Source: Citrus sinensis (taxonomy: Eukaryota > Streptophyta > Magnoliopsida > Sapindales > Rutaceae). Taken from it: a stretch of 64,000 nt of DNA. Every line of letters starts with the position of its first letter. The stretch's first letter is position 1. The DNA lies in contig NC_068556.1 of NCBI RefSeq assembly GCF_022201045.2, positions 19,759,501-19,823,500 on the forward strand. Reading direction: 5' to 3'. The notes under the pieces are model-generated. The model searched no databases, was not told the origin of the DNA, and was given only the letters and a program-made list of their open reading frames with translations. This document shows positions 1-64,000 of this stretch, in pieces. The translations under genes were made by a program, and so were the position numbers.

Positions 1-595
1 AAAAAAGTAAAAATTAAAAAAGATTTGTCAAGAAAATTTTAAGCTAGAGAACTTGTTCGATGATATTCTGAAACATAAATTTTACTTAAAAAAAAAAAAA
101 GAGCTCTGGTTTCAAGTGGCTTTTCAACAGATTGAGGAGAAACAATTTTTCTTTTCTTTTCTTTCTTTCTTTTTTTTTTTTTGAAAAGAAGAGAAACAAT
201 TGAGGGAGAAAGAGTGTTCAAGAAAGTTTACAGTTGAAGGGGTAATGTTGTAAAATTGAATATGGTATAGATATAATTATTGTGAGGTTGTAGGATGATG
301 TTAAGTCAAATAAAATAATGATGCAAAAGACAAAAATACAGTGTGCTTTTCGGTAAATATAAAAGATATGTTATGGGACACATGTCGAATCTAGAATCAG
401 CGAGTGGGACAATCACTCAAAATAACGACTGACACTAGCACCCCTCAAAATAAAAAAAAAAACAAGTGAATATTGGGATACATTCAATAAAAAATAAAAA
501 TAAAGAAATAAATTGCATATCGAGTGAATTTTAAGAACATTATAACGTCTATAACTTTCGGTTGGCCGGATGGTAAAATGAATTAGGCTTTCTTT
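1..595. other. AT-rich intergenic DNA, no gene seen
   Basis: The sequence is made of A/T runs and pyrimidine tracts. The short open frames have no recognisable protein features. No RNA gene or paired repeats were seen before the SINE target site at 596. Confidence 0.6.
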
Positions 596-944
596 TTTAG
601 CTGAGCTTTGTTTTTTTTTTTTTTTTTTGATTACATGAGACTATTGCTCAGATTACAACTCATATACATGAGACTATTACTGATATTTACAAATCAGACT
701 ATTACTGGGACCAACTGACATCAATGCTAATGGAGCTCTGCCCAGATTTTAACCCTCACAAATATTCGAGGAATGTCTACTCCTCACTCATGAATAAGGG
801 AGAAGACTACCTTCACTCAAATTAATTGAGGAAGAAAATACCCCACAATACTTTTGTGGGGGTTCGAACTGCTGCCCTCCAAGTTGGAGGGCAGCAGCCC
901 TGGCCACTCGGGCTACTGCCCGAGTGGTTTAGCTGAGCTTTGTT
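596..944 (-). mobile_element. tRNA-derived SINE insertion with 17-bp target-site duplication
   Basis: The 17-mer tttagctgagctttgtt occurs at 596-612 and again at 928-944 and flanks a body of about 315 bp. On the + strand the left end is a long T run, which is the poly(A) tail of an element on the minus strand. Reading from 927 downward, a B-box-like gttcgaacc lies near 870, as in RNA polymerase III SINE promoters. Two strong hairpins lie at the 5' end: 10-bp arms with a 4-nt loop at 904-927, and 11-bp arms (gctgccctcca) with a 3-nt loop at about 876-900. The exact flanking duplication and the tail make a retroposon call secure. The SINE family is not identified. Confidence 0.8.
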
Positions 945-1632
945 GAATGCTGAATTTATGGTCAGAATCATTTTAAAATATTTTAAATTTTCAAAATTGT
1001 CGGATTGGAGCCCACACCCGCGTGAAGTCTCCTTTGTATTATTAGTAAACATTCTACTACTTTATTTCATCAAAAGAAAACAAAGGATCGAATTCCTTGC
1101 AACGGTGAGATTGCGATCTCGTCAAGCAATAGGAACGGTAGCCTTCAAACGAGTAAGTTATTACAAAATTGTTTAGAATAATATATATCTTATAACTCTG
1201 AAGCATTAATCGACTTCGTGTGAATTCTGCTTAGTTTCTTTAGTCGTGTGACAGTGGAGATCCATGATCTGGCTTAGTGCTGTAGGAACTATTACTAAGG
1301 ATATAAAGAATTGAAATCGAAACAAATATATAACTTTTTGAGTTGTTTTTGGTCATTCAATTAATGGGTTATTGCTGAATATTGATGATTTTGTTTCACT
1401 CCCTCCTGTTGTCCAAGCAGTGCTGTAACTATAATTCTTAGATGTCGAAACTATTATCTATCACTAGGTGTTAGCTACATTTATTAAAATTCAAACATAA
1501 TTCCTGACAATCATAGTAGCTTTTATGAAAAATTCAAGTACTTGTGTCTTCTGTGGTTGTCAATAATTATGGATATACAGATTTCAACATTTTTGAAATT
1601 TTGATGCTGCCAGTTAAAATGCAGATCAAGGC
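945..1632. other. Upstream region of the DUF247 gene
   Basis: No convincing coding sequence is present. The region probably holds the promoter and 5' leader of the DUF247 gene. An out-of-frame ATG at 1619, 14 bases before the main start, could act as an overlapping upstream start. Confidence 0.45.
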
Positions 1633-2952
1633 ATGGCAAGTCCATCAGCTGACAGAGTACTTGATCTTGTTAAGGAAAAGCTTGATGGTCTAACTGCTAC
1701 ACCATCTGATCGGTTCAACATTTTTAAGGTGCCTGATGTACTGCGTAAGTTAAATGAAAAGGCTTATGAACCAAAAATGCTAGCAATTGGTCCTTATCAT
1801 CACGGTAAAGAAGAATTATCGACCTTTGAAGTGCACAAAACACGCTATCTCAGAGAACTTCTAGACCGTACGAGCAAGCCTTTGCCAGACTATGTCATGG
1901 CCATGAGGGCAATGGAAGAAAGAGCTAAAAATTGTTATGGAGGGTCCCTAAGTTTAGAGACAGATAAGTTTGTGCTAATGATGCTTCTCGATGGTTGTTT
2001 TATCGTTGAGGTTATTCGTAAGTTTGCATTGACGCGTTTGAGAGGAAATGACCCAATTTTTGAACTGAGTTGGATGTTACCTTCCATAGCACGAGATATG
2101 ATTTTGCTTGAGAATCAACTTCCATTTTTTGTTCTCTGGGAGTTGTTTACCATGACTAAGATGCCTAATGATCAAGATAGTGATAAATTTCTTCTCATGA
2201 TCCTGCGTTTTTTCAATGGCATATTACCAGGAAAGGGTTGTCGAGAAGATACTGTTCGTCGAGATAATCTCTATCCCATAAATGAAATCAAACATCTAGT
2301 CCATTTGATACACGATAACTGGCTTCCATCATCTGCAGGCATTAATGCATTTCGGAATAATGGCAAAAATAATAGTGACTGGAGCTTCATTTGTTCTGCC
2401 ACCGGCATTCAAGAGGCTGGAGGCCAGTTCGGGATGTTTGAGGTCCATAAGGATGATTCCTTGTTCGATATTAAGTTCGAAAATGGGGTAATGAAGATCC
2501 CATCCCTGGAAATTACTGATGCTACAGAAACTATTTTTCAGAATCTCATTACATTCGAGCAGTGTTCCCAAGATATAAATCCGAAGCATGTAATAGATTA
2601 TGTTGAATTGTTGGGCTGCCTCATCAACTCTTCAAAGGATGCTGAATTACTTCGTCATCGTGGAATAATTGATAATTTTTTAGGAGAAGATGAAGTGATT
2701 GTAACCTTAATGCACAAGCTTGGTGATGGTGCTGTACTCGGTAAGCAGTTCTATTACTGGGAGGTATTTAACAAAGTGAACTTCCATCGCAGCAGGCGTC
2801 GTAATAAGTGGATGGCCAATTTGAGGCACAATTATTTCAACACTCCGTGGGCAATCATCTCCGTTCTTGCTGCTTTTGCCATACTTCTCCTAACGATGGT
2901 GCAAGCTCTGTTTGCAGTTCTTTCTTATTTTCAACAAGAGCAAAGCAATTGA
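1633..2952 (+). CDS. DUF247 (UPF0481) plant membrane protein
   Basis: This single-exon frame of 439 aa has the layout of the plant DUF247 family. Early residues include the family signature PKMLAIGPYHHG (about 47-58). Next come the conserved E-F-x-V-H-K-x-R-Y-L stretch and the MLLDGCFIVE core (about 116-125). The ARDMILLENQLPFFVLWELF block follows at about 152-171. The C-terminus carries one strong hydrophobic segment (about 408-432) after an arginine-rich stretch, predicting a single membrane anchor with a short tail. Length (430-500 aa is usual) and lack of introns fit the family. The biochemical role is unknown. Related grass genes take part in self-incompatibility, but nothing here points to that. 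The ATG at 1633 gives the conserved N-terminus, and no downstream ATG fits as well. Confidence 0.93.
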   Translation: MASPSADRVLDLVKEKLDGLTATPSDRFNIFKVPDVLRKLNEKAYEPKMLAIGPYHHGKEELSTFEVHKTRYLRELLDRTSKPLPDYVMAMRAMEERAKNCYGGSLSLETDKFVLMMLLDGCFIVEVIRKFALTRLRGNDPIFELSWMLPSIARDMILLENQLPFFVLWELFTMTKMPNDQDSDKFLLMILRFFNGILPGKGCREDTVRRDNLYPINEIKHLVHLIHDNWLPSSAGINAFRNNGKNNSDWSFICSATGIQEAGGQFGMFEVHKDDSLFDIKFENGVMKIPSLEITDATETIFQNLITFEQCSQDINPKHVIDYVELLGCLINSSKDAELLRHRGIIDNFLGEDEVIVTLMHKLGDGAVLGKQFYYWEVFNKVNFHRSRRRNKWMANLRHNYFNTPWAIISVLAAFAILLLTMVQALFAVLSYFQQEQSN

Positions 2953-3606
2953 ATTTGTGGTTGCCATGCTTATTGTATCATACACAACATTAGTAACAGT
3001 TAAAAGTAAGGTGTTTGATATATGTCATTAGGTGTTCGACAGAATGCCCCAGTGGTTTTGGCGGGGAAACCGTAATTGAAGATTTGCTGCAAATGAGGTT
3101 GATATGAGAGCCTCTAGAAGGTTTGGGCCAAGAACAATCGAGAATAATGCGAGATAAGGATGTGAATCACCAAAAGAAATGAATACAAAAATATACTGTG
3201 AGTTTCTCATCCTTTATTGTATTCACTGAAGTAATCTATACCCGTTGATTTATGTTTAAAGTAAGTTCAACGAAGCATTAATTAATTAATTATAAATCAA
3301 CCTTGAATTTGATGTCTCTTTGATTGGCCCTAGCTAGAAATTTTACATAGTCTCTTATTTAAATTTATACTTCAGAAAAGATGAGTCGTATGAAATTCAA
3401 GAGCCTAGATATGTGCTGTGTAATTTTAAGTCTTAAGGCTGATCTTCAACATCAAATTTTAATATATTTTCATTTATTTCTTGACTTTGTTATGCTCTTA
3501 ACTCTCCATTTTATCACCACGTTCAACTCTAAAAAGGATTTGAGAAAGGGTACCCCTACTTAGAGACAATTTTTAATTTATCTACTAAAAGTGTGAAAAC
3601 ATCAAT
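2953..3606. other. 3' flank of the DUF247 gene
   Basis: This should hold the 3'UTR of the DUF247 gene and AT-rich spacer. No gene or repeat pair was seen. Confidence 0.4.
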
Positions 3607-5031
3607 TTAATATTGTATTAGTGATTATTAAATTTATTACAATCAATAATGCAATAAATTATTAAGTGGTTAATTTTATAGAAAAATTATTAAATATGCA
3701 AGTAATGAAAATTTAATCTAGTAGAAGTAAAAGTACCAATTTAATTAGATCATAGATAATAAATAAAAAATAAATTTTAAGTAAATCATAAATAAAAAAT
3801 TAATTAATTATTTTATTGATTGATTGATATTCGGTATAAATAAAAAATAATGTTATGAATGAAACTTTTATAAATGGACAACTTTTTTTTCCTTAATTTT
3901 ATTCCAATAAATCCATGAGTATATTAAGATTACAAATCCCATGATTTTAAGACTAAATTTAAATTTAGTCCTCCTTAGTTCAATCCAACTCAGCTTGCCA
4001 AATATGAAATAAATATTTAATTTCAAAATTAGTTCAATCTCTTACTTAATCCTAGCATTCAAACATGGCCTAAGAAGATAAAAACAGTGCTATTGTTCAT
4101 GCTATAAAGCTGTCCTTTCTATCTTTGCAATGGCTTCTTAATACTCAAATATCGTTTTTCTTTATTCAAATGTCTAAGATAAAAATGGTGGTAAGAAATT
4201 GTGCCCTCAATTTGAGGGCACATGTATGTTCCACCGTTACAGTTCCAACTTTCATAATAGACTTAATTGTCTCTTATATAGGAATAAATATCATATATAT
4301 TTAGTGTCTACCCAATTATTTTCATTATCATCCTTTTGCTACCGGTAGCAAGCATAACTTTGCTTTCCTTTTTGATTATGTTTAGATCCTTCCACTCTAT
4401 TTTGAAGTAATTATCCACGGTATTCTTCACCTCTTGTATTGAGAATCAAACCATTCAAAAGAGGCTAATCTTTTAGCGATTCCCTTATTTTCAATTATAT
4501 TATCATATTTTGTTGTTTCTAAGAATCCCAAGTTTGGAAGGAGGGGACTTAAAACATCTAATACCTAAAATATGCTTAAACAACCTTAGGTTCTAAACAT
4601 GAGTAACAAAAACGACTAACCTAATGGTGAGAACCTTACAATTGTAAAAATTTGTTAGACTTTTGATTTATTTTTATTATATTTAGGGATTAGATTTTGA
4701 TTGAGCTTCTTAGATTAGAATAATGAAAAGGGAATTGAACAACGAGACTTCTTTTGATGATTTAACTTCAATAATGGCATAATTGATAGCAATCGTCACT
4801 CTTTTAGATCTTCCATATTAACAAATTGTATTGTCCTAACATAGATAGAGGTTTAACTTGACATCATTTTATTGACCGAGATGATATTTAGTTTAAGAGT
4901 ATGAGTGATGAAATTTAATAAATTGCATAGATCGTGATGTTTCGATATGATAATATTAGCATCACTTAACACTTTCTTTTAATTGGTATGTTTAAACATA
5001 ATTATTAAAATAAAATGAAGTATTTCAATAG
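3607..5031. repeat. Diverged duplicate of the CslG/M copy B 3' flank
   Basis: About 1.4 kb of non-coding DNA aligns by eye, in the same orientation, with 10199-11600 just downstream of Csl copy B. Shared landmarks include ttaatattgtattagtgatt, a perfect palindrome (4200-4222), ccacggtattcttcacctct and ggtatgtttaaacataatta. Small indels and scattered substitutions show that the duplication is not recent. Similarity stops near 5031. It resumes at 5082 with a gene stump, so this is the flank of a mostly deleted fifth gene copy. Confidence 0.85.
4200..4222. repeat. Perfect 23-bp palindrome (first copy)
   Basis: Arms tgtgccctcaa and ttgagggcaca surround a single central T. The paralogous palindrome at 10771-10793 differs at one position in each arm, and the two changes still pair with each other. 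Confidence 0.8.
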
Positions 5032-5081
5032 CCGTTTTCTTCCAAAATTTCAAACTTCAAAATGATACAATCTCTCTTACA

Positions 5082-5317
5082 GAATCCTATAAAGAAATCT
5101 TTCGAAACAGCTTGATACGAAAAACCCACCTGATTTCGAAAGCAAGGAGAGATGTAATGTGATGGCATGTGATAATGATTTAGTAATGCAATTAAGACTT
5201 GACTATGTTTAAGTGGATAAGATGATGTGCTTGTTGCTTGCCTCTTTACCCCATTTTGTTTGATGCTCGTAACTGCAGGAGGCTAAAACTTCGGTCTCTT
5301 GCTGCAATACCTTGGAA
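5082..5317 (-). pseudogene. Stump of a fifth CslG/M gene (parts of exons 6 and 7)
   Basis: Reading the minus strand, 5317-5242 matches the 3' part of exon 6 of copy B, 5241-5130 matches intron 6, and 5129-5082 matches the start of exon 7. The unusual GC splice donor is still present at 5240-5241. Exon 8, most of exon 7 and everything upstream of the middle of exon 6 are missing. Next to it lies a copy of B's 3' flank (3607-5031), so a B-like gene once stood here and was removed by internal deletion. It cannot encode a product. Confidence 0.87.
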
Positions 5318-5809
5318 GCAAGGAGAGGTGTAATCTTTCGGGCATTGTGTTGTTTACGAAAGGGCATTGTGAGTGGCATATTCAATTGAATAAAAAAGGG
5401 CACTTGGTGTTAATATAAAGTGAAATTGTTTCCAAATGAAATGGTGAAATGGTTTAATTAGAGATGAAAAATGATTGAATGGTTAATATAAATCGTTTGT
5501 ACTTCAGCATGAGGAACAAGAATTGATTTGAATTAACAAAATTAAGTGGTGATATGCAAGGTATCGAGATTTCTTGTGCCCCCAGTCAATGAGCTTAAGT
5601 GTGTCATGAACAAGCGCAAGGACCTTCAATAAAGCAATAGGTGCCAGTATTTTGCAATTTTGTTCTAATTAGGTCATCCTGTGAAACAGGGCTATTGCCT
5701 TTACCGGCATCATTTGAAAGCAATAAGAAGTTAATGGGGGCATTAACTATTTCAAAAATGAAGCACATAATTGTAACCTTTCACTCTTATTGTGAACTTG
5801 TAGTACAAT
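5318..5809. other. 3' region of Csl copy A
   Basis: Non-coding. It probably includes the 3'UTR of copy A, whose stop codon is at 5812-5810. No repeat or RNA gene was seen. Confidence 0.4.
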
Positions 5810-8800
5810 TCAAATTAACCTGAGAGCCACGGAACCCAAAAGCAAGAAAATGGTGGAGAGAACAAAAGACAGTAACGCAACAGAAGCTGGGACTTGCCCT
5901 TTATCCTTCCTCCATGCCATCCCTTCAATTATTGGGTAACTCTCCAGTAAGATGTAAAATGAGAGGATAACTTGTCCAAGCAACTCGTTTGCGCCCCCCG
6001 AAATCACCATTCTAGTAATTCCTCCAGTAAAAGCAATCATACTCAACATGACTAAGGAAACTAAAGGAGCAAGAAACTTGGTTGGGGTTTGGAAGTTGAA
6101 TTTACCCAGTTGATGTAACTTGGCTTGTTCATCATCGGAAACTTTATTTGTGGGCGAGAAACATGGTTGTTTCATTCCAAAACATTTCAAGATGGCATCT
6201 ATAGTTCCATAGGTGTAGCAAGTGAGTGATTTTATCATCCAAATCCTCTGTTCATTACACCACATCTGGACTGAACCACCGGTGACGAGAACGTCCACCA
6301 AATGTTTCAGTAGTGAACATAAGAAAATAGATGAAAAGATCACAAACCATGGACTTGAAACCTGAGTAGAAGAGAAATAAATAGTTACAATGTTTTAGAC
6401 CTATCAATAAGACAAAGCATCTCCAAATTGCCTCCTAATCTCGATTTAGAAATGGTTACCTTTGGGTACAAGGAAATTCCATTTATGAGACACAGCTGAG
6501 GCACAGAAGCTAAACACCACAACGGTAAGGAATAGAATGGCTGCAAAGCATAGTAGCTATAGCACATTGTTTGAAGCAAAGGCATTCTTGATAGCCCATA
6601 AAGAGGAGGGGAGAACTTTGAGAAGGTGACTTCAAGCAAACCGCAGTTCCATCTTGTGCCTTGAACCAATGTGTCATTCAAACTTGATGTAGCACTTCCT
6701 AAGAATGCTGACCGTGATGGATTGCAAAAGACGGATTTCCATCCTTTGCAGTGCAAAATGAATCCGGTAAAATAATCTTCTATCAGAGATTTGTACAAGT
6801 ATCCTATCTGGTTTGAAACCAAAAGCAAAGATTCAATGACATAATCAGTATCTGCTTAATAATATTAACGGCATCCCAATGTTTTCCCAGAGGTTATTAC
6901 TTGCCTGTTTTCCCCACAAAGTGTTCTTCTCATAGTTGTAAGAAGCTAAAAATTGTGCTTCTTGTTGCAGTGTGCTAGACAAGTTACCATTGTCAATGGT
7001 TTTACGTTGGTTGCTACGTTGAAGAGAGATGATCAACTCATTTGAAGGACCAAAGGATTCTTTCAGATGATGTAGCTCTGAATCAAACACAAACGATTTA
7101 ACAATTTACAGCTGACTGATTTTGTCATTAAGTCATTTGCAAATATATGCAATGATGTATTGCAAAGATTAATAGAATTGTTGACTTGATGAACCTAACA
7201 GCTGTCTTTTCTCACTCGCATTCCATTTGAGAACAATGCTTAGCCAAGATTCATATTTTCATTAAAATAGTGTCCAGATATAAAAAAATCTTGCAGTAGC
7301 ACATTGTAACCTTGTTCTGGTTCCTTTTTAATTAGCCACCAATTCCTCTAAAGCTAAAGGGGATAAAAAATGTAGAGTCTGCATAAACTGCTATGCTACT
7401 TTCGCTGAGAATGCTGATTTGCAGCAAAAAGGAAAGTGGACATACCTTTCTGCGAAAAATTTCCATATAATACTTCTCTCTTCATGTAAAAGCATGTTCC
7501 CGACAACATAGGTCCCTGAATTCCATCCACACCTGGCCATCTTACCTGAAACGTGATTCAAGAGGTAGCAATAATTATCATCTTTCCAAATTGAAGACCA
7601 GAAAAATAACTACAGGTGAGAGCACACAGCAGAAGTACTTGTAATTGTAGTCTAATTTTAGAATAGGAACCATGATTTGGTGTGTGCATAACTTTATGGG
7701 CAATGTGGTGCCAATTTAAGGAATTGCTTCATGTAAAAGTTATACAAAGATAAGATTTCACGAATGTACCTGGAATGTTGTTCTCAACTGGCTATCATAA
7801 ATGTCATTGCTACTAATGTTGTGGAATTTCTGAGGGAACTGAACAAAGGCCAGTGAGGGAGACAGTTTCGGATCAAGGTGGAAGCACATAGCTTGCTTGG
7901 CAGATGTTGGGTCATTGCAGAACATGTCACAGTCCAATACCAATATGTAAGGGGAGTTACTGAGTATGCTCGAGACTCTAAGCTGCGTCAATGTCACAAA
8001 TTCTTATATTTCATAAGCATTAGCCCGCACAAACTCAGAAAACAAAGAGATGAAGCTAGAGGAATAGAGAAATACAAGACAATTCAGAGCTCCAGCTTTG
8101 AAATGGTGTGGATGAGGTGGTCTTTTCTCGCGAGAAACATACACAAGAAGAGGCATCTCAACTTGGTTAGCCCTCACTTCATCATCAGATTTATCAATTA
8201 TCACCTGGAAAAATGAAAAGAAAAGGATCCCAAATTATTTCATAGCTATGGAACTGAATCAATTATGAGTCAATGCAAGTAGCATCTAATGCTCTACTCC
8301 GCATGATTAAATTGACAAAATGGTCTACAAGGTCTTGATTCTTGGACACATAAGTAATAATAATTTATATTTGCAGCAACAAACAGGATGCTCCAGCACA
8401 TACCTCAACAATTGAAGGATTGATTTTATCCGTCGCGCTGCTTTTGTCTTCCTCTGCTATCCGAATGTGTTCTTTAAACAACTCATACTTCCTCTGCATT
8501 AGCATAACAAAAATGTGAAACTTGACACACATAATCCATGCGGATTTGGATACAGTGCTGATCTTTTGAGAGATTGTTTTAAGTTTTAGCTGTGGCCTGC
8601 TATAAGCGAATTACAAAATCTATAAAAGATCAGCACAGCTCAGATGAGCACTAGATCCGCAATGCACAAACATGTAGCTATTAATGATGAGCTCAAACCT
8701 TGATATTCACTCTTTCTTTTTCGTACTCCACACTCCGAGTAAAACAATGATCGTCATTTAAATTTGAAAAATAAACCTTAGGACATCTAGTCTTAATACC

Positions 8801-9295
8801 AAACCTCCTACAGAAAGGAAGCCAAGAGCTCGCAAAAGCACAAGCCTGTCTCAAAGCAAGCAGAGTTAAAGCGGAGCCAGCATCATCAGAAAGATACACA
8901 TGAAGCTTTTTTGAAGGATAATCAAGTGCCATAGCCGACAAAACTGTATTCATCACCTCAACAGGTGGCTCCTTCTTGGGATCCGCCGTGCATATAAACA
9001 CGTCGATAGCGGGTAAATTTTGTTCATTTTCTGGCAATCTTTCTGGGAAAACCGTGCGGGAAACCGGGTTCCACATATAAGCTTGAGTTAGAAGCCAAAG
9101 AAGAGACAAAAGCAGCTCCGAGGCAAAGACTAGAAGCTGAGCGGGCAGTGAAGCTAAGGGTGTTGATGCCAAAGAAGAAACCCTGTAGTAAATGAGTGAT
9201 GTTAAAGCTGTGACATGGATTAAAGAATACAAACGGTTGAGTATTGATGAAAGCCTGTTGTAGGGTTTGCAAAGATGAAGAGGCAGAGGTTCCAT
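5810..9295 (-). CDS. CSLG: Cellulose synthase-like G/M glycosyltransferase, copy A
   Basis: Eight exons read in frame (9295-8699, 8493-8404, 8204-8076, 7982-7770, 7545-7446, 7077-6905, 6807-6460, 6361-5810), giving 733 aa. Family: GT2 CesA superfamily, eudicot CslG/CslM branch, an inverting UDP-sugar transferase in Golgi or ER membranes. Two N-terminal membrane spans (about 21-42, 52-72) are followed by FICTADP (100-106), the first aspartate pair (137-138), LDCDM in exon 4, ED-FTGF and QGTRW in exon 7, and several C-terminal spans. The usual DDG reads DDA here (Ala139), unlike copies B-D. Intron 6 starts with GC (cag|gcaagt) rather than GT. Copy A is the most diverged member. Family members make wall-like glycans or glucuronidate triterpenoids; the substrate here is unknown. 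Confidence 0.93.
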
Positions 9296-10198
9296 TAATA
9301 GAGTTCAAAGCTTACTGTTTTAATTATATAACGACAGTTCAAGTATATTGAAGCTTTTGCATATTTATATTATTACATGCAAAACAATGTAATGTTGGCT
9401 GGCTCATAAACAAAGATGGAGCAACTTGAATTGAACCGAAATGCCTAATTCATCTGAACACGTGTGATTCGGTAATCAATCAGTAATAAGGTGTGTCTTG
9501 TTTTTGCCCAATTACTTTTGTCCCGTTATGTTTTGGTATTTTTTTGGAGTACAAATAATACAACATAAATATTTGAGCAGCACAAATTTCCCTCTCGTGA
9601 CCCGACACTATCATTAGAACACACAGGCAGGTTTAGCCAAAACCATGATAAAGGTTGTTGGATTCTCAAACTTCGGTAATAGTTTTTCATAAGGTTAGAA
9701 GGAAAAATGAAAAATGCTAATGTTTTAATATTGAATCACGTCAGCTTTTATGCAGATATTTATTCTAGAGTAATGATATTTAAACAGTAAGAAGATATTG
9801 AGGCTACATTTACTGTGCAGGATTGGGTAGAATTAATTATTAAAATTAAACTCAATATTAGACTAGATTAAGTTGAATTATATTATATTGTCTTATGTTT
9901 GGTTTAGTACTGATTGAATTTTGTTAAATTATATTTAAATAATAATAAATAGCATTTAAGTTGATTTTTAAATATAAATATCAATTATTCATGAAATTTT
10001 ATAATAATAAATAAACTAAGTTTAAAAATTAATTAATAAGAAAATTAAATGTATTGTAAATAAGTTAATGGGTAGTCATAATATAATGAACAAATAAAGA
10101 AGAAATAAAAATTTAAAAATTTAATTAATTTTATCAAATATTTAAAAATTATCGTATAAAATCAATTAATTTATGGTATTATTAAATTTCATGATTAT
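9296..10198. other. Promoter side of Csl copy A and AT-rich spacer
   Basis: No coding sequence is apparent. The first few hundred bases upstream of 9295 should hold the promoter of copy A. The remainder is AT-rich and featureless. Confidence 0.4.
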
Positions 10199-11600
10199 TT
10201 TTAATATTGTATTAGTGATTATTAAATTTATTACAATCAATAATGCAATAAATTATTAAATGGTTAATTTTATAGATAAATTATAAAATATGCAAGTAAT
10301 GAAAATTTAATCTAGTAGAAGTAAAAGTACCAATTTAGTTAGATCATAAATAAAAAATAAAAAATAAAATAAGTAAATCATAAATAAAAAAAATTAATTA
10401 ATTGATTGATATTTGGTATAAATAAAAAATAATGTTATAAATGGACAACTTTCTTTTTTCCTTAATCTTATTCCAACTAAATCTATGTGTATATTAGGAT
10501 TACAAATCCTATGATTTTAAGACTAAATTTAAATTTAGTCCTTCTTAGTTCAATCCAACTCAGCTTGCCAAATATAAAATAAATATTTAATCTCCAAATT
10601 AGTCCAATCTCATACTCAATTCTAGCATTCAAACATAATAAAAATGGTGTTATTGTTCATACTATAATGTTCTTCTTTCTATCTTTGCTATGTCTTCTTA
10701 ATATTCAAACATCATTTTTCTTTATTCAAATGTCTAAGAATTAATTAGTATAAAAATGGTGGGAAGAAATTGTGTCCTCAATTTGAGGACACATGTTCCA
10801 CAATTCCAGTTCCAACTTTCATACTCGACTTTAATTTCTCTTATATAAAAATAAATATTATATATATCTAGTGTCTACCCAATTATTTTCATCATCATCC
10901 TTTTGCTACCCAATATGATAGCAAGCATAACTCTGCGTTACTTTTTTATTATATTAAGATCCATCTACTCTATTTTGAAGTAATTATCCACGGTATTCTT
11001 CACCTCTTGTATTGAGAATCAAACCATTCAAAAGAGGCTAATCTTTTAGCGATTCCTTTGTGTTTAATTATATTATCATCTTTTGTTGTTTCTAAGAACC
11101 CCAAGTTTGGAAGGAGGGGACTTAAAACATCCAATACCTGAAATGAGCTTAAACAACCTTAGGCTCTGAACAGGAGTAACGCAAACAACTAACCTAATGG
11201 CGAGAACCTTCCAATTGTAAATATTATTAGATTTTTGATTTTTTTTAATTATATATAGGGATTAAATTTTGATCGAGTTTCTTAGATTAGAATAATGTAA
11301 AGGAAATTGAACAACGAGACTTATTTTGTTGATTTAACTTTAGTAATGGCATAATTGATAGCAATAATCACTCTTTTAGATCTTTTTTATTAGCAAATTG
11401 TATTGTCCTAACATAGAGGTTTGACTTGACATCATTTTATTGACCGAGATGATGTTTAGTTAAAAGAGTATAAGTGACGAAATTTAATAAATTGCATAGA
11501 TTGTGATGTTTTGATATGATAATATCAGCATCACTTAACACTTTCTTTTAATTGGTATGTTTAAACATAATTATTAAAATAAAATAAAATAAAGTATTTG
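10199..11600. repeat. 3' flank of Csl copy B, paralogous to 3607-5031
   Basis: This is the second copy of the 1.4-kb non-coding block described at 3607. Here it still lies next to an intact gene (copy B). It contains the matching palindrome at 10771-10793. Confidence 0.85.
10771..10793. repeat. Perfect 23-bp palindrome (second copy)
   Basis: Arms tgtgtcctcaa and ttgaggacaca surround a central T. Compared with 4200-4222, one C is T in the left arm and the paired G is A in the right arm, so full pairing is kept. Confidence 0.8.
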
Positions 11601-11701
11601 AATATGACTACGAAAACATTATCTTTTCTCATAGAAATTACATTATTTGCTTTGCCTGTGGTAATTAAGCTAAAATGAAACTCTCTACACTTCGCTTAAA
11701 A

Positions 11702-14700
11702 TTAAATAAGAATGATAGATCCAAAGAACAAGAAAGTCACAAAAAATACGCTTGATAATAAAATGGCTGATGGCGAAATTCTTCCCTTGTCCTTTCTCAC
11801 TATCATCCCTTCAACAATTGCAAAATTGATGATCAAGATGTAGAGTGAGAGCAACACTTGCGCAAACAACTTGTCCCAGTTGCCCACAGCAATCATTCTG
11901 ATAACTCCGCAAACCAAGGCTGCCACGTTCAAAATCATCAAAGAAACCATAGGAACAAGAAACACAGAGGATGTTTGAAAATCAAATTGGCCCATTTCAT
12001 ATCTTTTGACTTGTTCATTATCTAAAACCTTGTTGGTTGGCAAGAAACTGGCTTTCCTCAAGCCAAGAAGTTTCATAATAGCATCCATACTTCCATAGAA
12101 ATGAGATGTGACAGACTTTATCATCCAAATTCTCTGCTCATTTCTCCACGTATAGACTGAACCTCCAGTTGAAATGACCTCTTGCAAGTGTTTACAAATC
12201 GCCGATAAGAAAATGAATGAAAATACCATGAAGAAAGGACTTGAAACCTGTGGCAGAAGTGAAAACACAATGGTCTATAATGACATCTAAAAATTAATCA
12301 GTAAGCCATTGTTAGGTTTAGTTGTTACCTCAGGGTACAGAGGGATGCCGTTTAGTAGACACAACTGAGGAAGAGTGACAAGACACCATAGAGGCAAGCA
12401 ATAAAGAAGAGGGAACAACGACATCTCTCCATAGCACATGCTCAGAAGTAAAGACATCCTCGACGGTCCGTAAAGCAGAGGGCAGAATCTCGAGATACTG
12501 ACGTCAATCAACCCAGAGGCCCATCTGATGCCTTGAATCAATACATCATTCAAATTTGTGGTTGAAGTACCCAGAAACTGTGGCCTGGATGGGTCGAAAT
12601 ATGTCGAGGTCCAGCCTTTGCAATGTAAGATGAATCCTGTAAAGAAATCTTCCGAAACAGATTGATACGAAAAACCCACCTGGATTTCCAAAGCAAAGAG
12701 AGATGTGATGTTATGTTACGAGATAATGATTTAATAATGCAATTAAGAATTGAATATGTTTTAAGTTGATAAGTTGATGTGCTTGTTGCTTGCCTCTTCA
12801 CCCCATTTTGTTTGATGCTCGTAACTGCAGGAGGCTAAAACTTCGGTCTCCTGCTGCAATACGTTGGAAAGGTTTTCACCATTGACGTTTTTATGCTCGT
12901 AGCTTTGATGGAGGGATTTGATGAACAAATTGGATTCTCCAAAAGTGTCTTTAAGTTCTGCAAGGTCAATACCTGTTCAATAAACCCAACCAAAAAAAAT
13001 AAAAAATAAAAAGGTCACTATCGATCAATGAACTGTATTCTTCCACAATTTTTAGGACTTCAGGACAGCTGACGCTTAAATTTTGATGCTAAATGTTTTA
13101 TATGAAGAGACATAACTTAAAGGGAGGAAATGCCATAATATTCTTTGAATTTTTAACATCAAGTTGTCTTTTGTAAGAAAGTCTGAACGGAGCTAGGTAC
13201 CTTTATTTTTGAAATTGCCATATAATGACTCCCTCTTAATATAATGGCCTGTACCCGTCAAGAAAGGTCCCTTTAGCCCATCCATACCTGGCCATTGTAA
13301 CTTGAATGTGGAATGCATAAATAAAGAAAACATTTAGAAACATAATTGCAACATCTAGTTTCTTCTATATTTGCTCATTTATTTGCGTAGGCTGATTGCA
13401 GAGAGAGGCTTTAATTTACTTACACGATATCCAGATCTCAGTGATCCATCGTAGATATCATGCTCATTGAAATTATGGAATTTCTGAGGGAACTGAACGA
13501 ATGCCAAGGACGAAGAGGTTTTTGGGTCAAGGTGGAAACACATTGCTTGCCTAGCTGAGGTTGGATCATTGCAGTACATATCACAGTCAAGCCCCAGTAT
13601 GTAGGGCGAATTGCTTATTACGCCAGAGACACGAAGCTGCAAGTTGAAGAATGTTAATCAGAGCAGTCTCCATACATACAAGCATAATCTATAGGTAGTG
13701 CGTATAGAGATTCATACAAGAACATTGAGAGCTCCGCCCTTGAAATGATGAAGATGTTCAGGACTTTTCTCACGAGAAACATAAACAAGCAGAGGCATTT
13801 CAACAAGATCTGCTTGCCTAATTGTCTCATTCTCACCAGAAGTGTCCTGTATTATCTGCTGGAATCCAATTGAATTAGAATGTTATTTAAGTAACTTAAA
13901 CTTGTAAGTGGCAGAGTACGACAAAAAAGTTACCTCAATAATAGTCGAGTGGTTTCGGCTGTTCCCATATTCTCCATCTTCTACAGCCTTCATCACATGC
14001 TCCTCAAACATCTCATATTTTTCCTGTTACCAAATTGGCAACACATTATGCATCATCTATGCTCATTTCCTTTCGGATTACATTGTATTTAAGTACGATC
14101 TTACAGCACTCTTGTTATAAGCCGATAAAAAACACTCGAAAAGAATTTTTTGATAATAGCACAAAATTAAATTTATTTTAACTTACCTTAATCTTCCTTT
14201 TTTCTGTCACAAACTCACTATCACCAAAATTTTCATCACTCTCTGCTTCAGAAAAATAAGCCTGTGGGCATATTGTCTTGATTCGATATCTCCTACAAAA
14301 GGGGATCCACCATTTTGCAAACCTGAAAGCTTCCCTCATACCACGCAGAGTTATAGGAGAACCCCCATCATCGGATAAATAAACGTGAAGTTTGTCCACC
14401 GGATAATCCAGGGCCATGGCTGATAACACAGTGTTCATCACACCAAAAGTAGGTTCCTTTTCTGGATCTGCAGTGCATATGAACACATCGATTGCCGGAA
14501 GTTTATCATCTTCCGGCAATCTTTCTGGGAATACAGTCCGAGAAACCGGACGCCAGAGATAAGCTCGTCCAAGGAGCCATATAAAAGAAAGAAGCAGCTC
14601 AGAGGCAAAGACTAGAAGCCATGGGATAATTGATATTGCTCTGGTTTCTTGCAAGAGATAAGAGGCTCTATAGTAGATCAGCAAAGCTATAGCTATGCAG

Positions 14701-14780
14701 TGCAAGAATGCATGAAGCTTGTTAAGTATCACTGAAAGATTATTAACATGGCATACGTGGAGAGGAAGAGGGCTTTCCAT
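11702..14780 (-). CDS. CSLG: Cellulose synthase-like G/M glycosyltransferase, copy B
   Basis: Eight exons join without frame breaks: 14780-14187, 14023-13934, 13855-13718, 13636-13424, 13300-13201, 12972-12794, 12679-12329, 12247-11702. The product has 736 aa, normal for the family. Motifs: FICTADP (100-106), SDDGG (136-140), LDCDM (290-294), ED-FFTGF (448-453), QGIRW (487-491), so all GT2 catalytic elements are present. Two N-terminal and about six C-terminal hydrophobic segments predict a multi-span membrane enzyme. The ATG at 14780 aligns with the starts of A and C. Exon 3 has a NAGNAG acceptor, so one extra Gln is possible. Intron 6 has a GC donor (gag|gcaagc). The start-proximal promoter resembles that of copy C. 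The substrate cannot be read from sequence. Confidence 0.95.
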
Positions 14781-16039
14781 TTCTGAACTTTGTTGCAAGT
14801 GTTTGCTTTATCTCAAGCTTGAAGCCCGTGACCTGCCTCATCTCCTTTTAAATAATTGGAACAATGACTAAGAATCACTGGATGCTTCCTAGCCGATGGC
14901 TTTCCTTGGTCAACAAGGAGCGGAAACTTTATGGCTTTCCTTGGCCGGCAAGCTCACCTCATCCAAAAAAAAATATATCTTTCCACTCACTGGATTGCTG
15001 CTGGCTGCTGCTGACAGAGGTGCCTTCAGGTACGTTGACCTTTCAAACAGAGCTTACATGTAAGAAAAACTTGTACAAGACAGGCCTTGTTCAGATGATA
15101 TGTTCATCCAATGAAACTTTTTCATTTCGTAGAATAATGAGTTTCAAAGTGGGAAGTGAGACTAACTAAATTATAAATAAATAAATAACAGAGGATCCCA
15201 CTTTGACCTGTCCTGTGCAAACCATTCTCCTTCAAATTGGTTACGGTAGTTGATATTTTATCAAAATAGTACAGGTAGTGGTAAAGTAAATGCATTATGC
15301 TTATCCTTGAAATAATTAAAAAAAAGGTGAAAAGTAAAGTGGGTGGAATTATTTGAACCCACTAAACTTTTTTTGACACCTATTTTAAATTTTAGTGCGT
15401 GTTTTAGTTCCAACTTCTATGTTCGACTTAAATTATTCTCTTGCTAATTAAATAATTGAAGAGATTTCCAATTACAATAATTGAATATAAACATCTTATA
15501 TATGTTCGTAAGAGTAATCATAGAATTTCAAATTATTTATCTTAAATTTTATCTTCAATGATATGTCACTAATTAATCTGTTGATAATTCTTAACAAAAT
15601 CAAGTGAATTAATTTTATTATTTTTTCAATCAATTGATGAATGCCGTATAATTTAAAATAATTTTTTATTTATCTTCTATCTATTAATATACATGCTTGT
15701 AAATATTTGTAAAAACTTCTTTTCATGGTGGTAGTGGACCCTTAATACTTATGTATTAACTGTGAATCCGCAAAATGTAATTGTGCTGCCCAAGCATTGA
15801 TGGAGGTTTCACTTAAGAGCTTAATCTTGTAAACGTGCACTGCGAGCAATAAGCGGCGAAGTTGAAAAGTTTGCGTGGATGGTGATAAAACAATACGATA
15901 TGTCCGAATCACTTAAAGACTGTCTCTCGAGTCTTTTTTATGTTTGAGATTTCAAGGTTCTATAACCAATATTATACATTGTAATTGGGGAAAAAAAAGA
16001 TATAATAACTATAATATTTCAATATCATTGCAAAAATAT
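14781..16039. other. Promoter of copy B and spacer
   Basis: The first 100 bases upstream of 14780 match the same region of copy C, including a TATA-like ttaaataa on the + strand near 14846. A lone motif gtggaattatttgaaccc near 15345 resembles one end of the Mutator-type elements at 23758 and 59045, but no partner end was found. The rest is AT-rich and empty. Confidence 0.45.
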
Positions 16040-16300
16040 TTTCTTTTCTTAACGAAATTTTAGTTCTATTTAGAATTCGAGTTGAATAGCTGTAATTTTT
16101 AAAGTATTTGATAAAACTAATTACAGTAACTTGAAAACTAAATTGAATTGATTTTATATTTATATGATGAAAAATATATTATATCTTTACTAATTTTATC
16201 AAAACTATTACTTAAATATTATATTTACTACATACTATTAATTTTTTTTATATTTATAATTTTTTTTCCACATCACCTCACCTGAATACCAAACAAAACT
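16040..16300 (-). mobile_element. Small AT-rich MITE, related to 31201-31475
   Basis: The reverse complement contains ttttgataaaattag, aaagatataata and ttacagctatt in the same order and spacing as the element at 31201-31475 in the opposite orientation. Two copies in one window mark a repeated, mobile sequence. The ends are approximate and no clean target duplication was found. Confidence 0.5.
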
Positions 16301-16368
16301 TTAATTATTTTATTTGCTTTGTTTGTGGCAATTAGGATAAAATGAAACACTCTACATTTTGCTTATAA

Positions 16369-19300
16369 TTACATAAGAATGATAGATCCAAAGAACAAGA
16401 AAATCATGAAAAATACACTTGATAATAAAATGGCTGATGGTGAAATTCTTCCCTTGTCCTTTCTCACTATCATCCCTTCAACAATTGCAAAATTGATGAT
16501 CAAGATGTAGAGTGAGAGCAACAGTTGCGGAAACAACTTGTCCCAGTTGCCCACAGCAATTATTCTGATAAAGCCACAAAGCAAGGCTGCCATGTTCAGA
16601 ATCATCAAAGAAACCATTGGAACAAGAAACATAGAGGATGTTTGAAAATCAAATTGGCCCATTTCATATCTTTTGACTTGTTCTTTATCCAAAACCTTGT
16701 TGGTTGGCAGGAAACTGGCTTTCCTCAAGCCAAGAAGTTTCAAAATAGCATCCATACTTCCATAGAAATGAGCTGTGACAGACTTTATCATCCAAATTCT
16801 CTGCTCATTTCTCCATGCATAGATTGAACCTCCAGTGGAAATGACCTCTTGCAAGTGTTTACAAATCGCTGATATGAAAATGAATGAAAATACGGTGAAG
16901 TGTGGGCTTGAAACCTGCGAAAAAGGAAAAAATATGATAATCTATTTTACTGTCTATAAAATTATCAACAGCTTGTTCAGCAGGTAAGTTTTCAATGTTT
17001 TTGACGGCACTCTTAGGATTAGTTGTTACCTCAGGGTACAGAGAGATGCCATTTAACAGACACAACTGAGGAAGAGTAGCAAGACACCATAGAGGCAAGC
17101 AATAAAGAAGAGGGAAGAAAGATAGCTCTCCATAGCACATGCTCTGAAGTAAAGACATCCTTGATGGTCCATAAAGTAAAGGGCAGAATCTTGAAAGACC
17201 AACATCAGTCAACCCAGAGCCCCATCTGGTACCTTGAATCAGCAGATCGTTCAAATTTGTGGTTGAAGTACCCAGAAACTGTGGTCTGAATGGGGTAAGA
17301 TACGTCGAGGTCCAGCCTTTGCAGTGTAAAATGAATCCTGTAAATAAATCTTCCGAAACAGATTGATACAAAATGCCTACCTGATATCAAACACAAGGAG
17401 AGGGTGATGTGTTATGCTATGTGATAATGATTTAGCAATGCAATTAAGACTTGACTATGTATAAGTTGGTATGCTTGATGCTTGCCTCTTCACCCCATTT
17501 TGTTTGATGCTCATAACTGCAGGAGGCTAAAACTTCAGTCTCCTGTCGCAAAACGCTGGAAAAGTTTTCACCGTTGGCATTGTTTCGCTTGTAGCTTTGA
17601 TGGAGGGAATTGATGAGCACATTGGATTTTCCGAAAGTGTCTTTAAGTTCTAAAATGTCAATATCTGTTCATTAAACCAAAAAAATAAAAAATAAAAAGT
17701 TACTATCGATTAATGAGCTGCATTCTTCAACCATCTTTAGGACTTTAGATTGCTGACTTTAATTTTTTATGCTAAAAATTTCATGATGTCCAATAGAGAC
17801 AAGACTTAAAAGGGTGGAAATACTATTTATTTTTGAATTTTTAACATCAATTTGCAAGAAAGTCGGCAAAAGGAGGTACCAGTATGTGTGAAATCGCCAT
17901 ATAGTGACTCCCTCTTTATATAATAGCCGGTGCCAGACAAGACTGGTCCCTTCAACCCATCCATCCCTTGCCATTGCACCTTGATTGTGGAATGCATAAA
18001 TAACAAAACCTTATATGTACATAATTGCTACATCTAGTGGTTTAATATTTGCTCATTTATCTGCATAAGGTGATAGTAGATAGGCTTTAATTTACTTACG
18101 CAATATGCAGATCTAAACCGTCCATCGTAGATATCATACTTATTGATATTATGGAATTTCTGAGGGAACTGAACGAATGCTAAGGACGAAGAGATTTTTG
18201 GGTCAAGGTGGAAACACATTGCTTGCCTAGCTGAAGTTGGATCATTGCAGTACATATCACAGTCCAGCCCCAATATGTAGGGAGAATTGCTTATCACGCC
18301 AGAGACACGAAGCTGCAAGCTTGAACAATGTTAATCAGAGCATTTTACATACAAACAAGCATAATCTGTAGGTTGTGCGTATATTGATTCATACAAGAAC
18401 ATTGAGGGCTCCAGCCTTGAAATGATGAAGATGTTCAGGCCTTTTCTCACGAGAAACATAAACAAGCAAAGGCATTTCAACAAGATCTGCTTGCCTAATT
18501 GTCTCACTCTCACCGAAAGTCTCTTGTATTATCTGCTGGAATCCAATTGAATTAGATGTTATTTAAGTAACTTAAATTTGTAAGTGGCAGAGTATGACAG
18601 AAAGCTACCTCAATAATAGTAGAGTGGTTTTGGCTGTTCCCATATTCTCCATCTTCTACAGCCTTCGTCACATGTTCCTCAAACATTTCATACTTTTCCT
18701 ATTACCAAATTTTGTAACATATCAAGTATCATCCATGCTCATTCCCTTTCGGATTAAATTGTATTCAAGTACAATTGTACAGCACTCTTGTTAAAAATCA
18801 ATAAAAAGCACGAAAAATTTTTAGATAGTAGCACCATAATTTATTTCAACATACCTTAATCTTCTTTTTCTCTACCATAAACTCACTATCACCAAAATAA
18901 TCATCGCTGTATGCTTCAGAAAAATAAGCTTGTGGGCATATTGTCTTGATTTGATATCTCCTACAAAAGGGGATCCACCATTTTGCAAACCTACAAGCCT
19001 CCCTCATACCATGTAAAGTTATAGGAGAGCCCCCATCATCAGATAAATATACGTGAAGTTTGTCCGCTGGATAATCCAGTGCCATTGCTGATAACACAGT
19101 ATTCATCACACCAATAGTAGGTTCCTTTTCTGGATCTGCGGTGCATATAAACACATCAATTGGCGGAAGTTTGTCATCTTCCAACAATCTTTCCGGGAAT
19201 ACAGTTCAAGAAACTGGATGCCAAAGATAAGCACGGCCTAGGAGCCATATAAAGGAAAGAAGCAGCTCTGAGGCAAAGATTAGAAGCCATGGCATGATTG

Positions 19301-19448
19301 GTGTTGCTCTTTTTTCTTGGAAGAGATAGGAGGCTCTATAGTATATCAGGAAACCTATAGCTATGCAATGCAAGAGTGCATGTAGCTTGTTAATTATCAC
19401 TGAAAGATTATTAACATGGCATACATGGAGAGGCAGAGGGCTATCCAT
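16369..19448 (-). pseudogene. CSLG: Cellulose synthase-like G/M copy C, one nonsense codon
   Basis: Exons: 19448-18855, 18698-18609, 18532-18395, 18312-18100, 17979-17880, 17664-17486, 17380-17030, 16914-16369. Every exon has the same length as in copy B (594, 90, 138, 213, 100, 179, 351, 546), and all splice sites are intact, including the GC donor of intron 6. One lesion was found: TGA at 19208-19206, codon 81, where A, B and D encode Arg in the PVSRTVFPERL stretch. Translation would stop after 80 residues, before any catalytic motif. All GT2 motifs remain downstream (DDG, DCD, QGTRW). This is a very young pseudogene or a nonsense allele. A sequencing error is possible. The likely origin is a recent duplication with copy B. 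Confidence 0.88.
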
Positions 19449-20745
19449 TTCTAAACTTGGTTGCAAGTGTTTGCTTTATCTTATGCTTGAGCCCATGACC
19501 TGCCTCGTCTCCTTTTAAATATTTGGAACAATGATTAAGAGCCACAGGGTGCTTCATAGATATTTTGTTCCAGCACAGGAGCTGACCAATCAGAAATCAG
19601 AATCTGTTGGAACTTACAAGTTCTTCTCTTGTTTAGTCTCCTTATACAGAAGTGAATTTGCAATTTGCTGGCTTTCAAATCAAACTGATGGCTTTTCTTA
19701 GTCCACCAAGGAAGGCAACAATGAGTGGAAAAAATTTTCCGCTCACTGGAGACTGCAACCTGGTGCCTTCCGGTATGGTGACTTTTCAATACGGCTAGAT
19801 GTAAGGAATGGATCGTTTTTGGAAATATGTAAAGTGAAGATCATAAAGTTTCAATAATTAAAATGAGTTTTCAATAGGGACTGCCACATCAGCCAACCAT
19901 TGAATTAAAATTTAACCGTGCCAACTAAAAAATGGTTACCTCAATTGATATTTTATCATAAAACTGAAAAAAAAAAAAATTAACTTCACAGAAGTTAAGT
20001 TTACCTGATCCGAATAAGTACGGGACAAACTTTTTGACTTCAAAATTGGAAAAGTAAAGGCAAATAAAACCAAACCTTGAATGCCCCTTCCCTGGCCTGC
20101 TTCAATATTAAAAACTTCACTCATCATTTAAAAAGACATGCCCAGGTCTGCGTGAAGATTCCGAGCAAAATTTTAACCATTCATATTTTTCTTCAAAATT
20201 AAAAATTCTCCTTTACTCTCCAGTTTATCCTTAAAATTAGGAACAAATGCAGTACATAGTTTAAATAACTCAAGAATAATTTGAAAGTGAAGTTTTTATA
20301 CTAGAGAAAGTTCATATGTTCCGGTCTTTAGTGATAGTGTTTACCAAATCACTTAAGCATTATGTGGACGAACTACGATGAACCCTGACCCCAAATCTAA
20401 ATAAAGGCATAACAGACAACTTCAAGGAATCAACTGCAGCATTTTATAAAATTTAAAGGGTACCATCAGAAATGCAAAAATCATAAACTGAAACCATCCT
20501 TGAGTTCTCAGTCAGATTGTGTTAGTAAGCTAGATTTTACAAATTATGTTAAACAGTTATCCATGAAGTTGGGAGGAGATTTCAACTAACAGGAACATTT
20601 GGAAGCCAAGGCATTTACCAAAAATAGACTAGGTACAAAAATCAACAGAGAATAATACCATCAGACTTGATTCTCAGAAAATCAGTGGCTCAGTGAACTT
20701 AGCTGCAAAGTGCACTTTGCACTCCCTTGGACCAACATGAGGAGA
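19449..20745. other. Promoter of copy C and spacer
   Basis: The first bases upstream of 19448 match the copy B promoter region. The rest, up to the end of the FHA transcript, shows no gene or clear repeat. Confidence 0.4.
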
Positions 20746-21468
20746 TTATCCTTTCAAATTTAGCACCATATCTGGCCATTGTTCCAGAAGCTGCCCCTGA
20801 AAAAGAATATTTAAAATCACAATATATGTAAATCTTTGTGATTTGGGAGGACTGATGACTATATTATTGTCAATTTCAACTTAACAAAACATTATCACCA
20901 AAGAAGTTGGAAAAATCAGGACAGTATTACCACTTATCTAACAACCTAGTATTTGTTGCTTATCTGATGATACACTATGTTTCATCCACAGATATATTTC
21001 ATTGGTCACAGATTCATCAGATCAAATAACTATAAGCCCATCTAAGAAATGACTTAGAATATACAGAACTTAGCTGGCACAAGAGGATTAATAGTTGATA
21101 ACAAGGACCTATCCTAATCCTAATACGTGCTAATTCTACTCTAGCATAATTAGTGACTCTTTCCAGCTTCTGTCACATTCATTATCCTAATTTTAAGTAC
21201 TCAAGCATGGTAAGTTGCTTACAACAATAACTAATCTCATAGGCAAGTGAAAGTTTCCCTCCTCTACGGATACTTCAAACAGTAATGGTACTTACACAAG
21301 GGAACTACTTATTGCATAACATCTAGGAAGTCCGAAGTGATAAACGTGTGCGACATAAAGATACACTGTGCAACAACAACATTAACATTTGCATTAACAA
21401 TAAAATCAGAGGAAACACAAATACATATTTCTAAAACTACCAAAAATGAATAATAATGTGCATATCTC
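20746..21468 (-). other. Probable 3'UTR with intron of the FHA gene
   Basis: Downstream of the FHA stop codon the minus strand has a strong donor (cttgt|gtaagt, exon end 21296). About 500 bases later there is a strong acceptor (ttctttttcag, exon start 20796). The exon after the acceptor opens with a short frame, GQLLEQWPDMVLNLKG, ending in TAA at 20748-20746. It may simply be 3'UTR, or the C-terminal exon of an alternative isoform. Transcript data would decide. Confidence 0.45.
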
Positions 21469-22794
21469 TCAAAGGTTATCCATCTTCTTCTTCTTCTTCT
21501 CCTCAATCATGTACTGGTGAACTCTCTCAGCTTTACTTTTCATCTCCTCTATCATCTCCTCTGTTGTATTAAGGATCTGCTTCCGCAAATAAACCTCCAT
21601 ATAATCAAACCACTCCCCCAGTGTCATCTTCGCCAAATCCACCTTCTGCTCTTGAACCCCATTGTCCACTTTATCCTCAACCTTATCACAAGTTTCTTTA
21701 GCATCTCCCTCTTTGGCCACTTCCTCTGATCTCAAGTTTTCGTTACCATCAGCTTGAACTTCACAAGTCTTTGATACTTCTTCTGGAACCAGACGTTCCT
21801 TCCCTTCAGTTTCAACTTCACTACTACTCTGTGGTGGCATTTCCTGTAATTTCTTCTTCCTTCCTCTACCTTTTCGAGTAATTTTACTCTCAGTCGCCGC
21901 CGTCTCTCCACAATCAAATCCCAAATTCAATGCGTTCATCCGACTCCGAGTGACTCTCGCACCAGCAATCAGGGTCACATTCGTCTTTTCCTTACCATCA
22001 ACTTGAACTTGACACTTCTTCGATGTTTCCTTACCTGGTCTAAAATTTTCTTTACCATCAACTTGAACTCCAAGTACTTCAAGAGGTTCCAAATTCTCTT
22101 CACTCTCAATTTTAACTTTGCCGCCATCCAGTGGCATTTCCTGTAAATCTTTGCTCCTTCCCCTACCCTTTTTGGTAATTTTACTCTCACTCTCAATCTC
22201 TCCACCCTCTTCTAGTTCCAAATTCTCCTTACTTTCAACTTGAACTTCGACACTCTGCGGTGGCATTTCTTGTAAATTCTTGTTCCTCCCCCTACCCTTT
22301 TTGTTAATTCTACTCTGATCCTCAATCTGTCCACCTTCTAATCCCAAAGTCTCGACGGGTTCCGCCTCCGCCTTCTTACGACCGCTAGTCGCCCTCACGC
22401 TGGAAGTCCCGGGCACATTCGCTTGACGCCTCGGATTCCTCTTCGGCTTCGCGACCGACTCATCCTGGCTGTCCATCGTGATCATCTGGACCGAGATGGT
22501 GGTGCAATCTCCGAGTTTGATGGTGTCGTTTTCGCGGAGATCGAAGGGGGTGTTGGGTGGAAGCGTCGTAGAGTTGAGAAAGGTGCCGTTGCAGGAATCC
22601 AGGTCTTGGATGGTCCATTTACCCGACACGGATTCGATAATGAGGTGCTTAGACGAGATGCCGTCGTCCTTGATGGTGACATCGTTGCCGCGCACGATTC
22701 GGCCGATTCGGATTTTGGATCCGGGTTTGAATTCTATGGTTTCGCCCGAGCGTGGGCCCCGGACCATGATCAGCTTCATACCCGGTGGCTCCAT
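21469..22794 (-). CDS. FHA-domain protein with three AT-hook-like repeats
   Basis: This single coding exon encodes 441 aa. Residues 5-105 form a forkhead-associated domain, a phosphothreonine reader: IRIGR (28-32), ISSKHL (46-51) and NGTFLN (69-74) are the usual binding-face motifs. The rest is acidic and lysine-rich. It contains three near-identical blocks of the form (K/R)KGRGR..K.LQEMP at about 165-178, 208-221 and 307-320. The GRGR cores suggest minor-groove DNA contact. The C-terminal 60 residues look helical and end in a lysine run. It resembles plant FHA proteins of the Arabidopsis At4g14490/At3g02400 type, probably nuclear, role unknown. The ATG at 22794 was chosen because the FHA fold starts just after it. 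The frame is open upstream to 22908, but that part looks like leader. Confidence 0.88.
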   Translation of the reverse strand: MEPPGMKLIMVRGPRSGETIEFKPGSKIRIGRIVRGNDVTIKDDGISSKHLIIESVSGKWTIQDLDSCNGTFLNSTTLPPNTPFDLRENDTIKLGDCTTISVQMITMDSQDESVAKPKRNPRRQANVPGTSSVRATSGRKKAEAEPVETLGLEGGQIEDQSRINKKGRGRNKNLQEMPPQSVEVQVESKENLELEEGGEIESESKITKKGRGRSKDLQEMPLDGGKVKIESEENLEPLEVLGVQVDGKENFRPGKETSKKCQVQVDGKEKTNVTLIAGARVTRSRMNALNLGFDCGETAATESKITRKGRGRKKKLQEMPPQSSSEVETEGKERLVPEEVSKTCEVQADGNENLRSEEVAKEGDAKETCDKVEDKVDNGVQEQKVDLAKMTLGEWFDYMEVYLRKQILNTTEEMIEEMKSKAERVHQYMIEEKKKKKMDNL

Positions 22795-23115
22795 GAATGT
22801 TGTTCTTTCTCCAATCAAATGTGTGATTGAGATGGAGATCGGAATACACACATTGAAATTTTTGAATTTTGGACAGGCGGTACAGGGATCCCTTTCGGTT
22901 CGTTTCAATTTTCAAAATCCCCACGCGGGGCGCGTGGCTGCGATTCATTAATCCGCTCTCAACATTCATGGGCCTTGTATTTTGTGGGCCCAGCCATTGA
23001 AAGGCGAGATCAGCCCAATTTCTTTTTATACCAAGCCCTTTATTATAAGAAAACGGAAATGCCGCGATTTGAAAAGAAACAAAATGTCACTACTGTCAAA
23101 ATTTTGGAATTGAGA

Positions 23116-23733
23116 ACTAGAATTAGGGGTGGGCAAAAAAACCGTGCACTAGAGAAAATCGAACCGAATCGATTCAAATTGTACCATTCGAATCGATTTT
23201 AATTTTAAAAAATAACCGAAATATATGGTTTGTAAAAAAAAAACGAAATGCAGGTTCGGTATTCGGTTCACTCAGCTGAACCGAAAAACCGGATTATTCT
23301 TAGAATTTTATTTAAATAGACACGTGTTAAATTTTAATTGGTTGCATAAGATAACAAAAATAGACATGCACACACACGATTACGGGTATATATATATGTT
23401 ATAATTCATAAATTAGTGATAACATATGTTTTGAATACTTTGTATTTATTGTTAATATTTGTAATGAAATTAGGATAAATTAATTGTTGAAAAAAATTAT
23501 TACATTCATAAGGCCTAATGGGCTAAAAAATTAGAAATTCAAAATAAGTCCACTAGGCCCAAAACTGAAAAAACCGAACCGATCCGAAAAGATCCGTTTA
23601 TGTTCGGTTTTTATTAAGTTCGGTTCTTATTTGGTTCTTTACTTCTTTTTATAAAATAACCGACTTAAATCGGTTCTGCTTAATTTCGATCCGAACCGAA
23701 CCGGACCGAACCATGCCCACCCCTAATTAGAAT
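23116..23733. mobile_element. Non-autonomous hAT element, 602 bp, with 8-bp target duplication
   Basis: Perfect 12-bp terminal inverted repeats taggggtgggca lie at 23124-23135 and (inverted) 23714-23725. They are flanked by actagaat (23116-23123) and attagaat (23726-23733), an 8-bp duplication matching at 7 of 8 positions. The interior has subterminal clusters of gaaccgaa/ttcggttc. There is no coding capacity. Ends and duplication length are typical of the hAT superfamily. Confidence 0.85.
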
Positions 23734-23748
23734 ATAATAACTTACTTA

Positions 23749-24551
23749 CATAAAGTAGGGGTGAGGCTATTTGAACTTAATTTTTTACTCCTTAAAACTC
23801 TTCTTTATAGACTCATTGCTATAATTGAAAACATCAATTTTTACTCAACAAACCCTCATATGTTCCAAAATTAATCCTTCTTCATTTATCGTCTTCGCTC
23901 ATGCATTTGCTTCTAAAAAATGCTTCCACACGAGTATAAACGAAATCTGAAATTGCAACAACCAGCAAGAATTTTGCTGAAAATTCTAATACTTTTGGAG
24001 TGGGGGGGAAAAAATTATCTCCTCAATCTAACCCAAAAAATAATAAATATAGCAAATATCTTTCCAAATACAAGAATAGATAGAAGTTATAACGGTAACT
24101 ATTTTGATGCATTTTTTTTTTCACCCCAACAGAAAAGTTAATGAGTTGATCAATTGCAAACATTTTTAAGATATGAAACTGGTGCCTTAAAAAATATTGG
24201 TTCACCTGCAAATATTTTGGACCGGGAAGGAATGGTAGTTCATAATTGCTTTCTGGAAAAAAAAAAATCAATTTTCTTATGGTAACCAAGAGATAATTTT
24301 TAATTTTGATAGCATCTATAATTGAATTAGCTATTAATAAATTGTATAATTTCATGGAATAGCATTTTTCTACCTTAACAAAAATCAATTTAATGAGAAA
24401 ATATACACAAAGCCGGATGCAAGAGAGATAAGAAATTAAAGAGGATGGTTTCGTAATTATATAAGAGGATGTTTTTGTGAGATAAAATTTTATTATAAAA
24501 TAGATATAAATAATATAAATATGAGTTCAAATAGCCTCATCCTATAAAATA
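23749..24551. mobile_element. Mutator-type MITE, about 785 bp
   Basis: Inverted ends share tgaggctatttgaact (left from 23758, right ending at 24542). The flanking 9-mers cataaagta and tataaaata match at 7 of 9 positions. The ends resemble those of the element at 59045-60364, suggesting one family with 9-bp target duplications, as in Mutator-like elements. Confidence 0.65.
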
Positions 24552-26629
24552 ATAAAATAAATGCTGAGTTGTGTGACATGTGGTTGCAATGAGGAGTTAC
24601 TTAAAGTTACAGGTATAATAGAGTTTCCCAACTCCATAGCTAGTCTATAAGGTTGGATATACCAAAATCTGAAGTCTTTCCCACAACATAATCCATTGAT
24701 TTTTCTTAAAAGATTTTTATCTCCTTCTCTACAGCATTAATGGATGTCCACGTTCTATGCGTTCAAGAAAAATGTTTAGTTTTATGTTTCATATTTTCTT
24801 TGATACAAAGGACAAATGCACATTGTATTATACAAATCATTTGCCTCTTCACTAAGGAAAATAGGGATTATCTTTATGTTGTTTGGAGAAATTAAGTGAA
24901 ATCCTCCTTAGATTTTAACATAGGTCCAAACTCCCTATAATTATAACGGTGTTAACTTTATTCATAATTTTACTATTTTAACCTTAATTTTGATGTTAGT
25001 CATAAGATTTAAATCTTTTGAAAACACAAATCAGGTGAAATAACTTATATACCCTTAATGATCAAATTAATTCAATAATTGATTATAAATTATGGAGTAA
25101 TATTAGTAACCAAGCTCAAAGGATCGACATCGCACACACCTAAATCAATTTCTTCCCGCCAAATTAACAAAATATACATGCAGGCATTCGAGCACAGTAC
25201 CAATAGACATTGGCATCCTTGTTTCAAGAACACCTCAAATAAAATAAACTTGAATAAAAAATTTTAAAATTTTCTTTTGTTCAAAATCACTATATATACC
25301 AACAAAATTAGACAAATAAAAAATAAAAAAAGAACTTTCAATTGACAATGATTAATATTTCTTCGCAACTTCCAACAAAATCAGACAAATATAATGGGAC
25401 AGTGCTTATCTATCATGCCAAGAAGGCATGATAGATAAGTTTTTTTTTCCCCAATTATTATTATTATTTACTCACTCACTCACGCAACTTGTCGAAGTTG
25501 GAATCCAAAACCTGAGTCTCATAAAAATTGACATTGTGATTATTTTACTTTTGACCTCCGACTTTCTAGTTACGTCTCCGCCTGCATTCATTTTACATCC
25601 ATGGACAAGACTAACATATATAATTATAGGTGGGAGAATGACGCGACCCCTTCTCTCGACAGATTTCAAAGTTTAACACTTACCCTCGAATAGGTCCCAA
25701 TCAAAGCCGTAAATTATATAGTAACGATAATATTCTCTTAGGGTAAGAAAAAATCACAATAATTTTAATTGAATTCAGCTCCCCTAATTAATGATTATCA
25801 AAAAATTTAAATACAAAAAATTAACAACTATTCCTAATTCCTAAAAAATATCCTTAAGAAATAGAACATTAACCACTATTTAATGGCAACAAAATAATCA
25901 AAGATTATTCAAAATAAAATAATCACTACTCAACTTAATTTTAAACTAATTAACTAATGAACACGTATTCAACAAACCGTACTCAATAATATCCCAAAGT
26001 CTTCGCCACAATAATAACTTTGCATGCCCCACGCATGACCAATCACCCTCTTGACTCGTGAGAGTGTTTGTACTCTGTAGTTCCCAACCCCAAATACAAA
26101 AGCTTTCGTTGAAAAACTCATCATTTTTTTTTTTGGATTTCGACATCACAAGAGTGATTGAAATATTGTAAAATTTGAAAGAGATATTAAATGGAAAACA
26201 TTTCAAACTGTAGAGAGAAAATATCAATCTCCCGGAGGTGCCTTTCCAGAGAGTGACTTGACGCGACAAGAAAGATTAATGAAAGAATTTCATTGGTATA
26301 ATTAAGCTAGTTATTCTGATTTTGCAAGCTTTTTCGGCCAACGGCTGAGAACACTGCCACGCAAATTTTGGATGGACAATAATAATTACCTGAGATAAAG
26401 GTTTCCAAGTGTCATTAGCTTATTGATTTGTAATGACACAACATACTTGTAGACAATAACAATACGTTTCGTTCAATAAGTCCATGTAATATTTATAGTA
26501 GAGCCAAATAACAAAGGGTCAATTCATTGCATATTTATCAACTTCGCGGAAACTCTGAGAAGAAGCACATCAACCAATGAATCTAATTTTCTTGCTTTTT
26601 CGGATAGTTGTGCAGATTTACGTGTTGGT
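24552..26629. other. AT-rich intergenic DNA
   Basis: The short open frames look like chance. The only structured feature is the hairpin at 25405-25439. Confidence 0.5.
25405..25439. repeat. 15-bp perfect hairpin followed by a T run
   Basis: Arms cttatctatcatgcc and ggcatgatagataag surround a 5-nt loop (aagaa). About nine T follow. It could be a snap-back remnant or a short Pol III-terminated hairpin. No promoter element was recognised. Confidence 0.6.
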
Positions 26630-26750
26630 GCAAAACCAAAATTGACCACTTACTTTGTTGTCCAATTAATGTGAGCGGTGCGGGTTCAAACCCTAAACGT
26701 CTAATTTTTAACCCAAGATTTTATCACCTCAACTAATTGGCACTCACAAA
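26630..26750 (-). mobile_element. SINE fragment, same family as 42072-42219
   Basis: The minus strand contains ccaattagttgaggtgataaaatc, a B-box-like ggtttgaacccgc and accgctcacattaattgg. The plus strand near 42090-42165 has the same order of blocks. No flanking duplication was found, so the ends are approximate. Confidence 0.45.
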
Positions 26751-26937
26751 ACGGATGAATGGCTTGATGTATTTGATAGAGAAATAATTTTATGTTGGTC
26801 AAGAGACTTAACGAAACAATAACAGACCCTGAAAGCAAATCATAATCAAAATCGAGAAGTCAAGATCTTAAATCAACTGAACATTTGATAGAGAAATTAT
26901 TTAAGAAAATAGACCACACACTACAAATTAATGTCAC

Positions 26938-29900
26938 TTAGTGCCTGAGAATTATTGATACCAAAGGCAAGAAAATCCCAGAAAGCAAAGCGGATGATAG
27001 AGTGACAGATGGCGGAATGCGGCCATTGTCCTTCCTCACAATCATCCCTTCAATGATAGCATAATTCATAACCAAGATATAAAACGACAGAGAAATTTGC
27101 ACAAACATCTTGTCCCAATCTCCTGTGATGATCGTTGATCTGATAGCTCCGCAAACAAAGGCTGCAATGTTCAACAAGATGATTGTAACCAGAGGAGCAA
27201 GAAACATTTTTGATGTTCGGAAATCGAACTTGCCCATTCCGTAGAGCTTCACTTGTTCATCATCCGCGACTTTATTTGTGGCCGAGAAACTGGCTTCAGC
27301 TAAGCCAAGCTTGTGCATAATGGCATTTAAGCTTCCATAAAGTTGGCATGTGACTGCCCTTATCATCCATATTCTCTGTTCATTTCTCCATATCTTGATT
27401 GATCCACCAGTTGAAAGAACCTCGTATAGATGTTTAGAAAGCGCCGATAGGAAAACGAATACGAATATGGGGGAAGATGAACTTAAAACCTGCATGTGAA
27501 AGAGCAATAGATTGACATTAATTAATAGCAAAGACGAAAAGAAAAGAATGTATCGAAAAGAGTAGAAAACCTTATGTAAATACATTAGAGGTACCAATGT
27601 TATATATTCAAATAACATATGAATTACCTCAGGGTACAATGGGATGCCATGCAATACGCAGAGTTGAGGGACAGTGGCAAAGCACCACAGAGGCAAGCAA
27701 TTAAGAAGAGGGAACATTCCAAGGTCAGCATAGGCCATGCTTTCAAGCAAAGACATCCTCGGTGGTCCATATATCAGAGGGCAATACTTTGAGATTGCTA
27801 CTTGAACCAATCCCGAACTCCATCTCGTGCCTTGAACCAACGAGTCATTTAAGTTTGTTGTAGAAGTGCCCAAAAATTGCGGCCTTTCCGGGTTAAGATA
27901 CACCGATCTCCATCCTTTGCAGTGTAGTTGTTTAAATCCTGTGAAGTAATCTTCAACAAGAGAATGATACATAAAACCAACCTGCATATTAAAAGCTAGA
28001 TAGCTTTGGTTAGTAAATAAACACAAAGTGTCATCACAATAATTTAATTAGTTCCTTTAGGTATTGATTATGTACGATATACACATGCCTTTTCACCCCA
28101 TTTTGAGTTACTTTCATAGGCACATGAGGCCAAAAATTTGCTCTCTTGTAGCAAAGTGCTTGATGAATCATTATCATATGTGCTTGGCTTGGAGTTTCGA
28201 CGAAGAGATTTGAGGAACTCACTGGATGGACCAAAAGAATTCTTCAGCTCTGTGAGGTCAATGCCTGTTTATTATAATAAACAAGAACTACAAACTTTAA
28301 ATGTTGTAATAATAAAAGTTAAGTGATACTAGCGATTTTTTTTTAACAAACATGTTACATTATTAATTGATATATATAGATCAATTACTTGCTAGCAAAT
28401 TTACCTTCTTGCATAGAAACGCTGTAAAGTGCCTCCCTCTTCATGTAAAAGTTTGTACCAGACACGATCGGTCCCTTTAGCCCATCCATACCGTACCATA
28501 ATGACTAAAATGGTAAATTACCAAAAAATAAATAAAAATTCAAATTAGCAATCAAATGAGTCATGACAAAAATGTAATTAAGCAGTCTAATGAACGGCAA
28601 ATAATTATCCTTTGGGTACGCACGCTGGCAGCGGAAGGGTTCAATATGGTCATACCCAGAATATGTATCGGAGCTGGCTGTCATAGATATCATCCTGACT
28701 GATGTTATGAAATTTCTGAGGAAACTGAACGAACGCTAACGAGGAAGAGATTTTGGGATCAATGTGGAAACACATCGCTTGCCTAGCCGAAGTTGGGTCA
28801 TTGCAATACATGTCACAGTCTAGCATCAATATATAGGGAGAGTTGCTCATTACACCAGAAACCCGAAGCTACAACATCAACAACAGCTTTTGTTAAGCGT
28901 ATGCATGCAATTAAATTATGCCCTATTAATAGAAAATTTCACACACACACACACACACACACATACGCAGACTCTAAAATGCGGATTTCATGTAGACACA
29001 ATTAAAAGACAAGAAAAATATATATATGCACCATGTGTGTGTGACAGTGTGAGTGTGAATGATTAGAGAAGATCATACAAGAACGTTTAAGCCTCCAGCC
29101 TTGAAATTGTGTGGATGAGAAGGCCTTTTCTCGCGAGCAACATAGACAAGGAGAGGCATCTTATTATTAATTTGTTGTTCCTGATTCGCTGCTTCATTAT
29201 CCTTTTCTCCTATCACCTGAAAAATATGCGTATATGTGAACCGATTATATATAATTTAATAGCCAGATTCTGCAGAAAAATGAAATCACCAGTCGTGTCG
29301 TTAAGTATACTCAATAGCGAAAACACCAAAAAAAAAAAAAAACACATATTAAGTTGTTAATAACTCTTTTAAGAATTGGCCCTATGATTTTGTCAACTTG
29401 ATATTTTACCCTTATTTTAATATGTTTACTCTTTTTTTTTTTAATTGCGACTCTTAAAAGTTTACACTCTTAAAAGTTTAATCTTATGACTTTTGGCCCT
29501 CCGGATTCTGAATTTTTGGCTGCAACTAAAATTTTGATCCGATGGGGACCATAATATAACAATAACAAACTCAAGAGAAGTCATATGTCATAAAAAAATT
29601 GAATCGATAAGGACCAAACTTTAAATGAGTAAAATTTTAGTTTAATCCTTATCTCTCTTTGTTATTTTTTATGAGGGTCTCTGTCTGTGAAAGTAGGATT
29701 CAATGCTCTGATGCCAAAAGAGTCAAAATCACTATGCTACTTTAACCCCAAAAAAGAAAAAGTCAAAGTCAAATTATAGCATTATTGATCAAGCATATGG
29801 GAATGGATATTTTCATCATATTATTATACCTCAATCACAGAAGGATGATCTCGACTTCTGGAAATGCCTTCGTTGTCTAGCCCCCATTTTTCAATGGCTC

Positions 29901-30954
29901 TCGTTACCCGTTCCTTGAACTCAGTGTATTTTTCCTGCACCAAAAGCATTTGCAATCAACAAATCTATCTCAATAGAATGTCTATGCACTCAAAAAACAA
30001 AAACAAACGATTTAAAAAGCATCTTAGAAATTTGGCAATATAAATATTCTTTTTCAACCTAATTAAGTTAGAAGGTTTCAACATATTTCTTAGATCTCTT
30101 TCTACTTCAGATTTTCAGGACTAAGATTTTAGAATCATAATATTTAAAGAAAAATAATAATAACAATATAATCTTTTTTTTATTGTGGATGTCTTTATTT
30201 TTTTTAAATGTCAATTTAAAATATTATAAATAATTTTTCAACAATGCTCTAAATTCATAATTTTGAAAAATGAGAGTGTCTGCATTAAGCACCTAACTGA
30301 GAATGATTAAGTCAACAAACGAACCTTAATATTTTGCCTCTCAACAATGAACGCAGCATTTCCAGAGTCAACATCATCATTCTCTGGATCAGAAAAATAA
30401 GCTTCAGGGCATATTGTTTTGATCCCAAACCTCTTACAAAACGGAAGCCACCATCTTGCAAACTTCCAAGCTTCCCTCATACCAAGCAAAGTTATAGAAG
30501 CACCTCCATCGTCTGAAAGGTAAACATGCAGCTTCTCTGGCGGATAATCAAGCGCCATGGCTGACAAAACCGTATTAATTACCTCCACAGTTGGCTCTTT
30601 AGTCGGATCCGCAGTGCAAATAAACACATCGATACCCGGAAGTTGATCGGCTTCCGGTAACCTTTCGGGGAAAACGGTACGAGAAATGGGACGCCAGCGA
30701 TAAGCTATGCCTAGGAGCCACTGAAAGGAGAGGAGAAGCTCGGCAGCAAAGACTAGAAGCCATGGCAACAGCGGCGCAGCTCTGGCGTTGGATTCTTGGA
30801 AGAAATAAGAGACTCTGTAGTACACCAAGAAAGCTAAGGATGTAAAATGAAGCAGTGCAAATGACCTATTGATTATTAAGGAGGATTTTTTAACATGGCT
30901 AACGTGAAGTGGGAGAGAGTTTTGTTGTTTCTCCATGGCTTTGTTTGCTCTCAT
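26938..30954 (-). CDS. CSLG: Cellulose synthase-like G/M glycosyltransferase, copy D
   Basis: Exons: 30936-30325, 29934-29830, 29216-29079, 28868-28656, 28504-28405, 28264-28089, 27981-27628, 27489-26938; all in phase. The product has 749 aa from the ATG at 30936, which aligns with the other copies. An in-frame ATG at 30954 would add six residues. All GT2 motifs are present: FICTADP, SDDGG, LDCDM, ED-YFTGF and QGTRW. N- and C-terminal membrane spans are as in the paralogues. Exon lengths differ from B only by multiples of three. Introns are longer than in A-C, and intron 3 carries a CA microsatellite. Intron 6 again has a GC donor (aag|gcatgt). D lies apart from A-C, beyond the FHA gene, and is more diverged from B than C is. 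The substrate is unknown. Confidence 0.94.
28940..28963. repeat. (CA)12 microsatellite in intron 3 of copy D
   Basis: Twelve uninterrupted CA units lie between exons 3 and 4 of copy D. Confidence 0.9.
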
Positions 30955-31200
30955 CCTTTGCTGCCTGTGACCTTGTGTTAGTAGGTTTATTTCAAAGGCA
31001 AGAGTTGTACTTTTTAATCAATGAATATAATAAGAATTAATATACGCATAAGAAGCTGAGATTTTTCCCATCACAAAGATATAATTGCTATAGAGTTGGT
31101 CCATAAAGTACATATGTGCTTGCTTTTAAAGAGAGTCAAAATACTAAAGAAATTAAAGGTTGATAGAGTGCCGACAAAAACAAGTTAATAACACCAGATT

Positions 31201-31475
31201 TAGGATGCGTTTGAAATTAAGGTGCTGTATATTTTAAGTTACAGTTGCTGTGGAAAAAAAAAACTTTAACTATGAAATAAAAGTTAGTAATATATTGTAA
31301 ATGTAAATTTTAAATAATAATTTTGATAAAATTATTAAAGATATAATAGATTTTTCATTATACAAGTGAAAAATCATATCAGCATATATTTCAAGCTACA
31401 ACAACTAGTATTTACCAAATATTTTAGTGCTATACTTTAAAAGTTACAGCTATCTAAACTTAATCCAATCGCACC
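31201..31475 (+). mobile_element. Small MITE, related to 16040-16300
   Basis: Imperfect inverted ends (ggatgcgtttgaaattaag against gggtgcgattggattaag) enclose an AT-rich body matching the element near copy C in reverse orientation. No convincing target duplication was seen. Confidence 0.55.
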
Positions 31476-32312
31476 CTCAATTTTCTCTGTCTTTTTAATA
31501 TTTTTCAATTAACATATTAAATCCAGCCGCCTAATCATACATTGTTTGTATTAACATTCTATCATATTTTTTTTTCTTCACGTGGTCTAAAGTATCATGG
31601 CTTTTCAAAGAGTTGTTCAATTGCAAACAGGTGGGGTGTGACATGCAATAATAGATCCAAGGGATTCTGAGTAAGTGAATGAATCAACAACTTGCTCTTA
31701 TTGGATTTTCTTCAAGTGAAGTTGGGATTGTACATTCACTATATCCTCACAGAGGCGAAACCAAAGATAATTGTTCAATGAATTAATTACTTAACAGGGA
31801 GAAGATGTTTTCAAAACAAATACCGAAATATATTAATCATTTTAAAGGGTTTCAATCACTTTAACAGTGAGAGAGGTTTCCAAAATCAAATACGTTAATC
31901 ATTACAAGCGCAGCATCAGAACATACGAAAAGACAAACAAATTTTGGCGGCCCGCTAGCAAATCGCTAAGGGAATCACGAGGTTGCCCAAACACCACTAG
32001 AGTACTAACACAATCCAAAAGGCCAAAAAAACACACACGTCTTTTATTTTGCAACCATTGAAGAGCCCACATATGATAAAAGATGTTTTGTCGCTCTACT
32101 CCGACAATATTTCGTTGCGTATCCGTGACAGTATCTAAAATTTTGGACCGTAGAGAAATTTTCTTCGCCAAAAAAAAAATAATAATAATAACAAATTTAA
32201 AAGAAAATTACTTTTATGTCCTCCAAGAAACTAACGTCATCCATGAAGAATAACTATTAAATTTGTGTTTCGCTAAGCGAATTGGGGCTCGGTGCAGAGA
32301 AACGGTAGAAGA
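31476..32312. other. Spacer upstream of the telomerase RNA candidate
   Basis: No gene was recognised. Base composition shifts from AT-rich to mixed near 32270, where the RNA gene promoter begins. Confidence 0.4.
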
Positions 32313-32323
32313 ATCCCACATCG
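32313..32323 (+). promoter_or_regulatory. Upstream Sequence Element (USE) of a plant small-RNA promoter
   Basis: atcccacatcg matches the plant snRNA-type consensus RTCCCACATCG at all 11 positions. It is used by U-snRNA, 7SL, MRP and telomerase RNA genes. Confidence 0.9.
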
Positions 32324-32346
32324 ATAGATTTATGTGTTTGTACATT

Positions 32347-32354
32347 TTTTATTA
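32347..32354 (+). promoter_or_regulatory. TATA-like box at Pol III spacing
   Basis: ttttatta starts 23 bp after the end of the USE. In plants that spacing marks Pol III type 3 promoters; Pol II snRNA genes have about 10 bp more. It predicts a start near 32376. Confidence 0.6.
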
Positions 32355-32375
32355 GGAGAGTGAGGAAGCGAGCGA

Positions 32376-32633
32376 AGCATGCTGGGGGGTGTGGGGTTTG
32401 GAAATTGCACGTGCCTTTATTAAACCCTAAACCCTTCCCTTAGCGGGCAATTTGTGGGGTCTTTGTCCGGTGTTTCCCCCGTGCGGTTTAAAAAAGAAAC
32501 GTCGACGCCCGGCGCGTGTGATTTCCAAAGTCGACGACATTTGCCCCCGAGAGGTTGTTGAGGGGGTGAGCTGCCGGCACCTGATAGGTGTCTCGCGGTT
32601 ACTGGTTATCCTCGCCTCTCGAGCACCCTTATT
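32376..32633 (+). ncRNA. TR: Telomerase RNA (TR) candidate
   Basis: A GC-richer block of about 258 nt follows a perfect USE and TATA-like box and ends in a T5 terminator. At 32421-32434 it contains taaaccctaaaccc, two exact complements of the plant telomere repeat TTTAGGG, the expected template. A 7-bp helix (aaattgc 32402-32408 with gcaattt 32447-32453) brackets the template. gggtgt (32387-32392) can pair with gcaccc (32623-32628), closing 5' to 3' end. Further stems are gtcgac/gtcgac (32501, 32530) and a 7-bp hairpin at 32576-32592. Published plant TRs are Pol III transcripts of roughly this length with this promoter type. The RNA would be the template subunit of telomerase beside TERT. The exact start is uncertain by a few bases. 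No protein is encoded. Confidence 0.85.
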
Positions 32634-32636
32634 TTT
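32632..32636 (+). terminator. Pol III T5 terminator of the TR candidate
   Basis: Five T on the coding strand lie directly after the 3' pairing arm. Confidence 0.75.
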
Positions 32637-32976
32637 AATTTAATTTAATCCATATCTTAAAGTGATTTTTTTAACCACATAAGAGATATGACGACAAAAT
32701 TTTATCAACTGATCCCATTAAGAACATCTTAGCAGACTGCTTGAATGCTTGGTGTTACTTCAAGTAATAAGACAAAATTTTATCAACTAATACCATTAAG
32801 AACATATTTATTTTGACAACATTATCATTATTATTATTATTATTATTATTTGTGTTTATGGATTTGAATATTTGATTGAATTTGCCAACAATCTACCCTG
32901 AATTGACTAAATTTCCAAATTGATACCAAAACATGCCCGTACAAGCTTCTAGTTCCAAAAATATAACCTTGAAATA

Positions 32977-33080
32977 AAATCCAACATGGTTGACACATTT
33001 GTGCGTGATTAATAAATGTATGTATGCAGGTACAAAAAAATAAGCTTGGAAAAAAATCCAACATGGTTGACACATTTGTG
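32977..33080. repeat. 27-bp direct repeat, 77-bp period
   Basis: The 27-mer beginning aaatccaacatggttgacac lies at 32977-33003 and again, identical, at 33054-33080. A (TATG)n run follows. It lies downstream of the Agenet gene. Confidence 0.85.
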
Positions 33081-33357
33081 TGTGTATATGTATGTATGTA
33101 TGTATGTATATATCAATCCTTTCAAAGGTTAGTTGTTGTACAACCAAGCAGATATTACACCCGGCAAAAGAAAACGCCCAAGCGAAAACAGACCCAGAAC
33201 TGCCCCCGATAACTCTTCTTGAAGTGAAAATAATGTCTTCTAAAAGCTGATAATTCATTCCATCACCAATAGTCAGGAGTACGCATAGAACCGAAAAACT
33301 TTGTTCCGGTAGGCAAATCAGAAGGGAAAACTTACTAATTAACTTCAGTTTCCCATC

Positions 33358-36300
33358 CTATCTGTTTCCAAAGAGTGATTTAAGCGGGTCTTGAAAGGTC
33401 CCAAGCTCGGCTAGAGATTCAATCTTAATCCTGGAATATCAATAGGACCAAAATCGATTAAGAGAGAACAGCACATTAATTTTTTTTTTTTTTAACTAAT
33501 GCAGACATTCATACTGAAGTCTAAAGGTAGTCATTTAAGCAAGCTAACCTTCTTTTTTGATGATCGGTGCTCCAAAAATTTCCACGTTGGTTGCACAGTA
33601 TTCGATGGAATAGTCCCCGACTGTAAGATAGCCTTGATCCATTTAACCCGGTTTACAAGTTCCTCATAGTCTAAGATTGCTGCTTCTATTGTATCAGAAA
33701 ATGACGAATTTAAAGGAATGCTTCTATCGTATCTTATCTTCTTTGAGGATCCACTATTCTCACAACTTTTGTTTCCGGCATCAGTATCAGGCATTTCAGT
33801 TGCTGCATCTCTAATTTGTGAACTTGAAACACTATCTGAATAACTTGATTTCCCAATGCCTGAATCCACCGCATCAAAGCCCATTTTTGTTTCCAGTGCA
33901 TGCATTTCCTTAGAAGCTGCAGGGCTCAAAGGTCGCTTTGCATGTCGCTCTGATTTGTCCAGAGATGGTAGTGAACTAGTCGACATACGAGAAGAAAATG
34001 AAGCATTACATTCAGGTGATGGTCCAGCTGTTGGCTGAGCATTCTCTGTCATTTCTACTGGAGGGACCATCAAGTTTTGAGAGTCCTCTGCAGAAACAGA
34101 AGTTCCAATCAAATTTAAAAATTCAAACCATAATAAAAATTAAATTAGATCCTTCTTGTAAGCCAGAAGATAGGTTAATATTAGAACTTCTCGTTGAAAG
34201 CTGGTACTACCCTATCAGTATATACTAACAGGGTTCTGATCAGCTGAGCACAGTCACGCTCTATAAGGTGTGCAACTGCCCGCACCTGATCATTATTCCC
34301 ACTTACAATTATACCTCTTCAATGGTTATCAAACAACTTCAAGGGGCATCAAGCCAAATTTTCTAGCAGGGATGAGAGTTTCCTCAATGCCCAAAAATGA
34401 AAGTATGCTTGTGACTGACTCTATTTATATAAGCAGATGAAATCTGATAATCATAGACAGACCCAGTCCAGGTAGGTTTCTCCACCCGCCAGCAGAATTC
34501 AAGCTGTTATGTTAACTAAATTATTGTTATGCAATCATATGTCATACACTCAAAGTTGTTGGTTAGTCTCAAATCCTTATCAATTTATAACAACTTCCTA
34601 AATCCTAATAATTTGTTATTGCAGATCCCACATTCTATGAAACCAGAGTGAATCAAACAATGTCCTCCATAAAGAGAGAATGGATCGCTGCACACCAACA
34701 TCAGTACACAGTGTATAGCAAATTTGCATACAGGAAGTTTCTATTGAAACAACAATAGCGATCAGGAAAAGCAATTTCTGCATTTAATCCCAGGCTTTAT
34801 AGTCCTCATATAGGAACTTAGATATTGGAGTTCAGAAATTGTAAGTCGCATAGACATGAATGCAAGAAAAAAAAATTACATACATTCTTAGGTCTAGTTG
34901 TCTACATCTTTTGGCCAACACTAATATCAGACAGTAGCAGCACAAGAGCAACAGAAATTGGTGGACGAAAAATGAAAAGAAGAGAAATGGAAATGCACCC
35001 AGACTACCATGCTCTGCTCTTAAACAACGAGCAGAGACATGGTGCATCTGGCAGCACTCCTACCTTGATTCACAGGATTCAGTGGCTTGATTATCCGAGC
35101 ACAATAACTGCTTTCTTTCTCCTTCAAAAGATAGCCATTGCCAACAAGTAAGGAAAACAAATACATGGTATCAACATTTGAATACAAGGTCAAATACATG
35201 GTATCAACATTTGAGTACAAGGTATCTAGGCCACATAGAAAAAGGATCATTATCTACATTTGAATACAAGGTATCTGCATATGGCAGAAGGATATCATCT
35301 ACATTTGAATACAAGGTGCCTAAGGCCATAGGCCATTGGGCCTTTTACTTCTCCTTTCATAAAATTGTTTATCAATATAAATTGCCTTTCAAGTAACAAG
35401 ATGCCAGCGTCATGCATTTAACAAGTCATAACAGGTTTAAGGTTATAAGCAGCAATATATTTTGAAGGAATAAAATGAAAAAGAATACAGACAAGCATAA
35501 AAAAGTAGACATAGGAGAAAGAGACAATACAGAAGTGGGCACGGTCCAGCCATTGTCTAGAGACCATTCCAAGGTTGGGCGTAGGTCCTTGAGGAAAACT
35601 TCATAAGACAACCCCTCACCAACCGGAGGTGGTAGGAGCTCAATCTGTAGAATAGAATATATAATTGTAAAAAAGCTTTTTCAGGAGAAACCAAAAGGTG
35701 GACTAAAAATATTTTTTCATTAAAAAATAGTTCCTCCAATTAAGCAATTAACCCATTCGTAATCTTGAAATTCAAGCCTTAAAGTTACAAAGGCTTGTAG
35801 AAAGACATGATGAGGGTTTAGAATTTATCAATTAATAAAACTGTTTCTGTTAGAACAAGAAAAAGGAAAAACGATGAGAAAAAAATTAAATTAAAAAAAC
35901 CTTTGCACACAACATTACTGAGATTTATTTTCAATTACAGTTCCCTCCTGAAAAAGTGCATACATAATGCAAAAGTCATAAAAATGTTCTTGTTCACTGC
36001 CTTATGATTTTTACCAATACAATTTACATGAAAATAGTGTTAAACCTCAATTAAAAGATGTCTAGTATGCAGTGGTCAAAAGACTGCCTGATAATTCTAC
36101 AATTACATTACTATTTTAAATGATCTGCTGCAACAAAATATAAGGATCATATCCCTCAAAATATTTCCATTGTGTACTACAAAGGTGACATTACTATGGT
36201 TCTCTTGACTTCTTTTGTAAAAGGACAAACACTTTTCCCACATGAAAACGTCAAAAGAGCGAGAAAGGAAAGGGAAAAAAAAAAAAAAGATTTTCCGAAA

Positions 36301-38784
36301 GGTATTGAGATGAGAATTTGTTTTAGAATATTCACATGCTTATGCATCTTTTTCCATGTATTCGGTGCAGAAGCACTTTTTTCGGCTCCAGATTCTTGAA
36401 ACAATATGTATTACCTACTGCATATTTGCCACAATTATTCCAGAAGTTAAATATTTTAAGACTCGAAAGCTCTGTGCCAAAATGCAGGAACTAGGGATTA
36501 GTAACTGTGTAAACTGGAAAAGATTCAGAGTTCCAAGTGGGAGGAATTTGTCCCCCTCTCCCTTCATAACTCACCCCCTCCAGGTAAAGGTATGTTAGCC
36601 CAACTACTGAAACTCAGTTGAGCAACTAACAGAAATTGAAAAGTATAAGCTCCGGAAAGAATACTCTCTCACACAGAGTAATAAGCCATGCTGTGAAGCG
36701 CTAGGGTAAGAAGAGAGAATTTTTTTTCATGATAATATGAAAATTCTTCCTCCACTGCAGATGTTATATGCTATGTGAAAGTGGAATTCTGATGCAATAA
36801 TTTATATTATAATACTAGGAGAAAATTGTTTGAAAAGAAAAAATTTATAAGAAAACAAGACTCCATTATTGCATAACAAGAGCAGTATTGTAAACAGCAT
36901 CCTGTCATAAAAAACATGCGTACAGCCTATCAAAGTAGGCATGAAATAAAATAACAAGGAACAAGCCATATTAAGAAGTCTCAATAAGTACATAACATAA
37001 ATGAGGTGCAAAAATATTACCCGAGCCTTCCCATCCCCAAGTATTTCTGTTAGCCTTCCAGTCCAATAACAATTATCAGTCCACCAATCAACCAAATCCC
37101 CCACCTTCCATACATCATTGACAATAACAACCACTTCTGTAATGTTGTTGACGTCAGGCATTTGACTTTCACAAAATATAGGAGGAAAGGATGGGCGAAC
37201 CATTATTTGTCTTTTCATCTCCTTCGATCTAGAACCACCAACAGGTTTCTGATATAACTTTGTCCATCGTATTTCTACAGAAGACCACACATCAAATAAC
37301 AATGAAAAGCAGATAAAAATCAACTCACTAGCAGAACCATAATATATCATCCAATGGAAGTATCTCTGCCATGAAAGGTCTAGAAACAACGCTTAGATTT
37401 GCCAAACATATGAGAAAAGTTATAACTACAGTTCAGTCAAAAAAGCACAAGTGAAGGAACTATTCACTCCCAAGGCTAAATTTGTGACAAGCATACACAT
37501 AAATGAAAATGCATGGCAAAGGCATATGCACACAAACAAGAGATACTACTTACTTTCATCTGGAAAGTCTAGATATTCCAAGGTATGCATTACTTCTTTA
37601 TGCCGCACGGAAATGTTCCTTATCTGATAAAAGCAAAGGATACCAAACAACAAAAATATCATTCTCATTAAGACCTATAGTATTTACAATAAAGCATGAA
37701 GAGACACTAAAGAAACAACAGTAAAAGCAATTGTGTTTAAAAAACAAAAAAAGGACTGAATGAATGAAAGAAAATGTAATCTTTAGCAAGAAAATGGTCT
37801 TTCATTAACGAAATAGCAAGATAATGTTTAAAACCATGCATGGACAGACATTAATGGCACAGCAGCTCATTAAAGGACTCGTCCTGACATAAATTTTGTC
37901 TAGAGAAACGTCTGAGTCAATTACCAAAAAATTTAATTACGAACAGACGTATGTTAAGCACATAGAAATAGAAGGCTAATTCTCCCCTAAATGACCAATG
38001 TCGGTAACTGTTTAATATTGAAAGTGGCAGATAATAAACAAAATTCATAGTAATAACTTATCCCACTTAAGTTTTGATCTTTTTGTACTGTCTAGTCAAA
38101 ATCAACAAGAAAGAGTTCATGTCATGATAAGAAAATAGGTGATTTCTTCTGTGCATCAGATGAAAGGGTTTGGGCATGCTTTTTAGTTAGGCCTTCCTTG
38201 GCTTAAAACATGATGGCTGATGGCACAATGTTTTAACTACACCTAAATACTTCTAACAAGTTGGAGGCATAAACTTTTATGGAGTGCCACAAACATCTGT
38301 ATGAGACAATAACACTTTCATGTCCTTCAAAGTATATCAAACCAAACTATTTGTCAACATGCCACTGAAATCTTCCATTTCATCAGCAAAGTTGATCTAC
38401 TACAGTAGAAGCAGCAAATCATAGACAAAAAAGAAAAGAAAAAAAATATATAATTAGGATGATCACTATATGCTGCTACAAAATGAATGTAATGAGAAAC
38501 CCCAAGGCAGTATAAAAATCATAGGATCCAACCAGAAGTTAGATTTTTGTTCCATATTTTGTTATAATTAATCATCGATACTGTGAATGAAACTTAGTTT
38601 TAAAAACTAAGCATGGCCGTATTAAAAGTATAACACAGAATCAAAAGTATTTAAAGTAAATTTAATCTACATAGCCATGACCCTAACATACCTTACATCG
38701 GAACCATGAACTCCGAAAACCTGGAACAAAAGATCTTGACTCTGTCAGTTGGCCAACTTTAAATGGAAGGCGAGACTTACCCAT
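33358..38784 (-). CDS. Agenet (plant Tudor-like) domain protein
   Basis: Seven exons join in frame: 38784-38692, 37623-37554, 37274-37021, 35644-35531, 35121-35064, 34087-33549, 33423-33358, giving 397 aa. The first Agenet module (about 8-63) starts FKVGQL, includes WFRCK at the exon 1 end, and closes with RWTKLYQ. The second (about 110-177) starts WKVGDLVDWW and closes with KDLRPTLEW. The rest is serine-rich and probably disordered, except for a helical segment near IEAAILDYEELVNRV. Agenet modules belong to the Tudor/Royal fold and bind modified histone tails or RNA. The overall plan resembles plant Tudor-like proteins of the Arabidopsis At4g32440 type. The terminal exon uses a taag|att acceptor to keep frame. 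An acceptor just upstream of the ATG suggests a long 5'UTR intron. Confidence 0.88.
35170..35317. repeat. Four copies of a 21-bp motif in an Agenet intron
   Basis: Versions of atc(a/t)acatttga(a/g)tacaaggt occur at 35170, 35203, 35252 and 35297 with irregular spacing. They lie in the intron between exons 4 and 5. Confidence 0.8.
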
Positions 38785-38794
38785 GATAATCCAT
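38777..38794 (-). promoter_or_regulatory. Five-codon uORF overlapping the Agenet start
   Basis: On the minus strand ATGGATTATCATGGGTAA (38794-38777) encodes M-D-Y-H-G. It ends after the main ATG at 38784, which lies in another frame. Such an overlap could lower or couple translation of the main frame. Confidence 0.5.
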
Positions 38795-41700
38795 GAAGCA
38801 GTAAATAGCTGTAACAAGGGCACCAACAAATTCAGCTGAAATTTCAAATTTGGATATCGGCAATAAACAATTGCATGTTCATGTTTTAACAGGTATTTGC
38901 CTTGCCTCTTTGTTTGTTATCTGGGATTTGGGTAATAATTCCAAACTAAAATTGGTGGCCTATATCAATCCATTGAGTTCTTTTTTTTTTAAATTCAATT
39001 TATTAAACAGAAACAGAATATTTTATTAAAATGAACAGAAAAGTCATATAAAAGCAAACCAGATAACCAGAGGTCCACAAGGGAAATAAAAACAGCCTTA
39101 TAAGCTTCCTGTGGGCTATACAAAACGAAAACAGCATATTCATACCCCAAACAGTATACTAGTCCCAAAACTTACAAAACCTAGAGGAGGTCCATTAAAC
39201 AATATTAACTGAAGATCCATCCCCAATTGAGATTGATGAAAAAGAGAAAATTGTCTTCAAAATCCTTAGAGACTGAGACTCAAAGAGAAGCACAAGAATG
39301 ATTTTGTCCCATGTGATGTGGGACAAGTAGAGTTGCAGTTTAATTTATTTTTCTTGCTTAATTACGATTTGCTTTACATTTTCTTGTTAAAATCATATTC
39401 CTGCTCTTGTAAGGAATCATAAGTTTATTAGGTTTATGATCAATTACTATTAGTATAAATAGGCTTGTTATTCTAGTTTATTTCACCAATTCATTTAATT
39501 CTCAACATCTATTATCGCTTTCACACTATGTCACCACAGCCAGTTTTCATCCTCTTCCTTGTCTTATTAAAAAATAGACTATTTCTTTCTTGCCACAACA
39601 TCCCTAAAAAAGTAAGGACTGCACATTTCCATTAAATTCATTTCGTTTCTTATATTCTTTAAACCACCAATCCTTAGAAGTCATTTGCTTGTCCCTTTCA
39701 AACACCATAATCAAGTCTTAGGAGCTGATTTCTGCTTGTTTCTTCTACTCCATTATCTTTCTTCTAAGACTGCAATTTCCCTACTAAAACACTCATTTTT
39801 GCTATATCATTCTCCTTAATTGCCACCTATACTTTGCTATTCAATAAACAACAGCTTTGAATGCTCAATCTTAAACTAATAGGTAAAGGCTGATTGAATG
39901 ATTGTATATAAACTCTTAACACCCTTTTATGTGTAAGGTTTAATTTATTTAACAAGATAGGCATGTTTATCCAAAGCAACCATATACATGGATCGAAACA
40001 CACGCTAAACTTGTTATATATTGTCATGTGATTAATAGAATGAGGGACTCAAGCACAAAACCACAATGTCAACCTCCATCTAACATCTTCGTGTGAAATA
40101 GCAAAAGCATACCACAATATGGACATCAATAGCAAATGAAACAAATCATGTATTGCATAAAAGGGCCAATAATAGATCAAGATTCAACATAACCTTTATC
40201 TACATCCATAAGTAAAACAAACATCCATCAAACAGTAAATTTATGAAAAAGATACAGGAATACAAAACTGAAGTTTTGAACACTCTATGGCGTAGAACAA
40301 AAGGCTTAATAGAAATAAAGAACTATAGAAAGAAATGGGGATATTTTGAAAGCAAAAGAGAAGAAACCAGGAAACCCACTAAGGATCAATTTAGGATTGA
40401 TCCTTGATCAAATAAATTGCTTTCGCAGTGTGGATAAAATAAGCTACTAATTAACAAGCAGCTTGGTGTTTGGAAAATTGTGTCATTGCAATTGCTGTGA
40501 GTTTGAAAGCAAAATACATGCATTTAATAAATTATTTAGAAATGCATTTTTTTCTTTTTAAAAGACAAAAAACTACATAAAATCATGGTTAGCTTTCACA
40601 TGAAATTATTCAAAGTTTACAGAAAATTTATGTAATCATATGCAAGTCTTATTGATTTTTATAATAAAAAATAAAAGTAAAATACAAAAAATATGAACTT
40701 ACTGAACCAAAACTTTGATATTGGAGAGAATGTATATTAGTCCTGGTAGTAATTTGATTGTGGCAATAATATCATATCTAATGGTTTATATATTTGGGTT
40801 TATGGAAAAATAAGACATAATTGCCTTTCTATTAAAATATTAAGAAAATAATAGAAACTTTAAAAATGTTTAGTGACTTATTTAATAAGCTACTTTTAAG
40901 AAGTGACCTTCTACTTACTTTTAAAAGTTACTATCAAAATGAAGAAAATTACAAAATAAATAATTTTTACAAAATTTTCCAAATAATATTTTTGTCAAAA
41001 ATTACTCAATAAGCAACTTATGGAGTTTCAACCTCAATCCCAAACAGGGCTAAGAATTCATATAGAAAAAGAGAATATTCAAAATTCAATTCATTCATGC
41101 TATCAACATATTCCTTCCAATTAGCAATGGTGATTAATTCATGTCGCAACACAACAAAGATACCAACAAATCTTTAAATCAAATTCATAAAAAGAATGTA
41201 GACACATGATGAAGTCATGATAGCATCTAGAATTCCCAATGAAAAGTGGGTTGGTAAAATTAGACTTATTTCAAGATAGAATAATAGAAGACTTCCCAAG
41301 TAATATCCCAATATTCTCATCTTAAGTATTGATGTAGCATTCATTATTGATTGATCAATTTCATAACTTGTGAAATTACTTATTATTCCATCCCATCATC
41401 TAATGGATGGATGGCACCCCACTTAGGATTGTAAAGGTTAGAAACACACTTAGAAAGTGTAGAATCGCTCTTTAAGATTAAAGTAATAACTAAAAGAAAA
41501 AAATAAAATTCATAATAACCAAAACCAAATAAGATTAAACAACTTAAGATGAAAATAACTAGATTAAAGAATTTTAGCAATTCAACACAAAGGAGCATCT
41601 TACCCAACCCAAAAATACAAAACACCATTAGAAAAGGTTCTACAACCTCTCTTACATTACCTTTTTTACTCATTGCAAAAGATCAAAATTAAAATCAAAT

Positions 41701-42071
41701 ATATGGTCAGGGTTCAAAGTTCAAACCCCATCTTAGGGATACTTTTCAAACTCAATCTTGGGGATACTTATCTAGAATATTTATATCCACAAGTTTCTTG
41801 AATACTAAGGTTGTGGAATCTGCAATAGTCCTAACTTAAAATGCAATGACTTGTGGGTTTACATATACATACAAACACCCACAAGTACTCAACTCTTAAA
41901 ATAGATAATGCCTACTTTGCAAGAATAGACAAAATCACATCTTTTTGAATAAGAACTAAAGTTAAAAAGACTAAAACCAATCAGACAAGAAATCAAACTA
42001 GCCGTGAACACAATTTGAATCCAAAAATACTAACAACCAAATAGATCTTACTTAACTACTTGGCAACAACA

Positions 42072-42219
42072 ACGAGTGGGTCCATCCAATTCAATTGGTA
42101 AAAAGTAAAATCATTTGTGTGGAAACAAGATGTCTTAAGGTTCAAACACCGCTCACATTGGTGGGGTGGAGAGGGGACTGAATTGGGTTGCCGTTAGGCT
42201 ATAATAATAATAATAATAC
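42072..42219 (+). mobile_element. SINE with A- and B-box-like motifs
   Basis: gagtgggtccatccaattca is followed by an A-box-like ttggtaaaaagt, a B-box-like aaggttcaaacac, ccgctcacattgg and an (ATA)n tail ending at about 42219. The same blocks occur in reverse at 26630-26750. No tRNA cloverleaf can be formed. Confidence 0.5.
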
Positions 42220-42246
42220 AATAACAGTAAATTTATTAACAAATCA

Positions 42247-43823
42247 CTCCTTAGTAGGGGTGGGCAAACCCAATATACTCCAATGAACCCAATTGAACCC
42301 AACCCAATTAAATTTAGATGGATGATTGGGTCACTTTTTCCAACCTAATTAATGAGGGTTGGATTGGGTTCATGTTGATGCCCTAACCCCAACCCAAGAA
42401 TAATAAAAATTATAGCAAAATTAATATCAACTATAAACGTAGCTCTTTTCATTCTTTTATAAAAAAAGACTATTTTCAATTTCTCTTAGTTTAACCTAAC
42501 ATTGATTGAATCCTCTACATTCAAAATTCAGCAATCAAACCCGAATTTTCATTAAAAATAAGTTAATAGATTATAAAACATTATGTCATATAGTTTCTTA
42601 TACAATCTTTATTTTGTTGCTTTGTTTATAAATAAATGTGAGGTATAATGAACAATACTTAATATATGATGGAGAATTAACATTTTTTTCCTATTTTAAT
42701 CAATTTTAAGATAAGAATGTTCTTTTTTTAATCTTTTTCTATTTATGATTTTTTAAATTTTTTTTTTTTTTTTTTTTGCTAAGAAACAAAAGATTAAATA
42801 AAACTATAAGAAATATGTACAAGGATTAGGAGGACTAAAAATCCACAAAATAAGGACGAGAAGTCCCAAAATAAACAAAACACTTAGAAACTGCAAAGAT
42901 AAAATATCGCAAAACCCAAAAACACTAGCTTACTAAGAGCGCATCCCTATTAAGATATAAAAGCTTCACAATTAAGCAAAATAAAAAGAAGACTGCACAG
43001 CCCCATAGAACCGTTGCTTTTTTTTGCCCTTTTAAGCAAGAAAAACTTTCTAAGAGGAGGGAGTAGCATGATACAGGGGCTGACCAGCTTAGATTAAAGG
43101 TCTTATACAAGTTAGACCACAAAAAGTAAGCAGCATTGCAGTGTAGAAATAGATGATCAACATTCTCTGAAGCATTTTTACAAACGACACACCATTCTGG
43201 AAATAAAGCCATGTTAGGTCTCGTTCTTTGAACCATGTCATTTGTGTTGATTTTTCTATGAGCAACCATCATCTTCACCTTGGTAGGGACTTTAGCTTTC
43301 CAAATCCGGTAAGAAGGAGAAAATGAGGGGGCAACGGGGTTATCTATGAGGTTAAGAAAGTAAGATTTCATAGAGAAACATCATGATTTATCCAAATTCC
43401 AAACTCTCTTATCCTCTTTTAGATTATTAAGAAAAACTCCTTGTAGAATCCTGAGCATCTTAGCACATTGTTCAGATTCTCTATCATTCAAGTTTCTAAT
43501 GAACTTAAAATCCCAACTCCACTGCATAATAGAGTACTCACACATACTAGCTATAGAGCATTCATGACCTCAAGAAAGTCTATATAATCGAGGGAAAAGA
43601 TCACAGAGAGCAACTTCTTTAATCCAACAATCCTCCCAAAAATTAATTTTAATCAACTCGATCAATCAAATCCAATCTAATGATTTAAGGGTTGGATTGG
43701 TTTAGGTTGAACATATTTATTTAGTTAGATTGAGTTGATTTTTGCAAACCTGATCAATAGTGGGTTAGTTTGAATTTTCACAAACCCAATTAAACCCAAC
43801 CCATTCCCGCCCCAACTCCTTAG
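42247..43823. mobile_element. hAT element (1561 bp) with exact 8-bp target duplication, containing a LINE piece
   Basis: ctccttag lies at 42247-42254 and again at 43816-43823. The left end is taggggtgggca, identical to the 12-bp end of the element at 23124. The right end inverted reads ttggggcggga. Subterminal aacccaa/ttgggtt repeats are present at both ends. About 880 bp of the interior is LINE sequence, so the hAT element was about 0.7 kb before the retroposon landed in it. Confidence 0.82.
42758..43640 (-). mobile_element. Truncated LINE 3' end nested in the hAT element
   Basis: A run of 20 T at 42758-42777 is the poly(A) tail of a minus-strand retroposon. The minus strand 43371-42925 encodes a reverse-transcriptase zinc-binding domain: WKAKVPTKVK, then C-x2-C (CVVC) and H-x4-HC (HLFLHC) ligands. 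The rest of ORF2 is absent, as expected for 5'-truncated LINE insertions. The 5' end is approximate. Confidence 0.75.
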
Positions 43824-44313
43824 TCGCGTGGTGAGCATCTTCGAACCTCATACTTAAAATCAAGGGTTCAATGTCTTCCCATATGAATTGTAAATTGTAA
43901 TTTTCTTTCAAATATTACATTAGAAGTCTATTCATGGTTGCATCAAAAGAAACAAAAACTCTCAATCAACATAACCTAGCCAAATTTGGCACAATCAATT
44001 TAGAAAAAATAAAATAAAATAAAACATACCTCCCAAGAAACCAAGCCTCCCTTAAAAGAGAATAAAACCCTAGATGTTCCTTCTCTCTGTACACCTATGT
44101 ATACATTTATACGGATGCCAAACAAATCTAAGCGAATCTTTAATAAAATTAACAATTAAATTGTTCTTTATGTTCTTTATCCACGTCCGCCTAATGCGGG
44201 TGTTTGTTAAAAAGAAAACGTACTCCGTAAGGACTCTTTAGCGTAATTAAAGAAGAGATAAATCATTGAAAATAAATTAGATGTGAAAAAAAAAGAATGA
44301 AAATTTTGGAAAC

Positions 44314-44470
44314 CTTGCGAGTTTTACGTGAATGAATGTGGAATGCGTTTGGCTAGCGACGTGGTGGTACTCCGCAGGAGCGTGCAACTTCTGGAAGCGC
44401 ACCGCCGGAATTTCACTGATTACGCTGGCAAGCGGCAACACAGGCGATGCTTAGCGGATAGACGAGGCTC
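44314..44470 (-). other. GC-rich island, possible first exon of the Agenet gene
   Basis: About 150 bases with many CpG stand out from AT-rich surroundings. The minus strand ends in a possible donor (caag|gtttcc). It could be the promoter-proximal 5'UTR exon of the Agenet gene. No open frame supports coding. Confidence 0.35.
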
Positions 44471-46172
44471 TTCTGGAAATTTTGAAAAATTAAGGTAAAG
44501 TACACATTTGCCCTTTCGAATTTGGTAAGTTCCTTTTATTTATTTTTTGTATTTAAAAAGTAGGTAGGTTGGTGGATAAATTCAAATTGATTTATATTTG
44601 CCGTCTTAAGGGGCGTCTGATATTATTTTTTAATTGATATTTTTTATGTTTGTTTTAGAGAAAGAAAGTGATGTTTTTTATGTCAGATTTTTTAAATTGA
44701 AAATACCTTTGGTAGTTTGTTTTTAAATAGTATATGAAAATGAAAAATAGTAAAAATGTGTTTGATTGTTTGTCGGAAAATAAGAAAAATAATAAAAAAA
44801 ATTTTAGTATAATATTTTATAAAACACATTTTTCAACTAGTACTTATTCAATAATAATATTTTTTAACTAGTCTATTATTATTATTATTATTATTATTAA
44901 TTTAATAAAATAAACTGCAAATGGACCTAACTATAACTTTTTTTTTTTCTTTCTGAAGTAGTTTATTTGTGGTAATTCGAATTTATAATCCAAAAAATAC
45001 TATAAAAATATCAATATAGATTATTTTTGCATCCACATATAACTAATTATTTGCATGTATATAGCAATAACCACCGGTTAAAACATTAAAGAGGGAAAAA
45101 AATATCATACTTGACACAAATAAATGGAAGGGAAATGTACAAAAATTTAAATTTATAATTATTACTCTATATTATTTTTATAATTTAATAATTAAAAGTC
45201 AGACATATATTATGTAAATTATTTTATTCATGGAAACATTTTTAGGAGGCTTACAGAGAGAGATGAGATTTTAGAAAAGAAAGAAAAAAATTAAATGAAA
45301 TTTGTATGTGGCCCCAAAGAAGACCAATCTTGACACACCACCTTTATGTCAACCTGTTTTTGTCCAGTGTTCTTTTAAAGTTGGTGAACGTCATATTGGC
45401 GTTCTCCAACTTTTCTTTATAAATGTTGGAGAATGGAAACTTTCCGTTTTCTTTGTTTTTAATTTACTGACGTAAAACTGTCAACCAAACAAATTTTCTT
45501 AATTTTTATTCTTGAAAAACGAAAAACATTAAGTGAAAAACGTTACCAAACACACCCTTAGCATTTGAATCTGACTGGTCATCTAATTACAGTATTTGAA
45601 AGTCATCTACCTAAACTAAGGGTGTAAGATTTTTTTTTAATTTAAAAAGAAGGAAAAATAAAATAAAATCTCAATTAATTCTTTGACTTTTTTTCTCAAT
45701 ACTTAATTTTGGATGCCAAGGCAATAGCTACTTTAGAGTTGTTGCAAGGTATAGTATAAATCACAGCCACACATGTAAAATAATAAATAATAAAAAATAC
45801 GTTATAATTTTTATCGTGTGATTATAAAGATGAGTTTTACTTTAAAAAGGTTCTAACATAACAGGATCCAAAATAAAATTGTTTGGAAATCACCCACCCC
45901 AACTACTCAACTAGAACAAGTACAATTAAAATATTATACTATTTTCTTTAAATGTGAACACTATTAATGACATTAACAAAATTAAAATAATATAATAAAA
46001 AATCGTATTGTATCTCATCATCATTAACTAAGGATTTTTGTCGGCTACAATTTTATAGAACTCATTACCAAAAATCTGTTTATAATGGGAGAGAATATAA
46101 TCAAAGTCGTAATAAGTCATCTCTCTTCCATAACCCATGACAATTTGTATATTGAGATTTGAAGGTAGTGCA
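44471..46172. other. AT-rich spacer with a possible MITE
   Basis: aaggggcgtctgatatt near 44608 and the inverse of gttaccaaacacaccctta near 45560 look like degraded inverted ends of a 0.95-kb element. No target duplication was found and there is no gene. Confidence 0.35.
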
Positions 46173-46944
46173 CGCAGAAGTAGGGATGACAAATATCCAA
46201 TTATAGATGGATAATATCCATCTAAATACAAATTCATAATTATTCATAATTGATATATCCATATTCATATCCAGTATTTAATATTGAACATGGATATGGA
46301 TTTTATCCATATAGATATGGAGATCCATGGATATTTTATTTTTATTATATAAAAATAATAATATAAAATAATTAAAATTTCAATATCAAATTTGTCTATT
46401 AACCTATTTATATTAGTAATAATATATATATAAAATGGCGGTCCGGTGGCCGGTGGCGGGGTCCGGCAGAGGTCCTGCAATTTTTCGACGAAGCCGACGG
46501 TGGTTCGGCGACCTTACGGCGAGGTCCGGTGACCTTACGGCGAGGTCCGGTGGATGTCAATTTATAATATTAAATCAATAAAATAAAAATAATAATTATT
46601 AATGACATTAAATAAGTTAAAAAATTAAAGGATAAATTTAGAAACTTTAGTTTTTAATATAAGAGGAATTTAAATTCTTCACTAATTAATATAAGAGGAA
46701 ATTAGATTTTGTTTTTTTTTTCATTTTAGTTTAACAATATAAATTTTTTTAACTTTAAATGGATAAATTAATTAGATTTTGGATATTCATTAAATATCCA
46801 TACCCATCCATATCTAATTGGATATTTTTTAAAATATTCATATCCATATACAAAAAGATTTTGAATGGATATTATCTAATCCAATTAGATTGAATATATA
46901 GATATCCAATTTGAATAGATTAATTTGTCATCCCTGCGTAGAAG
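46173..46944. mobile_element. hAT MITE (756 bp) carrying a GC-rich insert
   Basis: Ends tagggatgacaaat (46181) and inverted cagggatgacaaat (ending 46936) are flanked by cgcagaag and cgtagaag, 7 of 8 bases matching. The interior is very AT-rich with many tatccat/atggata motifs. An exception is a block of about 115 bp (46438-46556) that is strongly GC-rich and contains two perfect 21-bp tandem copies of gaccttacggcgaggtccgg + t (46510-46530, 46531-46551). Confidence 0.8.
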
Positions 46945-47334
46945 ACACTCGTTAGTCGCTACCGGCTCACATAAAAGTGGGTTCGTTCGGTACTTTTATC
47001 AGTATTGGATTTCACTAAATCCTTTCCCAATGGGTCAGTCTCAAACTGGATTTCCTTGACCGGCCTGGTAAGCCCAATCTGATCCATCATTTTAAAGCCC
47101 ATTGACCACTGTCTCCACTCCCCAGCCCATCTTGCCAAAACCCTAACGAAAATAAAAATAAATAAATAACTTTGCAGAAAACAATTAAAAAAAAAGGGTA
47201 AGTAGACCCCAGGCTTGGTTAAACCAATTAACATGTTCAAAGCTTAGGGCGTCCCATAACCTAGAAAACTACTCATGCAGCGAGCCACCGCAACCAGGTT
47301 GTTCTGCCCTGTGCTCTCCAACATTTGTCACCGA

Positions 47335-47353
47335 CCCCCCCCCCCCCCCCCCC
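47335..47353. repeat. Run of 19 C followed by CT repeats
   Basis: Uninterrupted C from 47335 to 47353, then (CT)n. It lies upstream of the TRAF-like gene. Confidence 0.85.
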
Positions 47354-48413
47354 TCTCTCTCCTTATTTTCTATTTATTTTTTCCCTACCTCACTTATTTT
47401 TCAGTATTTTTATTTTTTTCAAATTCTTTATTAATTAGTTTAATATATATATATATATATAAAGGAAAAGGCCAGAGGCTACCCTCTTGTTCCCACCCTA
47501 TGTGGCAATCCTCATCACGATAATAAAAAATGAGAAAAGCAAAATAGGAAAAAAATTAAAAAAAATAAAACCAAAATAAATAAATAAATGAAAACAACAA
47601 ATTTTCTTTTTTGGCCTCTCTCTATTGCTTTGCTGCTCTCCTTGGACCCCTCTTTCTTTCTATCTCTCTCTTCTCTCTAAAATCTCAAAGAGCTGTCCTG
47701 TCTTAACCCAATTTGGGAACAGAACAGCCTCTGGTCTTCGGTTTCAGGTTCGATCTGTACGACGTCGTTGCCAACTTTCGATTCCCTTAATTTTAATCTA
47801 TCCCTATTCCTTCCTTGTTTTGTTTTAGGGTTTGATGTTAATTGGGGTTTTGGGGATTTATTTCTACGATCTTTAGTTTTTCGCCGATGATCGTTTTGGT
47901 CTTTATGGGTTTTTTTCTTTTATGCAATTGGGTTTATCTAGATAATTTTCTTTGTTTGAGTTTTTGTTTGTGCTACGTGTTTCTTTATCTTTTTAATCTG
48001 AACGATTGTTGTTGAGCTGGGTGTTTGATTTTATAATCTCATGATGTTAAAAATAATTTTCTGATTGATTATGAGGAGATGGGGTTTTGGTATTTGGATT
48101 ACAAATGTTGAATTAAATTTGATTGTTAGAAAACATATTGGGTGTGGAAGTTGAAGATAATGGTATTTTAAAAAAAATTTGTGTGTTTTGTCATAATTTG
48201 GTTTTGGAGGAATTGAATATACAATAATAAGAGCATTCAGGTAAAACTGCCATATTATAATTAATTCATTGGAGGCTTTTATTCAGATAGGTCCTAATTG
48301 ATGAAGAATTCATTGTGCTAACTGTAATTTCCTTTCCTGTCACCACTTTTTTCAACGGCCTAACGGATTATTGCCATTTTGATTCTATTCTTTAGCTTTT
48401 GAGACTTTTTTGT

Positions 48414-48552
48414 CGTATTTCATGTTTTGGTTTTATACATTGTTAATTAATGTTCTTTTGTCGTATTCGGGGTTTTGGTTTTATACATTGTTAATTAATG
48501 TTCTTTTGTCGTATTCGGGGTTTTGGTTTTATACATTGTTAATATATGTTAG
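48414..48552. repeat. 48-bp tandem repeat, about 2.9 copies
   Basis: Units start at 48414, 48462 and 48510 (cgtattcggggttttggttt and onward). The second and third units are nearly identical. They lie in the presumed 5'UTR intron of the TRAF-like gene. Confidence 0.9.
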
Positions 48553-48663
48553 GTTTTTTGTTATGTGACGTGAGGTTTAATTGCTAACTTTGATTCTTTT
48601 TGTTTGGTGCGTCATAGCAAGTGGAATTGAACGAGTGTGGGGTAGGGAGTTCTGGATTGGGAA

Positions 48664-51600
48664 ATGGCGGGAATTGCGAGCGAGGAGTCTGGAGTGGGAA
48701 GGTCTGTGGAGGGGATTTCGAGTGGGCAGCGTTGTCAATCTGGGGAAGCATTGGCGGAGTGGCGTTCTTCTGAGCAGGTGGAAAATGGAACCCCATCGAC
48801 TTCACCCCCGTACTGGGACACTGACGATGATGATGATGGCTGTATGGTTTTGCTTCCCTGAATTGTCTTTCAATTATTAGTTATCTTGTGCTTTGATAAT
48901 GAGTGTGTGTTCCATGGTTCTTGTGAACTGTTAGGTAATGGGTATTTTTTGTTGTTTCTGATACTTACAAGCTTATATGGAAGGAAAAAGTAAAGTACAA
49001 GGAAAAGGACAATGACTACAAATACAAAATAACTTGATAAGTAATATAGCTTTCTGTTTGTATTTGGACTCATGGTTTATTGATATATACTGTTTGTACA
49101 GTCTAGTTCTCTTCAAGGGTGGATGGATATTGAAGTCTCATAAATTTGAATTACTCTATGTATTTTACATGATTATAATTGGTTATAAGTGAGTGTCTGC
49201 TGCAAATGGAGCTTGAAATGATTTGCCAACATGCTGTTTACTGTTGCCTATTTCAGTTTTGACTAGTTGATATTGTTCCCGTGAATAATCTATTACCTGC
49301 TATGTATGACAATGTGTAAAAAATTGTATAATTAATGTTCAAGCCTTGTATTGTGTGTTTTTAGAGCCTTCTATGATGAAATATTCTTGTGTTTCTTGTT
49401 TGACGGTCTAGTTGTTTTGCCTCTTAAAAGATAATACCGAGTATTGCTTCTCTACTTATCACTGTGGATTTCTAACTATCTTGCTTCTTTATCTTGTCAG
49501 TGCTCATTTTAAAAAAGTTGAATGTTAAGGATACAGACTAAAAATCAACATGCTTCAAAATGCTCAAACTTTTATTCTCTGAAGGTGTTTGTTTAAATTG
49601 CCCTTGTGCCTGTCAAAATTTATTCTGTACATTCTCTTTCGATAGAAGTAGTTGATACGAAGGTAATGCTTAATTGAGTCTAAATGTGCCTGCTTTCCAT
49701 TCCATAGTCTGCTGCAGAAGTAAGACTAAGTTTATCTCATATGATTTATTATCTGCTGTGTTAGTCTTGTTGTTTTACTTATTTCTTTATCTCAGCACGA
49801 AGAAATTTTAGTCAATTTTTTAACCTATGTTATCTTTAATAACCTTCTGTTCGGTGCACTTCTTAAGCTAAGATAACTTCTTTATAGGGCCTAAACCTTC
49901 CGAGTTATATGGAAAATACACATGGAGGATTGAGAAATTTTCACAGATAAGCAAACGAGAACTTCGTAGTAATGCATTTGAAGTTGGTGGCTACAAATGG
50001 TACGAGGTTTTAGATATGATTGATTTCTATACATTCTTTTGATTTATTTTGTTTCTCAATTGCTATTCCTGCTTATATTATTGGCCATTTCCTTTGGCTG
50101 TATTTTTTTACTTTTGGTTTTCCCGCCACACACCCTCATAAAACCAACAAGATAGGCACACGTTTGTATGAAAGTAGATACTTCAGAAGCTTCTTTCAAT
50201 TTCGATATGTTAAAAGTCAATGTTTTGACGGTTCAGATATTCTTATTTCGGTGCTGTTGGAGGGAGATCTCATGATATCATGTGTATGTCCAGTTGTATG
50301 TAAATATATTTAATTATATTTAATCATTTATTAGGAGTGATGAAAATTTTAACAGTAAATTTTCAGCTGTTTCATTTACATTTGTGAACTTTCCATTCTT
50401 GGCGCAAAGTCATTAGTTTATTATCTTTAAGTGTTATATTATTAGATTATGCCCCCCATCCTGTATGTTTAAAGGTTGTCACATTTATGATTTAACCCTT
50501 TTCCTGTGGTGACAGGTATATTCTGATTTATCCACAAGGCTGTGATGTTTGCAATCATCTATCTTTGTTCCTCTGTGTTGCCAACCATGACAAACTCCTT
50601 CCAGGTCTGATATTATAAACTGGTATCGAATTATTTCTTCAATCTTTACATTTGTTTTCTTTTAAATAAAAACTTTCTCTGTTCGTCAACAGGTTGGAGT
50701 CATTTTGCTCAGTTTACAATAGCCGTTGTGAATAGAGATCCAAAGAAATCCAAATATTCTGGTTGGTTGGTTGAAAATTCCTTCAGTAGATGTAAAATGA
50801 GTGCCTTCTTGATTTATGAGTGACAAAATGTAAAATCCTGCAGATACTTTACATCGATTTTGGAAGAAAGAGCATGACTGGGGCTGGAAAAAGTTTATGG
50901 AGCTCTCAAAAGTTTCTGATGGGTTTAAAGATGGTGATACTCTCATTATAAAAGCTCAAGTTCAAGTCATCAGGTACATATTGACTAAATGATGGAATCT
51001 CTTTTCTCTGTTGGTGTTTCGTCCAACTAGACTGTACCAATGGGCCATAAAATGTTTTTCGCTGCTTAGCTTATCCTTAATCTATCAATTCCTCAGTGAT
51101 ATCTGATAAGTTGCTTTTATGAGTAGTGATTCTTTGGTTTTGCTCTTTTTTGTGAAAAGATTTGCTCTATTACTTCTTAAGAATGTTATTTACAATGTAG
51201 TCTATTTCAATAAATACTTTAATATTTTGCTTTTTGGTTTGTAGGGAGAAAACAGATCGCCCTTTTCGTTGCCTTGATTGTCAGTACAGGAGAGAACTTG
51301 TTAGGGTATATTTGACTAATGTAGAGCAAATATGTCGGCGTTTTGTAGAAGAAAGGCGAGGGAAACTTGGAAGGTTAATAGAGGATAAAGCTAGGTGGTC
51401 AAGGCAAGTATTATATTGTTACCTTTGTCAACTTAAACTGCTGACTATTCTGTTAACAATGCTTAATAAAGCACTTTTGGAAGATAGGGTAATGAAGTTG
51501 TTTTTTCAATTTTTGTATGGTTCTTCTGAAGATGCATGACATTATACTGTGTATATATGACCTGACTTGATCTGCATATATTCTTGCATATCTGGTTACT

Positions 51601-54600
51601 GCTCTGTTGGCACTAATATCATATCACTTGTGATGATTTCAGCTTCTGTGCATTCTGGTTGGGAATTGACCAGAATGCCAGGCGCCGTATGTCTAGAGAG
51701 AAAACAGATGCAATTCTGAAAGTAGTTGTGAAACACTTTTTTATAGAGAAGGAAGTCACATCTACTTTGGTAATGGATTCCTTGTATAGTGGATTGAAGG
51801 CTCTTGAAGGACAGTCTAAGTCCAAGAAAACAAAGGCAAAGTTGTTAGATGCAGAAGATACACCAGCTCCTATTGTTCATGTTGAGAATGATATGTTTGT
51901 CTTGGTGGATGATGTTCTGCTACTGTTAGAGAGGGCTGCTTTAGAGCCTCTGCCACCTAAAGATGAGAAGGGTCCTCAGAATCGTACAAAGGTGAGATCT
52001 TATACGTTGAACTTCTTTTATTGTGATACTTGGGTTATGCCTTCATCTGGCTAGTATGAGCTAGTACTGTGCTTGGGTTGTCTGATTCAGTTTAACCATT
52101 TTAATAGTAGCTGTGAAGTTTGGCCTGCCTTAATAAGGTTTCTTAGTTACATTGGTGCACTTTTTGTTTGAATGACTTCTTAGCAATTTCCAATTAGTTA
52201 ATGTGCTGGAAACTTCAGAAATATGAACCGATGACACTGATCATGCAATGTTACATTCAAAGCTGAAGTTTAGGATGACATTGTGCTTTAAGTTGTAGCC
52301 ATCTAGGTTGGGTTATGTTAATATAGGTTTTTAGGTGGTTGTGGTGATGAGGGCAGCATTTATGTTGGTAATGTGGTAGTAGTATGAGGCTCTTGCTATC
52401 GACAATGGGGAGATTCTTGTTATCATAATGTCCTCTTCTGTACACCCTTCCAAGGAATTTCTTCCTTCAACTTTCTTAGTATAGTACTACAGGCTTGGTT
52501 CCATTCTCATTTCCATTCCTTACATAATGCTTAACCTTAAGGCTATTCATCCCAAAATGCTTTGGGTAAGCCTGACATTGCTAACATAATTTTTGAATAA
52601 GAAAACTTTTTTTGCGGTGGAAATTTAGATTCATATTTATAATGCAGTAGTTTCTAATAGGTCCGCATCCTTAGGCATAGATTGATGGCTTGCTCCTTAT
52701 GCAAGGCTTGTGAAATTGGTGATATATGTCTTGCTATCTCTTTTTATCTCTGCTCTCATACTTGGTATTTTGGGCTTGTAGCACTATAATGACATTGTGT
52801 GCATCCTATAGAAATAGAGGACACAGAGGACACGGCCCTCTTGTAAACTGAATGGAGAAAAAGGGATTTATATTGCCCACCTTAAAACATTAGTATGTAT
52901 GCCTTTTAGAGTGATTTGGAATTTCCTGGAAATAGATGTTATGTTGTTCTATTTTATAATCACCATCTTCTCATCTTGTAATTGTCTCTATTATGTTCTA
53001 TTGAAATTCATTAGTTTTTTATCAATAACTTTTTTTTTGGGGGTTTAATTTCTGGTGTGTCTGTAAGTTAGAATCAACTGTTGTGGCATATTTATATTTT
53101 GAATTATTGAATTATATTTTTTGGATGGTTGAGATTGCATTTAACATGCTGAATTCAAGCTTTATTTGTTACATTACAATAGTTTGATATAAATTGCCCC
53201 CCCCCCCCCCCCCTTCTCTCTCTCACTCACTCTCACTCTCACACTCTCACACACACACACGCTCTCACACTCTCACATGCTTGGTTTGCACAGAAGTATG
53301 TTAAGTTTTTCTCTCTTAAATCATTTAATGCTTAGTAACCCATCCATACCTATTTGTTTTTAGGAGAGTAACTCTGGGGAGGACTTTAACAAGGATTCAA
53401 TTGAGCGTGATGAAAGGAGACTCACAGAGCTGGGGCGTAGAACAGTGGAGATTTTTGTCCTTGCCCATATATTCAGGTACTATGTTTAATAGATATGTGA
53501 TTTGTTATCATTTTGAGGCTGTAGCTTAATTATGACACGGTAACTGCTTATCACTATCCATACTCCTAACTTTTTTCATCTTTACATACAGCAATAAAAT
53601 CGAGGTTGCTTACCAGGAAGCTGTTGCGCTGAAGAGACAAGAAGAGCTAATTCGTGAAGAGGAGGCAGCATGGCTGGCTGAAAGTGAGCAGAAGGCTAAA
53701 CGTGGAGCAGCTGAAAAGGAGAAGAAAGCAAAGAAAAAGCTGGTATGACATCCTATCACCAGTTGCATTGAGACTCAAACCTATATAACCTAATATATGC
53801 ATGTCTTTTGGGCCTAGAGTTAGACAGCCCACGTGGTGAAATCATGAGAAAGCAGTTTTGATATTTTGCAAAGCCTAAAATTTTTTAGGGGTATTGGAAA
53901 TTTTTACCTCCTAATTCAACTTGTTTGTTACAAATTATTACGTGGGAGTTTAGGTCAAAAGAAGGTGTTTATAAGGTGGTTGTCATCAATCGTTCTCTCT
54001 GTTTCGGCCATCTCACCTGATCTGCGACAAATGATTTGCTGATATTCTTCATTTTTTTTTTCTCTTTTAAAGCTAGCTACTTGCCTTCTCAATTATATTT
54101 ATTTACTCCTGTGTCTTTTTGGCTATTCTGTTTGTTCTTGCATTGTATATGTATTTCTATTTTTTGTGCAGTTCTGCACTCTAGTGAAGAATAGTCACTT
54201 TTTCACTCTCTCACAATTTCCTCAATTTCACATGGATTGCCCTTTTTTTTTTCGGTGGGTGGCAATGCTGAATTTTATCTTCTTGTATATCGTAGGCTAA
54301 ACAAAAACGGAACAATCGCAAAGGAAAAGAGAAAAAGAGGGAGGAAAGGTCCAGCATGGCTCTCTCAGACAGGCTTGAAGATGAAAACCCTAGTGATGAG
54401 AAAAAAGAATTCATTGTAGAGGATGCCCAACCATTGCCTGAAAAGCCTGATGTGCTGGAAGATGTTTCTGATGTTTCTGATTCAGTGGATGGTGGTGCAG
54501 AAGTACTTCAGCCTGATTCAGAGGACAGAGATACTAGCCCTGTCAATTGGGATACTGATGCATCTGAAGTTATTCCTCCCACAGAAGCCAGCAGCAGTGG

Positions 54601-56991
54601 AGTTTGTAATCTATCATCTGTACCTAATGGAGTAACTGAAAAACGGAACGCATCTGTAATGGATGATAGTTCTTCCACATGTTCTACCGACTCAGTCCCA
54701 TCAGTGGTAATGTATGGGCCCTATAAAGGGAATTCCCTTGCCAACTACCAAAATCAAAAGTCGCCCAGCAGGTAAACATACCGCCTACATTTATCTATTT
54801 GTTTTTGGCACGATAAGAGAATATTCTTTGTTCATTTGATTTGGCTTGTGTAATTTGTAGGGGAAAGAACCAGCGGGGGAAGTCTACATATGATGGAAAT
54901 GTTTGGGCAACTGAAACAGAGAATCAGCCATCTAGGCCTGCTGCTGATGCAGGGGAACACAATGATATCTCCGAAAGCAGTAAGTCTGGTGAATACGAGT
55001 CTGAGGTTGTTTCTTCCTTGCAGCATCAGGCAAAATTGCCTGAACAGAATGTCGCTAAGGTGAGTTACTGCAGCTCTTAACTCCAATCTCAGATATTTTT
55101 GTAGGTGAGAATTCTAAAGCATTTAGTAGCAATCAAAGCATCTCATAAGCATGAAAGTTTTTATTCACTTTTGAGTTTCTTTATTTACTTGACTGATTTC
55201 TATGATTGTATGTAGTTCTGGCTATGCAGTTGTTTGGGTTATATTACCTAGGAAAATAGTTTCTTGTTTTGTTGTATTTTCATTTTTTTTTTAAGAGGAA
55301 AATATGCAAGTAATTTTGCAGTCCTATTTATTCCTTTTTTTTGGGGGTAAAAATAGATATGATTAACTATGATCTCTGAGACACTTCGATTGCAAATATG
55401 TATGTCAATCAAGGTACTGTTTTAGAAGCATGTCCATTTATTTGAGGATTTTATACAAATTTTGTTATGACTGTATTGTGTAAAAAAGAAATGTTTTCTT
55501 TTTAATCTCTAAGGATTTTTAATCTATAAGGATTTTAACTTATCATTTAATGGTCATTTCCACACATTCATCTGGAGCTTTTATTTTTTACATTGTTTCT
55601 TTTTTGTTTAATAGGAAGAAGCTTCTTCACCTCAAAAGAAATCAAGCATGAAAGACCCGGTTGATACAGAAAGACCTAAAGAGAAGACAACAGCTGTACC
55701 ATCCTCCCCAAGAAGCCCTCCTAGAAATCTGCAGTCTCCTGTGCAATTGAAATCAGTGCCAAAGAGCATTGCTACTGCAGATCCTGTTCCGCAAGTGAAA
55801 TCACTTTCAAATGGGCAACAGCAGACTGATCAAGTTGCTGAATCCTGCACTTCATCCCCTGGTGCAGGTGTTTGCAAACCTGAGATCCAGAAGGCTGCAG
55901 CTTCAAAACAGACTGAAAAACTTATGGATCCGCAAGTGCCTAATATGTCGAGGCCCTCTAGTGCTCCACTTGTGCCTGGTCCTAGGCCAACTGCTCCTGT
56001 TGTTTCTGTGGTGCACACAGCCCCGCTACTTGCCCGTTCAGTTAGTGCAGCTGGCCGGTTAGGTCCTGACCTCGCACCTGCTACCCATGGTTATATTCCT
56101 CAGTCCTATAGAAATGTTAAAATGGGAAATCCTGTTGGTTCAAGTTCACCTGGCTTAACTCATCCCAGCTCTTCAAGTTTGGGCCCATCACCAGCGTATT
56201 CACAGCAGCAGGCCTTGGTATCTGCACCTATTTTTTTACCCCAGAACTCTGAAAGGATTGACCCAAATTCGGTCCAGTCGGCCTTTCCTTTTAGCATGGT
56301 AACTCGGGATGTTTTACAGAGTGGACACCAGTGGTTAGAGAGTTCTCAAAGGGATGCCAGTAGAATCGTGCATTCTGATCCTTCTTCCATGGCCAATGAC
56401 ATTCAGAACCTTGACCTATATAAGTGTGTCCCAAGTGGATCCCAGGAGTACTTCTCGAATGAGTTTCCAGCCGGTACATCTGGACGTCAAACCCAAGGTG
56501 TTTTGGTGGACGAGTTCCCACACCTTGATATCATCAATGACTTGCTTGATGATGAGCATGGTGTTGGGATGGCTGCTGGGGCAAGCACAGTTCTGCAGTC
56601 TCTTAGCAATGGGCCGCACACATTAAATCGGCAGTTCTCTTTTCCCCGTGATATCAGCATGTCAAGTGACATTGGGTCCTCTGCTGGCTCATGTAAGTTT
56701 GAGCGTACACGGAGTTACCATGATGATGGGTTCCAAAGGGGTTATAGCTCTTCTGTTGGCCATTTTGACTCTGTAAGGGAATTTATTCCTCAAGCTACTG
56801 CTCTGCCCTATTCAAATGGCCAGATTGATGGGATGATTCCAACCATGTGGCCGATGCCTGGTTCAGATCTATCTTTAATGGGCATGAGAAACACAGAGGG
56901 CGAGGGCTACCCATATTTTCATCCGGAGTATTCAAATATGGCATGTGGGGTCAATGGCTATGCAGTGTTCCGACCTTCAAATGGACATTAG
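48664..56991 (+). CDS. TRAF1: MATH/TRAF-like adaptor, TRAF1/MUSE13-14 type
   Basis: Twelve exons join in frame: 48664-48841, 49888-49999, 50516-50604, 50693-50761, 50844-50973, 51245-51403, 51643-51991, 53364-53476, 53592-53742, 54296-54771, 54861-55059, 55615-56991; 1133 aa. After an acidic DDDDDG stretch, a MATH domain spans about 70-192 (YTWRIEKFSQ to IKAQVQVI). A conserved helical block follows (RPFRCLDCQYRRELVRVYL, QICRRFVEE, ARWSSFCAFWLGIDQN). Next come a lysine/glutamate-rich coiled region (about 400-460) and a long disordered tail. Length and plan match the Arabidopsis TRAF1a/b (MUSE13/14) proteins. Those link an SCF ubiquitin ligase to immune receptors for turnover and also act in autophagy control. 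Intron 6 needs a GC donor (tcaag|gcaagt) to keep WSSFCAFW in frame. Cytosolic. Confidence 0.95.
53197..53275. repeat. C17 run with adjoining CT/CA microsatellite
   Basis: Seventeen C are followed by (TC)n, (CTCA)n and (CA)n stretches in intron 7 of the TRAF-like gene. Confidence 0.85.
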
Positions 56992-59035
56992 AGGAAGAGG
57001 ACGAAGCTACAACGGAGGTGGTCCTCAAACCAGAGGGTTAGGCTTTCCCGTTGTAATAATTTATTGGAAGAAATTGTGGAGGTTATTAGATTTGGAGTGA
57101 GGATGTAATCTTTCCATAAAAAAAATATTATGTAAAGAGTGTTTTCTGCCTTTGTTGCATTCAGCTATTTTAGTTCTTTTCATAGAAATGAGCTTTTCAT
57201 GTGATTTGGTTTTACTTTCACCTTTGATGATCAAAGGGGCATAAAGCGCCAAGTATGATGAATGTGATCCACATTTTGACGCGTCTGATTGTGTGCATTA
57301 CAGTCAGCTCTGTGAGGCCAGACCATGTCAACTTTCTTATCATGGCCCGTGGGCAAACGACTTACCATCTTAACTGTGGATAGATGGTCGGCGTGCCCTT
57401 TCAAGCTGCAGTATCGGATTCACATGAATCTCCAAATCAGGGTGTGGCTCAGTTATTTAATTCTGTAATTTATATCAATGTTTTATAATTTAATAATATC
57501 AGAAACTGAAACATATTTAATTTATTTTAAATAATTTTTAGATTGATGTGAGTTACACAATGATGCAATGTAGCAAGGTTTCTCTAACTAAATGCAATTT
57601 AATAAATGATCTAATTGACGCTTATGGTCTGTTTTAATTTTACTCATACAGATATAAGGGGTAAAGTTCTTACGGTGGTAGAAATACGAAGGTCTAGTTT
57701 GGTAATGTTAGTTGTTCTATAAAAATAATTAGTTAGTGAAAAGAATCAGTTAAATGTTTGGTAAAATTTATTTTAAAAAAAGCACTGTAAGTTTTGAAAA
57801 TAATTGTTTGTGTTTGGTAAATTTTTACTATTAAAGTAAAATAAGAATATAAATTACTGAATTGGATATAATATTTTAAAAAATATATTTATACATTTAT
57901 ACAAATGTATATAAAATATTTTTGATTGTGTACATATAATACTTGATTAACTAGAATAAACATTTTATATTATTATTTTATTTTTTATTTTGTTATCTTA
58001 ATATAATTGGTAATAATAATCTCTTTAAAGCTAATGATTTTATTTCCTAATTAATAAGGATAATTTTAGATTTTTATGATATATATGACGATATCTGTGG
58101 AATTGTATTAAGTATAAAAGTTATTATAAAAATCAGATTTTGAAAATTTTCTCCTTCCCACCTATTCAAAATCTGCTGTAGATAAAGTGATTTTACCAAA
58201 AGTGATTTTTAAAAAAATTTACCAAATATCAAAATTAATTTTTAACTTTCTAAAATCACTTTTGGGCCTTTAAAAATAATACGAAACGAACTCTAAGAGG
58301 TATGAAACTTGAACTAAAAAACTCATATAGTTCAAAATCTATTTTCGGTAGTAGTACACAAAGCTTAAATGACGTTTTAATAAATTTAATATTTATTAAT
58401 ATTTATTTTTAAATGGTCACTTCATGATGCTCTTATAAAAATAACAACATCAATAGTGATATAAATATTTACCATTAGATTTAACCAACTGTTCATAAAA
58501 TTAAAAATTAATTAGGATAATATTTTAATTTCAACTTATTAAAAATTTAAATTTACTACTGATCAAATTTGTTAAACATGTTTTTTAAAGATTAAACAAA
58601 AAAAAAAGTATAGTCTGTTGATACTTCTATATTTCCTTTGAAAATATATGTATTTTAATATTAACACAACTCTATCTTAGTTTATCTTATTATTATTATC
58701 TTATTGTCAACAAAAAGTTACTAGATTAATAAAAATTGCAACAATAATTCAATTCAATCTTCACCAATGAGTAATTTTAGAAAAAAAAAAAAAAGACAAT
58801 GAATAAAACTAAGAAGTCAAAATTATATTGTCCCAATTATAAATGAAAACACGTGTCTGAATTAACATGTGTTATTGATTGAATAATCCATATTTGTTAT
58901 TTTCACATCTAAATTAATTTATATATTTGCATATTTAATTTTTAATTTTATTTGTGATTTATAAAATATTTATGGAATTATAAAAAGTAAAATTATATCC
59001 ATGAACTTGAATAATATCCATTAATTATTAAGTAA
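56992..59035. other. 3'UTR of the TRAF-like gene, then AT-rich spacer
   Basis: The first 250 bases are likely 3'UTR. From about 57700 to 58300, facing motifs (agtttggtaatgtta; aatacgaaacgaactc) suggest a decayed MITE without clear target duplication. No gene was seen. Confidence 0.45.
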
Positions 59036-59723
59036 TTAGTTGTTGGGTAGGACTATTTGAACTTACTAAGTTACTCAGTAAACTTATTTATTAAATAAAC
59101 CCACCCTCAAATTTTGAAATTTTAAATTTTATTCAATAAACCTATTAAAGTACCCAATATACTCTTCAAACTCAATTTTTGTAATAATAGTGTTTCTACT
59201 AAGTAAACCCATTAAATTCATTTATAAACTCTTAATAATTTATTTTTTTACATTAAACTAAAGATTTTCTTTATTAACGTGATTCAGAAAAAATATAGCT
59301 AAGGTAAAAATTCATCCTTCACATTATTATATTTTTTTCAAAAGAAAATTCATTGCTGCACAAATCGAAACTATAGCCATATCTTGACAATTCAAGAGCC
59401 ATAAAGGGAAGTACTGGGCAAACCGTTTATTCTGAGCTTTGTGAGATGCGACCTTTCTTGTCCTCGAAACTCCATCCTTACATCTCTAATTACATCTTTA
59501 AGTGCCAGCAGAACCATGGAAAAATCACCAACGTAAAATAAGCCACAGCCTTTAGAAGTACCTTTTACAGATTGAATGCAGGGAAATTATTTTGAAACTT
59601 CTCAATGAGTATGTTGACAGCGCTGATGAATGAAAAGATGGGTACAATGAGCAAAAATTCTTTTTTTTTAAAAAAAAAAAAATTATATTTTTAATTGTAT
59701 AGTTGGAATTTACTTTAAGAGTA

Positions 59724-60305
59724 TTTTAATCATGAGTAGAGCTATTAGTACCACTCAAATAATCTCGTAAAACCCCTTTTCAGAGCGCACATATTAATTA
59801 AAGTACTAAAATTACTCTTTTACTAATAACAATCATTTTAATTCCTCAAAAAGCCCTACCTTCTTCCTTCTCATTGAACCCTAAAATAATTTTTTAAACA
59901 AATCTCATGACCAGTAGTAACATTCAGCTAGATATCAAACTCAATAAACAGAGTTTTTCATAACCTGTAAACAAACTTTAAAAAATAAGCCACCACGACT
60001 AATTATAAGTATTAAATTCCCCTTTGATTGCTAATTCTGCGGGTAAGAGAAAAATGTACTTATGCCTCTTTTGCTTAGGTTTATTGTTTTATGGCTTGTT
60101 TTTTTTGTTTGGGGGGGGGGGGGGGGGGGGGGGGGGGAAACAATTCGCTTCTTATTAATATAGGGCTGTAAGAAGTTTTTACAATTTCGTTTTTTATTTG
60201 AATTAGAGTTCTTGTAATTTCAATAAAGTTAAATGTGTAAATACATAGTAGAGGAGTATCATAAGAATTTTTGAGGGGTGCCAATAGTATCACTCTTTTA
60301 ATCAT
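59724..60305. mobile_element. Nested MITE, 562 bp, with exact 10-bp target duplication
   Basis: ttttaatcat lies at 59724-59733 and 60296-60305. The ends between them, gagtagagctattagtacca and (inverted) gagtgatactattggcaccc, agree at about 19 of 26 bases when extended. A 9-10 bp duplication fits Mutator-like transposition. The element carries a G27 run. Confidence 0.78.
60111..60137. repeat. Run of 27 G
   Basis: Uninterrupted G inside the nested MITE, preceded by a T-rich stretch. Confidence 0.85.
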
Positions 60306-60701
60306 AAAAAAAAATTAAAAAATGGGTTTCGTGGGTAGTTTGGTGGGTTCAAATAATCTTATCCTTAGTTATTTATCCACTAAATTAAATCAATAAAGAA
60401 AATTAAAATATTTAAATCCAAGTGCCCATAATGACTCCATTATCAATACTATAAAAATTTATACAGTATAATAGAACATATGTACCACTAACGAAATCGG
60501 CATACTTATATTTAGGGTTTTAATTTTTGAAGAGTGAAAGAACATCAAACTTTGCCCTAAACACCAAAGCTTTAATTCTCATCTCTGGCGACCAATTCAG
60601 GTAATGTAGAATTAAAAATGATTTTTTTAATGTTAACAGTAAAATTATCTCAATTTATTTATTTTTGGTTCCAAATTAATGCACTTTTTTCAAGAAGAAA
60701 A

Positions 60702-61938
60702 ATGTCGATCGGAGAGTTGGCTTGCACATATGCTAGTGATGTTATGTAGAAGTTTTAGTGATGTTATTTTGTAGAGTATATTTTTAGTTTAGAGAATGAG
60801 AGTGCAGTATATGGATACTGTGCAAATTTTCTGGCCGCATAATACTATCGATAGCGGCTTGGTTGAGTTTTCATTTTTTACTTCTCAGCCTGAGAAGATT
60901 GCAACTCTGATCAAGGTTGCAAACGTGAATATTGACTCTTGCTGACCGTGTTTGTTCTCCAAGCTCTTTGAGAAGAGAAGTGCTGATGAATTGTATCTGA
61001 ATGTTGGGTCTGGTAAGCCATTTTCCGGATGGAGTTACGTCAAGCTCCTGCTTTTCCTTTCTTAACTTTCAACTGATGTTATTGATGTTGTTTCTTAATT
61101 GAATATAGGTGGTGCACATCTAGCAGTAGCTGCCCCTGCTGTTGCCTCTAGCGGTTTAGGTGGTGCTGCGCTGGCCGCTGCTGTCGAGGAAAAGAAGGTA
61201 ATTTATGCTTTCAGCCTTAATCAGTTCGATGATTAGCTGTAGAAATACTGCACTAATTAACTCATTGTATGTAAACTAGTTTTAGAGTCAGCTTTTTGTC
61301 CCACAGAGATCACTTGTTCAGATCTGCAGAAGTTATGTGCACTATTCTCTGTGTCGAATTTAAGTAATACTTAGACCAGCCAGTTTCTTTTAGATAGGTT
61401 TTTATTTTCAGATAACTCTATCACTTGCCTATCAGACTGCTTGAGAATAATATGGGATGGTAATTCTCTACATTAGATCTCTAGTTTTATGTTACATATA
61501 TCCCCTTGAAGAATTTGCTATGTAGTTTGATTTTGGACTGTTTTGCGGCTGCTTATTTGGGAACATCTCCTTGCACAATTGTTTCTGCCGTTGAACAGTT
61601 TTAGCAATAGCTATTACTTTTAAAAAAATCCTCTTTGTCATTGAGGGTTCTAGAAAATAATTAGTCGCTTCTGATGCAATCCTTCTTCTTGAATTTGGTT
61701 GCTGAAAATTGGTTTCCACTCTTTGGTTCGCCCCACTAGAATACAGTTTCAAGTTGAGCTACCTGGTAAAGTTATTTTTGCTTGTTAATTCATTTCCACT
61801 CTGCGTTTGTGGCTTAAATTTGAAGGGCTTTATTGTGGCGGTCATTTTCTAATTAAGGTTGTGTCGTCCTTTTTCTCTTATCAGGAGGAAACCAAGGAAG
61901 AAAGTGACGATGACATGGGATTGAGTTTATTTGACTAG
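60702..61938 (+). pseudogene. RPP1: Acidic ribosomal protein P1 pseudogene (introns retained)
   Basis: The start encodes MSIGELACTYAS, the P1 N-terminus, but the frame then runs into TAG at 60747-60749 and the rest of exon 1 is lost. Exon 2 (60889-61012) encodes PEKIATLIKVANVNIDS and has TGA at 60943-60945 where P1 has the Trp of YWP. Exon 3 (61109-61197) encodes the Ala-rich hinge. Exon 4 (61885-61938) ends in EESDDDMGLSLFD, the near-invariant P-stalk tail that recruits elongation factors. Introns and splice sites remain, so this is a decayed duplicate and not a processed copy. A telo-box-like tagggttt at 60513 and a leader exon before gtaatg (60601) look like a ribosomal-protein promoter. 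Confidence 0.9.
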
Positions 61939-63111
61939 ATCATTTTTCACATTTTCGTCTTGTTACTGCTATTTGCAGCTCCAGAATTCTGATAGGCCAG
62001 CTTATTTTTTCCAAGAAAGTTAGTTAGACATTGCTTTATAATATTCTGTAGCACACTTAATGGAATGAGTTTATCTAGAGCTTTCCATATTTTTAATAAT
62101 TTGTTTTTGTTGGTATTGTTGGGGGATAAAAACTATGTCGTTATCCCTCAGTGCTGAGACCTCTAAACAAATGAATTACTTTCTTTTTCAACATTATCGT
62201 GATAGCTAAAGTCATTGATTAGATAATTTTTGCCTAATTTGATGTGTTTTCTTTTTAGAATTGTTTAATTGGAAATTTAGAGTAGTTATTAATATAGATT
62301 ATGCTTGAAGATGCCCGACACCACTACCACTAATCTGTTTATTAAAGACGGCGGAGGAAATATCCAGGTCCAGACGCAAATGGCTGCCATAGAAACATTA
62401 TTATAAAGGCACGATTAATTAGTGTTTGATTTTCATTTTGATTGTTTAACTTGTCGTGCACATCTATCCAATTACAGCGAGGGTAGTGCTACCCTCACAG
62501 CTAGACTTGCTTGTGCTTGCGTGTAAAATGATATATTGTTCCAAAAGGTCTTTCTAATATCCTTATCATTTTTGTCTGAATCCCAAGTAGAAGAAAATTT
62601 AATCCACCAAGATAGGGAGAAAAAAAAAAGGGCAAAACGATACCACCAATGCAATGACTTAACTGATGATCTAATTTCATTCAAAGTCATAATCAAATAA
62701 GCACTTTTCCAGTCACTCAAAGCATTCAAGGTCCAAGCAGCTCAAGTTCCCAAGAAGTTTCCTCCCACAGAAGCCAACGTTGATCGCATTAAGCAATTAA
62801 ATCCCATAACTAATCTCTATAAATTATTATTAAATTAAACAAGGTAGGGAAGGAAACATGGGACTTGGAGTCCTAAAAGTCTAAAAACCTCCCAATAGTA
62901 GCTTGCTTATGACCCATATTCAATAGGTTTCTTTTCTTATTATTTTTCTTTTTCAAAAAAAAAAGGGAGGAAGAAAAAAGGAAGCTTAGTATTCAATAGT
63001 CAAATCTTTCTAACCAAAAAAAAAAAAAAAGGAAAACTGGCTATAAATATCCCCACATCCTTCGTGAAATGATCCATACTTAACATTGTTAATTAATAAT
63101 TAGCAAGAGTC
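61939..63111. other. Spacer and promoter of the peptide gene
   Basis: No gene was seen. A short snap-back gagggtag/ctaccctc lies at about 62479-62496. A TATA-like ctataaatat at about 63040 precedes the peptide ATG by about 70 bases and is a plausible core promoter. Confidence 0.5.
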
Positions 63112-63399
63112 ATGAGCCATCTCATCAATAAAATAATTTTGGCGGCTCTTGTCATTTTTCTTGCCCATACTCCGCTGCCATGCAAAGCTAGTAGGGTTTT
63201 GCCTGGAGAGGTTCTGATATTACAGTCTCTTCAGAAGGGTCCTGTAACTCCTCCGGGCGGTTCCGGCTGCACATTCATTCCCGGAAACGGCGGCTCCGGC
63301 TGTCCCGTCAAGGAAATGAACGTTGCCGGTCGTGCTTTGCCTCGTCCCACCGCGTATCCTCATCTCTCGGTCCCTTTTGGCATTGCTACCAAGCAGTAA
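63112..63399 (+). CDS. Secreted CTNIP/SCREW-type peptide precursor
   Basis: This single-exon frame of 95 aa has a clear signal peptide (hydrophobic 8-20, cleavage likely after CKA at about 26) and no later membrane segment. The core reads GSGCTFIPGNGGSGCPVKEM. It has the CT-x-IP motif and two cysteines 12 residues apart, the layout of the CTNIP/SCREW phytocytokines. In Arabidopsis those peptides are sensed by the receptor kinase HSL3/NUT and affect immunity, water loss and growth. The canonical Asn of CTNIP is Phe here. About 25 residues follow the second cysteine, so C-terminal trimming may occur. A TATA-like box lies about 70 bases upstream. The assignment rests on motif recognition only; an unrelated Cys-containing peptide is possible. 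Confidence 0.78.
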   Translation: MSHLINKIILAALVIFLAHTPLPCKASRVLPGEVLILQSLQKGPVTPPGGSGCTFIPGNGGSGCPVKEMNVAGRALPRPTAYPHLSVPFGIATKQ

Positions 63400-64000
63400 T
63401 GTTGAAGCTGCTCGTCACATCTGAATTGGATTCTAGGATCTTGAATTTTCAAATTCAGAAACCTGAAAGGCTCAAGCGAAGCTCATTAGGTTTCATTTGC
63501 CCATTGAATTCTGAAGAATCATGATATTGGAAGTTGGAACAAAGCGAGATCAAGAAAGAGCCGTAAATAGCCTTAATTTCTGCATTCTTTCTATTATTAA
63601 CTATTATTATTATTTCTTGTCATAATTAATATTTGCCACTGTGTACATAATATATTATTATTATTGTTGTTGTTGGGTTGATAGTTTTGTCAATTGAGAA
63701 GAATATATGTATATCTCCTCAATATTTGAGAATTTGGAGATAAGTTTTTATTGTAAAAGAATACCCAGTGTGAATAATGAATAATGTTACTTGTATAATC
63801 TATAAGAATACACAGAAGTTTTAGCATTAGCCGCTTGCCTTTTTCTTTTATTTTATTTTCATCTGTTTGGTTTAGAACAACAATCTTCGGCTAGAGTTCA
63901 TGCCACTGTGTATCTATTGACTATCCTCAAACTTCTTCTTTATCCCACTACAGGAAAAATGGCACATATTTTGCAACATCAAATTTTGTCGTATTAATTG
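63400..64000. other. 3'UTR and downstream flank of the peptide gene
   Basis: No other gene was seen up to the window end. TAT-repeat-rich sequence lies near 63600-63670. Confidence 0.4.

Follow-up and report, generated by a model that had tools for sequence, protein, structure and literature searches.

Telomerase is the enzyme that rebuilds chromosome ends, and telomerase RNA (TR) is its RNA part. The upstream sequence element (USE) is bound by SNAPc in known genes. The land-plant TR family has been described from 75 sequences (PMC6765143). The Arabidopsis TR (AtTR; GenBank AB646770 according to PMC6765143) is the same RNA as the AtR8 lncRNA (PMC6765143, PMC7145096) and is 262 nt long (PMC11093817). 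Plant USEs (consensus RTCCCACATCG) are located near -70 and TATA boxes near -30, the distance between the two elements being one helical turn shorter in U6 and U3 genes than in Pol II genes (PMC9845283), and reporter tests in dicots point to a TATA consensus that is looser than the USE consensus (PMC12268498). In other lineages, the TRs of ciliates and hymenopterans are likewise Pol III type 3 RNAs with a template and a pseudoknot core closed by a P1c-type stem (PMC9841428, PMC12133305); their likeness to the candidate described here is one of layout.

We analyzed a 64,000-nt stretch of the Citrus sinensis genome (hereafter the window; C1:19759501-19823500 in a 299.7-Mb assembly of 11 contigs) and found that positions 32313-32636 almost certainly represent the Citrus TR gene. 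Within 324 bp, the locus contains a USE, a TATA-like box, a template for TTTAGGG and a run of five T residues (T5), ahead of which the predicted transcript has no other T run (Table 1). The initial annotation had proposed a plant TR gene at this place, a reading that is supported by the U6 promoter geometry, the telomere sequence, the uniqueness in the assembly and the homology to Arabidopsis primers, and the domain order along the candidate RNA also fits. The promoter geometry, the template, the telomere sequence, the uniqueness, the local similarity to AtTR and the helices matching the known layout were all obtained directly. With the land-plant family as described in PMC6765143, the locus shares the order of USE, TATA box, 5' G-rich region, template, C-rich region and terminator, and no difference from that description was found in these elements. 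The gene type is already known from other plants, and the Citrus locus is a well-conserved example of it. It may already be included in the supplement of an earlier plant TR survey; the word ‘Citrus’ does not occur in the main text of PMC6765143, where the TR list forms supplementary Table S3, and no paper on a Citrus telomerase RNA was recognized by title among the matches listed.

Table 1. Features of the candidate Citrus TR locus (positions within the window)
Feature	Position	Strand	Basis and remarks
USE ATCCCACATCG	32313-32323	+	identical to the consensus RTCCCACATCG; no other exact match in the window
TATA-like box TTTATTAGGA	32348-32357	+	24 nt after the end of the USE, as for the TATA-like boxes of the five top-scoring U6 genes; non-canonical
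Predicted TR transcript	32377-32636	+	about 259 nt with T5 at its end; U6 geometry; start uncertain, 32369-32379
5' G-rich region	32385-32395	+	GGGGTGTGGG at 32386-32395 identical to part of the AtTR forward primer
Core-closing stem (P1c-type), 5' strand	32397-32415	+	19 unbroken pairs (3 G-U) with 32511-32529; probability 0.78-1.0
Template region UAAACCCUAAACCCU	32421-32435	+	15 nt, just above two telomere repeats; sequence, telomeres TTTAGGG
Pseudoknot stem P2, 5' strand (GUGGGG)	32454-32459	+	can pair with 32477-32482; compare AtTR G86, G88-G90
Pseudoknot stem P3, 5' strand	32468-32476	+	nine possible pairs with 32496-32504; nested-ensemble probability 0.33-0.63
Pseudoknot stem P2, 3' strand	32477-32482	+	nested-ensemble probability 0, in a model that has to omit one pseudoknot stem
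A-rich pseudoknot loop CGGUUUAAAAAA	32484-32495	+	faces the U-rich loop UCUUUGUC, 32460-32467
Pseudoknot stem P3, 3' strand GAAACGUCG	32496-32504	+	compare AtTR C129, G130, G133
Core-closing stem, 3' strand	32511-32529	+	pairs with 32397-32415
C-rich region	32543-32548	+	paired with the 5' G-rich region (32385-32390) in the predicted fold
P4-P5-P6 stacked stem	32548-32621	+	predicted fold; P4 is 32548-32555/32614-32621
AtTR reverse-primer segment	32591-32613	+	18/21 letters, three mismatches and two one-base gaps, to the reverse complement of the primer
Pol III terminator T5	32632-32636	+	only T run of at least 4 downstream of the promoter within 32340-32660

Sequence context, promoter and predicted transcript ends

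The GC-rich block noticed initially was recovered, with a GC fraction of 0.547 against 0.343 in the window. This value is reached by 26 of 6374 tiles of 267 nt, 23 of which are located in a gene for an FHA protein, two at the candidate TR locus and one at position 63141. The accompanying claim that the block contains no coding frame holds only loosely, with stop-free stretches of 68 codons on the plus strand and 69 codons on the minus strand.

Eight translated stretches of the window were compared with Pfam, giving one DUF247 protein, one FHA-domain protein, two cellulose-synthase-like exons and four stretches with no family. Over its full length as query, the FHA protein shares 98% identity with a protein of Citrus x aurantiifolia. 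An apparent tandem cluster of cellulose-synthase-like genes occupies positions 5810-31017 on the minus strand, with similar exon pieces recognized by eye in the list of open reading frames near 6, 9, 12, 14, 16.5, 27 and 30.5 kb; those at 27 and 30.5 kb were confirmed with Pfam.

The U6 genes of the same genome served as yardstick for the promoter. There are 24 U6 matches, five of which (L037-L041) score at least 100 bits. In all five, the USE starts at -64 and a TATA-like box follows 24 nt after the USE, the USE core being exact in four genes and carrying a single mismatch in one. Among the 19 weaker matches, the best USE-like site never falls at -64; closest in kind is a match with a one-mismatch USE at -58 (L046). 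The five strong matches also offer a set of native Pol III promoters that is ready to use.

The perfect 11-bp USE of the initial annotation is indeed present at the candidate locus. When up to two mismatches are allowed, eight places in the window match the consensus, one of them exactly, compared to 11.6 expected by chance, and the loose motif alone therefore means nothing. A USE-like sequence with one mismatch (GTCCCACATCA) is also located at 39314-39324 on the minus strand of the window, where no Rfam family reaches its gathering score. The TATA-like box was likewise recovered, but its distance from the USE had been given as 23 bp and amounts to 24 nt. Since the box stands in the register of the five U6 genes, its distance from the USE is that of a Pol III promoter. 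In Mimulus TRs, the TATA box is reported to lie 28-30 bp downstream of TCCCACAT (PMC12169523), compared to 26 nt between TCCCACAT and the box in the Citrus candidate, a comparison in which the Mimulus measuring convention may differ.

The U6 geometry (start of the USE plus 64) places the first transcribed nucleotide of the candidate at about 32378. The numbering of AtTR would place it near 32369-32372; we prefer the U6 geometry. The position of the start is corrected to about 32377-32379. The T5 at the predicted end was found where expected. One other run of at least four T residues occurs within 32340-32660 (32345-32350), inside the promoter, and the terminator is embedded in an AT-rich stretch.

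Template, telomeres and uniqueness in the assembly

The two TAAACCC units described initially are present as TAAACCCTAAACCC at 32421-32434. The repeat match extends over 15 nt (TAAACCCTAAACCCT), which fits the TTTAGGG telomere of the host and exceeds one repeat; it is longer than the AtTR template, CTAAACCCT (PMC6765143). TTTAGGG arrays were found on nine of the 22 contig ends, one of which (L020) has just eight units by simple count. A simple parser recognized 578 exact TTTAGGG units among 1073 loosely telomere-like units in the nine 3-kb end stretches, a total that takes in chance short units such as TGG (92). The minor units over the nine ends include TTTTAGGG (n = 47) and TTTGGGG (n = 35), and these variants are seen, among others, at the contig ends L016, L018, L026, L028 and L031. 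They could reflect template slippage, old subterminal repeats or assembly errors.

Loose matches to CTAAACCCTAAAC occur four times in the window against 1.9 expected, and the template motif alone is therefore not decisive. The picture is different for the combination: an exact USE followed, after 85-115 nt, by an exact template is found at one place in the 299.7 Mb, and neither the reverse strand nor the backwards control gave a match. A shorter USE-template pattern, also searched for exact matches in the 299.7 Mb, likewise gave one match, none on the reverse strand and none in the control. Single motifs therefore carry little weight; the proof lies in their combination.

These counts bear on a first alternative, in which the template motif would be a telo-box (AAACCCTAA) belonging to the 5'-flanking region of a neighboring Pol II gene, and the USE a chance match. 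Telomere-like motifs are common in plant promoters (PMC6765143), a cellulose-synthase-like gene on the minus strand starts about 1.3 kb away (end of the open reading frame at 31017), and the USE and the template motif, taken singly and loosely, are not above chance in the window. This alternative, however, leaves unexplained why the USE, the TATA box in register, T5, the GC-rich structured block, the long stem, P4-P6 and the primer similarity follow each other in order within 324 bp, and why the exact USE-template combination is found just once in the genome. We consider it very improbable and retain the TR gene as the interpretation of the locus.

The uniqueness of the locus also bears on whether it might be a TR paralogue that is silent or has decayed, the working gene being located in another place. 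TR paralogues and relocation are known in plants from Mimulus (PMC12169523), and the assembly has gaps (contig C6 starts with 3000 N) and seemingly contains one copy of each chromosome. Against this stand the intact promoter, template, stems and terminator and the lack of any other match in the 299.7 Mb. In particular, a search of the assembly with the DNA of 32300-32640, in which only the best candidates are scored and withheld stretches appear as N, revealed no second copy at E-values up to 10. The exact patterns and this DNA search thus gave no better TR locus in the same genome; such a locus is among the findings that the initial annotation had named as speaking against it. It is exceedingly unlikely that the candidate is such a paralogue, and we continue to treat it as the working TR gene.

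Public contigs were also scanned for other TRs. The USE-template pattern gave one place on a viral contig and five places in prokaryote genomes, and a G-rich-template pattern gave five places on viral contigs. All 11 places, examined by eye over about 340 nt each, lack the TR layout, as expected in the absence of plants. The scans for other plant TRs gave no plasmid match.

Similarity to AtTR and predicted RNA structure

The comparison with AtTR makes use of two primer segments, taken from the AtR8 cloning primers printed in PMC7151572 after removal of the presumed cloning tails, and of published base numbers. The forward primer matches the candidate over 10 consecutive bases of its 21, at 32386-32395. 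The match to the reverse primer lies close to the 3' end (Table 1). No better match to either primer exists on the plus strand of the 64 kb; on the minus strand, one place gives the forward primer alone a slightly higher score (22 vs 20). Of 20,000 dinucleotide-shuffled versions of the 281-nt region, 671 reached the forward score, 284 the reverse score and six both, whatever the order and spacing. Of the 3186 tiles in the window, 20 reach the forward score, 13 the reverse score and only one reaches both, which is the candidate TR locus.

The similarity to AtTR extends to the general organization. Like AtTR, the candidate would be a USE-driven Pol III gene of about 260 nt; it has GGGGTGTGGG in a 5' G-rich segment, a TTTAGGG template, a possible P2/P3 pseudoknot, a predicted P4 stem near the 3' end and a matching 3' segment. 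P4 is formed by nt 179-187/241-249 in AtTR (PMC11093817) and would be formed by nt 171-178/237-244 in the Citrus candidate, if the start lies at 32378.

The primer matches also weigh on a second alternative, namely that the locus encodes another Pol III type 3 RNA (a U-snRNA, MRP, SRP, SINE or an unknown RNA) that carries the telomere motif by chance. The USE is common to several small RNA genes (PMC12133305) and would suit such an RNA as well, but both Arabidopsis TR primer segments match the candidate, and no relevant Rfam match was obtained at either the gathering or a relaxed threshold. At the gathering threshold, the window has no match at all in Rfam 15; at the relaxed threshold, two short stretches gave four and three weak matches, all below the gathering scores and none of them relevant. 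To our knowledge, Rfam contains no plant TR family, and the missing Rfam match is therefore weak evidence either way. Since no other copy was found in the assembly, the locus is not a SINE. An RNA of another kind is thus extremely improbable, and the structural features below are described for a TR.

The main helix, a stem of 19 unbroken pairs, has the template and the possible pseudoknot inside it, with 5 nt between its 5' strand and the template. Among helices with loops of 60-150 nt, none on the plus strand of the window is longer; the minus strand contains one longer helix with 20 pairs and four G/C in its 5' arm. The 19-bp stem corresponds to P1c, the stem that closes the TR core (PMC9841428) and that supplements the template boundary in angiosperms (PMC12133305). 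The initial annotation had instead proposed a 7-bp helix around the template (AAATTGC at 32402-32408 with GCAATTT at 32447-32453). This helix can indeed be drawn, but it competes with the 19-bp helix for a common 5' strand and is the weaker of the two. It was dropped in favor of the 19-bp helix and is probably not the functional element, because the unbroken 19-bp helix encloses both the template and the pseudoknot.

Downstream of the template, an H-type pseudoknot consisting of P2 and P3 is possible. Mutations that break P2 (G86, G88-G90) or P3 (C129, G130, G133) have been described in Arabidopsis (PMC11093817), and the counterparts of these bases in Citrus are located at 32454-32458 and 32500-32504, respectively, with both the pseudoknot rules and the Arabidopsis numbering having been applied after the sequence had been seen. 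An equally good pseudoknot was found in seven of 1000 shuffles, a statistic that is supporting only, as the rules were set after the layout had been seen.

The closing pairing of the extreme 5' and 3' ends described initially was set aside, as the G-rich 5' region is mainly paired with the C-rich block before P4 in the predicted fold. The P4-P6 region (32546-32623) has a minimum free energy of -36.3 kcal/mol (z = -3.27), and none of 200 shuffles was as stable. The corresponding values are z = -2.12 with seven of 200 shuffles for the whole 267 nt and z = -2.24 with three of 200 for the core. P4 itself has a probability of 0.30-0.61 in the nested fold of the whole RNA.

Proposed mechanism and implications

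From these features we infer transcription, protein binding, a template boundary and a catalytic role for the candidate RNA. RNA polymerase III would be recruited by SNAPc at the USE together with TBP at the TATA-like box, the two elements being separated by 24 nt. It would start near 32378 and stop in the T5 at 32632-32636, yielding an RNA of about 259 nt. The 19-bp stem would close a core that contains the template and the H-type P2/P3 pseudoknot, followed by P4-P5-P6. With its end 5 nt away from the template, the stem can mark the stop of copying. TERT, which is known to bind the pseudoknot and P4 in Arabidopsis, would do so here as well and copy the template into TTTAGGG repeats.

The folding results also suggest, far more tentatively, how the template might be controlled. 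In nested folding, the template ACCCUA (32424-32429) pairs with UGGGGU (32455-32460), the 5' strand of P2. The template and the P2 partner (32477-32482) compete for this one strand, so that hiding of the template and formation of P2 are mutually exclusive. A structure with an open template and with P1, P3 and P4 formed has an energy of -97.2 compared to a minimum of -102.3, a cost of 5.1 kcal/mol before any gain from P2 or protein. The RNA might therefore act as a built-in switch between a closed form (template hidden, no P2) and an open form (pseudoknot formed, template free), in which binding of TERT to the pseudoknot would expose the template. We regard this switch, a prediction resting on one sequence, as possible but rather unlikely. 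According to a review, the moss TR is mainly present in a closed form in vivo (PMC12133305). If the switch exists, the template, being slightly longer than two repeats, would also lengthen the annealing register.

The Citrus locus does not alter the current view of plant TRs. Nevertheless, an exact position in a chromosome-scale assembly is now available for the TR gene of a major fruit-crop genus, at a locus that protein-based annotation would miss, and a precise candidate transcript is given that can be sought in RNA reads. In addition, the locus suggests a testable way in which a plant TR may hide and expose its template.
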